From Erinaceus europaeus (taxonomy: Eukaryota > Chordata > Mammalia > Eulipotyphla > Erinaceidae): 64,000 nt of DNA. The stretch is from assembly GCF_950295315.1 (NCBI RefSeq), contig NC_080164.1, forward strand, positions 58,569,528-58,633,527, in the 5' to 3' direction. Made by a program: the position numbers and the translations under genes. A model generated the notes under the pieces. The model searched no databases and was not told the origin of the DNA. It worked only from the letters and a program-made list of their open reading frames with translations. Within the stretch, counting starts at the first letter, position 1; each line of letters begins with the position of its first letter. This document shows positions 1 through 64,000 of this stretch, piece after piece.

Positions 1-90
1 TACAACAATTAAAAAAAATAACAAGGGCAACAAAAGGGAATAAATAAATAAATATTAAAAAAACAAAAAAAAGAAAAAGAAAAAAAAAAC
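1..90 (+). mobile_element. SINE-A 3' tail, cut by window start
   Basis: The first bases carry the end typical of the young SINE-A family (ACAAGGGCAACAAAAGG followed by AATAAATAAATA), then a long impure A-rich stretch. The tRNA-like head lies upstream of the window. Confidence 0.8.
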
Positions 91-142
91 AATGATTAAG
101 TCACTGATGGACTGTCATTGATCACAGTCCTAATCTCAACTT

Positions 143-356
143 TTTCCCTAATTTTTACTTTTATTTATTATTGGATAGAGACAGAGAGAAGATGAGAGGG
201 AAGGGGGAGGTAGAGAGGGAGGGAGACAGAGAGACCTGCAGTACTGTGTCAACACTTAATGAAGCTTTCCCCCTGCCGGTGGGGGTCAGGGGCTTGAACC
301 CAGATCCTTGTGCACTATAGTGTGTGCGCTTAACCAGGTGTGCCACCGCCTGGCCC
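143..356 (-). mobile_element. SINE-D, complete, inverted, with TSD
   Basis: On the minus strand it starts with a GGGCCAGGCGGTGGCACACC-type tRNA-like head, has a box B-like GGTTCAAGCCC and ends in a CT-rich region and CTGTCTCTATCCAATA before an A-rich tail. The flanks 129-142 and 357-370 match at 13 of 14 positions, a clear TSD. Confidence 0.85.
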
Positions 357-370
357 CCTAATCACAACTT

Positions 371-1390
371 TATACAGAAGTTGTTAATCTCTTTAACTTT
401 TGATTCTTTTTTATTCATGTGATGAGGACAAACTTTGTATATCTGTGCTATTTTAATCACTGTGGTCACAGATTTTTTTTTTTACAAATATAAACAATAA
501 TATTTCTAAGCAGATTCCAACTCTTCAGACCTAGAATGAAAAAGAATTACTATAAATTCCTTGAGCAAGACTGGAAAACAGAGTGTCTTACTAGTCTTAA
601 CAATTCAATAAATCTTTGAAGCACTTGAGTTGGAATAGAAGATTTTATTGGATACCAGTTGAACCAGAAATAAACTGAGAGACCTTCGTGGCAGAAAATG
701 TGCCAGACAGGATGATTTACCCAGTTACTATCTATTCTCCCCTTATTTTATTATGAAAACCTTACATTCATTTAAGTTTTTAACTTTTCCTTTGAAATAA
801 CTAAATTCAGGGGGAAGGTAGAAAGGAAAAAAAAAGAGGAAAGCATCAATGTATTCAGTTAATAGACTGTATTTCTGAACCTCCTTTGCAGCTAGAATTT
901 GCATAATCAGGTTTTGATCAACAAGAAGCTACTAAGGAAAGTTCTTAAATAAGTATACAGAGAAATGCTGCCCCCTCCCCCACCTTCTCTCTTTCTTCTT
1001 GCCTACCTGGCTATGACAGATGGAGGGAGATTTAGTCATCATCTCTACTAACTGATGCTAGAGATAGCAGAACATAAACATCAAAAGAAATCAGGCTCCT
1101 CACAGCTCCAGTAAGTCAGGCTGAATGGCCTGAACTGCCCTTTTATAGGCTGCCTTCACTTGAGAGGAAAATTTCTAAGTCAGACTCAGACTTTCCTATC
1201 TCAGTTACCATCAGCAGAACTATTCCTCATTGAGAGTGCAGTGCCACAGGACACGCCCAAGGGACAGGGCTGTGAAAGTCTGGAACTGAAATAACTGTCT
1301 GATATTGTCAAGTACCCAAGAGCCTTTCCCAGAGAAGTTTCTGATCAAACCTCTGCTCTGAGCCTGGATTTGAAACCTCAGGAGACAATA
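371..1390. other. No recognised feature
   Basis: AT-rich sequence without a repeat or long open frame that I can name. A short pyrimidine-rich stretch lies near 970-1000. Confidence 0.4.
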
Positions 1391-1394
1391 TGAC

Positions 1395-1490
1395 ATTAGG
1401 CTTTAAGAGCAAGGTCTTTAGGGTCTGAACATTCCTGGTTTGAATACTAGCTCTCCTGCATCTCGGTTTTCTGAATCTACAGTGAGACTT
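1395..1490 (+). mobile_element. MIR-like ancient SINE fragment
   Basis: The run from AGAGCAAGGTCTTTAGG through CCTGGTTTGAATACTAGC to TCTCGGTTTTCTGAATC follows the order of the 5' half of mammalian MIR, with many differences. Assigned by eye. Confidence 0.45.
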
Positions 1491-1497
1491 GTATGAG

Positions 1498-1624
1498 CTA
1501 TCAGGGAGGGGATGGGATATGGAGATCGGGTGGTGGGAATTGTGTGGAGTTGTACCCCTCCTATCCTATGGTTTTGTTAATGTCTCCTTAAATAAATAGG
1601 TAAATAAATAAATAAATAAATAAA
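1498..1624 (+). mobile_element. L1 type A 3' terminus, severely 5'-truncated
   Basis: Only the last ~70 bp of the type A 3' UTR (GGGATGGGATATGGAGAT through TATGGTTTTGTTAATGTCTCC) and an AAATA-rich tail are present. The same end closes the larger L1 copies near 19.5 kb and 38.8 kb. It lies directly against the inverted L1 piece that follows. Confidence 0.8.
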
Positions 1625-1925
1625 GACCACCTGAGTTTGGACTTTTAGAGTTGGGAAGGCTCTTGATGGCAACTTCTATTTCGTTGGCTGTGATTGGTCT
1701 ATTAATGCTACCTAGCTCCTCTTTGCTCATTTTTTGGAGGGATATATGCTTTTAGGAATTTTCCATCTCTTCCAAGTTCTTTAGCTTCATGGCATATAGT
1801 TGTTCATAGAAACTTCACATGGATTTTTGAACTGTATAGTGTGATATCTTTTTTTTCTCATTTAAAATCCTATGTTTGAGTCTTCTCTTTTGTTTTTAGT
1901 GAATCTGGCCAAGGGTTTGTCAAAA
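1625..1925 (-). pseudogene. L1 ORF2 fragment, inverted half of a twin-primed L1
   Basis: Read on the minus strand this is degenerate ORF2 from the region between endonuclease and reverse transcriptase: a stretch like that near 38.9-39.2 kb (ACAAACC.. AGCCAGA.. through CCAATCACAGCCAA.. to AAAAGTCC). The plus-oriented piece that follows continues the ORF2 order from almost the same point. This is the signature of 5' inversion during target-primed reverse transcription. It has many frameshifts and stops. Confidence 0.75.
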
Positions 1926-2293
1926 CATTTAAGGGAGAGCTAATACCCAACCATATATTTTTTTCTTAGTTCTTCCAAGTATCAAAGACATAGAAATATA
2001 TCCCTCTGCCTTCTATGATTCTAAAATCACCTGATACCAAAAATAGACAGAGATCAAATAAAAAGAGAAAACTAAAGAACAATAGCTTTGATAAACATAG
2101 GTACTAGATAGGGGTACCCACTAACAATTCAACATAGTGTTGGAATTCCAGCCATAGATATTAGGTAAGAAAATGAATTAAAGGGATACAGATAATAAGA
2201 GAAGAAATGTTGGAGGTTCCTGCCATATCATTAGGCAAGAGCAAAGAATGAAAGAAATTCAAATTGGAAGAAAAGAAGTCAAACTGTCAAACA
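1926..2293 (+). pseudogene. L1 ORF2 RT fragment, direct half of the twin-primed L1
   Basis: Starts in the ORF2 stretch reading AACATTTAAGG..GAGCTAATACCC and runs through remnants of the RT palm region. It then reaches a segment like the [24 protein letters not shown] block, which appears twice in tandem (about 2124-2206 and 2207-2285). Strongly decayed, and it ends abruptly at an endonuclease-region L1 fragment. Confidence 0.7.
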
Positions 2294-3313
2294 CAACCCA
2301 ACCATATGCTGCATGTAAGAATCCCACCTGACCCAACAAGACAAACACAGACTTAAAGTGAAAGGATGGAAAACTATCATACAGGCTGATGGACCACAAA
2401 AAAAGGCAGGAACAGCCTTCTCATCTCTGACACAATAGACTCTAAATTAAATAAAGTAATAAAAGATAGGCAAGGTCATTACATAATGATTAGAGGATCA
2501 ATCAACCAAGAATATTTGACAATTATTAACAACTATGCTCCCAGTGAGGGACCATCTAAATACATCAAACTCCTACTGAAAGAACTACAAAAAACATCAA
2601 AGGTAATACAATAATAGTGGGAGATATCAACACCCCACTCTCACACTTAGATCAATGAAGCAGAGAATCAACAAAGAAACAAGAGAATTAAATGAAGAGA
2701 TGGACAGACTAGACCTCCTGGACATTTTCAGAGATCTTCACCAAAAAAAAAAAAACCGGAATACACATTCTATGCAAATTCACACAGCTCATCCTCAAGG
2801 ATAGACCACAAAGACATTATCAACAAATTCAAGAGCACTGAAATCATCCCAAGTATCTTCTCAGACCACAGCTAACATTCAACAACAAACAGAAAATAAC
2901 TAAAAGTCACAGAATTTGGAAACTCAACAACATGCTGCTTAAGAACCACTGGGTCAGAGAGGCACTCATGCAAGAAATTCAAATGTTCCTGGAAACAAAT
3001 GAAAATGAAGACACAAACTATCAAAATATTTGGGACACAACTAAAGCAGTACTGAGAGGGAAACTCATAGCCATACAATCACACATTAGAGAACAAGAAA
3101 AAGCTCAAATAAAAGACCTTACTGCATGCCTTAAGGATTTAGAGGAAGAGGAACAGAGGAACCCTAAAACAACCAGAGGGATGGAAATCACTAAAATTAG
3201 AACAGAAATAAATAACATAGAAAATAAGAGAAGCATACAAAAGATCAATAAAGCCAAATGTTCGTTCTTTGAAAAAATTAAACAAGATTGACAAGCCCCT
3301 AGCCAGATTCACT
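2294..3313 (+). pseudogene. L1 ORF2 endonuclease and linker remnant
   Basis: Encodes pieces of the apurinic-like L1 endonuclease: an ICC-M-ES-HLT start, the RLKVKGWKT block, a degenerate GD-NTPLSHL motif near 2618-2650 and SDHS near 2860. These are followed by the linker in the longest open part, 2932-3291 (119 codons, reading MLLKNHWVREALMQEIQ..). Stops and small deletions elsewhere make it inactive. In an intact L1 this domain nicks the target DNA. Confidence 0.85.
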
Positions 3314-3332
3314 AAAAAAAAAAAAAAAAAAA

Positions 3333-3591
3333 GTCAGTTGGTAGCATAGCGCAAAGCACAAGGACTGGTGGAATGGTCCTGGTTCATGCCCCCGGCTCCC
3401 CACCTGCAGAAGAGTCATTTCACAGGCAGTGAAGCAGGTCTGCAGGTGTCTATCTTTCTCTCCTCCTCTCTGTCTTCCCCTCCTCTCTCCATTTCTCTCT
3501 GTCCTATCCAACAACGACGATATCAATAACAACAATATTAACTACAACAAGGTCACCAAAAAGGAATAAATAAATAAATAAATAAATAAAT
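3333..3591 (+). mobile_element. SINE-A inserted in L1 ORF2
   Basis: The head starts at GTCAGTTGGTAGC; box B-like GGTTCATGCCC, the CTCCCCACCTGCAG core, the CTCTGTCCTATCCAACAACG segment and a repeated AATA tail follow. It sits in an A-rich ORF2 site (a ~19-bp A-run precedes it), so the TSD edges cannot be placed exactly. Confidence 0.9.
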
Positions 3592-3884
3592 AAGAAGAAG
3601 ACTCAAATAAATAGAATTGTAAACAATAGAGAAGTGATTACAACTGACACCACAGAAATCCAGAAAATCATGCGAAACTTCTACAAAGAGCTATACGCCA
3701 CCAAGCTAGAGAATCTGGGAGAAATGGAAGAATTCCTAGAAACATATGCCCTTCCAAAACTGGACCAAGAAGAACTACAAAACCTAAATGCACCAATCAC
3801 AGAATAAGAAATTGAAACATTTATTAAGAATCTTCCCAACAACAAAAGTCCTGGGCCAGATGCCTTTACAAATGAATTCTACAA
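3592..3884 (+). pseudogene. L1 ORF2 linker/RT-entry remnant
   Basis: Continues ORF2 from GACTCAAATAAATAGAATTG and covers the [13 protein letters not shown] block, the PITE-like block (with an in-frame TAA at CACAGAATAAGAA) and NNKSPGPD. Broken by the SINE-A that follows. Confidence 0.85.
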
Positions 3885-4171
3885 CAGCAGGTTAAGCACA
3901 TGTGGTACAAAGCACAAGGACCAGTAGAGACCCTGGTTCAAGACCCTGGCTCCCCATCTGCAGGGGAGTCGCTTCACAGGCAGTGAAGAAGGTCTGCAGG
4001 TGTCTTTCTCTCTCCCTCTCTGTCTGTCTTCCCCTCCTCTCTCCATTTCTCTGTGTCCTATCTAACAACAACAACATCAATAATAATAACAACAACAACA
4101 ATGAAAAACAATAAGTACAACAAAAGAGAAAATAAATAAATAAAATATTTAAAAAAGAAAGTGTTTTAAAA
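3885..4171 (+). mobile_element. SINE-A inserted in L1 ORF2, with TSD
   Basis: Starts slightly 5'-truncated at CAGCAGGTTAAGCACATG and ends in an AATAAATAAATA-containing tail. The 14-bp sequence AATGAATTCTACAA stands at 3871-3884 and again at 4172-4185. ORF2 is restored exactly when one copy and the SINE are removed. Confidence 0.93.
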
Positions 4172-4185
4172 AATGAATTCTACAA

Positions 4186-4980
4186 AACCTTCAGGAAACA
4201 GTTAATACCTATACTTCTAGAGCTCTTCCACAAGATCAAAGAAAAAGGAACACTCTCTTCCACCTTCTATGAAGCCAACATCACCCTGATACCAAAAGCA
4301 GATAGGGACAAAACAAAAAAGGAAAGCTACAGACCAGTATATCGGATGAACATAGATGCCAAAATATTAAACAAAATCCTGGCCAACTGGATACAACAGT
4401 ATATCGAAAAGATTGTTCATCACGACCAAGTGGGATTTATTCCAGGAATGCAAGGCTGGTTCAACATACATAAGTCAATCAGTGTCTTTCACCACATCAA
4501 TAAAAGCAAAGCCAAAAACCACATGATTATCTCAATAGATGCAGAGAAAGCCTTGACAAAATCCTATACCCATTCATGCTCAAAACACTACAAAAAATGG
4601 TAATAGATGGGAAGTTGCTCAAGATAGTGGAGTCCATCTATAGTATACCTATAGCCAACATCATACTCAATGGACAGAAGCTGAAAGCATTCCCCCTCAG
4701 ATTGGGGACTAGACAGGGCTGTGCATTATCACCATTACTCTTAAATGTAGTATTGGAAGTTCTTGCCATAGCAATCAGGCAAGAGAAAGAAATCAAAGGA
4801 ATACAGATTGGAAGGGAAGAGGTCAAGCTCTCACTATTTGCAGATGATATAATAGTATACATAGAAAAACCTAAAAAATCCAGCAGAAAACTACTGGAAG
4901 TTATTAGCAATATAGCAAGGTGTCAGGCTACAAACTCAATGCACAAAAATCAGTGGCATTTTTTTATGCAAACATTTACA
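4186..4980 (+). pseudogene. L1 ORF2 reverse transcriptase remnant
   Basis: Carries the RT blocks in order: the [18 protein letters not shown] motif, [29 protein letters not shown], a degenerate [19 protein letters not shown] and the catalytic FADD box (4837-4848). Open parts are 4346-4603 and 4576-4983, in different frames, so at least one frameshift lies near 4560. It ends right after the block containing [10 protein letters not shown]. Confidence 0.9.
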
Positions 4981-5119
4981 TGAGTTCTATGATTGTTGAG
5001 TCAAAAACAAGGTCATTCTCTCCTGGTGAATTCAAGTTCTAAAAGTTACTATCATGGATAACTCAAGACTCTACAATATCTATGCAACATACCGCTGTTC
5101 AGCAGCCTTTCCTACCAAT

Positions 5120-5326
5120 ATTTAAATTCTCAATTTTAGAGATAGGGAAAGACAGAAAGAGGGGAGGAAGAAAGAGAAGAGAGAGAGAGAGAGAGACTTC
5201 AGCACTTCTTCACCATGTATTCAGCTCCCCAGGCAATCTCCATGAGAGCATGTTGTGACAGGGCTCAGACCCAGGACCTTCAATTTGGTAGGGGAGATGT
5301 TCTATCGAGTGAACTGTCTCCCAGCT
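5120..5326 (-). mobile_element. Old diverged tRNA-derived SINE (D-like)
   Basis: A GAGA-rich stretch (minus-strand CT region) is followed by sequence whose complement reads as a tRNA-related head ending in CTGGGAGACAGTTCACTCG. A (GA)n run lies at 5184-5202. Very diverged, and the boundaries are approximate. Confidence 0.55.
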
Positions 5327-5380
5327 CATGATTTCGGTTTTTTGCTTTTTTTGTTTCTGGGGCTTCACTCTTCCAGGCCA

Positions 5381-5532
5381 CTTTTTTTAAGATAGAAAGA
5401 AAGAGATAGAGGGACAAAAGGAAGGAAAGAAGGAAAGATACTTCCCCCAAGTTGGGGCCAGGCTGAAACCTGGGTCACACATATGGGAAAGTAGTCATCC
5501 TCACAGATGAATTATCTTACTGGCCAACACTT
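5381..5532 (-). mobile_element. Old diverged SINE fragment
   Basis: A T-rich start, an AGATAGAAAGAAAGAGATAGA-like block, then AACCTGGGTCACACA and a CTTACTGGCC end that mirror the minus-strand layout of old SINEs elsewhere in the window. Confidence 0.5.
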
Positions 5533-5951
5533 AAATATTTTCAAAAAGAGTAAGATGCAATTTTTCTATCTGTTTAAAAATGCATCAAAATTAAAAGTTA
5601 AAAGGAAGAGAAAAGCAAATAAAGGATGTTACCCTTCTCTTCTACATCCTTCAAGAACCACTCTATGATAAAGCTGTCAGATAAAAAGCTATCTCTGTAC
5701 TTTCAACTCTTATTGTCCTCGCATCTGCCCTATCATCACACAAAGTCAGTGAGCAATAAGTTCACTCTGTTTTGTTTTGCTTTTGCAATCAATTCACTTT
5801 GAAATAATAAATACATAAATACAGAGGATACCTAACTAGCCTTCCTGCTTCCTCTCTGTTCTTGATCACAGATCTTGTATAGTCATTTTGGTCTCTGTTT
5901 AAACTCCTATCAGGTTTTCACCTCTGTCCATAGCAATAGGCTTCACTTTAG
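5533..5951. other. No recognised feature
   Basis: AT-rich sequence with no repeat that I can name. Confidence 0.35.
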
Positions 5952-5964
5952 AATACACGTGTAG

Positions 5965-6172
5965 CAATTACAGAAGCCAGACTTTCTACCTTCTGCAACC
6001 CACGATGACCCTGTGTCCATAGTCCCAGAGGGATAGAGAATAGGAAAGCTATCAGTGGAGGGGATGGGATATGGAGATCTGGTGGTGGGAATTGTGTGGA
6101 GTTGTACCCCTCCTATCCTACGGTTTTGTTAATGTCTCCTTTCTTAAATAAATAATTAAATAATAACAAAAA
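5965..6172 (+). mobile_element. L1 type A 3' end insertion with 13-bp TSD
   Basis: A 208-bp piece of the type A 3' UTR from CAATTACAGAAGCC to the A-rich tail. AATACACGTGTAG lies on both sides (5952-5964 and 6173-6185), so the edges are exact and this is one 5'-truncated retrotransposition. Confidence 0.93.
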
Positions 6173-6317
6173 AATACACGTGTAGTTCTGGAACAGTTGT
6201 TTCAAGTAAAGCAATTTCAAAATGCCAATACATGCAAAGCATGCAAATTAGTGAGTATTTATGGCAAACAATTTGGAGATTACTGAAAACATTAAAAATT
6301 AACCTACTAGTAGAAAT

Positions 6318-7540
6318 AGAGGCATCAGATTCCCGAATCTCAAACTATATTATGAAGCCATCAAAACCGAAACAGCCTGGTACGGGAACAAAAACATATA
6401 GACAGACCAGTGGAACAGAATTGAATGTCCAGAGACAAACCCCCATGCCTATCGACACCTAATTTTTGATAAGGGGGTCCAAAATATTAAAAGGGGGAAG
6501 GAGGATCTCTTCAATAAATGGTGCTGTGAAAACTGGGATAAAAAGTGCAAAAGAATGAAACTGAACCACTTTATCTCACCAGAAACAAAAGCCAACTCCA
6601 AATGGATCAAGGACCTGGACGTTAGACCAGAAACTATCAAATGCTTAGAGGAAAACTAAGTATTGGTGGAACACTATCCCACCTAGACCTCAAGAACATC
6701 TTCCACAATACAAACCCAATTGCAAGAAAGACTAAAACAAAAACAAATCAATGAGACTACATCAAATTGAAAAGCTTCTGCATAGCAAAAGAAACCATCA
6801 CCCAAATAAAGAGACCCCTCACATAATGGGTGAAGATCTTTACATGCCATATATCAGATAAGAGACTAGTAACCAAAATAAATAGAGCTCACCAAACTCA
6901 GCATCAAAAAAGCAAACGGTCCAATCCAAAAATGGGGAGAGGATATGAATAGAATATTCACTACAAAAGAGGGTACAAAAGGCCAACAGACATATGAAGA
7001 ATTGCTCCAGGTCACTGATTGTCAGAGAAATAAAAATAAAAACATCAATGATATATCACCTCACCCTTGTGAGAATGTCATTCATCAAAAATGGCAGTAG
7101 TAACAAATGCTGGAGAGGCTGTGGGGACAAAGGAACCCTCTTACACAGCAGGTGGGAATATAAATTGGTCCAACCTCTGTGGAGAGCAGTCAAAAGGCTC
7201 AAAAGGCTTGAAATGGACCTTCCTTAAGACCCAGTAATTACTCTCCTAGAGATATATCCTAAGGACACAATCACAACCATCCAAAAATATATGTGTATAC
7301 CTATGTTCATAGCAGCACAATTCATAACCTCCCAAACCTGGAAACAACCCAGGTGCCCAGCAACAAATGAATAGTTGAGAAAGTTGTGGTACATATATTC
7401 AATGGAATACTACTCACCTATTAAGAATAATGAACCCACCTTCTCTGACCCATCTTGGATGGAGCTAGAAGGAATTATGTAAAGTGAGGTAAGCCAGAAA
7501 GAGAAAGACAAGTGTGGGATGATCCCACTGATAAGCAGAA
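6318..7540 (+). pseudogene. L1 ORF2 C-terminal remnant
   Basis: Follows L1 ORF2 from the LPNLKLYYEAI-like block through [14 protein letters not shown], the SFCIAKETIT region and the Cys-rich segment [18 protein letters not shown] (~7110-7160) to the DPSWMELEGIM-type end. In the Cys-rich box the usual HCWWEC end is HSRWEY, so two metal-binding residues are changed. In-frame stops and a frameshift near 6655 make it non-functional. Confidence 0.85.
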
Positions 7541-9248
7541 ATTGAGAAAAAAGGACAGGGAAAAAACAAAGAATTTGACTGAGTTTGGAGTATTTCACCA
7601 AAGTAAAAAACTCTGGGTAGGGGGGAGAAGATAGATTTTTCAGTTTCACTAAAAATGGGTGGGGGTGGGAACACAGACCTTTGGTAGTGGGAATGGAGTT
7701 AATATACATGCCTATTAACTTATAATCTTATAAATCACTTTTTAATGAATACATAAGGGGAAAAATAGATTGAAATTCTCAAGCTTCTTTATGCATAAAC
7801 CCTAGTTCTGAGTATATGTTCCTTCAGTCTAAGGACTTAAGGTTTCAAATCAATATCCTGATTGAATTTTAACAGTGATCTCAATTTTTAATACATTTAT
7901 AATAATGACGATTTAATTGAAATATTAAATCACCTATAGTCTTAGAACAGGGAGACCAAAAGCAACTGTTTGTCTCACTGTATAAGATACAGCTAATATG
8001 TAAATAGCATTAAATGGCATAAATCATGGTAAGGTGTCATATGATACAGCAAATCCTAACCATGGACTTTTCAAAGTAAACCAAATTCCCTAATAACTTG
8101 GTTACAATAATAACTATTACCTTCTTTAACTCCAAGACAACAGGTCCTTCCCCATTCTCTATAAAACCCAAGTCTCCCAGTCGTGGAACCTCTGGGGCAT
8201 GCTTGTCTTCCTCCACATTTCACTCAGTCCATACCATTTGATACTGTATCTGCTGAGCTCAACCAGATCAATACAACCAACACCACCTCGACATGTTTCA
8301 CTTCAGATTTTGTCCAGAGACACCAGGACAACCCTTCAGCTCCAGCACTCTGGTGAGACCATTCCTAGCTCATAGAACTCCTCAATTCCATATTGGGTGG
8401 AGGACCTCCTAACTAAGCCACAGAACCTAAATAAAGATCAGGCCCATGAGAGAGAACACATGTGCACATGTACCTTTAAGTTAGGGGAAAATAGACAACT
8501 TTAAGCAAAAGTGCACAATAGTTTGCAGTGACTCAAAATGGCAAGCAAATAGAAAGACCTAAAAATAGACACCATAAAATGATATTTATATACTTTTCCC
8601 ATATTTGAGAGCTACTCTCTCTTTCCTAATCCAGCTTTCTAGTCCTATTTCCAACTATGATACCATCTCCCCAGACAATACCTTTGGTCCATCTGCATGT
8701 TAGTTGCTGTGCTCAGGCAAAAATTAGTAAAGTTATGGGCCCTTTGGAATATGCCTAAAATACTTAACAATCTTTTCCCAAATTGGAGACCCCAAATGCA
8801 TCTGCTATGTTCTTGCCTTTAGGTTCCTGACTATTAAACAATTTGTTCTGCTTTATATCTTAATGCTTTTTCAGCCACCAAGTTGCAGATGCTACCATGA
8901 TGCCACCCTGACTTCCCCAAACAGAGGATCTCACCAGTGTACCCTGGACCCCCACCTCTCCAGAACCCTGCCCCACTAAGAAAAGATAGGGGCAGGCTGG
9001 GAGTATAGATCAACCTAACAATGCCCATGTTCAGTGGGGAAGCAATTACAGAAGCCAGACCTTCCACCTTCTGTACCCCTAATGACCCTAGGTCCATGCT
9101 CCCAGAGGGATAAAGAATAGGAAAGCTTTCAAGGGAGAGAATGGGATACAGAACTCTGGTCATGGAATTTGTGTGAAACTTTAGCCCTCTTATCCTATGG
9201 TCTTGTCAATATTTTTTATTTTATAAATAAATTATTAACAATTAAAAA
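6318..9248 (+). mobile_element. L1 type A, C-terminal ORF2 plus long 3' UTR
   Basis: A 2.9-kb 5'-truncated copy. ORF2 C-terminal sequence (6318 to ~7540) runs without a break into a ~1.7-kb 3' UTR that ends at CTTGTCAATATTTTTTATTTTATAAATAAA. The 3' UTR is colinear with the one at 18.2-19.56 kb but keeps a central block (about 8545-8790) absent there. It also lacks a larger block seen in the 20.3-22.3 kb and 43.1-43.9 kb copies, so it is an intermediate form. Confidence 0.85.
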
Positions 9249-9259
9249 ATCAGCCTACT

Positions 9260-9550
9260 GGAGGCCAAGGAGTAGTGCACTAGGTAAAATGTACCTGTTA
9301 TCATGTGTGAGGATCCATGTTCAAGCTTCTGATCCCATGTTCAAGAAGAAAGGAAATTTCATGTACAGTGAGGCAGTGGTACAGGTACCTCTTGTTCTCA
9401 ATCCCTCTCTCTTTCACTTCTCTCTCTATTTCTCTTTGTCCTGTAAAATAAAAATAAAGGAAAAAATTAAGAAAAATGATGGCTTCCAGGATCAATGGAG
9501 TCACCACGCAGAAACTGAACCCTGACAATAACTCTGTTAGCAATTAAAAC
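9260..9550 (+). mobile_element. SINE with extra 3' GGCTTCCAGG module
   Basis: A diverged tRNA-like head (GAGTAGTGCACTAGGTAAAA), a CT-rich middle ending in TTTCTCTTTGTCCTGTA, then the module ATGGCTTCCAGGATCAATGG through ACAATAACTCTGTTAGC. The module corresponds to the GGAGCAGTGGATTCATAGTG..CCCTGGAGG end of long SINE-A copies at 47.3 kb and 49.6 kb. Confidence 0.75.
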
Positions 9551-9567
9551 ATAAATTAATTTAAAAA

Positions 9568-10112
9568 GTAGCCTATGATATAACCTAGCAAATCTCCTAA
9601 GCATCTATCCAAAGAACACAGAAAAACCCATCCAAAAGGTCTATACACACCCATGTTCTTGGCAGCGTTATTTATAATAGCCAAAATTGGAAACAACCCA
9701 AGTATTCAACAGTAGATAAATGGCTAAAGAAGTTGTGGCATATATACACAGTGGAAAGTGTCATAGCTATGAGCTACAACATTTGCAGGGAATTGTGCTG
9801 ATCAAAAGAGAAATGAATATCAGATGAGCATAGGTGGGTTCTAAGTAAAAAAAAAAAAAAAAGGCAATACAGGATGAATCCCCAGTGAACTATAGGTTAT
9901 CACAGTAGATTAGAGGATCCAATCCAGAAAAGGAAAGAATGGAACACTAAGAGGAGGCTGGGGATCTAGGTCCTGATGGTGGAATAAGATGATGAGATGG
10001 TTACAGGTGAAATGCACTCACACTTATATTGGGAGGATGTGGAAATGTGCCCTTGTGACAACAAAATCATGTTAACCAACATCTTCTTAATGAAGTTGAA
10101 TAAGAACAATAA
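9568..10112 (+). mobile_element. Older L1 3' end
   Basis: A degenerate ORF2 C-terminus (TATCCAAAGAACACAGAAAA.. TAGCCAAAATTGGAAAC.. TGGCATATATACACAGTGG) followed by a 3' UTR ending GTTAACCAACATCTTC and AATAAAAC. The 3' UTR is unlike types A and B, so this is an older lineage. Confidence 0.7.
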
Positions 10113-10138
10113 AACACCCCTTTCAGAAAACAAAAATA

Positions 10139-10297
10139 GGGCCTGGGAAACATAATAGTTATGCAAAGGAGTTATGCCTGAGGCTCTCAGGTCTCAGGTT
10201 CAATCCCTGACACCACTATAAATCAGAGTAAAGTTATATTCTGATCTATCTATCATCTACCTATTATCTATCTATACAAGTGTGTCTTTCTCTCATT
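10139..10297 (+). mobile_element. SINE-C
   Basis: Starts GGGCCTGGGAAACATAATAG, contains TTATGCCTGAGGCTC and the box B-like GGTTCAATCCC, and continues through a (CTAT)n-like stretch to TCTCATTAAAATA. The next SINE is inserted in its 3' end. Confidence 0.75.
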
Positions 10298-10310
10298 AAA
10301 ATACATTTTT

Positions 10311-10597
10311 GGGAGTCAGGCGGTAGCGCAGTGGGTTAAGCACAGGTGGCACAAAGTGCAAGGACCGGCACAATGATGCCTGTTTGAGCTCCTGGCTCCC
10401 CACTTGCAGGGGAGTTGCTTCACAAACAGTGAAGCAGGTCTGCAGGTGTCTATCTTTCTTCCCCCTCTTTGTCTTCCACTTCTCTCTCCATTTCTCTCTG
10501 TCCTATCCAACAATGATGACATCAACAACAATAATAATAACTACAATAGTAAAACAAGGGCAACAAAAGGGAATAAATATTTTTAAAAATATAGTTA
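10311..10597 (+). mobile_element. SINE-A, full length, 13-bp TSD
   Basis: Begins GGGAGTCAGGCGGTAGCGCA and ends in GGGAATAAATATTTTT. AAAATACATTTTT flanks it at 10298-10310 and 10598-10610. The box A-like GTAGCGCAGTGGGTTAAG is intact; the box B region (CTGTTTGAGCTCC) is weakened. Confidence 0.95.
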
Positions 10598-10827
10598 AAA
10601 ATACATTTTTATGTAAATAAAAGGAACTAGTGTCTTGGGGACTATGGGGACTAGAAGCCTAAAGCACTGAAAATAAGTTTTCTTACATTCCACAGTCCTT
10701 ACCCCATTGCACCTAAGGGACTGCAGAAGGTACAATGGGAAAAATCACTGATTTGAACACTAAATTTTAATCCTAAGGTGTGACTTTTTTTCCCACTTAT
10801 CTCTAGTCATTGTTTTCAAACATTCAG

Positions 10828-11028
10828 AGCAAGCATTCAGCCATGAGGAAATGCACATACTACAATGCACAAAGGTTCAAGCCCCTGGACCTCACCTGAA
10901 GAAGGAAATTTTTCACAAGTGGTGAAGTAGTGCTGCAGATGTCTTTCTCCCTCTCTACCTCTCTTTCCTTCTTGACTTCTCACAGTCTCTATCCAATAGA
11001 TAATAAATAAATAAATAAATACAATATT
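10828..11028 (+). mobile_element. SINE-D, diverged
   Basis: Diverged head, GGTTCAAGCCCCTGGACC, AGTGGTGAAGTAGTGCTGCAG and a CT-rich end reaching CAGTCTCTATCCAATAGATA and an AAATA tail. Confidence 0.8.
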
Positions 11029-11029
11029 T

Positions 11030-11636
11030 TTAAAAACACATCATTAACTGAATGTGTAAAAAATGCTTTATTAGCTCACTTATATTTGTTATTTGCTTTC
11101 TGGCTTTTCTTCATAGTCATATAATAATATGAAGTGAAATAAGTCTTATTTTTTTTACTTTTATTTTATTAAATACTAAGACCATAGACATGTCAATAAA
11201 GTACTTTCTAACTGAAATAAATTATATTTGAAAGTGTTGGCATCGTGTTAACAAATACATATATGGCATTCAGCACGTGGCAAGTTATAATAACATCAAA
11301 CAAACATGTAATGGGAATAAAACATTTGCATTCTACCCAGAGACAAGACTAGTATATTTTTGGTAGCAAGAAATCAATTTTGAAAATAAATTTGGCATTT
11401 AAATGTCATAAAAATTGAAGATCTTGGAGTATTGGGACATTAGATGTTTTTAAAGTGGCTGTGTTATTTCAGAGTTCAAGAAGCCAAAACAAGAAAGATC
11501 TAGGTCTATGCACATTGGAACCACAGATTTTAGAAAAGCTGTTTGTCAAAGTGTTTCTTGAAAAGTAAAAAAAGACTTCAGTCCAAACTCTTAAGGGAGA
11601 AGACTTATGACAAAGCTTAAAGCAAATAGACTTTTT
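11030..11636. other. No recognised feature
   Basis: AT-rich sequence without a named repeat or convincing open frame. Confidence 0.35.
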
Positions 11637-12002
11637 AAGTTTTATTTTTATTAGTAATTTAATAATGGTTTACAAGATCAGAGAATTGTAAGGGTAGTTC
11701 CACATTACAACCACTACCACAATTCTGTGCCTCCTCCTCTGCTCCCTCAAGATAACCAATATCATTTCACAATGTTTTAAGAACAGTTGACTATACTTTT
11801 TTTTACAAGTTCATGTGTTTCAGTTCTATATATTACACATAAGAATGAAAACATCTGGTAAGTGTCCGTCAAAGAAATACAGGTCATTTGGCAACAGATA
11901 AACTATAGCAATAAGAGTTCTTGAACACAAAGAACTGAAGAATAAAACTCCTTGACTTTACCTCTTTTCTCCTCCCTCCTGCACTTTCTTTTTTAAATGC
12001 AA

Positions 12003-12135
12003 AGCCAGAGGGTGGGACATAGCATAGTAGCATAATCACTATGCAAAAGGTTTTTATGCCTGAGGCTCCAGAGTTTCACTTTAATTCCAGGCACCACTAT
12101 AAGCCAGGATTGAAAAGTGTTTGGTGATAACAAGA
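12003..12135 (+). mobile_element. SINE-C
   Basis: Contains TAATCACTATGCAAAAGG, TATGCCTGAGGCTCCAGAG and AGGCACCACTATAAGCCAGG in the order seen in other SINE-C copies. The 3' CT-rich part is missing. Confidence 0.7.
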
Positions 12136-12262
12136 AAAAATGAATAAGTAAATATATGAAAGAAAAGAAACAAGCAAGAAAGGAAGCATCAGAGCAGGGG
12201 ATGAACTCAAAATTTCTTACATACTGGATGCTACTGGGGTATTTTGTAGACCCAACCTTTCT

Positions 12263-12410
12263 TTCTTTTCTCCTTCTTCTTCTTCTTCTCCTTCTTCTTC
12301 TTCTTCTTCTTCTTCTTCTTCTTCTTCTTCTTCTTCTTCTTCTTCTTCTTCTTCTTCTTCTTCTTCTTCTTCTTTTCCTTCTTCTCCTCCTTCTCCTCCT
12401 CCTCCTCCTT
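12263..12410. repeat. (TTC)n / (GAA)n microsatellite
   Basis: Impure TTC repeat with an uninterrupted (CTT)28 run at 12291-12374. It lies at the tail end of the inverted SINE-A, so it is likely an expanded A-rich SINE tail (GAA on the SINE strand). The poly-Leu and poly-Arg open frames across it are artefacts. Confidence 0.95.
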
Positions 12411-12606
12411 TTTTTATTTATTATTGTTGTCGTTGTTGGACAGGACAGAGAGGGGGAGAGAAAGACAGACACCTGCAGACCTGATTCACTGCCTGTGAAG
12501 CGACTCCCCTACAGGTGGGGAGCCAGGGCTCAAACCGTGATCCTTACATTGGTCCTTGAGCTTTGCAGTACCTGCGCTTTACCCGCTGAGCTACCGCCCG
12601 ACTCCC
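12411..12606 (-). mobile_element. SINE-A, inverted, between two pyrimidine tracts
   Basis: The minus strand starts GGGGAGTCGGGCGGTAGCTC and carries CACGGTTTGAGCCCTGGCTC (box B-like), the CTCCCCACCTGTAGGGGAG core and CTGTCCTGTCCAACAACGAC, before the GAA-rich tail. Both sides are TTC/TCC-rich. Confidence 0.9.
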
Positions 12607-12722
12607 CCTCTTCTTCTCCTTCTCCTTCTCCATCTTCTCCTTCTTCTCCTTCTCCTCCTCCCACTCCTCCTCTTCCTCCTCCTCCTCCTCCTTCTTCTTC
12701 TTTTTCTCCTTCTTCTTCTTTG
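12607..12722. repeat. CT/TCC-rich simple repeat
   Basis: Almost pure pyrimidine on the plus strand (TTCTCCTTCTCC-type units), upstream of the inverted SINE head. It may be the other side of a target repeat, or a TSD made of simple sequence. Confidence 0.85.
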
Positions 12723-13189
12723 AACTGGATGTCACATGCACATAATTTCATTAAGCACGCAGCCTCCACACCTCCCTAACCCTCTTTCCCCCCAGAGTTC
12801 CTTGATTTGATGCACTACACCATGCCCAGCACATGTTTCATTTCATGTTCTCCCTCCCTGTCCATAATTATTAGGTCCCACTTATAAGTGAAATCATTCG
12901 GTATTTGCCCTTCTCTTTTTGGCTTATCTCACTTAACACAATGTCTTCTAGTTCCATCCAAGATGATGCAAAGGTGATGACTTCATTGTTTTTAACAGCT
13001 GAATAGTATTTCATCACACACATATGACATATTTTTTTGGCCACTCATTTATCCTTGGGCATCAGGGTTACTTACAAGTTTGGACAATTACTAATTGTGC
13101 TGCTGTGAACATAGGTATATATTGATTTCTTCTGATAAGTATTTTAGTTTCCTTTGGATAAATCCCCAGGATAGAAGTAACTAGGACCA

Positions 13190-13405
13190 AGCCTTTCTCT
13201 CTTTCTTTCTTTTTACTTATTTAGTAAGGGAGGTGGAAAGAGAGGGAAGAAGGGACAGCAGAGATACCATAACACTGCTCCACCATCTGTGGAGTTTCCC
13301 TGGGGCCTTCCATGGTTGTACTTTGTAGTAACAGGGCTCTAACCCAGATCATCACACATGGTAGAGTAGATGCTTTTCTGAGTAAGTTGTTACCCACCCA
13401 TTCCC
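13190..13405 (-). mobile_element. Old SINE-D-like element, inverted
   Basis: TTTCTTTTTACTTATTTAGT (tail side), then a purine-rich block, a CACTGCTCCACCATCTGTGG stretch, GGGCTCTAACCCAGATCATC and the head complement. Diverged, with approximate ends. Confidence 0.65.
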
Positions 13406-14155
13406 CTTTGACAGACTTCTTAATGAAATTATGACAATGTGGACATAATGAGAGATATCGTCACAGGTCATATGACAGCCCTGATAGCAATGTGGTACTG
13501 TAGGTTCAGTAAAGGTATACACAATAGACTGAAAATGAGTAAATAATGAGAAAAGTACTCTCTAGGAAGAACCATATGACCTGAATAGAAGTACAAAGTG
13601 AGTGGAGATTTGTGAAAAAATCTAGTAACAATACACAGTCTTTTAAAACAATGTCTAAGGCATGAAGAAGATGAAAGACAGTTGACCTATAAGGGTCAGA
13701 ATGTATAAAGTAACAGATGAGGATAAGAAATTAAAGCCATTCAATTCTTTTTGCTTTATTTGTCAGAGTCTTTTATTATAAAATGGTAGACACATTAAGA
13801 AGGACACCAAGTGGGCAGCCTACATGGAAAGATGGGTAACAGGACACTTGGTAGCATTCAATCAATAACTTTATGGCTCATTTAAGGCATTTTGCTGGAA
13901 TACTGAGGAACCCCAAAGCTGATATTATACCCAGGCTCTTAAGAAAGTGGTAATATATCTGAGAAGGGAAATTATCTACAGACTAGTCTATCTTCTAGTA
14001 AACTTTACTTATATTGAAGTATTTCCCTTAGTTTTGTCAAGTATCAGTGAACTGATTCAACATATAGATACCATGCTTACTGGACAATTGGATGCTTCAA
14101 AGAAAGATAAGAAAATTAACAGGTCAGATGGAACAATGCAAATCTAGAGAATATA
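13406..14155. other. No recognised feature
   Basis: No named repeat. A 66-codon open frame at 13947-14147 has no recognisable domain. Confidence 0.35.
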
Positions 14156-14159
14156 CCTT

Positions 14160-14345
14160 CAGGGGCTCAGTGGCTGTGCACATAGTCTAGCACATGCATT
14201 ACCATGTGCAAGGAGCCAAGTTACCACCTGTAGAGGGAAGCTTAACTATCTGTGAAGCAATGCTTTAGGCATATCTCTGTATCTCCTTTACCATCTCCCA
14301 TTTTTGTCTCAAGCTCTTTGTCTCTATCCAGTAAATACTTTTAAA
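14160..14345 (+). mobile_element. Old SINE-D-like element
   Basis: A GGGGCTCAGTGGCTGTGCAC-type head, ACCATGTGCAAGGAGCCAAG, AGGGAAGCTTAACTATCTG and an end reading TTGTCTCTATCCAGTAAATA. The order matches SINE-D. Confidence 0.7.
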
Positions 14346-15010
14346 ACAAAAACCCATCATGTTGTAATAAGAGATTAAACAAGGATTAAATGAAATATGG
14401 ACAAAAATCTCCTATCAGATGAAAAGAGAATTATCACCCAAAAAAAGAAAAATCTGGAAAACATCTAGATCTAGTGGAGACTTGATTGAAAAGCATTTAA
14501 GAGTGAGCTCCATGAGCATTGAAAATCAGAATATGGCAGCTGAAAAATGTGAATTCAATCTTGAGTAGCCTGAATAGCAGCAAAATTCCAATATTAAAGA
14601 TAATGGCTCCATTCTACTGTTAAAAGTATGACCTGTAATATTTTACCCATATCTGAGAGCTCCATTAAAGATGATACATCACTTGATGAAATACACTATA
14701 CAAAGAGCTATCAAATCCAGTGGAAACTTAAAATCATGTATAATAACTGAAAGCAGTCAGGGTCTTCTGAATTCTATCTACAGGAATGAAATTAATGCAC
14801 TGTCTTCAACTATTTGCAAGGTTCTTGGGTCAAAACTTCAATAAACATATTCTACATAGATCCAGATTCTATGAGTAAAAGTTGGAGGAAAGTAACCTTT
14901 GACCTAGGAGAATAATGCCAACGTTTTTACTTTACACTGAACAAATATTGAGGGTACTTATGAGATTTCATTTGCATAACAATATCTATTGATAATTATA
15001 TTTGAAATTA
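14346..15010. other. No recognised feature
   Basis: AT-rich sequence without a named repeat. Confidence 0.35.
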
Positions 15011-15015
15011 AAAAA

Positions 15016-15200
15016 AAGAGTGCCAAGATAGCTCATCTGAGAGGATACATGCAACCCAAGGTTAAGCCTAACTCTTCCACTAGATGAAATTTCAGTGCTG
15101 TGTTGTCTTTCTTTCACTGTATCTCCATCTCTGCCTCTCATTCTACCTAAAAAGTTGAAGGGAGACCTTGCAATGACAACAGGAATAAGTATCTAAAAAT
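15016..15200 (+). mobile_element. Old SINE (D-like)
   Basis: GAGTGCCAAGATAGCTCATC head, AGATGAAATTTCAGTGCTGT middle and a CT-rich end (TGTATCTCCATCTCTGCCTC), as in the copy at 35.35 kb. Confidence 0.6.
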
Positions 15201-15269
15201 ATTTATTCATTTTAAAATAACAATAAACACACTATATAATAGGTATAAATAGTAGTTTGAATGGAAATA

Positions 15270-15302
15270 TATATATATACATATTATATATATATGTATA
15301 TG
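15270..15302. repeat. AT-rich simple repeat
   Basis: Runs of TATATATA flank a short CATATTA core; the segment is partly self-complementary. Confidence 0.8.
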
Positions 15303-15401
15303 CCAAGAAAAATAATTTAACAGGAGCAATGCCACTGTTACTGTTTTTCAGATCACCTTAATACTTGGTCTAAAAGAACAATAAATTTTTATAAGAATAA
15401 A

Positions 15402-16527
15402 GAACTATACGCCACCAAGCTAGAGAATCTGGAAGGAATGGAACAATTCCTAGAAGCATATGCCCTTCCAAAACTGAACCAAGAAGAACTACAAAATCTA
15501 AATGCACCAATCACAGACAAAGAAATTGAAACCATTATTAAGAACCTCCCCAACAACAAAAGTCCTGGACCAGATGGCTTCACAAATGAATTCTACAAAA
15601 CTTTAAGGAAACAGTTAGTACCCATACTTCTTAAGCTTTTCCATAAGACTGAAGAAACAGGAATACTCCCTTGCACCTTCTATGAAGCCAACATCACCCT
15701 GATACCAAAAGCAGATAGGGACAGAACAAAAAAGGAAAACAACAGACCAATATCTCTGATGAACATAGATGCCAAAATATTAAACAAGATCTTGGCCAAC
15801 CAGATACAGCAACATATCAAAAAGATTGTTCATCACGACCAAGTGGGATTCATCCCAGGAATGCAAGGCTGGTTCAACATCCGTAAGTCAATCAATGTCA
15901 TTCACCACATCAATAAAAGCAAAGCCAAAAACCACATGATTATCTCAATAGATGCAGAGAAAGCCTTTGACAAAATCCAACACCCATTCATGCTCAAAAC
16001 TCTACAAAAAATGGGAATAGATGGGAAATTCCTCAAGGTAGTGGAGTCTATATATAGCAAACCTACACCCAACATCATACTCAATGGACAGAAGCTGAAA
16101 GCATTCCCCCTCAGATCGGGGACTAGACAGGGCTGTCCACTGTCACCGTTACTCTTCAACATAGTATTGGAAGTTCTTGCCATAGCATTCAGGCAAGAGA
16201 AAGAAATCAAAGGAATACAGATTGGAAGGGAAGAAGTCAAGCTCTCACTATTTGCAGATGATATGATAGTATACATAGAAAAACCTAAAGAATTCAGCAG
16301 AAAACTACTGGAAATAATTAGGCAATATAGCAAGGTATCAGGCTAGAAAATCAATGTACAAAAATCAGTGGCATTTCTTTATGCAAACACTAAATCTGAA
16401 GAAGAAGACATCCAGAAATCACTCCCATTTACTGTTTCAGCAAAATCAATCAAATACCTAGGAATAAAGTTGACCAAAGAAGTGAAAGATTGTATGCTGA
16501 AAACTATGAGTCGCTACTCAAGGAAAT
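15402..16527 (+). pseudogene. L1 ORF2 reverse transcriptase, near-intact then broken
   Basis: An open frame of 302 codons from 15438 to 16346 covers the RT fingers and palm: [111 protein letters not shown] and catalytic FADD (16251-16262). A TAG at 16344-16346 replaces the Tyr codon expected in SGYKIN. A one-base loss near 16490 shifts the frame before the non-L1 insertion. Confidence 0.93.
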
Positions 16528-16761
16528 TCTTCTTCTTCTAGCATTTGCCCTTCTTCCGTAGCCAGTCAACAGCGTCAGGTTGAGCCTGATGTAAAGTTTC
16601 GAGACCTCCTTTGAATCTGGAGAGGTGGCAGTCGTTGACTATGTGGGTCATAGTCTGTCTGTAGCCGCAGGGGCAGTTTGGGTCATCTCCGGCTCCCCAG
16701 CGATGGAACATAGCGGCGCACCGGCCATGGCCTGTTCGATAGCGATTGAGGAGGGCCCAAT
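16528..16761 (-). mobile_element. 3' end of a non-L1 LINE (RTE-like?), inserted in L1
   Basis: Foreign to L1: L1 reads ..CTCAAGGAAAT then ..GGAAATAGAAAATGA, and GGAAAT is repeated at 16522-16527 and 16762-16767, a short TSD. On the minus strand a frame of 73 codons (16759 down to the TAG at 16540-16538) carries [15 protein letters not shown], then a Cys/His motif [16 protein letters not shown] and DAVDWLRKKGK. The stop is followed at once by an (AAG)n tail. Such a C-terminal CxC..HxxxxC motif is found in several non-LTR retrotransposon clades, and a very short 3' UTR with a simple tandem tail recalls RTE-type elements. The clade is my inference. Confidence 0.8.
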
Positions 16762-18219
16762 GGAAATAGAAAATGATAACAAGAAATGGAAAGATATCCC
16801 ATGCTCATGGATTGGAAGAATAAATATCATCAGAATGAATATTCTCCCCAGAGCCATATACAAATTTAATGCAATACCCATCAAACTTCCACCAGGCTTC
16901 TTTAAGAGAATACAACAGACACTACAATCATTTATCTGGACCATGAAAACACCTAGAATTGCCAAAACCATCTTAAGGAAAAGAAACAGAAATGGAGGCT
17001 CCACACTCCCAGACCTTAAACTATATTATAAAGCCATCATCATCAAAACAGCATGGTACTGGAACAAAAACAGGCACACAGCCAGTGGAACAGAATCGAA
17101 AGCCCAGAAATAAATCCCCACACCTATGGACATCTAATCTTTGATAAGGGGGCCCAAAGGATTAAATGGAAAAAGGAGGCTCTCTTCAATAAATGGTGCT
17201 GGGAAAACTGGGTTGAAACATGCAGAAGAATGAAATTGAACTACTTTATCTCACCAGAAACAAAAATCAACTCCAAATGGATCAAAGACCTAGATGTCAG
17301 ACCAGAAACAATCAAATACTTAGAGGAAAACATTGGTAAAACACTTTCCCACCTACACCTCAAGGACATCTTTGATGAATCAAACCCAATTGCAAGGAAG
17401 ACTAAAGCAGAAACAAACCAATGGGACTACATCAAATTGAAAAGCTTCTGCACAGCCAAAGAAACTATCACACAAACAAAGACACCCCTCACAGAGTGGG
17501 AGAAGATCTTCACATGCCATACATGAGACAAGAAACTAATCACCAAAATATATAAAGAGCTCAGCAAACTTAGCGCCAAAAAAGCAAATGACCCCGCCCA
17601 AAAATGGGCAGAGGATATGAACAAAACATTCACTACAGAGGAGATCCAAAAGGCTAATAAATATATGAAAAACTGCTCTAGGTCACTGATTGTCAGAGAA
17701 ATGCAAATTAAGACAACACTAAGATACCACCTCACTCCTGTAAGAATGGCATACATCAAAAAGGACAGCAGCAACAAATGCTGGAGAGGTTATGTGGACA
17801 GTGGAACCCTTTTACATTGCTGGTGGGAATGTAAATTGGTACAGCCTCTGTGGAGAGCAGTCTGGAAAACTCTCAGAAGGCCAGACATGGACCTTCCATA
17901 TGATCCAGTAATTCCTCTCCTGGGGTTATAGCCCAAGGACTCCATAACACCCAACCAAAAAGAGGTGTGTACTCCTATGCTCATAGCAGCACAATTCATA
18001 ATAGCTAAAACCTGGAAGCAACCCACGTGCCCAACAACAGATGAGTGGCTGAGAAAGCTGTGGTATATATACACAATGGAATACTATGCAGCTATCAAGA
18101 ACAATGAACCCACCTTCTCTGACCCATCTTGGACAGAGCTAGAAGGAATTATGTTAAGTGAGCTAAGTCAGAAAGATAAAGATAAGTATGGGATGATCCC
18201 ACTCATCAACAGAAGTTGA
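16762..18219 (+). pseudogene. L1 ORF2 C-terminal half with shared stop codons
   Basis: Covers [20 protein letters not shown] through [20 protein letters not shown] to the ORF2 end at 18219 (GMIPLINRS). A one-base deletion near 17080 shifts the frame. Stops TGA (17524-17526) and TAG (17929-17931) lie in frame, and both recur in the young copy at 36.4-38.8 kb. In the Cys-rich box [18 protein letters not shown] the second Cys is Tyr (17791-17793). Confidence 0.93.
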
Positions 18220-19597
18220 GTAAGAAGATCTGAAAGGGAAACTAAAAGTAGGACCTGACCAAATTGTAAGTAGGGCACCAAAGTAAAAACCCTGTGGTGA
18301 GGGGTAGACATGCAGCTTCCTGGGACAGTGGGTGGTGGGAGTGGGAGGGAGGGATGGGTCACAGTCTTTTGGTGGTGGGAATGGTGTTTATGTACACTCC
18401 TAGTAAAATGTAGTCATATAAATCACTAGTTAATTAATATGAGAGGGGGAAAATTAATTGTATGTCTCGAGGTTTTTCAAAACACAAACTGAATCTTTTT
18501 AATATATAGGCTGTGTAATTGATAGGCATACTCTCTCAAAAGCCTAGACCAAGTAGATCAGAAGCAACCAATAGCACAGCTATATACAAGATACTGGGTA
18601 CTGTACAGCAAACCCTAACAAAAGGCCTTTTCAAAGTTAACCCAATTACCAAATAATGTGATGATAACATTAACTATCGATTGTCTTTTTGAACCCTAAG
18701 ACAGCAGGAACCTCACATCTCCACTATAGAGCCTCAACTTCCCCCAGTCCTAGAACCATTGGATAGGGCCCACTTTCCCGTATGCCTCTCCCAATCCATA
18801 TCAAATAATATTGCATCTGCCGATCACAACCTAACCAACACAACGATTGCCACCTCAACATGCTTCACTTCAGACTGTGTCCAGAGACTTCACGTGTGGA
18901 ATGACAACCCTTCAGCTTCATTACTCGGGTGAGACCTTTCCTTTCATAGTATACTCTAATTCCATCTCAGGTGGTTCACTTTCTAACAAAGTCTCAAAAC
19001 CTAGATATACACCAGTTTCTGTTAGAGAGAGCATATGTTCACACATATCCGTAAACTACTGCAAAATATATACCTGAAAGCAGAAGTACACTAGAGTTTG
19101 CAGTGTGTACCCACCAACAGTTCCTCTCCACTATTCCAAGCTTTGGGTCCATGATTGCTCAACAATTTGTTTGGCTTCGTATGTTAACTCTCTTTTCAGT
19201 CATCAGCTTCCAGATGTCATCAGGATGCCTGCCAGGTTTACCTGGACTGAAGACCCCACCAATGTGTCCTGGAGCTCCGCTTCCCCAGAGACCCACCCTA
19301 CTAGGGAAAGGGAGAGGCAGACTGGGAGTATGGACCGACCAGTCAATGCCCATGTTCAGCGGGGAAGCAATTACAGAAGCCAGACCTTCTACCTTCTGCA
19401 ACCCACAATGACCCTGGGTCCATGCTCCCAAAGGGATAGAGAATGGGAAAGCTATCAGGGGAGGGGGTGGGATATGGAGATTGGGTGGTGGGAATTGTGT
19501 GGAATTGTACCCCTCCTACCCTATGGTTTTGTTAATCCTTTCTTAAATAAAAAAGAAAAAAAATTTTATAAGAATAAATAAGGCAAATAATGACATC

Positions 19598-19808
19598 TGA
19601 GAGATAGCTCACCCAGATGAGTATACATTTCACTATATACAAGGCCATACACAAGAGCTCAAGCACAGACACCACATGGGAACAACATGGATAGAGGCAG
19701 ACATCTACCATGGATGGTGGTATGGTGTTGTGGTACCTCTCCTCTCCCCTCCTTTTCCCTCCCCTCCTCTCCTCTCCTCTCCTCTCCTCTGTCTCTGTTT
19801 ATTTTTTT
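19598..19808 (+). mobile_element. Old SINE, plus strand
   Basis: A GAGAGATAGCTCACCCAGAT head, AAGAGCTCAAGCACAGACAC and a CT-rich (CCTCT)n block ending in GTCTCTGTTTA. An inverted SINE interrupts its 3' end. Confidence 0.6.
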
Positions 19809-20237
19809 TAAATTTTATTTATTTACTATTGGATAGAGACAAAGATAAATTCAGAGGGGAAGGGAAGTTAAGGAGAGAGACAATTGCAGCGCTACTTCAC
19901 CACTAGTGAAGTTTCCACCCTATACGTAGGAAAGAGGGACTTTGAACCCAAGGTCTTGCATACTGTACTCTGTTACCTTTTTTAAAAAATTTTTATTATC
20001 TTTATTTTATGTACTGGATAGAGACAGCCAGAAATTGAGACGGAAGGGGGTGATATAGAGGGAGAGACACAGAGACACCTGCAATACAGCTTCACCACTT
20101 GCAAAGATTTTCCCCTACAGCTGGGGACTGGGGGCTCAAACTTGGGTCCTTGTACTTGTAACATGTGTGCTCAACCAGGTGCACTACCACCCGGCCCCAC
20201 TCTGTTACATTTAACCACGTATGACACTGCCTGCACC
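19809..20237 (-). mobile_element. Old SINE-D, inverted, split by a younger SINE-D
   Basis: A left part (19809-19966) with TATTGGATAGAGACAAAG, GAAGTTTCCACCCTATACG and ACTTTGAACCCAAGGTC, and a right part (20199-20237) that completes the head. The inner SINE-D separates them. Confidence 0.75.
19977..20198 (-). mobile_element. SINE-D nested in SINE-D, 10-bp TSD
   Basis: Complete inverted copy from TTTTTTAAAAAATTTTTATT to CACTACCACCCGGCCCC, flanked by ACTCTGTTAC at 19967-19976 and 20199-20208. Confidence 0.92.
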
Positions 20238-20284
20238 CACCCCTTCTCAATCTTTCTCTATGTTTCTGTTTCTCTCTGACTTCA

Positions 20285-22289
20285 TTTATTTTTATTTTTA
20301 TTTTATTTTATTTATTAAAAGAAAACACTGATAAAACCAGAGAATAAGAGGGGTACAACTCCACATAATTTCCACCACCAGAACTCCATATCCCATCCCC
20401 TCCCTTGATAGCTTTCCTATTCTTTAACCCACTGGGAGTATGGAACCAAGGTCTGTGGGATGCAGAAGTTGGAAGGTCTGGCTTCTGTAATTGCTTCCCC
20501 ACTGAACATGGATGTTTACAAGTCAATCCATACCCCCAGCCTATTTCTCTCTTTCCCTATTGGGGTGGGGTTCTGGGGAACTGGAGCTCCAGAACACATT
20601 GGTGGGATTGTCTGTACAGGGAAGTCTGGTTGGCATCATGCTATCATCTGAAACCTGATGGCTGAAAAGAGAGTTAGCATATAAAGCCAAACAAGTTGTT
20701 AACTAATCATGAACCTAAAGGCTGGAGTAGTGCAGATGAAAAATTGGGGGGGGGCTCCATTTTGTAGATAGCTGGTAGGCATATTTTAGTTGTATTACAA
20801 AAGACATTTGGCTATAGTAGTTTGTTGAGTTTTTTTTTCCCCTGAGCTTAAAATCTGATATGCTGGTGGATCCAAGTTATTGTCTGGGAGATGATGCCAT
20901 GGCTGGAAAAAGGACCAGAAAGCTGGACCAGGGAAGAGAGTAGCTCCCAAATATGGGGAAGGTGTATAAATATTGTTGACTGTAAACCCCATCAATTTGA
21001 TATGATCTGGGGCCCATATTCAGCTTAAGAGCCTATGGTGACCTCTGTATCCCTGTAGACCTGAGCTCACATTCTGTGGTCATAAGTAGGAACCTTCCAA
21101 GCTGCCCCAATATCAGGAACCATCTTCCTTAGGTGTAGTATAGAGTATGTTGTCCAGCTTCCCTTTTGAGGATGGAACATTTTCTACCGTTCTTGATCCA
21201 AGTTGAGGGCAAGGTCCTATGGGGCCCCCAGAGAGATCTATTGTGTTGTTCTTGGTTGAGATGACTGGTAACAATGGAGAGAGGGATTTATTCGAGGCCT
21301 AGGCCCATCATGTCTGTTTGGGAATCTCAAGACTCCACAAATAGGGCCCTAGCTGATAGGGTGGCCTGATAGTGACTAAAGAGTCATCCTTAAAATATGC
21401 AGTCTCTTGCCCTTATTCAGCTTTTGCAGTCCTTGCTTTGATAAGGATAGCTTGGGAGTGAGTGAGGGAAGTATAATAGGAAATAGGGGAGGAGGGTATC
21501 GAAGTCTAAGTAGACACTATTTCATTATGAACTTTATACTGATTCACTGCGGACTATTGTGTACTTTTGCTTTCAGGTACATATTTTGCCTTAATTTATG
21601 GATATGTGAACCTATGCCCTATCTCATGGGACCTGGTCTATATCTAGGTTTTTTATCTATATCTAGAAGTTCCAGAACTAGGGAAATATAGGCTCTATAG
21701 AGAAAGTGGGAGGTTCCTGCTGTCTTAGGGTTTAAGAAGGCAATAGATAATTATTGCTATAATCACATTATTTGGCAACTGAGTTAACTTTGAAAAATCC
21801 CTTTGTTAGGATTTGCTGTATCATACATAACATCACCATAAATTATTCCCTTTGACATTATTTGTATATAGCTGTGCCACTGGTTGCTTCTATTCTCCCT
21901 GGTCTAAGCTTTTAAGAGAGTCAACATATGGAAGACTCAGCCTATGGTCTGTTTATTAAAAAATCTGAGATATTCAATCAATTTTCTCTCATATTAATTA
22001 AATAGTGATTTATATGACTACAAATTAATAGGAGTGTACATAAACACCATTCCAAGCACCAAAAGACTGTGTCCCATCCCATCCTCCCCCCACCTCCCCA
22101 CCCCCACCCCCACCCTGCCCGATTTAGCTCAACATCTACCCCCACCCTCAACCCAGGGTTTTTACTTTGGTGCCCTACTCTAAATTTAGTCAAATCCTGC
22201 TTGGAGTGTTCATCTTTCTCAACTTCTGTTTATGAGTGGGATCATCCCATACTCGTCTTTATCATTCTGACTTAACTCACTTAACATGA
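20285..22289 (-). mobile_element. L1 type A 3' end with the long 3' UTR, inverted
   Basis: Reads on the minus strand from the very end of ORF2 (the TTAAGTGAGTTAAGTCAGAA region at ~22280, next to the GGATGATCCCACTCATAAAC stretch) through a ~1.95-kb 3' UTR to a tail near 20290. It keeps the whole central block (about 20990-21560) missing from the young copies. A G-rich tract (minus strand GGGTGGGGGT type, 22085-22120) follows the ORF2 end. Confidence 0.88.
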
Positions 22290-22423
22290 CAGAGAGATAG
22301 AGATAAACATAGAGAGAAATACCAGAACACAGTTCCACCCTGGCTTATGGTGGTGCTGGGGATTGAACCTGGAGCCTCAGGAATGAAAGTCTTTTACATA
22401 ACTATTATATCTACCCAGCCCTT
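22290..22423 (-). mobile_element. SINE-C, inverted
   Basis: The plus strand reads GGTGGTGCTGGGGATTGAAC, GGAGCCTCAGGAATGAAAGT and CTACCCAGCCC, the complement of a SINE-C head. It abuts the L1 ORF2 end. Confidence 0.75.
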
Positions 22424-22545
22424 TCTCTCTGGCTTTCTACCTTCCTTCTCTATTTCTAAAATACTGAAAAGTTAACCCTGGGAAGTGCCTTTGCAGTAGT
22501 ATGAAGTCCTGAGTTCATTCTCCACTGCCATATTTTTAAAAAAGT

Positions 22546-22982
22546 GTTAGTTTCATTATGAATATTGGTTGGGTGAGAAGAAAATACCTACGTCTATCAA
22601 ATAAGTATACTCTTAGAGTTGCCAAATAGATGTCAGTGGATGAATCTCTTGCAAACTGCAGAATTGCTTATGCACATTTCTGAAAGAGGCCAAATAACAT
22701 CAGAAAATATGAACCTTCTGTGATACACATCTTTCAGGAAACTCAACTGCTTACAGTTTCATGTTATTAACACTTTCATTTCTCTGGAAATTTTTCTCTC
22801 TTCTACCATTCAGAAGAACTGCCCACTAAAAGGATCGAGAATAATACTCCCCTCTCTATAAAGCAGACTTTGAGATATTTGAAGGTAATGACTTTATGTT
22901 TGCATTCTTTGTTAATAAATAGGTATGACTTTTTGAGAAATAAATATCATTTTTGGTTATTAAGACTAATAGGCCAAAATTT
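22546..22982. other. No recognised feature
   Basis: No named repeat. The ~120 bp before it are CT-rich and SINE-like but too degraded to classify. Confidence 0.35.
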
Positions 22983-23140
22983 ATTTTTTTAAGATTTGAT
23001 TTATTTTATTAGTGAGAAAGATAGGAGGAGAGAAAGAGCCAGACATCACTCTGGTACATGTGATGCCGGGGACTGAACTCAGGACCTCATACTTGAGAGT
23101 CTAGTTCCTTAGCCACTGTGACACCTCCCAGACCACCAAA
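22983..23140 (-). mobile_element. SINE-B, inverted
   Basis: TTTTTTAAGATTTGATTTAT, then CATCACTCTGGTACATGTGA, GAACTCAGGACCTCATACTT and TGACACCTCCCAGACCACC: the complete reverse of SINE-B. Confidence 0.88.
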
Positions 23141-23173
23141 ATTTATTTCAAGCAATCTTTTTTAAATAAATGA

Positions 23174-23440
23174 GGGCCAGGTGGTGATTCACCCAGTATG
23201 GCTCACAGCTTAACATGTTCAAGGGCCAGGGTTCATGCTTCCCACCTGAGAAAGGGAAGCTTCATTAGCATTGGAGAAGTATTGTATGTGTCTCCCTCTC
23301 ATTCTCTCTACCCACCTCTTTTTCTGTTTCTATCAGCAAAATAAAGAAGAAAATAAAAAGGCCACTAGGAGGTGGAGGCATTGTGTCATGGTGCAGGCAC
23401 TGAGCCCCATCAATAACTCTGGTGGCAGTAATAAGTAAGT
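23174..23440 (+). mobile_element. SINE-D with 3' GGAGGTGGAGGCATTG module
   Basis: GGGCCAGGTGGTGATTCACC head, CAGGGTTCATGCTTCCCACC, a CT-rich middle, then GTCATGGTGCAGGCACTGAG and AATAACTCTGGTGGCAG, the same kind of 3' module as in long SINE-A copies. Confidence 0.75.
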
Positions 23441-23834
23441 AACATATTATCAGCAAGTTACTTAGGTTCTCTTTACAAAAGCTTTTTTTAAAAAATAGTT
23501 CCTTTAAAATATGATGCTGATTCAAAGGAACTCTATAAATCACACAAGTTACTCTTTTCCATGAATGATTAATTTCCTAGTCTGAAGTTGACTCATTGAA
23601 GGTATTTTTTTAATCTATATCAAAATGGAGTTTCCAGCCTGTTTTATAGTAGATTAATCAAGATAGAATGCAAAGTGATTTTGTATTTTGTGAAGTTACA
23701 AATATGAAATCTATTTCAGGTTACTGAACTGATTACTAAAGAAATAAATATGTATTATGTATCATAACCTGGAGTCAAAAAATCTGTTTATATTAGAGCT
23801 GACCCATCAGTCACAAATGAACTTCCCATCCTAA
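23441..23834. other. No recognised feature
   Basis: AT-rich sequence without a named repeat. Confidence 0.35.
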
Positions 23835-23852
23835 TAATGAGGGAAGATACTG

Positions 23853-23900
23853 CTGTACAAGTACCGCGCGCTAACCGATTGCGCAACTGGAGCATGCTTT
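23853..23900 (-). pseudogene. Tailless retropseudogene of pre-tRNA-Ile(UAU), 5' part
   Basis: On the minus strand AAAGCAT (leader-like) is followed by GCTCCAGTTGCGCAATCGG and TTAGCGCGCGGTACTTGTAC, which closely follows the acceptor, D-arm and anticodon 5' side of mammalian tRNA-Ile(UAU), with the start of its intron (ACAGCAGTA-like). It stops there: no 3' exon, no box B, no A-tail. The flanks TAATGAGGGAAGATACTG (23835-23852) and TAATGAGAGAAGATACTG (23901-23918) form an 18-bp TSD with one mismatch. The tRNA identity is from memory of the family. Confidence 0.7.
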
Positions 23901-23918
23901 TAATGAGAGAAGATACTG

Positions 23919-24589
23919 ATCAGCAGCAGCCTGAGTGCTCACAAAACATGCATTCTAACAGCTATAGTTTTCAGCATTCATGTTCATGGCTACTCAACTA
24001 CACAGGTAAGACCCAAGGCTCTACATCTACCCTCAAAATCCACGATAAAGCAGTTAAATGGTTGCCTGAGTTTGGAAACACTTCTCAGTTACTAGCTTCT
24101 CTCTGGTATGCAAACCCCCATCCTCTTCTCTGATTCCTATTGTCTTCCTTGAGTCCTGGGTATATAAACTGAATTTAATTTACTATGCCACTTGGGGCTT
24201 TAATAATAATCATAAAGGAAAAAAAGCTAAACTTTGAGAATAGGAAATGTCTACTACTTTTCAAACTTGAATAGGTGCTTGTACTAGTTCTGAAGTCACA
24301 AAGAATAACAATCTGAGGAAGTATGTTTTCCCTTTTTTGTTGTTGTTGTTTTCTGTCAGCATGAAGGGCAGAGTGAAATAATTAGACTGCTGCTATGTTT
24401 AAACTTAGAACAATCTCCATTAGAGAAATAAGTAAATTCATCTCTTCCAATCATTGCTGTAAATAATATCTACTTCCATGCCTATAAACCACTAATATCC
24501 TATTGTTTTCTATAAGGTAGCCCCTAAATTCCCCTATTGTCAACTTTTCCACTTACCATAAAAGCCTCTCCCTACTCTTCATTATTATC
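23919..24589. other. No recognised feature
   Basis: No named repeat, apart from a short (TTG)n run near 24340. Confidence 0.35.
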
Positions 24590-25165
24590 ATTATTATTGG
24601 AGTAAAATTGCATACAGTTACATGCACAGATCTTAAAAGTCCATTCTGGTTTGCTTTGATAAATGTGCATATCCATGTAACCACTACTTCAAACCAGATA
24701 AAATTTCCGCCACCCAAGACTACTTGTTCAGTCATGTCTCTTATTTAATTATCATCCATCCACACTTTTGCCTATTCTTCAATTTCATGCAATAATCATT
24801 ATTTTCATGTCTGGCTAATTTCATGTAATATGTTTTTTTTTTAATTTTGTCCACATTGATTAACATATCAGTATTTCTTTCCTTTATATTGTTGGTTAGT
24901 ATTTCACTATGTGAATTTACCACTGCCACATATACTTTTATTCAAAGTTATTCAGATTGCTTCAGTTGGAGTTGCTATGAGTAAAATTGCTATAATCTTT
25001 GTTATATAAATCTTTTATTGTAGATATAAGTTTTTATTTCCCTCATTCACAGGACAGATGTAAGTTTAACTTAGCAATAAATACAAGTATACAGGAGAAT
25101 TTTGATTACTCCACATCTCCACCAAGATTTATTGTCATGAAACTTCTACCCATCCCCAGGGTTTT
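24590..25165 (-). mobile_element. Ancient L1 (L1M-type) 3' end, inverted
   Basis: TGGAGTAAAATTGCATACAG, ATGTAACCACTACTTCAAAC, TTTCATGTAATATG, TGTCCACATTGATTAACATA and CTCCACATCTCCACCAAGAT follow, in order, the inverse of an old mammalian L1 ORF2 end and 3' UTR. Highly diverged. Confidence 0.65.
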
Positions 25166-25171
25166 TGTTTT

Positions 25172-25377
25172 AATCAATCAATAAATTAATTAAATAGATA
25201 TTTTGGATAGAGACAGAGAGCAATTAAGAAGGGAAGGGTATAGGAAGAGACAGTGAGACACATGCAGCACTATTTCACTGCTTGTGAAAGTTAGGCCCCT
25301 ACAGATGGGGACTGGGGGCTTGAACCTGGGTCTTTGGGAACTCTAACGTGTGTTCTCAACCACAGCACCACCAATAA
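25172..25377 (-). mobile_element. SINE-D, inverted
   Basis: TTTTGGATAGAGACAGAGAG, CAGCACTATTTCACTGCTTG, CTACAGATGGGGACTGGGGG and CTTGAACCTGGGTC. The head end is degraded. Confidence 0.85.
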
Positions 25378-25415
25378 TCTCCTGCATTCCCTAGTTTTTA
25401 AGAATACTTTCAATT

Positions 25416-25569
25416 TGCGGTCCAGGAGGTGGTGCAGTGGATAAAGCACTGGATTCCAAAGCGTGAGGTCCCAAGTTCAATTCCTTGCAGCACATGTACC
25501 AGAGTGATGTCTGGTTCTTTCTCTCTCTCCTTCTATCTTTCTCATAAGTAAATAAACAAAATATTTTTA
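25416..25569 (+). mobile_element. SINE-B, full length, 13-bp TSD
   Basis: Starts near GCGGTCCAGGAGGTGGTGCA, with box B-like AGTTCAATTCC, then CACATGTACCAGAGTGATGT, a CT-rich stretch and a TAAATAAACAAAATATTTTT tail. AATACTTTCAATT flanks it at 25403-25415 and 25570-25582. Confidence 0.95.
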
Positions 25570-25751
25570 AATACTTTCAATTAAACTAACTTTCTTATAT
25601 TAAGTTTTACCTATATGTTTAATCTTTGATAGTAATGTGAAAAATAATTTAATTTTTCCATAAGTTTTGCAAACTGGGTTTTACAATGTCCACCAGAAAT
25701 AGGTAAGAGTTTGGACTATGTATAAATTTACCAACCTTTCTTACACTCTCA

Positions 25752-25950
25752 AATTTTTTATTTTATTTATTGAATAGAGACAGCCAGAGATCAAGAGGAA
25801 GGGGGTGTAGAGAAAAAGAGACAGAGAGACATCTGTAACACTGTTTCACCACTTATGAAGCCCCCCCCCCCCCCTACAGGTTTGGGAGCAAGGGCTTGAA
25901 CCAGGGCACTGTAACATGTGCTTTCAACCAGGTGCACCACCACCCAGCCC
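25752..25950 (-). mobile_element. SINE-D, inverted, with a C14 run
   Basis: ATTGAATAGAGACAGCCAGA, CACCACTTATGAAG, a run of 14 C (25861-25874), then TACAGG, GGCTTGAACCAGGGC and CACCACCCAGCCC. Confidence 0.88.
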
Positions 25951-26009
25951 TTACAAATGCTTTTTAAAAGTCAGTTTTAAATCCAATACATTTTTGTTTT
26001 GGAGGATTG

Positions 26010-26145
26010 GTTATTTTCTTTTGTATCAGAGCACTGCTGAGATCTGGCTTATGATGATGCCAAGGAATTAAACCTAGGACTTCAAAGTCTCAGAAATGAA
26101 AATATTTTGAATTACCATTATGCTATATCCTTGGTCCTTAGATAA
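26010..26145 (-). mobile_element. SINE-C, inverted, diverged
   Basis: ATCAGAGCACTGCTGAGATC, GGCTTATGATGATGCCAAGG, ATTAAACCTAGGACTTC and ATATCCTTGGTCC mirror SINE-C. Confidence 0.65.
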
Positions 26146-26996
26146 AGTTTCTCACATTATGTCTCCTAATATTTTTAATCAGTCTTAGACTGAAAGGGAA
26201 AAACCCAGTAGGGAATAAATGATTATGAGTGCCCAAATAAAATTCTAAAATAAGTTCTTGAGCATAATCTGCCTAAACCTAAAGTTGGCAGATCAGGAAC
26301 TTGGTTTACAGTGAGTTTGCAGAGTTTTTGAAAGGAAATATACCTAAAAGAGATGGATGCAAAATTAGAAACTTCTCATCACCCTGTTTGACAACCTTGT
26401 AAAGATTCCAATTAACTTTTAGTTTAGGTTTTGACAAAGGCTGTTATCTACTTGAGGGGACAGATTTTAATTTCAATTTATCTCTATATAACTTTTTTGA
26501 CAGTTTATTATTTATTAACATGCAAGACAGAAAATCAGAGCTAATATAGAGTGTTTTATTAAAATTTCTGCATTCATACAATTAATAGTATCTTCTATGT
26601 ATGTAATAGCATAGACACTTCCCATAGTATTAAAAAGTAAAAATAAAGAATAAAGGAGGAAGCATATCCCAAGAACAATGAGGCAAATTTAAACTTTCAA
26701 ACTCGGAAATTTACTGCCAAAGTAAATAATTTCTTTTGCACATAATTCACTAAGTGTTCATTATTTTTAATGTGTATTGTGGGATGTAGTTTCTAATAAT
26801 TATATAACTGTTTCAGCTTTTTAAAATTTTACTCTGGAGGACTTTCATGTGGAATGGTTACTAATGTGAAATAGACAAGTCATAAGTTACTTTTGAATCT
26901 CACTGCTACAGATATACAAATCAACTATGTCTGTACTGAACCCTCTTGTTTGAAAATTCGTTGAGGATGACTTCATCTCAAGATTTATTTCTGTGT

Positions 26997-26998
<2 letters not shown>
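26146..26998. other. No recognised feature
   Basis: AT-rich sequence; no repeat or coding signal recognised. Confidence 0.35.

Positions 26999-27046
<48 letters not shown>
26999..27046. repeat. (GT)24 microsatellite
   Basis: Uninterrupted GT dinucleotide repeat. Confidence 0.98.
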
Positions 27047-27047
<1 letters not shown>

Positions 27048-27194
27048 GGTAACCAAGGAATCAAGAGAATGAATTTCTTATAGACTCATATGAAAACTCA
27101 ATCATTTGAAAATATTTATTATATTTCTTTCAAGAGAGATAGGTGAGAGCGAGAAAGAGAGACAAAGGGGGAATAAGAATAAGACCAGGGCAAA

Positions 27195-29390
27195 AATAAA
27201 CCACAAAAAGAAACAAAGAAAAACACTCTAACTATGGAAATTAAATACTTCACTTGTGAATAATACCTAAGCCACTGAAGAAATAAAAAGAGAAATTAAA
27301 ATTTTCTTGGAGAACAATGAAAGAAGACAAATTACCAGACCCTGTGGGATGCAGCAAAAACTGTTCTAAGAGGGAAGTTTATAGCAAAACAGTCCTATAT
27401 TAACAAACAGCAAAAATCTCATGTAAGCTACCTAACATCAACTAGAAAAAGAGCAACAAAGAGGTCCAAAAGTCAATAGAAGAAAATAAATAGTCAAAAT
27501 CAGAGCAGAAATTAATGAAATAGAATCCAGAAAGATGATTCAAAAGATTAACAAAGGCAAGAGCTGGTTCTTTGAAAGGATAAATAAAATAGATAAAACG
27601 CTGGCTAGAATCACAAAAAGAAAGAGGAAGCAATGATAAAAAACAATCAAGAACAAGAGAGATTAAACTACAGCTGAAGGGACCTTTGAAATGTAACTAA
27701 AATATGCATGCTAGCTATCTACAAAATGGAGTACCCCCCCCCAACTCCTCATCTGCACTATTCCAGACTTTAGGCCCATGATTGCTCAACAATTTGTTTG
27801 GCTTTGTATGTTAACTCTCTTGTCAACCACCAGGTTCCAGATGCTAGCATGATGCCAACCAGACTTCCCTGGACAAACAACCCCACCAATGTGTCCTGGA
27901 GTTCTGCTTCCCCAGAGCCTTTCCCCACTACGGAAAGAGAGAGACAGGCTGGGAGTATGGATCAACCTGTCAATGCCCATGTTCAGTGGAGAAGCAATTA
28001 CAGAAGCCAGACCTTCCACCTTCTGTATCCCACAATGACCTTGAGTCCATGTTCCCAGGGGGTTAAAGAATAAGAAAGCTATCGGGGAAGGCGATGGGTT
28101 ACAGAGTTCTGGTGGTAGGAATTGTGTGGAGTTGTACCCCTCTTATCCTATGGTTTAGTCAATGTTTCCTTTTTATAAATAAAAAAAAATTAAGTAATAA
28201 ATATAAATAAATAAATAAAAATTACAGCTGAAGATGGGAGATGAAAAGAATCATACATGAATATTATGAACATCACTATGGGAATAAATTGGACAACATA
28301 GATGAAGTGGATGCATTCCTAGAATCATACCACATGCTGTCTAACCTAAGAGGAAGTAGATAGCTTAAACAAGACAATCACTAATTTAGTAACTGAATCA
28401 GTCATCAAAAATCTTGCCAAGAATAAAAGCAGAGGCCCAGGTGGCTTTACTAACAGATTTTCAAAGAAGACTTTCAAAGAAGAACTATACCTATTTTCCT
28501 CAAACTATTCTAGAAAAATGTAGAAGGGCAAACACTACCAAACACGTTCTATGAGGTGAACATCATTTTGATCCCCAAAGTAGAAAAGGATTCTACCAGG
28601 ATGAAAACTATGGACCTATATGCCTGATGAACAATGATGCAAAAATCCTGAACAAAATCTTGACAAATAGAATCCAATAGCATATCAAGATAGTAATTCA
28701 TCAAGACAAGTGGGACTTATCCCTGGAAAACAGGGATGGTTCAACATCTGCAAATCAATTGATATAATTCAATTATTGATATAATTCATTATATCAATAA
28801 AAAAAAGATAAAAATTATATGGTCATATCAACTGATGCTGGAAAGGCATTCGATAAGACCCAACACACATTTATGATAAATACCCTCCAGAAACTGTGAA
28901 TAGAAGGACCATTATTCAACAGAATAAAGACCATTTATGACAAACCCACAGATAACATCATCCTCAATGAGGAAAAGCTGAAAGATTTCCCCCCTAAACT
29001 TGGGAACCAAATGAGGATGTCCACTATCTCCATTGTTTTCAACATAGTTCTCAAGAAATTTGCCAACACAATCAGACAACAAAGATATATCAAAGGTATA
29101 CATATTGGAAAAGAAAAAATCAAACTATTATCATTTGTTGATGACATGATATTATACCTAGAGTATAAGATCTACCTGAGACTCCACCAAAAAACTATTT
29201 GAATAATTGATAAATTCAATAAAGTAGCAAGATACAAAACCAATACACACATTTATGGCATTTCTGTATACAAACAAGGAATCAGAGAAAAGGGAAACAA
29301 TAGACTCAATCCTGTTTACAATTGAGCTTAAATATTCATTTTAAAAATTTTAAAAGAAAATCTATCCAGATCTAAGTGTTAATAAAGCTG
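27195..29390 (+). mobile_element. Old L1, ORF2 middle region, split by a younger L1
   Basis: Two colinear parts, 27195-27679 (linker) and 28223 to about 29390 (RT), are separated by a 543-bp L1 type A 3' end. The L1 ends within the RT C-terminal side, without a 3' UTR. Confidence 0.85.
27195..29390 (+). pseudogene. L1 ORF2 linker/RT remnant
   Basis: Blocks in order: a linker ending at AGCTGGTTCTTTGAAAGG; then GSIP-like YYEHHYGNKLDN, a KNKSRGPGGFTN-type block, a degenerate TLIPK region, HQDKWDLSLENRDG-like sequence and an AEKAF-like box. The catalytic motif reads FVDD (29134-29145) in place of FADD. Many stops. A local duplication of TTGATATAATTCA lies near 28760-28790. Confidence 0.85.
27680..28222 (+). 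mobile_element. L1 type A 3' end, 11-bp TSD, inside old L1
   Basis: Begins GGACCTTTGAAATGTAACTA in the 3' UTR and ends TATGGTTTAGTCAATGTTTCC plus an A/T-rich tail. TACAGCTGAAG flanks it (27669-27679, 28223-28233). Confidence 0.93.
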
Positions 29391-29392
29391 TA

Positions 29393-29695
29393 AGGGGGTC
29401 AGGTTGTGGCATACCTGGTTAAGTATTCTTATCACTGTATACAAGGAACCAGGTTTAAAACCTCATGCCCCGTCTGCAGGGAGGATGCTTCATAAGGTCA
29501 GCAGGTATCTATCTTTCTCTCCCTTTCTTTATCTCCCCAGGCCTCTCAATCTCAATTTCTCTCTGTCCTATCAAGTATAATAGAAAGGGAAAATATAGCT
29601 ATTGAAATTAGTGGATTCATAGTGCCAGCACCTAGCCCCAGCAACAACACTGGTGGCAATAAAAAATTTAATTTAATTTAATTTAATTTAATTTA
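29393..29695 (+). mobile_element. SINE-D/A-like long SINE with (AATTT)n tail
   Basis: GGGGGTCAGGTTGTGGCATA head, CTCAATTTCTCTCTGTCCTA, then a 3' module with GTGGATTCATAGTGCCAGCA and CAACAACACTGGTGGCAATA. The tail is an (AATTT)5-type repeat at 29666-29695. Confidence 0.8.
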
Positions 29696-29781
29696 AAAAT
29701 GAAATAAAATGATGTAAGGACTTGCCTTTGTAAATGTGCCATAATAAATTCAATCCCTTACTTAAGAAAATTCAGATATTT

Positions 29782-31080
29782 TTTTAATTTTTATTAGTGA
29801 CTTATAAATGATTAACAAGACTGTAAGATAACAGGGGTATAATTCCATACAGTTCCCACCATCAGAGTTTCATGTCTCATCCCCTCTACTGGAAACTCCT
29901 CTGTCCCTTATCTCTCTGGGAGTATGGACCAGAACTCTTTATGGGGTACAGAAGGTGGAAGGTCTGGCTTCTGTAATTGCTTCTTTGCTGGACAAGAATA
30001 TTGGCAGACCCATATTCCCAGCCTGTTTTTGTCTTTCCCTAGTTGGATAGGGCACTGGAGAGGTAAGGCTTTGGAACACACTGGTGAGGCAGTCTGCCAA
30101 AAGAAGTCAGGAGGGAATCATAGTAGCATCCATAACTTGGTAGTTGAAAGATGATGATACAAAGCAGGATAAATTGTTTAATAAGCAGGAACCCAAAGGT
30201 AGGAATAGAGCAGATGAAATTTGGGGCCTTTGCATGGGAAGAAGCTAGGGAGTCTATTTTAGGCATGTTCAAAGGGGGCTATGACTTTAGTAATTTTTTT
30301 CCTGAGCCTGATAACTAATATGCAGGTGGTCTATACTGTTGTCTGGAAAGATGGTATCAGAGTTGAGAATAGGGCTATAAAGCTGGACTAGGGCACAGAG
30401 TCGCTCTGAAACATGTGGATAGTATATAAATACCATCAACTATTTACCCATTCGATCTGGCCTAGGCCCATATATATTGATCATTAACAAAGGAACCTGT
30501 GTAATCTCTGAGTCCCTGTCAGTCTGAGCTCAAAGTTCATGATCACAGCTAGGAAAATTTTATGCTACACTCATTTCAGAACCAGCCTTCTTTGAGTGAC
30601 AGAGTAGGTTGACGCAGCCTCCCTTTGGAGAGTGGGGCAGTCCCTACCATGCTCTACAGTGAGGGCAAGGTCCTGGAGAGGACCATAAGAGGGCTTATGA
30701 TGATGTTCCTGATGGAGATGACCAACGATGCTTCTTCTTCTTCTAGCGTTTGCCCTTCTTCCATAGCCAGTCAACAGCGTCAGGTTGAGCCTGATGTAAA
30801 GTTTCAAGACCTCCTTTGAATCTGGAGAGGTGGCAGTCGTTGACTATGTGGGTCATAGTCTGTCTGTAGCCACAGGGGCAGTTCGGGTCGTCTCTGGCTC
30901 CCCAGCGATGCTAGAAGGATCTAGATGATGCTAGGGATCTAGGCCTATCTTATCTAAGTGAGAATCCAAGGATTCCCTGACTGGAACCCCAAATGACGGG
31001 GTAGTCTGGTATTGACCAAATAGGCCATCATTATAGTGTGCCAGTCTCTTGCCCTTATTCAGTTATTGTAAGCTTTTCTT
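29782..31080 (-). mobile_element. Older L1 3' UTR, inverted, interrupted by a non-L1 LINE
   Basis: Colinear with the inverted long 3' UTR at 20.3-21.4 kb (AGGGGTATAATTCCATACAG.. GTCTGGCTTCTGTAATTGC.. GTGAGGGCAAGGTCCTGG.. CTCTTGCCCTTATTCAG) but more diverged, with a different terminus (TTGTTAATCATTTATAAGTC on the minus strand). The segment 30733-30905 is foreign. Confidence 0.82.
30733..30905 (-). mobile_element. Second copy of the non-L1 LINE 3' end
   Basis: Shares its 3' end with the insertion at 16528-16761 but is truncated 61 bp earlier at the 5' side. CGATGCT flanks it (30726-30732 and 30906-30912), so truncation point and target differ: a separate insertion. The minus-strand frame carries [18 protein letters not shown] and ends at a TAG (30745-30743) followed by (AAG)n. 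Over the shared ~175 bp I count seven differences, each a C/T or G/A change at a CpG in one of the copies. Confidence 0.8.
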
Positions 31081-31399
31081 TATCATGTTCAGATAATTTT
31101 ATTAGAATAATTTTATAGGACTTTTTAAATTTTCACATAATTGTGAATTAACTATAAGTATCCAAATACACATCTTTGTGTGTCTCTGATTTTCTTTATG
31201 ATGGCAGCCTATATATGATTTCTGAGTACAAATTTGCAATTGGGTAAGAAGAGATTAATGCTTACTAACACTTGTTGAAACTGTTATGGAAATAGTGCAT
31301 TCTTTGCAATCCTGAGGCTCAGATTTTGACACTCCACACTGTTCATAGAGGCGTTCTAGCCTCTATCTCACTTCTCCCTCACCCTAGATAGATAGCGAG

Positions 31400-31560
31400 G
31401 ACAGGAGAAATTTCATCCAGCAGAAAACACACTTTATTCATCATGTGCAAGGGCCCTGGTTTGAGCTCCTAGCCACCATATATGGTCAAGCATTGCAGTG
31501 GTGCCTCTCCTTTTCTCTCCTTCTCTCACTCTCTTTCTTATACAAAAAGAGCTTTCCAAG
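31400..31560 (+). mobile_element. Old SINE fragment
   Basis: ATCATGTGCAAGGGCCCTGG, TTTGAGCTCCTAGCCACCAT and a CT-rich end (CTCTCCTTCTCTCACTCTC), D-like. Confidence 0.55.
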
Positions 31561-31619
31561 AGAGGGAGAATTGTGTATGAACAAAGCACCACCAAAAACC
31601 CTTGTAGCAAAAAGATAAA

Positions 31620-31735
31620 TGTCTGGACTGAGGAGATAATGCAGAAGTTTGCACAAAGGACTGGAGGTTTCAGGTTTGATCCCTACCATCAGCAGCAGCC
31701 GGAGCTGAGCAGTGCTTTGGATTAAACAAAAAGGA
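31620..31735 (+). mobile_element. SINE-C fragment
   Basis: CTGGACTGAGGAGATAATGC, CAGGTTTGATCCCTACCATC and CGGAGCTGAGCAGTGCTTTG. Confidence 0.65.
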
Positions 31736-31828
31736 AAACAAAAACAAAAAGCATAATTTTTAACACCATTAATTCTGGCAGCTTAATTGACAAGCAGTTA
31801 TATTTACCCTGGAAAAGAATAAATATCT

Positions 31829-31990
31829 TTTTTTTTTCAGCAGGATTTTCTCTGGGATTTGGTGCCCATACAAGAGACAGAGGAAGAGAGGGAAAGACTC
31901 TAAAGTACTGAAATTTCTCCCAGTGTAGTGGCAGACAGTCTCAAGCTTGAATCACTCACATATGGACTAGCAAAAATAGCCTACTGGATA
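31829..31990 (-). mobile_element. Old SINE, inverted
   Basis: A T-run, then GACAGAGGAAGAGAGGGAAA, GTGGCAGACAGTCTCAAGC and TTGAATCAC, in inverted SINE order. Weak. Confidence 0.45.
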
Positions 31991-32336
31991 GAGCCCCTGC
32001 ACCAATCATGACCCATGGTGAAGTCACAACAACAAAGACAATTACAAATTAAAAAATAATGTGGGTGAATAGATGTAAATCCTGGTTTCTGATTTGATAT
32101 GTAGTGTCAAGTAATAGGAAAAATCTGAATGTCAACTAGGTTTGGGGCAGAGATACTCTTATTCTTTGAAATAAACAACATGAGAAACATATTTTATACA
32201 GGAAAGCAGTGTCTTCCCATTAGTTATGCAGATTGCAGAGGCATTCTGTCCATCATCATTGCTATTGATGAAGTCATAAATGTAGAAAGAACTAAAAAGA
32301 GTCATTACTCAATTCTTGGTGGAGATGCATGTATAC

Positions 32337-32487
32337 CTTTTTTTTTTAAGATTTTGTTTATTGATGAGAAAGATAAGAGGAGAGAGAGAAATAACAAGAC
32401 ATCACTCTGGTACATGTGCTGTTGTGGTTGAACTCAGGACCTCATGCTTGAGAGTCCAATGCTTTATCCATTGTGATGTCTCTCATA
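32337..32487 (-). mobile_element. SINE-B, inverted
   Basis: T-run, AAGATTTTGTTTATTGATGA, CATCACTCTGGTACATGTGC, GAACTCAGGACCTCATGCTT and ATCCATTGTGATGTCTCT. Confidence 0.9.
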
Positions 32488-33360
32488 TCATGATATGCTT
32501 GTATGTTTAAGGTTAGAGAACTAAATACAGATGAAATATAACAGTGCCTATTTGAGAGTAAACACATATAAGTGGAAGTTAATATGAACTGAGAGAGGAG
32601 GATGAAGACAGAGTTAAAGGGAATATCTACTTTTGTTGTTCATATAGGTAGAAACCAGCCTAATGAAGATACAATAGTATTCTAAAATATAAGATAAAAA
32701 GAACATTTCAAAGAACAAAACAAGACTTCACACCGATTCAATTGTAATCTTAGTCTCTGTTGTTCTCTTTTGGATCCCACCATCCAAAAGCAAGAGAGTC
32801 AACATAGTCAGTTGTCATAACTTTGACCTTGGAAAAAGTTAATAATTGATGGATATGAAGATCAAACTCTTGTCAGACTATTATAAATGATTACCAAAAA
32901 CTGCTAACAAAATGTAGTTTTTCCTTCTAGATTCACATCAAAATTTTAGTCTAAAATACCAATTTTCTTCCATGTGATATGAAATACAACTAACTAAAGA
33001 TTTTTTAATTGACATTTTCAAGAACAAGTCATTGAAACTCACTTTAAAATTAATCCTGTGGAAACTATAAAAATTGTTTTATATGTGAAATGGAGAAAAG
33101 ACATTCTCAACTTCGCTTTGACAAAAAGAAAAAAGAAAACTTTTATATCATATCTCCTCTTTTTAAAGAGAGCTAATGGGCTAGAAACCATTTCCACAAT
33201 TGTTTATAAGGCTATTACTGCTTAAGAAATAATGCACCAGGCCATTTCTGATTGATCTCTTAGCCACACATTCTTAATATATTCCTCTACCAAAATGAAA
33301 ATGTCTAGGGTTTCTCAATTTATTAGTAATATACTTGTAGCATGTTGAAGGCAAAATCAT

Positions 33361-33399
<39 letters not shown>

Positions 33400-34744
33400 A
33401 CAATACTTATGATGCTATATAAACAATCTTTTCTTTCTACTTTAGAGCAGAAGTACTGTATGGAGATAGTAATCAGCTGTAATTATTGCCTTTGAAAACT
33501 CAAGCTTTAAAACCCACAAAATACTTTAAAAATAAATGCAGGAAGCTTCATAAAATACATTTTCTCAAATCAACAAAGAAAAAAAATCAAACCAGTTAGG
33601 ACACTCAAGTGTTATTTGCAGCAATCATGATAAGTCAATTTTGTCTTAAACCATGATTGTTATAAACACTCACAAAACATATTATTTACCAGATGGCAAT
33701 TTTACTCAAGCAAACACATAAAACTTATGTTTCATTATTATCAAATAAGGATGAACTTGCCACTGGGATAACTTCAGTAGTTAAACAAACACATCTCTAC
33801 AAAATGAGGACTATGGCTTCTATCATTGGATAAGTATATAGTGCAAAAGAACTATCTTAATATTTAGTCGGGCAGACTTATATTCAAAAACCAAAGTTGA
33901 AAACAGAATACACAAACCTGCAAAATGGCATATCCATGTTTGCAGTGAACTTATACTTTCACTTTCTTAGTGTAAAACATTTGGTCTTTTAGTATTCAAA
34001 GAAGGAACAATCTGAAACTATGACTTAAAAAAAGCATGTCAAAGAATGATTAGTTGATATTACAAAATGCATCCAACTATTTTAAGACTCTATTATTACT
34101 GCCCCTCCACCAAATACAATGTCAAAATGTATGAGTTACACTTTATAAGCCATAATATTAGATACTAATGATAATACACTATTTATAATTTAACACCAGT
34201 ATATTAGTATAGGTGTATATCATACATATCAGTCTATGTGAGGGGAGGGATACCCTTCTTGTAGCCAGAAATGGTTTTAAGATTAAAGAAATTTACAATT
34301 CTGTCAATTTAATTGGTATGTTGAAAATTAGTCCTGTAGAAACTATAATTGACAGGATATGGGATATTATAGATTGTACTAGTTTAAAAAAAGAAATTTA
34401 TAATTCTTTCACAATTAGTTTTTGGAGGTTGGGAAATGAGATAATGGATTTGATTTTGGGGACCAAAAATGCTAAGCAGTGGTCTGAATATCTCTATCCC
34501 TTTCTCTTCCTCTCTCTCATACAGTAACTTAAGTCTTTTTTTTTTTAATCAGTTCTTACTGCATTGTAACAATAAAAATTGATGAGGATTGAGGGTCTTT
34601 TTTTTGCTTGTTTCCTACCCACAAATAAGGTATCATTTTGAAACTGTGTTGTAAATGAGGCAGACTGACAGTTCTTGAGCTTGTACAAGCATGAAATGGT
34701 CTCAAAGTATAACAGTACAGGGGTAAAAAAAAAAATTAATCACA
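32488..34744. other. Repeat-poor AT-rich sequence
   Basis: The longest stretch here without a retroposon I can name. It holds the (AC)n(AT)n repeat at 33359-33399, a 104-codon open frame at 34213-34527 without a known domain, and a 26-bp motif occurring near 33046 and 34323. Confidence 0.4.
33359..33399. repeat. (AC)n(AT)n microsatellite
   Basis: About 12 AC units followed by about 8 AT units. Confidence 0.95.
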
Positions 34745-34972
34745 GAAGGCTGGGGAGACAGCATAATGATTAGGCAAAAGAGTTTTATGCCTAAAAATCC
34801 AAAGTCCCAGATTCAAACCCCCCCCCAGTAACAACATAATCCAGAGCTGAGTAGTACTTTGATATCTGTCTCTTTCTATCTCTCTCTCCCCTTCCCTCTC
34901 CTCCCACCCTATCTCTATATCCTTCACTCTATCTCTTTTTCATTAAAAATAAATTAATTTAAAAAATAAAAG
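34745..34972 (+). mobile_element. SINE-C, near full length
   Basis: GGCTGGGGAGACAGCATAAT, TTATGCCTAAAAATCC, CCAGAGCTGAGTAGTACTTT, a CT-rich region and TTCATTAAAAATAAATT. It shows the full layout of this family. Confidence 0.85.
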
Positions 34973-35349
34973 AATCACAAAATGGGACTATAGAAAGTTT
35001 TTTAAAAATCAAGACTGAAAAATAAAAGAAACAGATAGATATGGTCACCTCACTCTACCAGGTCCTCACAGATCAGAACACAACTCCATAGAATGAAATC
35101 CTGTGAAGTATTTATGTCCAACAGAAGAATAAAATGTACAGATAGCCTCTCCCCCAAGATAACTTGTCGTCATACCTTGTTCTAAAAAAAATGAGAATTT
35201 CTCTTTACTCTTGAATTAGTGGCTGTAACAGAAATGAGTAAACTCCCAGTTTTCTGAATACCAATATATCTTTACAATGAGAAGAGACACAAAGAAAGAA
35301 ATTCTGGTCTTGACAATGTTACTGAATATATTAAATTAGAAAAGTATTC

Positions 35350-35545
35350 TAGAGCCAGAGTGATAGATCACCTAGGAGCATGTGCTGCTTTGCCATGCAC
35401 ATGACCTAATACAAGCCCAGTTCCCACCTCACTGTGAGAAGTTTCAGTGCTGTGGTGTCTGTCTGTCCTCTCCAACTCTTTAGCTGAAAAAGTCAACCTA
35501 CATGGTGAAGCCATGGAGATGACCAAAAAAATAAAAAATCAACAA
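35350..35545 (+). mobile_element. Old SINE (D-like)
   Basis: AGAGCCAGAGTGATAGATCA, TTTGCCATGCACATGACC, GTTCCCACCTCACTGTGAG and AGTTTCAGTGCTGTGGTGTC. Related to the copies at 15.0 kb and 45.1 kb. Confidence 0.65.
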
Positions 35546-36260
35546 ATTGATTTTAAATATAAAAGTATTCTGAAGACTTTCCCCAAATGTGATCTCAAAA
35601 GCTCTAAAACTAACAATTCAGGACAGCAGAGACTTCTCACTGGACAGAGACAAAATAAACAATAGTCTCTTTCCATAAAAGAGTAGACAGACACTTCATC
35701 TTGGCAGAACATTTTGCCATTGAAGGACGGATTGCCTTTAGATTGCAACTTCCTTGAGGGTCGAGCCTCTCTCTCTCTCTCTATTACATTTTGAATTGCA
35801 ACTAAAACACTGAGAACTTTCAAAGAATATTGGTTTGTGACAGACAAAATGGATCACTTACACAGTACATCACACCAAAAGCTTTAATACACTCAGGCAA
35901 GATCGTTTCATCATTACCAAGGAGCCAGAGAAAAGACAAGGAGAGAATAATTTATATAGTTGTTCCTTCATAAGTGCTCTTCGAACTTGCACCAAAATTA
36001 AACTATGACTCCAGAAACAAAAAAGAAGTAATAATGTATGTAATGTATTCACAATTTCTAATACCTTGATACATTCACTTGGGATTGTATTTATGTCTAC
36101 GACACCTATTTCCTGTTGCTGAGAAAATATCAATACCAGTCATATTAACATCAGGAAGAGAATACTAAAAAAAAAAAAAAAAAATCAGAGGATATACTGA
36201 TATAACATGGCACTTAGTACCCAAATCCTAATGAGTATGAGGATCTTGTCAGGATAACCA
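35546..36260. other. No recognised feature
   Basis: Unique-looking sequence with a short (CT)n run near 35765 and an A-run at 36166-36184. Confidence 0.35.
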
Positions 36261-36360
36261 TACAAGCTGAAAATGAAGAACAAAGGAACCGTAAGGCAAT
36301 CAGAAGAACAGAAATAACTAAAGTGAGGACAGAAATAAATAACAATGAAAATAAGAAAAC

Positions 36361-37467
36361 CAATCCCCACACCTACAGACATCTAATCTTTGATAAGGGG
36401 GCCAAAAGGATTAAATGGAAAAAGGAGGCTACCTTCAATAAATGGTGCTGGGAAAACTGGGTTGTAACATGCAGAAGAATGAAATTGAGCCACTTTATCT
36501 CACTAGAAACAAAAATCAACTCCAAATGGATCAAAGACCTAGATGTCAGACCAGAAACAATCAAATACTTAGAGGAAAACATTGGTAAAACACTTTCCCA
36601 CCTACACCTCAAGGACATCTTTGATGAATCAAACCCAATTGCAAGGAAGACTAAAGCAGAAACAAACCAATGGGACTACATCAAATTGAAAAGCTTCTGC
36701 ACAGCCAAAGAAACTATCACACAAACAAAGACACCCCTCACAGAGTGGGAGAAGATCTTCACATGCCATACATGAGACAAGAAACTAATCACCAAAATAT
36801 ATAAAGAGCTCAGCAAACTTAGCGCCAAAAAAGCAAATGACCCCATCCAAAAATGGGCAGAGGATATGAACAAAACATTCACTACAGAGGAGATCCAAAA
36901 GGCTAACAAATATATGAAAAACTGCTCTAGGTCACTGATTGTCAGAGAAATGCAAATTAAGACAACACTAAGATACCACCTCACTCCTGTAAGAATGGCA
37001 TACATCAAAAAGACAGTAGCAACAAATGCTGGAGAGATTGTGGGGACAGAGGAACCCTTTTACATTGCTGGTGGGAATGTAAATTGGTACAGCCTCTGTG
37101 GAGAGCAGTCTGGAAAACTCTCAGAAGGCCAGACATGGACCTTCCATATGATCCAGTAATTCCTCTCCTGGGGTTATAGCCCAAGGACTCCATAACACCC
37201 AACCAAAAAGAGGTGTGTACTCCTATGCTCATAGCAGCACAATTCATAATAGCTAAAACCTGGAAGCAACCCACGTGCCCAACAACAGATGAGTGGCTGA
37301 GAAAGCTGTGGTATATATACACAATGGAATACTATGCAGCTATCAAGAACAATGAACCCACCTTCTCTGACCCATCTTGGATGGAGCTAGAAGTTATTAT
37401 GTTAAGTGAGCTAAGTCAGAAAGATAAAGATGAGTATGGGATGATCCCACTCATCAACGGAAGTTGA
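36361..37467 (+). pseudogene. L1 ORF2 C-terminal part in the young copy
   Basis: Reads [19 protein letters not shown] through [20 protein letters not shown] to GMIPLINGS. It has the TGA (36773-36775) and TAG (37177-37179) found at the equivalent places in the 15.4-kb copy, plus a private one-base deletion near 37012 that shifts the frame ahead of the Cys-rich box. There both Cys codons of CWRDC are kept. The open frame 36323-36775 fuses older-L1 codons to this copy by chance. Confidence 0.92.
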
Positions 37468-38846
37468 GTAAGAAGATCTGAAAGGGAAACTAAAAGTAGG
37501 ACCTGACCAAATTGTAAGTAGGGCACCAAAGTAATAACCCTGAGGTAAGGGGTAGACATGCAGCTTCCTGGGACAGTGGGGGGTGGGAGTGGGTGGGAGG
37601 GATGGGTCACAGTCTTTTGGTGGTGGGAATGGTGTTTATGTACACTCCTAGTAAAATGTAGTCATATAAATCACTAGTTAATTAATATGAGAGGGGGAAA
37701 ATTAATTGTATGTCTCGAGGTTTTTCAAAACACAAACTGAATCTTTTTAATATACAGGCTGTGTAATTGATAGGCATACTCTCTCAAAAGCCTAGACCAA
37801 GTAGATCAGAAGCAACCAATAGCACAGCTATATACAAGATACTGGGTACTGTACAGCAAACCCTAACAAAAGGCCTTTTCAAAGTTAACCCAATTACCAA
37901 ATAATGTGATGATAACATTAACTATCGATTGTCTTTTTGAACCCTAAGACAGCAGGAACCTCACATCTCCACTATAGAGCCTCTACTTCCCCCAGTCCTG
38001 GAACCATTGGATAGGGCCCACTTTCCCGTATGCCTCTCCCAATCCATATCAAATAATATTGCATCTGCCGATCACAACCTAACCTACACAACGATTGCCA
38101 CCTCAACATGCTTCACTTCAGACTGTGTCCAGAGACTTCACGTGTGGAATGACAACCCTTCAGCTTCATTACTCGGGTGAGACCTTTCCTTTCATAGTAT
38201 ACTCTAATTCCATCTCAGGTGGTTCACTTTCTAACAAAGTCCCAAAACCTAGATATACACCAGTTTCTGTTAGAGAGAGCATATGTTCACACATATCCGT
38301 AAACTACTGCAAAATATATACCTGAAAGCAGAAGTACACTAGAGTTTGCAGTGTGTACCCACCAACAGTTCCTCTCCACTATTCCAACCTTTGGGTCCAT
38401 GATTGCTCAACAATTTGTTTGGCTTTGTATGTTAACTCTCTTTTCAGCCATCACGTTCCAAATGCCATCAGGATGCCGGCCAGGCTTCCCTGGATTGAAG
38501 ACCCCACCAAGGTGTCCTGGAGCTGTGCTTCCCCAGAGACCCACCCTACTAGGGAAAGGGAGAGGCAGACTGGGAGTATGGACCGACCAGTCAACGCCCA
38601 TGTCCAGCAGGGAAGCAATTACAGAAGCCAGACCTTCTACCTTCTGCAACCCACAATGACCCTGGGTCCATGCTCCCAGAGGGATAGAGAATGGGAAAGT
38701 TATCAGGGGAGGGTGTGGGATATGGAGAATGGGTGGTGGGAATTGTGTGGAATTGTACCCCTCGTACCCTATGGTTTTGTTAATTAATACTTTCTTAAAT
38801 AAAAATAAAAAATAAAATAATAATAATAATAACAATTAAAAAAAAA
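36361..38846 (+). mobile_element. Young L1 type A, 5'-truncated, 14-bp TSD
   Basis: Starts at CAATCCCCACACCTACAGAC in ORF2 and ends with the short-form type A 3' UTR and an AATAATAATAAT/A-rich tail. GAAAATAAGAAAAC flanks it at 36347-36360 and 38847-38860. It is inserted in the older L1. Confidence 0.95.
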
Positions 38847-38860
38847 GAAAATAAGAAAAC

Positions 38861-41800
38861 CATACAAAAGATCAACGAAAGTAATGCTGGTTCTTTGAAA
38901 GAGTGAACAAATTTGACAAACCTTTAGCCAGACTCACAAAACAAAGAAGGGAGAATACCCAAATAAATCAGATTGTAAATGAAAGAGGAGATATCACAAC
39001 AGACACTAAGAAATTCAACATACCATGTGAGGCCTCTATGAACAACCATATGCCACCAAGCTAGAGAACCAGGAAGAAATGGATAATTTCCTAAATACCT
39101 ACAAACTTCTAAAATTAAATAAAGAGGAACCAGATAATATGAACAGGCCAATCACAGCCAATAAAATTGAAACAGTTATAAAAAAAACCTTCCCAAACAT
39201 AAAAGTCCTGGACCAATGATTTTACAAATGAATTCTACAAGGAAGAGTTAATACCTCTACTTTTAAAAGTCTTCCAGAAAACTGAAGACACAATATGCCC
39301 TTCCAGCTTCTATGAAGCCAACATCACTCTGATACCAAATTAAGACAGAGACACAACCAAAAAAGAAACTACAGACCAATATCTCTGATGAACATAGATG
39401 CTAAAATACTGAACAAAATATTAGCCAACCGGATACAGAAGTAGGTTAAAAAGATTGTTCATCATGACCAGGTGGGATTTATCCCAGGCATGCAAGGTTG
39501 CTTTAATATATATAAATCAATCAACGTGATCCACCACATCAATAAAAGCAAGATCAAACACCACATGGTTATATAAATAGATGCAGAGAAAGCCTTTGAT
39601 AAAATCCAGCACCCCTTTATGATCAAAATGCTAAAAAAAAAATGGGAATAGATGGAAAATTCTTCAAGATAGTGCAATCTATATATAGCAAACCTACAGC
39701 CAACATCATACCCAATAGTGAAAAACTGGAAGCATTTCCCCTCAGATCAGGTACCAGGCAGGGATGCCCCCTATCACCATACTATTCAACATAGTGTTGG
39801 AAGTTCTTGCCATAGCAATCAGGCAGGAGCAAGGAAATCAAGGGATACGGATTAGAAGAGAAGAAGTCAAACTCTCCCTATTTGCAGATGACATGATAGT
39901 ATACATAGAAAAACCTAAAGAATCCAGCAAGGAGCTTTTGAAAACCATCAGGCAATACAGTAAGAAGTCAGGCTACAAAATTAACATTCAAAGGTCAGTG
40001 GCATTCCACTGTGCAAACACTAAATTAGAAGAAGTTGAAATCCAGAAATCAATTCCTTTTACTATAGCAACAAAAACAATAAAATATCTAGGAATAAACC
40101 TAACCAAAGAAGGGAAAGACTTGTTTACTGAAAATTATGAGTCACAACTCAAAGAAACAGAAAAAGACACAAGGAAGTGGATATTCCATGTTCATGGGTT
40201 GGAAGAATTAACATCATCAAAATGAATATACTACCCAGAGCCAGATACAAATTTAATGCTATCCCCATCAAGATCCCAACTACATTTTTAGGAGAATAGA
40301 ACAAATTCTACAAATGTTTACCGGGAACCAGAAAAGACCTAGAATAGCCATAAAAGTCTTGAGAAGAAAGAACAGAACTGGAGGTACCACACTCCCAGAT
40401 CTCAAATTGTATTATAGGGCCGTTGTTATCAAAACTGCTTGGTACTGGAACATGAATAGATACACTGAACAGTGGAATAAAATTGAGAGCCCAGAAGTAA
40501 GCCTCCACACCTATGGACATCTAATCTTTGGCAAAGGTGCCCAGACTATTAAATGGGGAATGGTGAGTATCTTCAACAAATGGTGTTGAAAAAAAAAAAT
40601 GGGTGGAAACATGCAGAAGAATGGATCTGAACCACTACATTTCACCAAACACAAAAGTAAATTCCAACTGGATCAAAGACTTGGATGTTAGACCAGAAAC
40701 TACCAGTTACTTAGAGGAAAATATTGGCAGAACTCGGTTCTGCATTAATTTTAAAGATATCTTCTATTGCTATGCTTCACATTGGTTTGGTCTCACTCTC
40801 CCCCCACCGGGAGATGTGGCTTAGCCCCTGCTAGTTTCGCGCCTCACTTTCTCCCCGCCCCCTATGCTACACAGTTCCGGAGTTCTGGCCGTGGCCACTG
40901 GAGGAGAAGGATGCAGGCCAGATCTGTGTGGTGATTGGTTTGGGTTAGTTTGTGAATCGTTGTTCATGAATAAAGAAATACAGCTTCCTGGCCCAGCCGT
41001 GTGTCCCTGAGTCTCTGTTACCGCCACGAAGCTAGCCTGACCTGTTGGAGCCCCGAACCTAACGACAATCTTCAATTAAACAAATCCTATTACAAAGAAG
41101 ACTAAGGCAAGTATAAACAAATGGGACTACAACAAATTAAAAAGCTTCTGCACAGCAAAAGAAACCACTACCCAAACCAAGAGACCCCTCACAGAATGTG
41201 AGATCTTTACATGCCATATATCAGACAAGCGTTTAATAACCAAAATATATAAAGAGGTTGACAAAATCAACAAGAAAACAAATGTCCCCATACAAAAATG
41301 GGGGGAGCACACAGACAGAATATTCACCATAGAAGAGATCCAAAATGCCAACAAACATGAAACAATGCTCCAAGTCATCAACTGTCAGAAAAATGCAAAT
41401 AAAGGCAACAATGAGACACTACTTCACTTCTGTGAGAATGTCATACATCAGAAATGGTAACAGCAGCAAATGCTGGAGAGGTTGTGGGGTCAAAGAAACC
41501 CTCTTGCACTGCTGGTGGGAATGTCAATTGGTCCCACCTCTGTGGAGAGCAATCTGGAAAACTCTCAGAAGGCTATAAAAGGTCCTACACTATATAGGAC
41601 CCTGCAATTCCTCTCCTGGGGATACATCATAAGGAACCCAACACACCCATCCCAAAAGATCTGTGTACACATATGTTCATAGAAGCACAATTTTTAATAG
41701 CCAAAACCTGGAAGCAACCCAGGTGTCCAACAACAGATAAGTGGTTGAGCAAGCTGTGGTATATATACACAATGGAATACTACTCAGCTATTAAAAATGT

Positions 41801-41920
41801 TGATTTCACTGTTTTCAGCCCATCTTGGATGGAGCTTGAAGAAATCATGTTAAGTGAAATAAGTCAGAAACAGAAGGATGAATATGGGATGATCTCACTC
41901 TCAGGCAGAAGTTGAAAAAC
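38861..41920 (+). pseudogene. L1 ORF2 of the older type B element
   Basis: Linker (GGTTCTTTGAAAGAGTGAAC), RT entry, [32 protein letters not shown], catalytic FADD (39881-39892), [23 protein letters not shown] block, then past the LTR the [12 protein letters not shown] block, [18 protein letters not shown] (~41470-41525, all Cys/His kept) and the C-terminal MISLSGRS. Longest open part 39764-40225 (153 codons); frameshifts and stops elsewhere. Confidence 0.88.
40765..41067. mobile_element. Solo LTR of an endogenous retrovirus
   Basis: A 303-bp GC- and CpG-rich block in AT-rich L1, flanked by ATCTTC at 40759-40764 and 41068-41073, with L1 continuous across it. It contains a polyadenylation signal AATAAA (40969-40974) and ends in AACGACA, giving the usual terminal CA. 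The 5' end reads TATTGC where TG is usual, so one base may have changed. A 6-bp TSD fits class II (beta-like) elements. By its AATAAA it reads on the plus strand. No internal viral genes are left. Confidence 0.8.
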
Positions 41921-42104
41921 AAGATCAGAAGAGAAAACACAAGTAGAACCTGAACTGGAGTTGGTGTATTGCACCAAAGTAAAAGACTCTGTGGTGGTGG
42001 GGTGGGGGTGGGGGATTGAGGGAGGGATTACAGGCCCTGGAAGAGGATGACAGAGGACCTCGTGAAGGTTGTATTGTCATGTGTTGTTCTTGTTGTTTTA
42101 TCGT

Positions 42105-42193
42105 TATTTCTTTATTGGGGTAGTAATGTTTTATAGTAGACAGTAAATACAATAGTTTGTACTATAAAACATTACTACCCCAATAAAGAAATA
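42105..42193. repeat. Perfect 34-bp inverted repeat at an L1 3' end
   Basis: Arms 42105-42138 and 42160-42193 are exact complements, separated by 21 bp. The right arm is the type B L1 terminus (CCCCAATAAAGAAATA). The left arm plus spacer is the same terminus on the opposite strand, as in the inverted copy at 45.2 kb. Confidence 0.95.
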
Positions 42194-42214
42194 AAAAAAG
42201 AATCCAGCAAAAAA

Positions 42215-42322
42215 TAAATAAATATAATGATAAAACAACAAAAGGGGAAAAAATACCCTTCAGAGCAGTGGATTTGTGGTGCAGGCACTGAGCCCTAGCA
42301 ATAACCCTGGAGGCAAAAAAAA
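42215..42322 (+). mobile_element. SINE 3' module
   Basis: ACAACAAAAGGGGAAAAAAT, GAGCAGTGGATTTGTGGTGC, AGGCACTGAGCCCTAGCAAT and AACCCTGGAGGC plus an A-run: the 3' part of a long SINE without its tRNA-like head. Confidence 0.8.
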
Positions 42323-42444
42323 AACCTCATAACAGAAGTGTAGCATCAACATATGAACTTTCTTATTCATTTGTGCCATAAGGATGCAATAAAGGATACT
42401 TTCATTATGTAGTTAGTGTAGCTTCTTATAAAACAGTTTGTAAA

Positions 42445-44350
42445 CCTAGGGTGGGGCCTACTTTCCTGCATGTTTCTCTAAATTCATACCAAATGATGTT
42501 GCATCTGCTGATCCCAATCTAATCGATGCAACGAGTACCACCTCAGCATGCTTCACTTCAGACTGTGTCCAGAGACGTCAGGCATGGAATGTCAACCCTT
42601 CACCCTCATTACTCAGGTGAGACTTTTCCTTTCATAGGATTCTCTAATTCCATTTCAGGTGGTTCACTTCCTAACAAAGTCCCAAAACCTAGATATACAC
42701 CAACTCCCATGAGATAGGGCATATGTTCATATGTATCCATAAATTAAGGCAAAATATATACCTGAAAGCAAAAGTACACAGTAGTCCACAGTGAGTCAGT
42801 ATAAAGTTCATAATGAAATAGTGTCTATTTAAACTTAGATACCCTCGGGAGTCGGGTTTAGTGCAGCAGCTTAAGCGCATGTGGCTCAAAGTGAAGTACA
42901 AGGACTGGCATAAGGATCCCAGTTCGAGCACCTGGCTCCCCACCTGCAGGGGAGTTGTTTCACAAGTGGTCAAGCAGGTCTGCAGGTATCTATCTTTCTC
43001 TCCCCCTCTCTGTCTGTCCCTCCTCTCTCCATTTCTCTCTGCCCTATCCAGCAACAAGGACAACAATAAAACAACAAGGGCAACGAAAGGGAAAATAAAA
43101 ACTTAGATACCCTCCTCACCTACTTTCCCATTACACTTCCCTCACTCACTCCAAAGCTAACCTTATCAAAGCAAGGACTGCAAAAGCTGAATAATGGCAA
43201 GAGGCTGGAATACTTTAACGATGACTCTTTAGTCACTATCAGACCATCCATCAGCTGGGACCCTATTTGGGGAGTCCCAAGATTCCCAAACAGACATGAT
43301 GGGCCTAGATCTCGAATAAATCCCTCTCTCCATTGTTACCAGTCATCTCTATCAGGAGCAACACAATAATCCCCCTGGGGGCCCACATAGGACCTTGCCC
43401 TCAACTTGGATCAAGAACGGTAGAAAATGTTCCATCCTCCAAAGGAGGCTTGTAACATACTCTATGCTACACTTGAGGAAGATTGGTCCTGATATTGGGG
43501 CAGCTTGGAAGGTTTCTACTCATGACCACAGAATATGAGCTCAGATCTATAGGGATGCAGAGGTCACATAGGCTCCTAAGCTAAATATGGGCTCCAGATC
43601 ACATCAAATCGATGGGGTTTACAGTCAACAATATTTATATACCTTCCCCATATTTGGGAGCTACTCTCTTCCCTGGTCCAGCTTTCTGGTCCTTTTTCCA
43701 GCCATGGCATCATCTCCCAGACATTAACTTGTATCCACCTGCATATCAGGATTGCAGGCTCAGGGGAAAGAAAAAAAATAACACTAGTATAGCCACAGGC
43801 CCTTTGTAATATAACTAAAATATGCATACTAGCTATCTACAAAACAGAGACATACACCCCACAACTCTTCATTTGCACTATTCCAGCCTTTAGGTTCATG
43901 ATTAGTCAATAACTTGTTTGGCCTTCTTTTTTTTTCTCTCTCTCTCTCTTGTTTGGCTTTCTATATTAACTCTTTCTTTTTAGCCATCGGGTTCTAGATG
44001 GTAGCATGATGCCAACCAGACTTCCCTGGACAGACAACCTCACCAAAGTGTCCTAGAGCTCCGATTCCCCAGAACCCCACCCCACTAAGGAAAAAGAGAG
44101 ATAGGCTGGGAGTATGGATCTACCTGTCAATGCCCATGTTCAGCAGGGAAGCAATTACAAAAGCCAGACCTTCCACCTTCTGCATCCCACAATGACCTTG
44201 GGTCCATACTACCAGAGAGTTAAATAATAAGAAAGCTATCAAAGGAGGGGATGGAATATGGAGTTCTGGTGGTGGGAATTGTGTGGAGTTATACCCCTCT
44301 TATCCTATGGTTTTGTCAGTGTTTCCTTTTTATAAATAAAAAGAAAAGAA
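42445..44350 (+). mobile_element. L1 type A long 3' UTR
   Basis: A 3' UTR without ORF2, colinear with the inverted long form at 20.3-21.9 kb. It includes the central block (43115-43860) absent from the young L1 copies and ends TATGGTTTTGTCAGTGTTTCC and an A-rich tail. It is interrupted by a SINE-A and by a small pyrimidine insertion at 43928-43947. Confidence 0.88.
42847..43098 (+). mobile_element. SINE-A, 16-bp TSD, in L1 3' UTR
   Basis: GGGAGTCGGGTTTAGTGCAG head, intact box B-like CAGTTCGAGCACC, CTCCCCACCTGCAGGGGAG and an ACAACAAGGGCAACGAAAGG tail. AAACTTAGATACCCTC flanks it at 42831-42846 and 43099-43114. Confidence 0.96.
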
Positions 44351-44354
44351 AAAA

Positions 44355-45125
44355 ATCCCTCCACTTTAAAACAGACCCTCTCAGTACTGAACACTTTCTG
44401 CGAGAGGTGAACATGCTACAAGGGTATATAATTTTTAGTCACAGAGTCACTCTCCTCCTAGGGATAGTGGTAGAGAATTCTCAAGATAAACACCAGATCT
44501 GTTTTTCAAAGAGCCATCTTCACATAATTTCCCAACAAGTGCAATCATTTCAATAATTCTTAACTGGATTTTTTCAAAGTCCAAGATTGATATTCCTTAT
44601 CAAAGTGAGGGGAATTCATTTATGGCTATAGAGAAATATAAATTGAAATCTTCCCCTACACACTTTCCTCCTTCATGAACTGGATACAGTGAACAGCATT
44701 TCTTTCTGTTAATGTGTGGCTTGAAATTCCACAATACATTGAAATAGACTCTCTTCAGCATACCACAGGATATATCATCTATAAATATGTGTACCACCAG
44801 TTCTCATACACACCCCTCAGTGCCCCTGATTAATATGTGATATTTCCCTAGATAATGAAATGCATAGAGCCATGACCCTTTTAAGTAGATAGTATGAAAA
44901 TATAATTTCTGATATACCACGAAGGTAGCCTTTCATCTGCATCAAATTCAAGTGTGTAGGTGCTTATAGAAGCCATTTAATCTGAATCTAATGCAATCTC
45001 TGAACTTTTTGAGGAGTGTTTCCATTGGTGTTGAAGCAGGTTGATGCTCCACAGAGTTCAAGTGTAAAAGATTCTTTGCTTTTTCCTTTCTCCACTCAGT
45101 AAAAAAGAAAAAAATGCATGGGAAA
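44355..45125. other. No recognised feature
   Basis: No named repeat; small open frames only. Confidence 0.35.
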
Positions 45126-45129
45126 TTAG

Positions 45130-45640
45130 AGTAAAAGGATCCAAGAGCAGAGAAATATACCTCACCAGGTAAGGCACATGCTTTGCCACACATGCAGTCC
45201 AGGTTCAAGCCTTATTATTATTATCATTATTATTATTATTATTATTATTATTTCTTTATTGGGGAATTAGTGTTTTACATTGGACAGTAAATACAAATAG
45301 TTTGTACATGCATAGCATTTCCCAGTTTTCCATATAACAATATAATCCCACTAGGTCTTCTGTCATCCTTTTTGGACCTGTATTCTCCCCACCCCCACCC
45401 CCACCCCCACCCCAGAGTCTTTTATTTTGCTGCAATACAACAATTCCAGTTCAGGTTCTACTTGTGTTTTCTCTTCTCAGGTTCAAGCCTTAATGTCACA
45501 TGTGAATTCCTGGGCACTGAGGGAAGCTCTGGTCTCTCTTTCTCTCTGCCTCTCTACCTGAATGAAAAGTGTGGTCAGCATCAGTGAGATTGCTCGTGTG
45601 TGATGTTTTAGCTCTGCAAAAATAATAAATAAAACTGATG
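45130..45640 (+). mobile_element. Old SINE split by an L1 fragment
   Basis: The left part (to 45214) holds ATACCTCACCAGGTAAGGCA and GCAGTCCAGGTTCAAGCC; the right part (45493-45640) holds the GGGCACTGAGGGAAGCTCTG stretch, CT-rich end and AATAATAAATAAAA tail. Confidence 0.75.
45215..45478 (-). mobile_element. L1 type B 3' end, inverted, 14-bp TSD
   Basis: A 264-bp 5'-truncated copy with a (TTA)n tail. It starts, on its own strand, in AGAAGAGAAAACACAAGTAG and ends TTCCCCAATAAAGAAATAAT. AGGTTCAAGCCTTA flanks it (45201-45214, 45479-45492). It supplies the intact type B 3' end for comparison with the palindrome at 42.1 kb. Confidence 0.94.
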
Positions 45641-45679
45641 TGAAACAATCCAGATTCTAAGCTGGTAATACAACTTCAT

Positions 45680-45775
45680 AGCTGGTCACTGGCTCTTACC
45701 AAACCTCAACTTCCCCCATCTGAGTAATAGGGACCATACTAATGTTCACTTATCCAGGTTACCCTAGAAATCTAG
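45680..45775 (+). mobile_element. MIR-like fragment
   Basis: CTGGTCACTGGCTCTTACC, AAACCTCAACTTCCCCCATC and TGAGTAATAGGGACCATAC follow the MIR 3' half. Confidence 0.5.
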
Positions 45776-45779
45776 AGAG

Positions 45780-46610
45780 AAAATGTAGCTTTAGGTATAG
45801 TATAAAATGCTGAGGATACTGTGCCTTTTGACAATTTAGAACAGAATTATGATTTATTAAAGTAAGCATTCTTGTTTGGAATAATTATTTTCGTGGCATG
45901 TTTAGAACTAGAAAAATAAAAGAAATTCCTATTGATCTTATAATAAGCATTGAAATATGATGCTGAAAGAAACAGCCATTCATAATTAAGAGACCCTGTT
46001 CTCTAATTTTTAGAGTACAATACAGTACTATAACTTCACTTTTATTAACTGTCAAAATCAATCTCATAATCCACTTCCCCAATATTCTGAAATTAAAAGG
46101 TTTTTTTTATTTAGATGCAGATTTGTCTATATGCATGCTTTCAGGAGCATTATTTAAGTCATACTGCCTATAATGAACAAACTGTAATCATATCTTTGTC
46201 CCAACTCAATTACAAAATGAACTCATAACTTAAGAGTCCCACAATAAATATCTATTTCCAATTTTAGTTTGATCATTAAATATGGTTCACACCAGAAATC
46301 TGTTAAATGAAAAAATGTTAAAATTCACTTATATCACTTAGAGTATATTGATTCTGATGACGATTAATCTACATAAAACAAGCGGTGCATCTACAGCAAC
46401 AAGATTTCAAGGAAATTCTAATCAACTCTCATGAATTTCTGGCTATGTTCCCTTAATATTTGCACATATTCTCAGTTTTTCTCTTCCAGACTCTGCCTCT
46501 CTATATATCTTACTGTCTCTGTATCTCTATATTCCTGTCTCTCTTTTCTTTCTTTTCTTTTTTTTTTGGTAACCTTACCATTTTTTATAGCATCCTTTCT
46601 TTCTTCTTGT
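45780..46610. other. No recognised feature
   Basis: AT-rich, with a CT/T-rich stretch at 46480-46570. Confidence 0.35.
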
Positions 46611-46614
46611 ATAT

Positions 46615-46627
46615 CAATATATATCTA

Positions 46628-46669
<42 letters not shown>

Positions 46670-46680
46670 TATATATATAT
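46615..46680. repeat. (AT)n microsatellite
   Basis: About 19 uninterrupted AT units at 46629-46667 with impure ends. The Tyr/Ile-repeat open frames across it are artefacts. Confidence 0.95.
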
Positions 46681-46799
46681 GTTCCTTTCATCAACCTTTT
46701 ACCTTAAAAAGTCTGCTCTCAGGGGAAAAATGTGGAATGAATTATTCACAGATAAGTATACTTCAAAAAATGTAAATCTCATGGGTAATTAATATTTAA

Positions 46800-47000
46800 A
46801 TTATTTGTTTATTTTTATTTAATAGACCAGAGAGAAATTTAAATGTATGGATATTTAGGAAAGGTAGGAGAAAGACAACTTCATGCCTGATGCACCACTT
46901 ACAGAGCTTCCACTCTCTAGGTGGGGTTTGGGGACTTGAACCTGGGTCCTTACTCATGGTAATAAGGGCACTCAACCAAGTGCACCACCACGTGGACCCT
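46800..47000 (-). mobile_element. SINE-D, inverted
   Basis: TTTTTATTTAATAGACCAGA, GGTGGGGTTTGGGGACTTGA, ACCTGGGTCCTTACTC and GTGCACCACCACGTGGACCC. Confidence 0.8.
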
Positions 47001-47084
47001 TGAATAATTTTATTTTAATAGGTAATACTTGTCAATCTAGAGAAACATCTGTTACCTAAAATTTCCTTAAAAAAAAAAAAAATC

Positions 47085-47391
47085 AACCGGCGTAAGGATC
47101 CCGGTTCGAGCCCCTGGCTCCCCACCTGCAGGGGAGTCGCTTCACAGGCGGTGAAGCAGGTCTGTAGGTGTCTATCTTTCTCTCCCCTTCTCTGTCTTCC
47201 CCTCCTCTCTCCATTTCTCTCTGTCCTATCCAACAACGAATTGCGTCAACAAGGGCAATAATAATAATAACCACAACGAAGCTACAACAAGGGCAACAAA
47301 AGGGGGGAAAAAATGGCCTCCAGGAGCGGTGGATTCATGGTGCAGGCACCGAGCCCAGTAATAACCCTGGAGGAGGAAAAAAAAAAAAAAT
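47085..47391 (+). mobile_element. SINE-A long form, 5'-truncated
   Basis: Starts CCGGCGTAAGGATCCCGGTT, with box B-like GGTTCGAGCCC, the full core, CTATCCAACAACGAATTGCG, ACAACAAGGGCAACAAAAGG and the 3' module GGCCTCCAGGAGCGGTGG.. AATAACCCTGGAGGAGG. It has many CpGs, so it is young. Confidence 0.93.
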
Positions 47392-47404
47392 CAAACCTAT
47401 TTGG

Positions 47405-47872
47405 TGATGTCAGGAGCTTTTTCTTTTTTTCCAAATAGAGCAAAACAGAGGCAAGAATAGAAAACGGGGAAAGAGGGAGTCGGGTGGCAGCACAGCAGGT
47501 TAAGCGCATGTGAGGATCCCGGTAAGGATCCCGGTTCAGCCCGCGACTCCCCACCTGCAGGGAAGTCACTTCAGGCGGTGAAGAAGGTCTGCAGGTGTCT
47601 TTCTCTCACCCACTTTGTCTTCCCCATTTCCCTCTGTACTATATAACAACGATGACATCAATACGCCAACAATAATTACAATAACAATAAAAGCAAAACA
47701 AGGGCAACAAAAGGGAAAATAAATAAATATTTTTTTAAAAGAAAGTAAGAAAAAGGGGAAAGAAAAAGACCTGCAGCTCTGCTCTCCTCTGATCTTAAAG
47801 CTTCTCCCTGCAGAATCTTGGACCTGGCTCCTTATGCATGTGCTCTATGATGGGTGTGCCACCAGCAAACCC
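47405..47872 (-). mobile_element. Old SINE-D, inverted, split by SINE-A
   Basis: The left part (47405-47474) is TTTTTCTTTTTTTCCAAATA plus GAGCAAAACAGAGGCAAGA; the right part (47764-47872) is GACCTGCAGCTCTGCTC.. CTTGGACCTGGCTCCTTATG.. GGGTGTGCCACCAGC. Confidence 0.7.
47475..47749 (+). mobile_element. SINE-A inserted in SINE-D
   Basis: GGGAGTCGGGTGGCAGCACA head. The element has an internal repeat AGGATCCCGGT (twice, 47513-47540), then CTCCCCACCTGCAGGGAAG and an ACAAGGGCAACAAAAGGG tail. The flanks AAAACGGGGAAAGA (47461-47474) and AAAAAGGGGAAAGA (47750-47763) match except for one base. Confidence 0.92.
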
Positions 47873-47879
47873 CGTTGAG

Positions 47880-48185
47880 GTGTCTGTGTGTTTTGTAAAT
47901 TATTCTTTGGAACTCTTCATTATCTGTGAAATGAGAATATTGAATATATAGAGTATCTAATAGTTAACTATTTTCTCATAAAAAGGGCAATTTTACAGAA
48001 TTTAATTCAATAGGCTAGAGGTCATAAGCAAAATAGAAAGACAAAGTATGTAGCAGAAATGTGTTAAGTAGGAAGTTGTGGAATAAACTGAGTATTGGGA
48101 TCTGTAGTAACCTGTCTCATTTGAAGAGATCCAGGCTGAAAACAAGCAAGCAAAAAAAAAAAAATCAGTATGCCAATCAAACTCC
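47880..48185. other. No recognised feature
   Basis: No named repeat or coding signal. Confidence 0.35.
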
Positions 48186-48189
48186 ACTG

Positions 48190-48465
48190 TTCATATATTT
48201 TCCTTTCCTTTCCTTTTCCTTTTCTTTTTCTTTTCCTCTTCTTTCCTTTCCCTACTCTTCCCTTTCTTTTTCTTTTTTCTTTTGGACAGAGATAGAGACA
48301 TTGAGAAAGAAGGGAGAAGTAGAGAGAGAAAGAGAGTACTGTCTCACCACTGGCAAAGCTTTCCTTCTGCAGGGTAGTGGTAGTGGTGGTGGTGGTGGTG
48401 GCCTGAATCCAGGTCCTTGCACATAATGTATGCATTATCAACCAGGTATTTTACCTAAGCCTCCC
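48190..48465 (-). mobile_element. SINE-D, inverted, with polypyrimidine tail and (GTG)n
   Basis: A long CTTTT/CCTTT tract (48195-48280, the minus-strand A-rich tail), TTTTGGACAGAGATAGAGAC, CTCACCACTGGCAAAGC, a (GTG)n run at 48375-48400, GAATCCAGGTCCTTGCAC and AACCAGGTATTTTACC. Confidence 0.8.
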
Positions 48466-48539
48466 TCCCTTTAACTCCAGTTTTCTATGACTGTGAAGTA
48501 CATCAACTAGGGAAGAGAAATTCTTTTAAAATATTCAAT

Positions 48540-48725
48540 TTGTGTAAAGGAAATAAGTTAGCAGAGTGCAGGACCTACATTCCTAAGCTTCATGGTTTGA
48601 TTCTGTGCCATGTGTACTGGAGTAATCTTCTGGTCCCTGTCCCTGTCCCTGTCCCTGTCCCTCTCCCTCTCTCTCTCTCCCTCTCTCTCTCTCTTTCCCT
48701 CTCCTCTCTCCTCTCCAATGTAAAA
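48540..48725 (+). mobile_element. SINE-B-like with expanded CT region
   Basis: AAATAAGTTAGCAGAGTGCA, ATGGTTTGATTCTGTGCCAT and TGTACTGGAGTAATCTTCTG, then a (TCCCTG)n hexamer repeat (48633-48660) and CT repeats in place of the usual CT-rich region. Confidence 0.7.
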
Positions 48726-48746
48726 CTCACTCTTTTGTGAATTTTT

Positions 48747-49078
48747 TTTTGTTTTGCCTCCAGGGTTATTGCTGAGGCTCAGTGCCTGCACTATGAATCC
48801 ACTGCTCCTGGAGGCCATTTTTCCCCCTTTTGTTGCCCTTGTTGTTGTAATTATTGTTATTGTTGATGTCGCTCATTGTTGGCTAGGACAGAGAGAAATG
48901 GAGAGATGAGGTGAAGACAGGGGGGGAGGGAAAGATAGACACCTGCAGACCTGCTTCACCGCCATGAAGTGACTCCTCTGCAGGTGGGGAGCCGGGGGCT
49001 CGAACCTGGATCCCTACGGGTCCTTGCGCTTTGTGCCACGTGCGCTTAACCAGCAGCCCTACCGCCCAACCTCCCTCC
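48747..49078 (-). mobile_element. SINE-A long form, full length, inverted
   Basis: The plus strand reads TTTTGCCTCCAGGGTTATTG, GAATCCACTGCTCCTGGAGG, CAGGTGGGGAGCCGGGGGCT, CGAACCTGGATCCCTACGGG and GCGCTTAACCAGCAGCCCTA. Head, core and 3' module are all present. Confidence 0.94.
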
Positions 49079-49383
49079 CCTTGTGAAATAATTAAAAAAA
49101 AAAAAAAACTTGTCTGGTATACTTAAAAAGAATTAACTTCAATAAACAATATTCTGCTACTTTCCCTGTAAAGACAAACCTTCGAGCAAAAGCTAATGTA
49201 AGAAAAAAGTAAGAAAAGGACAAGTGAAGAGGAATGAGAAAAAGGAATATCAATAAAGTGTCACATTATCACTATGACAGATATAAAGATCAAGGAACTC
49301 TGCTTTACCTTCTCTACTCTAAGTAATGACACATTTGTCATAAACAACCATAAAAAAAAAAATCATAAAAAAAAAGTGGAGAG

Positions 49384-49706
49384 AGGGGTCGGGCAGTTGT
49401 GCAGCAGGTTAAGCGCACATGCCGAAGAGCCAGGACCAGCTCAAGAATCCTAGTTCGAGCCCCCGGTTTGAGGCCACAGGTCTACAGTTGTCTGTCTTTC
49501 TCTCCCCCTCTCTGTTTCCCTTCCTCTCACGATTTCTCTCTGTCCTGTCCAACAACAACAGCAGCAATGACAACAGTAATAATAACGACAACAATACGTG
49601 TAACAACAAGGGCAACAGAATGGGAAAAATGGCTTCCAGGAGCAGTGGATTTAGAGTGCAGGCATCGAGCCCCAGCAATAAGCCTGGAGGCAAAAAAAAA
49701 AAAAAG
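49384..49706 (+). mobile_element. SINE-A long form with altered core
   Basis: GGGGTCGGGCAGTTGTGCAG head and box B-like AGTTCGAGCCCCC, but the CTCCCCACCTGCAG..GGTGAAGC core is missing: CCCCGG continues as TTTGAGGCCACAGGTCTAC. The 3' module and A-tail are complete. Confidence 0.92.
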
Positions 49707-49709
49707 TTG

Positions 49710-50875
49710 AGCTAATGTAAAACTATATTATCATTTTTAATGAGGACAATGATAAGATAGTCTGAATTTTAATAATGGAAAGGAAAAGGTTGTCTTCCAA
49801 TATTTAAAGAGTATTTTTATGTATCTTTAAGCAAAATTTAAGAACTCCATTTCCCCATACTTAGCATTTACTAGACAATTGACAGAAAATAAAAACCACA
49901 GAAGAATTCAAGTGCCACCATGTGAATTTGGTTGGGTTAAATGCATACTCATAATGGGTTATAGGTTTTAAAAATCAATATTATTCACTTGAGTCAGTTG
50001 TGTAATTCTTAATATTGACCATGTTTACTCATCTGTCTGCCACATGCATCTTATATGGCTATTTCAGGACTTATTTATAAATGGTATGTATATAACACCC
50101 TGTCTTTCTAGAAGTAGTTAGGGAAAAAAGTTTTTTCTTCTCTCTAGTGGGAAAATATTGTTTCTAACAACCCAATGTATGTGTGTGTATGTGTGTGTTT
50201 GTGTGTGACCTTTTAACAACATTTACTAGGTAGAACAACTATCAAAAATCAAAAGCAGTATAAAAGAGTCCTAAAGGTGTATGTTTATAATAAAAAGATA
50301 ATATGCTTCAGGTTTTACCAAAAAAAGAAAGAAGTATGTTTCTCTCCTACTTGCCTAAGACTTCCCATGACAAGATTTGAGATCTAATTCCATTAAACCT
50401 AGTAATTTCCTTCAAAAAAATTGAGCACTGAAATTATACCATTGTTAAATATACCAAATTTTGTACATGACTTTGCTATTATGATGCATGAAAATTTTTA
50501 AAGATTTAACATTTCTAATATAGTTATATTTTAAGTTATACTTTACAGAATACCAAATTCCCAAACATGATATCAATATTTATTTGGTTCTTGTTGTTCT
50601 TGTTAAACATGAATGCTTATAAAATATGAATGTTTAGAATATATTTCCTTTCTGTAAAAGCCACTGCAACCTATTTCAGATCAGTACTGGAAGATATATA
50701 GCAATGTTTATGATAGTGAATAATTACTCTAGATGAAAACATCTAGCTAATCGTAAATAAATCAAATAATCAAATCTTACAAAATTATCATTTTTATAAG
50801 CAATATAGTAGATATTGTAAGATGTGCTATTTGTTTGTAATGTAACATATATTTGAAAGAACTAATTTAAAATTG
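49710..50875. other. No recognised feature
   Basis: AT-rich, with an impure (GT)n at 50178-50206. No gene or named repeat. Confidence 0.35.
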
Positions 50876-50884
50876 TTAAAGAAT

Positions 50885-51374
50885 ATTTTTAATTTTTATT
50901 TTTATTTATAAAAAGGGAATATTGACAAAAACCATAGGATAAGAGGGGTACAACTCCACACAATTCCTACCACCAGAACTCCATTGCCCATCCCCTCCCC
51001 TGATAGCTTTTCCACTCTTTAACTCTCTGGGAGTATGGACCCAGGGTCATTATGGGGTGCAGAAGGTGGGAGGTCTGGCTTCTGTAATTCCTTCCCCACT
51101 GAACATGGACATTGACAGGTGAATCCATACTCCCAGCTTGTCTCTCTCTTTCCCTAGTGGGGTGGGGTTCTGGGGAATCGGAGCTCCAGGACACATTGGT
51201 GGGGTTATCTGTCCAGGGAGATCTGGTTGGCATCAAGAGAATTAACACACAAAGCCAAACAAATTGTTGATTAATCAATGAACCTAATGGCTGTAATAGT
51301 GCAGATGAAAAGTTGGGGGGTTTCCGTTTTGTAGATAGCTTGTAGACATATTTAAGTTATATTCCAAAGGGTTA
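50885..51374 (-). mobile_element. L1 type A 3' end, inverted, 9-bp TSD
   Basis: A 490-bp 3' UTR piece, inverted, from ATTTTTAATTTTTATTTTTA (tail) to CATATTTAAGTTATATTCCA. TTAAAGAAT stands at 50876-50884 and 51375-51383. A ~25-bp part of the usual 3' UTR is missing near 51236 (GGCATCAAGAGAATTAAC). Confidence 0.9.
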
Positions 51375-51383
51375 TTAAAGAAT

Positions 51384-53555
51384 CTTAGTCATTTCCATTT
51401 AATATAAACATGGACCTCTCCTTTTGGATCATCTCATTACTTAAAATACCATACTCAGAATATACAATTCTAAAATGAAAAGGGTGACTGTTGCAACTCT
51501 GAAAGATTTAGAAAGCTGAGAATAGTAATACTTGCAAGCCTGGTGATAAACAGCTTGTTTTCAGGGTGTTTACAGGTAAGTAGAAGGTTGTGGAAAGTGA
51601 CACATGTTGCTCAATAACAAACAAGAGATCCCTTCCCCTCTGAAAAGACACTAGCTACTTTCCCCCAGCTGTCTTGTCATTTATAGAAATTACTGATCCA
51701 TTGCCAGATCTAGATTTTTAGGAAAAGCTAGAAATCTGAATCTTGTGAATCCTGCCAGCCTTTAAGTGTTGTCAACCTGTTAAAAAAAAAATGTAGAATC
51801 CAAAGGGTACTGTGGATAGTCCCTGGGTCACATGTTAATGAGCTATGCACAAGCTACTTGTCTAGACTTTCTAACTTGCTACTCTTATTATCACATTACT
51901 GCCAATCTCCTCTTGTCTACATTCAAACACTTGCAACTTTGATGAATTCAGCACTCAAGTCACAGTCTGCATTTTAGACAGCTTTTCCATACTTTGAGTC
52001 AAAATTTACTTGTCATCAATGTTTTTAGAGTCACTTCTCAACATCCAAAAACCCTTCACTGAAAAAGCTTTCAAATACTTAGAGAAATAAGCATACAATT
52101 CATGAATAGGATAAATTTGAACATTCTATATGCATTTAAATATTTCAGGGAATATACGTGTGTGTGACTTACAATTTAAAAAAAGATCTTTTTAGACATC
52201 AAACTAGTTCTTCCATTTAATAGCAATGTGATAACAACAAGCTTGTTAATAACAACAAGCTTTAGATGGAAATAACATCAAATCAGAAATTGGAAAATAG
52301 GAAGCACATTGTAAAGAGAGACCTTTCCAATGGCTCAGAAAAAGCAGAGAAGAGAAGGCCCTCACTGGAGACTGACACAGTTATTTCACAGCTTCCTAAT
52401 CTTGGGCCAGGATGAGCTCATTCCTTTACTCAGGTCAGTGCATCAATGCTTGTGGACAGTGGCCCTGTCCATTTCCTCACATTTAAAATTCTGAAATATT
52501 ATATCCTACTCCCTGATCCTCAATCAATTCCTTTCATATGTACATCCAATTCAAAATTCCACTTTTGGCTTTCAATCCTCTGTGGACTAGCAGCCGTCTA
52601 CTCCACATCCTTTCACTCTCATGATCTTTTCAAGCCACCTTCCCCATCTGCTTTATCCACAGAAATTTGCTTCCTTCCTTTCTTACTTTTTGAAGAATTT
52701 TTCAATTAGTCTCCATTCTAGCAACTCTTCATTTATTACCATTCCTCAGCTGCCCAACCCCTAGACATTATTCTGCACAAAAGATTTCCAGTAATGATTA
52801 TTGGAGATGTTTTAGAAGACAGTTGTGTAATACTATTCATTTGCCACCTGTATTTAGCTGTTGAAAAAGTCACATCAAAAATGAATATTATTGTATTCTC
52901 TCCCCGCCACACACATACACACACACACACACTCAGACATGTGAAAATGTGATTTTGTGGCAGTTTTGTTAAGGGGCGAGAATTTTGTCTTCTTTTCCCC
53001 TTCCTATAATGGTCTCCAGTGTCAACATTGCTTATGAAGTGAGTAAAGGCCCTTGAGTTACAACAGCCTTATAAAATCTCTTTTAATCAAGGAGAACAGG
53101 AGAAGATAAAATCTCCCTCAAGTGCTAAAAAGATAGCAGTTTATTTAAAGAAAGTATTTACAGTCTTCACTAATTACTTAGGTGTACTCACATTGATGCC
53201 AGTGTAGAACGTATATCCTTATATCTCCAATATATTGTTTAATTAAAGAAATATGCTTCAGCAATGAGGAATTTAACATATTTCACCATTCTCACTTTTT
53301 TAGAAAAAGAAAAAAATAAAGTCTTCCTTCAAGGCAAAGAACATTTGTATAACTGGGCATATATTCTTGGCCTAAATAGTGCTTGACTGTTATCATTTGA
53401 GAGTCTAAATTTTACTTATTATTTAACTATGTCTAGGAGTTTTCTGAATAATCAAGAGATGCTCTGAATAATCAAAAGAAAATAGAACTATCATTTCATA
53501 CACAGTCTCAAATTCCCACCTCCCACCTCCCATCACCTAGCCAACTCAACAAAGA
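51384..53555. other. Repeat-poor region
   Basis: No named young repeat. 52440-52720 has a pyrimidine-rich layout that may be an inverted L2 remnant (very weak). An (AC)n run lies at 52909-52932. Confidence 0.35.
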
Positions 53556-53557
53556 TT

Positions 53558-53830
53558 TTTTTTTTTTTGCCTTGCCTCCAGGGTTATTACCAGGTCTTGG
53601 TGTCTACACCATGAATCCACTGCTCCTGGAGGCCATTTTTTCCCATTTTGTTACCCTTGTTGTTATTATTATTTTTGCCATTGCTATCATTATTGGGTAG
53701 GACAGAGAGAAATCAAGAGAGGAGGGGAAGACAGAGAGGGGAAGAGAAAGATAGACACGTGCAGACCTTATGCTGGTCCTTGCACTTCTTGCCATATGCT
53801 CTTAACCCACCATGCTCTCTCCTGGCCTCC
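53558..53830 (-). mobile_element. SINE-A long form, inverted, box B deleted
   Basis: TTGCCTCCAGGGTTATTACC, GAATCCACTGCTCCTGGAGG and TAGGACAGAGAGAAATCAAG; then the minus-strand order jumps from CAGCATAAGG straight to TCTGCACGTGTC. The box B and core region is therefore missing. Confidence 0.88.
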
Positions 53831-53945
53831 TCTATTCTAACCTACCCTCCCAACTTTGTACCCACTCTCTTCTCTTGTGCTCAATGACTTCTCTGTCCTG
53901 CTCTTTAATCCTTAGAGTTGAACACCCTGAATAAGAGTAAACTCA

Positions 53946-54198
53946 GGGGAGTCAGGCGGCAGCGTAGTGGGTTAAGTGCACATGTCATAAAGAGTAAGGA
54001 CCAAAGGATCCCAGTTAGAGCCCCCAGCTCCCTACCTACAGGGGAGTCACTTCACAGGCAATGAAGTAGGTCTTCAGGTGTCTATCTTTCTCTCCCCCTC
54101 TGTCTTCCCCTTACTCTCTCCATTTCTCTCTGTCCTATCCAACAACAATAAAACAACAAGGGCAACAAAAGGGAATAAATAAATAAAGATTTTTTAAA
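53946..54198 (+). mobile_element. SINE-A, 13-bp TSD
   Basis: GGGGAGTCAGGCGGCAGCGT head, box B-like AGTTAGAGCCCCC, CTCCCTACCTACAGGGGAG core and a GGGAATAAATAAATAAAG tail. AAGAGTAAACTCA flanks it at 53933-53945 and 54199-54211. Confidence 0.95.
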
Positions 54199-54211
54199 AA
54201 GAGTAAACTCA

Positions 54212-54762
54212 ATTGGAAAACTCATAGGCAGGGAACGATTTTTAATGTGATTCTTTGGACATTTTCTGAGGACACATTTAACTCATATGCCTAACCATTC
54301 AAAAGACTGATGACTGATAATTTCTTTAGAAAAGGCAGAAGGACCTGATTTTTTTTAATGTAATAGGGAGTTAAATAAAAAATGTCACCGTTCACTTGTG
54401 CTACCTCAACCATAACTGTACTGCATTGAAATTGTCCTTATCTATTCAATAACTAACTGTATCTTGTCATGTAAAAGCTCTGACATGACAATTAACATCT
54501 CTGTTATTCTGCAAGTAAAATTAAATTGCTCACGAGTAAAATAGAATAAAGACAACTAGAAAAGGCAGATATGCCACCTATCTTCCTACTTCCATTTTTT
54601 TCCTGTGTACCTTTTTCTCTATTTATGCAGATGGGCCCCTTTTCCCCCATCCCAAAGGTTTAAAGACCCAAAAAAAAACTGTGGTGATGCTAAAACTATT
54701 ATGTAGTCATGACAAACATGTGACAGACACAATAGTTGATATATTTCCAATCCATTTTCTTT
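54212..54762. other. No recognised feature
   Basis: No named repeat or coding signal. Confidence 0.35.
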
Positions 54763-54945
54763 CTTTTTTATTATCTTTATTTATTTGTTGGATAGAAACA
54801 GTCAGAAATCAAGAGAATAAAAGGAAAGAGAGAGAGACAGAGCCACACCTGCAGCAGTGCTTCACCACTCGCAAAACTTTCCCCAAGTAGGTAGAAACTG
54901 GGGGCTCAAACCTGGGTCCTTGTGCATTATAGCCACCACCACCCC
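54763..54945 (-). mobile_element. SINE-D, inverted
   Basis: TTTTTTATTATCTTTATTTA, TTGGATAGAAACAGTCAGAA, TTCACCACTCGCAAAACTTT and GGGGGCTCAAACCTGGGTCC. The head end is shortened. Confidence 0.88.
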
Positions 54946-54949
54946 TATT

Positions 54950-55545
54950 CCATTTTCAAGATATAGCTAAACTAAACTCAAGCTATTTGCCCAAAGCTAG
55001 TCTAACCTTAAGTATATCATGGTAAATGCCTAAAAAAGTAAGTTTTTTTCCATTATACCATGCTGCCCTACTCAGATATAGGTATTTTCAAACTGAAAAC
55101 TGAAATCAATGTGGACTATTTAGTCATATATTAGAATCCAGGGAAGGGCTGAAGAGTGTCAGGATTAGGGAACTGGACACTGGAAGAACATTTTCTGGGT
55201 TCAAATTCAAGCTTTTTATTTTTGAGTTGGTGAGGGGTAAAGCATTAGAATGTGACTCTCACCACTGACTCAGAATCAGTGCTGAAAACTACTGATGTAC
55301 CAAAAGATATCTGCTTGCATTGTAAACACACACACACACACAAACAATCTGAAACAGCATATGCCTTGTTTAAAAAAAAAAAAAAAGCAAAATAAACCAA
55401 GAATATTAACCCTTAAAATCTTAACCACTTTTATCTTTGAATGGTGGGGTAGTATTTACTTTCTATTTTATTTTTATGAGGCCTCTGAATGTTTATAATT
55501 CATTTGTATGTTCATTCCACATATCTACTTTAGCATCAAGTCCTA
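54950..55545. other. No recognised feature
   Basis: Includes a short (AC)n at 55326-55342. No named repeat. Confidence 0.35.
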
Positions 55546-55549
55546 GACA

Positions 55550-55850
55550 TTATATTAGGCACTTGTTGATATCACCCAGACAAAACCAAGTCCCTGTGCT
55601 TGGAGGCTCACAATGTTGTGAATGAAGGCTGTAATAAGCAAACAAAATAGCAAAGTGTAGGGTCAGCGGGTGGTATATGCAATGAAAGGTAACTAGGACC
55701 AACTATTGCTCTATTATATTTAGGTTGATCAAGGTACACTTCTCAGAGAGATGATTTTCACAGACCTGAATTCAAGAAAGAGTTCAGACATGAGTATCAT
55801 ATGGAGAAGAGCATTCTAGGCAGAGAATAACTCCAAACCACTGAGTGTTG
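55550..55850 (+). mobile_element. L2-like ancient LINE fragment
   Basis: TATTAGGCACTTGTTGATAT, AAACCAAGTCCCTGTGCTTG, GAGGCTCACAATGTTGTG and AGAAGAGCATTCTAGGCAG follow the order of the mammalian L2 3' region. Diverged; assigned from memory. Confidence 0.6.
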
Positions 55851-55859
55851 TAAATATAC

Positions 55860-56665
55860 TATTTTTTTTATAATCAGTTAAAAAATAATGAGGTCATTTC
55901 CCTTAGGTGAAAAGAAAGAAAAATCAAAGTCAGAGAATGTTTTCTAGTTCCAGACTTCCATCATCTAATTGGCCTCTCAGACACTGAGTAGCAACTATGA
56001 AATGAGTGGTGGACTTCAGCCTCCACGGTTGATTTTATGACACTAGCTTCAAAAAGCAAACGACAAAAGCAACTAGGATGATTTTCTTCACTCACCAATA
56101 TCTAAAGGGAAACGAGGAGTCAGCATCATTACCTTCCCATGTCAAGAAATAGCTGCTGGATGCCGGCAATGTGACAAATAACTGAGTGAAGTGGGGAGTG
56201 TAAACGAAGCATGAAACATGTTGATGGCCATTGCTTAAGAGATTTCAACAAAACACTACATGTCTGGAACAGTTAGAGATTACTGAAATACAGAAAGTCC
56301 TTATACCCAAAACACTGCATAGTGAAGATGACCGGAAGTAAAAGAAGCAATGACTGAATCAGTGGGTGTCAGGGAGGGGCCATGAACTTTGACAGTTACT
56401 AAGATGGAAGAAACGATCATTGATCAATAACTTTTTAATCCCCTTCCATCTAAAAACATTGCTTCCATTTAGTCCAGAAAACGCAATTTTTGTGTCATGG
56501 TCATGTAAATCCTGACAGCAACAAGTCTGAGTATTCTGCATCGCAAGGAAAAGAAACCCTCTCATGCTAGTGGTAGGAGAGATATGAAGGTGCGGTATAT
56601 CCTGGACATTTGCGCATCTAAGGATAGGAAACACAGTAGAGTTAGGCCTTGCTTTAAAAAACAAG
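55860..56665. other. No recognised feature
   Basis: No named repeat. The antisense open frame 56359-56703 runs into the SINE and has no recognisable domain. Confidence 0.35.
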
Positions 56666-56668
56666 CTA

Positions 56669-56955
56669 AGGAGTTGGGCAGTAGCAGAGCGGGTTAAGCG
56701 CACGTGGCGGGAAGCTCAAGGACCGGTGTAAGGATCCGGGTTCTAGCCCCTGGCTCCCCACCTGTAGGGGAGTCCCTTCACAGGCGGTGAAGCCAGGTCT
56801 ACAGGTGTCTATCTTTCTCTTCCCTTCTCTGTCTTCCCTTCCTCTCTCCATTTTTCTCTGTCCTATCGAACGATAACATCAATAGCAACAACAATAATAA
56901 CTACACGAACAATTAAAAAACAAAAGGGCAACAAAAGGAAAAATTTTTTAAAATT
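56669..56955 (+). mobile_element. SINE-A
   Basis: AGGAGTTGGGCAGTAGCAGA head, GGTTAAGCGCACGTGGCGGG, GGGTTCTAGCCCCTGGCTCC, GGCGGTGAAGCCAGGTCTAC and a CTATCGAACGATAACATC end with GGGCAACAAAAGG. CpG-rich. Confidence 0.93.
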
Positions 56956-57024
56956 TGAAAAAAAAAACCTCAAAAAAAAAAGATGTAGTAATTGAAGGCA
57001 CTCCTTTCAAAGAGAGTGTAAGGT

Positions 57025-57250
57025 TGTTTGTTTTTCTCTTTGTTTTGCCACTAGGGCTATTGTTGGGGCTCAGTGCCTGCACAATGACTCCACTCTACTT
57101 AGTGGCCATTTTTATTTATTTATTTATTTTATAAAACTTGATAGAAAGACAGAGTGAGGTGGAGAGGAGAGAGAATTGCAATACTGTTCCATTGCTCATG
57201 AAGCTACCTCCTTTAGCCAAATTTTGTAGGCAACACACTACCTGGGGTCA
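57025..57250 (-). mobile_element. Old long SINE, inverted
   Basis: TTTGTTTTGCCACTAGGGCT, GGGGCTCAGTGCCTGCACAA and AGTGGCCATTTTTATTTATT (3' module), then TTGATAGAAAGACAGAGTGA and a degraded head. Confidence 0.7.
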
Positions 57251-57254
57251 AGAA

Positions 57255-60105
57255 GTCACCAGTATTCCAATCAATTGTGCCCCTTAAGAGGAGCATGTGG
57301 GTGTGTAGTCTCAGATACTACCTAGTTCTCATTTAGAGTTGAACTATTACTTTGTGAATATGTGGAAAACAGTCATTGATCTACTGTTATAGCTAAAGAA
57401 GGGAATAGGTAAGTAGTTTATGTCATCGGTCACCATCTGTTCTGGTCTAAAGGGGTACATGGTACATACTTGCTGTTAAGGGGTTTTAGGGTTTCAAGGG
57501 ACTTGTACTGAGGAAAATTTAAAAAAAAAAAAATCTAATAGTACTTAAAAAAAAAAAACTCCCTTACCAGAGTTTAAACCAAATTTTCTCTATCCAGATG
57601 GCTTCCAAGACCAAGAGGGAGGGAAATCCTGCTGTTTTTTTATGTTGGTCTTGATTGTTGTTAATGATCCCCAGCTGTAAGGCTCCCACATATCTTTAAC
57701 CTCTCTCTGGTTGGCCTTGCATCCCTGCCTTCTTTGCAAGGAGAATGGAACACTAAACACAGCACCCATTCCCCAGCAAAGTGTGTACTGCATAACTCAG
57801 GGAGGTCAGCCTCCAAACAGACCTCCAGTCTTGCTTGGTTTGCATTGCCAGGGCTCTTCATTCATCCTGGAAGAAGCTGGCCTTAGCATTCTCACTCCCC
57901 ACAGTGATATGGAGCTCTGCCCACCACCAGCAGCAGAGCTGGGGCAAATGGTCATCTGTGGCTCACGGTAAGATGAGGAATCTTCTGGATACATAGGAAT
58001 CACTGCCAGGCAAAGACATAATTCTCAGCGATGTGATATGCATCAAACTATCTGAATCAGAAAAGGACTTTGCCACTTTTTTTTTTTTTTTTGCCAAAGC
58101 AGCAATGACATTTCATGACTAATTTTCTGGTATTCTCTTATTCACCCATACAAAAAAAAAAAAAAACAACAACGTTCTTGCTTTAACTATGGCTGGCCAA
58201 CTTTGTCAAGTCATGGAGCACGTAGCAAAAACTAGTCACTGTGATGAAGGAGCTCAAAGCATTTGCCCTCATCTGTCTGTATGTAAATGTGCACTGATGC
58301 TCATGTTAAGATAGAGAGTAAACACCCTACTCAGGCTGGGGCATTTGGGGTGGTGGGTGTGGGAGAGTCGGTAGGAAGCTCTCAGGAGGCTCCTTATTGA
58401 AGGTGGCCTATAATGTGTTTTGAAAAATAAGTAGGGTTCAGTCTGGCTAGGTGAGGGTAATCAAAGGAACAAATGGAGATGGAAACTTCCAGGCAAGAGA
58501 AAGCACATGTAAAAGATGAAGGAAAATGGCACATAAGAAGGGCATGTGTGAGGACCTAGAAGGATATGTCAGGAAAAGCAGCTTGGCACTTCATGCTATG
58601 TGTCCTACTAGGGAGCACTTCTTTTATCTTTGGATGAAATCCAAGGATAAAAGATCTTCTCTCTGACTGCTCTAATCAGCACTGATCATTTACCTTTCTA
58701 ACTTGCTTTCATACCACAGACTATTCATTGACACTTAGAAGCTAGTTAATTATGACCAATTGAGCACTTTATTTCTGTTTTTTAAACTGCTTCCTGTGCA
58801 AGTTGGCTCTGCCTAAATAAAATACCAAACCTAAGAGAACACAAAGTCCTTTATTCCCCTTGTCCTTCAAATAGCAGCCATTTCACAAATACTTGTTGAA
58901 ATGTTTTGAAAATGTCCCTGAAAGGAGATTGTTAGTCCCTTACTAGCAATGATGAGCAGAAGTTTTAACCTTCTGCACTGAAAACACTTCCTCAGTCTTC
59001 TCCCACACATACACATTTTATAAGACATCCACCAGTTCTGTACAACAGCATTCCAATTGCCTACCCTAGGGTCTTAAGCCAAATCCAAATGAAATGCCCC
59101 CAAGTCCAGGTGAATCTTCTACTCTGGGATTTAAAAAATGGACCCAATAAAGAAAATTGCATTTGCAGTCTTAAAATTAAGTTTCCTTTGTTCTTTCATG
59201 TTATTCTTGGCCAGAGGGAATCAGCCCCTTCCGGTGCCTTCATTTTAGTTCTAAACAGCAAGGGAAGAAGATATTGGAATCTACTCCCTGAAAGATACCA
59301 GGCAAGAGCAAACAGTCATGGTGGCATCCAGATTATGTGAAAAGGAGGCTCTGCTTGTGTGTAAACAATGGTGTTTCATTCTACCCAGTACAACTGAGGT
59401 CCACACAGCCTGCTAAACTTTCACCCATCTGTTTCACTCTCCTCTTTGCCCTGTCCAGTATCTTAAGTCTCCTCCCACTCCTTTTCTATCTCCTAATTTC
59501 TCCCAGTACCCCATTTAACAAGACTCCTCTGTGCATTCTTGTTGTTGTTGTTGTTGTTGTTGTTATATCCATAAATATAACTTGTAAGTGCAAATGCAAT
59601 TGAAAAAAAGGGATATCACTGGTTGTAGATACTGTGATGGTTATGTACCTTCTGACATTGCTTATGTTACAACTCTTATTTTAGTTGAGCCCTCTGAAAG
59701 GCAAAGAGTGAATTTTGTGTCTTTTTTATTCTAATGCCATTATTATACCTTAATTATAGCACAATTTCAAAAGAAAACCATAATATCCATGTAAGAATTA
59801 CACTAAGTTTGCTCTACATTTCATGTCAGAAGATCTAGCATCTATAAAAGAGGAAGAATCAACCAAAACAGGAAATGGAATCACCCCATTTCAAGAAAAG
59901 CATTAGTGCTAGCATGTTACACATATGTTAATTCATTTAGTTCAAGGAGAAATGAATTCTTATCCCCATAATTATCATGAGGACACTGAGATCAAATCAG
60001 CATGTGTCACTCCCAATTCCATATCTCAGGTTCAAAGTTTGCTCTTTTTCTATTCTACACAGAATATGAAAGTCAGCTCCCTTCCCCAGATGAAGATGTA
60101 GCTTC
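57255..60105. other. Repeat-poor region
   Basis: No named retroposon. It contains short A-runs, a splice-site-bounded 63-bp segment (57905-57967, see findings) and a (TTG)n run at 59539-59564. No convincing gene. Confidence 0.4.
59539..59564. repeat. (TTG)n microsatellite
   Basis: About eight TTG units. Confidence 0.95.
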
Positions 60106-60109
60106 CTTT

Positions 60110-60250
60110 GGAGGAACTTTATTCCACACCTGTGTGCTAGTCATTATGTTAGATGTCACAGATACAGAGAAAGTAAAACAAGACCTGTGGGGTATGGAAT
60201 CCCTACTTCTAGACTTCAAGAAGCAAGACTATTTGGATACAAATGCCAGA
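60110..60250 (+). mobile_element. Possible L2-like fragment
   Basis: ACCTGTGTGCTAGTCATTAT, GTTAGATGTCACAGATACAG and AAGTAAAACAAGACCTGTGG resemble the TGTGCTAGGCACT..GATACA.. stretch of L2. Weak. Confidence 0.4.
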
Positions 60251-60259
60251 ACATATAAA

Positions 60260-61465
60260 ATAAGAGCACAAACTCAAGTCATACATCAACCCTGCTGAAT
60301 GGACAGTTATAAAAATTCTGTTCTGAGAGTTGTTGAGATTTTCCTCAAATGCCAAAAGTCAGTCTGTTAAAAAATCACACTCACGGGACAGATCTACATT
60401 CCCTCCCTGACTCCATGTCATGTTTCCTCAGTTTACTTCCAGTCAAAATGTGTGTTTTTCCCACTGTTCTTAGGGCAGGGGTCAGCCTAGCTAATGAAAA
60501 TCAAGCTGTCTTTTTTTCCCTGCCATCAACAATGGTCAGATGACAAAATGCAGGTTCTGATCCTGGCATGTTTATTGTTAGTGATGATGTGTAAACTGAT
60601 AGCCGACAGCTTCATTTTCTCTAAGCTAGGAAGGCCCTGCTGGGAGAATTGGGGAAGAAAAAAAAAAAAAAAACTTTGATTTTTGACTAGTAGTAAAACA
60701 GTTGGATAAACATGACATGACATGGATGTCAGAGTGCATAATGCAACTGCATGAACCCAGATGGGACTAGAGAATACACAAACATGGATAGAATACATGT
60801 CACAGAGATTCAGCCTGTGTTCCTACAATAATGTGAAATATTATAATGGAAATCTGACTAAAAGGCAAAGTTGGAAAGTACTTGAAAATAGAGTAAGCTT
60901 TTTAAGCTTTACGATGTTTTTGGAAAATAAAGCAAAACACACACATACAAAATCACCAAGCAGATTTGATAATAAGGGTTTAGGGCAAGGACATGCAGCA
61001 ATCAAAGTGATTGTGGAAGATGTGAAGCTGAAATACCTTTTTGAGAGAGTAGCAGTTAAATTAGAAAATTTAACTTAAGAAACATTTGAATGATCCTTAA
61101 TTCAGACAATATGTCCCCAAACAAGCAAACCAGTCAGTCTTATTTTGTGCTACTAAATAAGTTCAGTTCCAGCTTTTTCTCAACTTATTACAAAGTCTTT
61201 TGATAAGTCTGGAGTACAGAAAAAAAGTACTAAATGTCATACGGTGTAGCCAAAATTCCCTTCTCTTCATAGCTCCTTAAGCACTGTTTCAATTTATCAT
61301 TTTATAGCTTACAAACAATTTTGATATCATGATAAAAGAAAAGGAATTGATGACAGAAAAATATTCTCATATTTTCAAAATACCAAATGCAATTTCAATA
61401 GATTCAAGGACTCCTTGAAACCAAGGAAGCCCATGAATCTCAGCACACAAAGTAAAAATTCACTG
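60260..61465. other. No recognised feature
   Basis: A 105-codon open frame (60761-61078) has low-complexity codons and no recognisable domain. Confidence 0.35.
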
Positions 61466-61469
61466 GTTT

Positions 61470-61488
61470 CTTAAATTTTATTTATGTA

Positions 61489-61541
<53 letters not shown>

Positions 61542-61643
61542 ACACACCAGAGCATCATTCATTCTGGCACATAAGAAGGCAGGGATTAAATTTAGGGCCT
61601 CGTGCTTTTAGGTTCAATGCTCTCATCAATATTATCTCCTAAA
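61470..61643 (-). mobile_element. SINE-B-like, inverted, with (GT)n(GA)n
   Basis: TTAAATTTTATTTATGTATT (tail), then (TG)17(AG)8 at 61491-61540 where the CT-rich region would be, CAGAGCATCATTCATTCTGG, TAAATTTAGGGCCTCGTGCT and TCAATGCTCTCATC. Confidence 0.75.
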
Positions 61644-61644
61644 T

Positions 61645-62735
61645 TTCAAAAAATTACTGAGTTTTATTGATACCATCTGCTAATAGCTTCCTCATAACCA
61701 TGTTTTCTAGTTACCATATTCATTTCTATATTCTACATAACCATTACATAGAACAGGATTCCATGATTTTCATTGTTCCATGACTTCTAATAAATACAGA
61801 GAATAGGAAAGTCCCCTCCAATTTCCAAGTTCTTGGCTTTCTGTTCTCTGCAGTCTTTATATTGCAAGGAAAATATACACATAATGAAAGCTTGAAAATA
61901 TCCTTAAGTCTTTTATCCTGTGTTCACTCTGCTCTTTATCAGTCATTGTACTTCATGATCTGACCAGACTTACTGGTCATCTTAGCTGTCTTCATCTGAG
62001 GCCCATTCACCTTAATCAAGGTCCATCACCCCCTCCTTCTTGAGCAGAGGTCCGACCCATCAGGAGGCAGTATCGGTGAAGACAGAGAATAAAGAGGGCC
62101 ACAACAACTCTACAGGAGGGACAGATTCTCCCCTAGGAATTATGAAATTGTGGCCAGTGGGATTGTTTGAAACCAATTAAATCAATGCTGCCTTGGCTCC
62201 AAGACAGCATTTATTGCTGGAAGGAACTGTCAGCTTAATGTGTGGATGAGATCAGCTGGCTAAGAGCCTGAAATACTAGCTCCCCAAGTAAGGAAGGAGG
62301 TGAAATTAATCCTGTTGACTGGGTGGTTTTCCTGTACTTGTGGCTCAGGGTTCAGGATGTGCTGAATGAAGTCTTTCATTCAGGGATGAAGTTTGACCCT
62401 TCAAGGCTGGTCAGATCAATAATGAGATTCAGTACTCATTAATGGAAATAAGCAGGACACAGGCTACAGCAGACAGTTTTCAAACTGATATCTGCATAAC
62501 CCTAGACTGCTCACTATCTGCAACTCAGAGGTGGGGACAGGCTATCTTTAGGCATATACTTAAATTAGTTCTCTCTCATAGGCTCCACCCAACCTTACTG
62601 AACCAGAAGATGCATTTTGAAAAAGATATCAAATAATCTGAATACACAGTGAAATATTTTCATGAAATCTGATACAGTTAAGATTGCGTTTAGGGAACTC
62701 TCCAATAAGAGAATAATGTTATTTTCTCTTTTCCT
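61645..62735. other. Repeat-free sequence, possible conserved non-coding DNA
   Basis: No retroposon recognised. 62000-62560 is less AT-rich than its surroundings and holds several TAAT/ATTA-core motifs (e.g. CCAATTAAATCAATG, GAAATTAATCC). This is suggestive only. Confidence 0.35.
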
Positions 62736-62736
62736 T

Positions 62737-63015
62737 CTTTTTCTTTTCCCACCATGTTTATCACTAGAATTTGATACCTGCAGGGTAAATCCAGTGCTCC
62801 CAATGTTGGTTGTTGTTGCTAGAGATGGAGAGAAATTGAAAGGGGAAGAGGTAAACAGAAATGGAAAGAAAAAGAGAAATATCTGCAGCACTGCTTCTCC
62901 ACTTCCCCATTCATGAAGCCCCCTGCAAGCAGGGACCAGAGGCTTGGACTTGAGTCCTTGCTTTCTATGCATGTCTAATGTGTGCTCTATAGGATGCACC
63001 ATTACCCAGCTCCTC
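62737..63015 (-). mobile_element. Old SINE, inverted
   Basis: TACCTGCAGGGTAAATCCAG and TGCTCCCAATGTTGGTTG (3' module), AGAGATGGAGAGAAATTGAA, CCTGCAAGCAGGGACCAGAG, GGCTTGGACTTGAG and GATGCACCATTACCCAGC. Confidence 0.7.
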
Positions 63016-63019
63016 AACA

Positions 63020-63568
63020 TTCTCTTTTCATGGATGAAAACAAGAGCAACTTGTTTGCATCAGTAGCAAGAACATGACCTTCACAGAACCAGAAGAAATG
63101 TTATATCTTGTGACACTTTCTCTAAGCATCCTAGAAGATATTCTTGGATGAATGAGTACAAAATATGTGGAGTAAAATTTTCTCACCTGCACAGTAAAAC
63201 AAGAAGTTTCCTAGCTATAAGGATAGAACCACAGCAGATCACTCAGCAGCCCAACAGCTTCTAGACAAAGCCTTGTGGTGAGATTATGATGCAATTACTT
63301 GTGATTTGTACCTCTACTTTACATAGGATCTCTGAAAACTGCTTTAATTAGTGTCTATATTTCCAGATGTGATAGACAATGATGGAGCCCTATGATAGAG
63401 CACCCCTCTCTCTATTTATACAATAACACTCACAAATTATAATAAGTATAGTAAAGATCCAGACATGATGTATTGTCTATGCAACTGTTGACATGTGTAT
63501 AAATTACACAAGTCAAATGTTTTAGTCCCCTCTGGTGTATCAGATCAAAAAATCACGTAAAAAATATT
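63020..63568. other. No recognised feature
   Basis: No named repeat or coding signal. Confidence 0.35.
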
Positions 63569-63569
63569 A

Positions 63570-63755
63570 GAAATGGGACAGAGAGATAACATAGTAGGAG
63601 AGCACACAAACTGCATGCCTGAGGTCCCAGAGGCCCCAGGAGTCCCAGATCTAAATCCCCAGCACCAACATATGTCAGACCTGATCAAGGTTTCTTGCAC
63701 TAAGTATCTCTCTCTCTCCCTTTCTCTCATTAAACTAAATAAATATTTACTTTAA
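63570..63755 (+). mobile_element. SINE-C
   Basis: GAAATGGGACAGAGAGATAA, CTGCATGCCTGAGGTCCCAG, CTAAATCCCCAGCACCAAC and a CT-rich end TCTCTCCCTTTCTCTCATTA. Confidence 0.75.
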
Positions 63756-64000
63756 AAAAGACTTAGAGAAAAATGGTTTGAAAAGCAAAAATATGTTAAG
63801 CACTGACCAATCAATAATGCAATGTTGATAAAAGGAGCAAAATTATTCCTGTTTGTCAAATAATCACATTTGTATTGGGAAAATATTATAGAATATGAAT
63901 TTCAATTACAAAAATTTTTATGAAATGTCTTAGACTTTTTTATATGTCATAATATCAGCTACAATATTGATGAAATTGTTTCCATAGTAGTTCAGAACGA

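Follow-up and report, generated by a model that had tools for sequence, protein, structure and literature searches.

The window, by which we mean the whole 64,000-nucleotide stretch of Erinaceus europaeus DNA analyzed here, carries on its plus strand a 5'-truncated L1 (15402–19559) that runs from ORF2 onward, retains a reverse transcriptase (RT) domain (RVT_1, E 4e-40) and is flanked by a duplication of its own (approximately 15383–15401 and 19560–19578; 19 nt, one mismatch). ORF2 of this L1 is broken by 234 bp of foreign sequence (16528–16761) that reads on the minus strand. The insert is bordered by two copies of GGAAAT, on the left at 16522–16527 and on the right at 16762–16767, which match each other exactly; two randomly chosen positions in the window share an identical 6-mer with a frequency of about 0.0005. 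Read on the minus strand, the insert contains the last 73 codons of an open reading frame (16538–16761) with a CCHC motif (C-x-C-x7-H-x4-C), and its TAG stop codon (16540–16538) is followed directly by an (AAG)n tail, AAGAAGAAGA, at 16528–16537. The pattern of tail plus stop (14 bases, one mismatch allowed) was met twice in the window, where 0.04 occurrences would be expected, both times at copies of the element. The observed/expected ratio of CpG was 0.69 in the insert versus 0.13 in the window. The sequence-only reading had described a non-L1 segment lying between GGAAAT repeats, 73 minus-strand codons closed by TAG and an (AAG)n tail, and a Cys/His motif; the codons, stop and tail read as it said, the motif is present in the form given above, and the segment was recovered both at 16528–16761 and through comparison with uninterrupted L1 relatives. 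Elsewhere in the window, a long simple repeat rich in pyrimidines, resembling (CTT)n and (CTC)n, occupies positions 12220–12760.

The same 3' end recurs, in shorter form and with another truncation point, on the minus strand at approximately 30732–30910. The two window copies are identical at 171 of 178 aligned bases; all 7 differences fall at CpG sites, and none of the 158 non-CpG positions differs. A candidate duplication, CGATGC, borders the shorter copy (30726–30731 on the left, 30906–30911 on the right); counting the next T extends it to 7 nt, and in the right copy CGATG belongs to the element sequence as well (microhomology). The whole-genome search of the 234-bp segment proposed in the sequence-only reading found near-identical copies, some with RT upstream: in the hedgehog's own genome (2.72-Gb assembly), all 40 scored matches, from 458 candidates, were approximately 98–100% identical to the insert. 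Pairwise differences among 22 copies (20 fetched plus both window copies) averaged 0.6% outside CpG and 11.8% within it, and the window insert differed from the other 21 copies by 0.32% outside CpG, figures that are biased low because the compared copies are the best matches to the insert. Matches to the fragment and its relatives were not confirmed in viral contigs, prokaryote genome contigs or plasmids. A weak tblastn match at 3349–3414 (E 0.041), whose frame reads through stops and resembles SINE sequence, was dropped.

Longer copies carry the domains of a LINE. L002 contains an open 499-codon frame whose C-terminal end equals the window sequence but for single residues, so that a stretch near-identical to the Vingi-like frame of the insert closes it. 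Residues 14–239 of this frame match RVT_1 (E 8.3e-25), and no further Pfam family was found in it at E ≤ 0.1. Upstream, both copies scanned contain an AP-type endonuclease domain (Exo_endo_phos; E 6.2e-12 in L063 and 7e-12 in L036), and 11 of the 18 loci checked are open throughout the first 300 codons. Endonuclease and RT lie in one frame in L020, which spans 993 codons from ATG to TAG with two internal stops. None of the five long copies followed is intact: a stop interrupts the frame not just in L020 but in each of the four others fetched (L065–L068), and the 3' end pattern was not found by script in three of these four. RNase H was not found after the RT either in the 499-residue C-terminal frame of L002 or in any of ten relatives of 221–340 residues, which cover the post-RT part and gave no Pfam family at E ≤ 0.01. 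By its sequence, then, the insert is the last 73 codons, the stop and the (AAG)n tail of an endonuclease/reverse-transcriptase LINE, and the earlier proposal that it is the 3' remnant of a 5'-truncated non-LTR retrotransposon other than L1 is borne out by the longer copies.

In PDB searches by sequence, the nearest entries to the L002 frame were R2 proteins (best E 2e-6), and the first 300 residues of L063 were nearest to a bacterial catabolite repression control protein (E 1.7e-4), with weaker matches to L1 endonucleases (E 0.05–0.07); the best match of the window fragment had E 0.24, and a 314-residue relative had no match. A two-sequence profile of the C-terminus drew 29 protein relatives at E ≤ 0.001, and an 11-sequence profile drew 1004 at E ≤ 1e-5; at least three of the 120 listed among these 1004 are named from fishes (eel, grouper and coelacanth). 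The CCHC motif comes close to the zf-RVT family, which was matched under the Pfam cut-off by the 88-residue window frame (E 0.14) and, at E ≤ 1, by 11 of 26 members (best E 0.012, also under the cut-off), and 74 residues of the window frame gave no zf-RVT match. DUF6753 was matched by four of the 26 members (best E 0.011). One predicted protein of 89 residues (P0002) has about 21 residues identical to the window fragment and is otherwise unlike it; it is perhaps another copy of the family.

Analysis of the copies revealed several marks of mobility. Truncation points differ among the fetched copies, and the (AAG)n tail was present in 18 of 18 copies measured. Duplications of 6–12 nt were found at the junctions in 13 of 18 copies, one of which (L026) is doubtful; this set consists of 16 of the 20 fetched copies and the two window copies, L010, L016, L020 and L024 having been left out since their 5' junction is undefined. 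A junction duplication of at least 6 nt was absent in 5 of the 18 copies, and in L019 a 12-nt match is displaced from the junction. The rate of chance duplication is estimated at about 7% per copy, from the 6-mer rate of 0.0005 and about 140 placements tried in each copy. From 2379 candidates 40 were scored, all at 97% or more, and these yielded 30 loci covering the endonuclease region. In four of the 30 (L038, L041, L060 and L064) the 5' part lies in inverted orientation, its leader set against an internal break in a twin-priming-like arrangement; L038 and L041 break at nearly one place and so may not be independent. Two others (L042 and L044) have an internal deletion that keeps the leader and the 3' end, and these are likely non-autonomous derivatives. 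Another Vingi copy, L047, contains about 280 foreign bases (1073–1354) with a 14-base overlap of element sequence at the edges, which looks like a later insertion.

The variable truncation and the short duplications fit target-primed reverse transcription, and the insert very probably arose in this way, as a 5'-truncated insertion of either a young LINE of the Vingi type or one of its internally deleted derivatives. An AP-type endonuclease would have nicked the L1 DNA after ...GGAAAT, and the freed 3' end would have primed reverse transcription from the (AAG)n tail of the element RNA; synthesis would have stopped after about 234 bases, and a staggered second cut would have given rise to the 6-bp duplication. 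These enzymatic steps are drawn from established LINE biology. The host L1 shows the signatures of target-primed reverse transcription as well, but it encodes another protein, the insert has the (AAG)n tail, and the duplications measure 19 nt for the L1 versus 6 bp for the insert.

The insertion site was compared with other L1 copies. A 300-bp empty-site query, consisting of the L1 flanks joined through a single GGAAAT, matched at all 40 scored genome places (97–98% over 298–300 bases; 1080 first-look candidates), so that the insertion amounts to 234 bp plus the 6-bp duplication. An older L1 in the window (39044–40733) is also uninterrupted at the insert site. Because these relatives are uninterrupted, and because a 501-bp query running from L1 through the insert into L1 was unique among the 40 places scored for it, the insert most likely landed after the host L1, the order that the sequence-only reading had also given. 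The insert sequence taken alone leaves room for a history in which the insert already lay within the L1 source, and L1 and insert were then copied as a unit or duplicated; this history is extremely unlikely, since the 501-bp query matched end to end at only one of the 40 scored places (1665 candidates), namely the window's own locus. A second young L1 in the window (36362–38812) is flanked by a separate duplication, about 16 nt long, and adjoins an older L1 fragment; the 3' part of the host L1 is 97.4% identical to this second young L1, with differences at 48 of 2407 non-CpG sites. Within the preferred reading of a later, target-primed insertion, the stub could come from an internally deleted, non-autonomous Vingi derivative mobilized in trans, an origin that we take seriously without leaning towards it. 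L042 and L044 have the same 3' end as the stub, and in the hedgehog row of Table 2 of PMC3183009, Vingi-1N3_EE is the most numerous family below 1% divergence, with 311 copies. Against this, full-length and deleted elements share the bases that precede the tail, so that the window cannot tell the source of the stub.

Very probably the element is of the Vingi type, an Ingi-related clade, an assignment made by domain layout and literature descriptions. Kojima, Kapitonov and Jurka reportedly described the Vingi clade in 2011, together with hedgehog Vingi-1_EE and its Vingi-1N derivatives, and the abstract of that naming paper is said to mention non-autonomous derivatives formed by internal deletion. 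Compared by description, the element is like Vingi-1_EE and Vingi-1N in being a young non-L1 hedgehog LINE that encodes endonuclease and RT in a single frame, has no detectable RNase H and gives rise to deleted derivatives. The traits of Vingi were recovered as an AP-type endonuclease and RT in one ORF (the L020 frame, with its two stops), as the absence of an RNase H domain after RT in the frames scanned, and as internally deleted, non-autonomous derivatives at 2 of 30 loci. Ingi itself has RNase H, whereas the element here is without a detectable one. RTE and BovB elements are short LINEs with endonuclease and RT, short duplications and a simple 3' tail, as in the element here. Membership in the RTE clade, as a BovB-like element, is accordingly suggested by the truncated short 3' end, the simple tail and the short duplication of the insert, but these features suit Vingi equally well, and the C-terminus of the element is presumably unlike the RTE type, which we counted against that placement. 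RTE-BovB and RTE-X consensus sequences have been reported for the African hedgehog (PMC12026660), but the named young non-L1 LINE family of the hedgehog, in Table 2 of PMC3183009, is Vingi (Vingi-1N3_EE), and we consider an RTE element very unlikely. Vingi fits better than RTE because endonuclease and RT are joined without a detectable RNase H, because internally deleted copies exist, and because of the hedgehog context. The earlier description of the insert as an RTE-like or related non-LTR retrotransposon thus holds for the non-LTR part; its RTE-like part gives way to Vingi, which the domain layout and the deleted copies fit.

Vingi is named in hedgehogs in passages of PMC3183009 and PMC5753468, and the former speaks of "older likely horizontal transfers in mammals such as Vingi TEs in hedgehogs" as a suggestion. 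Passages of PMC5753468 and PMC9004415 state that the human genome holds Vingi traces, which indicates that the clade was once present in other mammals. Vingi has also been reported in locust (PMC3391268) and lizard (PMC3747384). A 2025 study of the African hedgehog uses the classes I-Jockey, RTE-BovB and RTE-X, and the word Vingi is absent from it (PMC12026660).

The majority sequence of the 30 endonuclease-region copies begins 91 nt before the ATG, and upstream of that point it dissolves; the leader is different or shorter in L050, L056 and L058. From the first base of the element, the 91-nt leader of L063 (1410–1500) and of 23 other aligned copies fits an HDV-like ribozyme. In alignment columns, the predicted fold consists of P1 (1–7/30–36), P2 (11–16/65–70; pseudoknot), P3 (17–19/27–29) and P4 (44–47/53–56); P1 has 7 bp and starts with G at the element 5' end, and P2, P3 and P4 are nested, with P2 as the pseudoknot. 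A ribozyme descriptor, written after the leader had been seen, finds a match with its start precisely at −91 in 18 of the 30 copies, and it is also satisfied by 2 of 4000 shuffles of one leader and at 7 start positions on both strands of the 64-kb window. In HDV-like ribozymes the catalytic C lies within a short J4/2, and P1.1 consists of two pairs. The leader has CUGA before P2', but the proposed J4/2 would be 8 nt long and P1.1 has just one Watson-Crick pair, a weak point of the fold.

Paired cells amounted to 95.2% in P1 (counted in 21 distinct rows of the 24 leaders, chosen from 30), 96.8% in P2, 100% in P3 and P4, and 97.4% over all helices, percentages that lean high since L041, L050, L051, L053, L056 and L058, with indels, replaced leaders or more changes, were left out. 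With partners slid, pairing fell to 38–49%, a control biased in favor of the structure, which had been derived from the very sequences tested. Covariation was not found in the 24 leaders, no pair having changed on both sides, and column shuffles also gave 97.4% paired (402 of 500 as high); variation among such young copies therefore neither supports nor opposes the structure. The Rfam model HDV_ribozyme (RF00094) matched at full length, with P1 from the first base of the element, in all four loci tried alone. It was the top match of the 141-base stretch in L055 (25.1 bits, E 0.044), L063 (24.0 bits, E 0.071) and L061 (21.1 bits, E 0.25), and in L039 (231 bases; 16.9 bits, E 2.7) it ranked second by score and third by E-value. 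The gathering score of 50 was not reached in these four loci, where the best leader had 25.1 bits, and a 37-kb scan of ten whole loci gave no HDV match. In a whole-genome search with RF00094 (86 scored of 48892 candidates), one place was listed, G000:C3:137496668-137496750, with 32.3 bits, below the cut-off.

We narrowly favor the view that the Vingi LINE of the hedgehog, and with it at least two deleted derivatives (L042 and L044), would begin with a working HDV-like ribozyme whose self-cleavage fixes the exact 5' end of the RNA. Such a ribozyme at the start of the longer copies would trim the transcript to an exact 5' end. To our knowledge, no 5' ribozyme has been reported for Vingi, and no report of an HDV-like ribozyme for Vingi was found in the literature searched, which did not include the naming paper. 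The Ingi and L1Tc elements of trypanosomatids, whose clade is related according to the literature, carry HDV-like ribozymes in their 5' Pr77 stretch, as described in passages of PMC4035085.

The kind of element found here is already described in hedgehogs. The literature already presents Vingi as a non-L1 LINE that has recently expanded in a placental mammal, and the present insertion adds one copy to it; what this genome contributes is the anatomy of the element (domains, tail, duplications, twin-priming-like inversions and deletions) and a testable claim about the leader ribozyme, which may be the sole new point. If true, the leader ribozyme would be a feature unreported in a young LINE of a placental mammal and shared with trypanosomatid Ingi/L1Tc; it would explain the sharp 5' ends of the copies and tie a mammalian LINE to the ribozyme-bearing Ingi/L1Tc elements.
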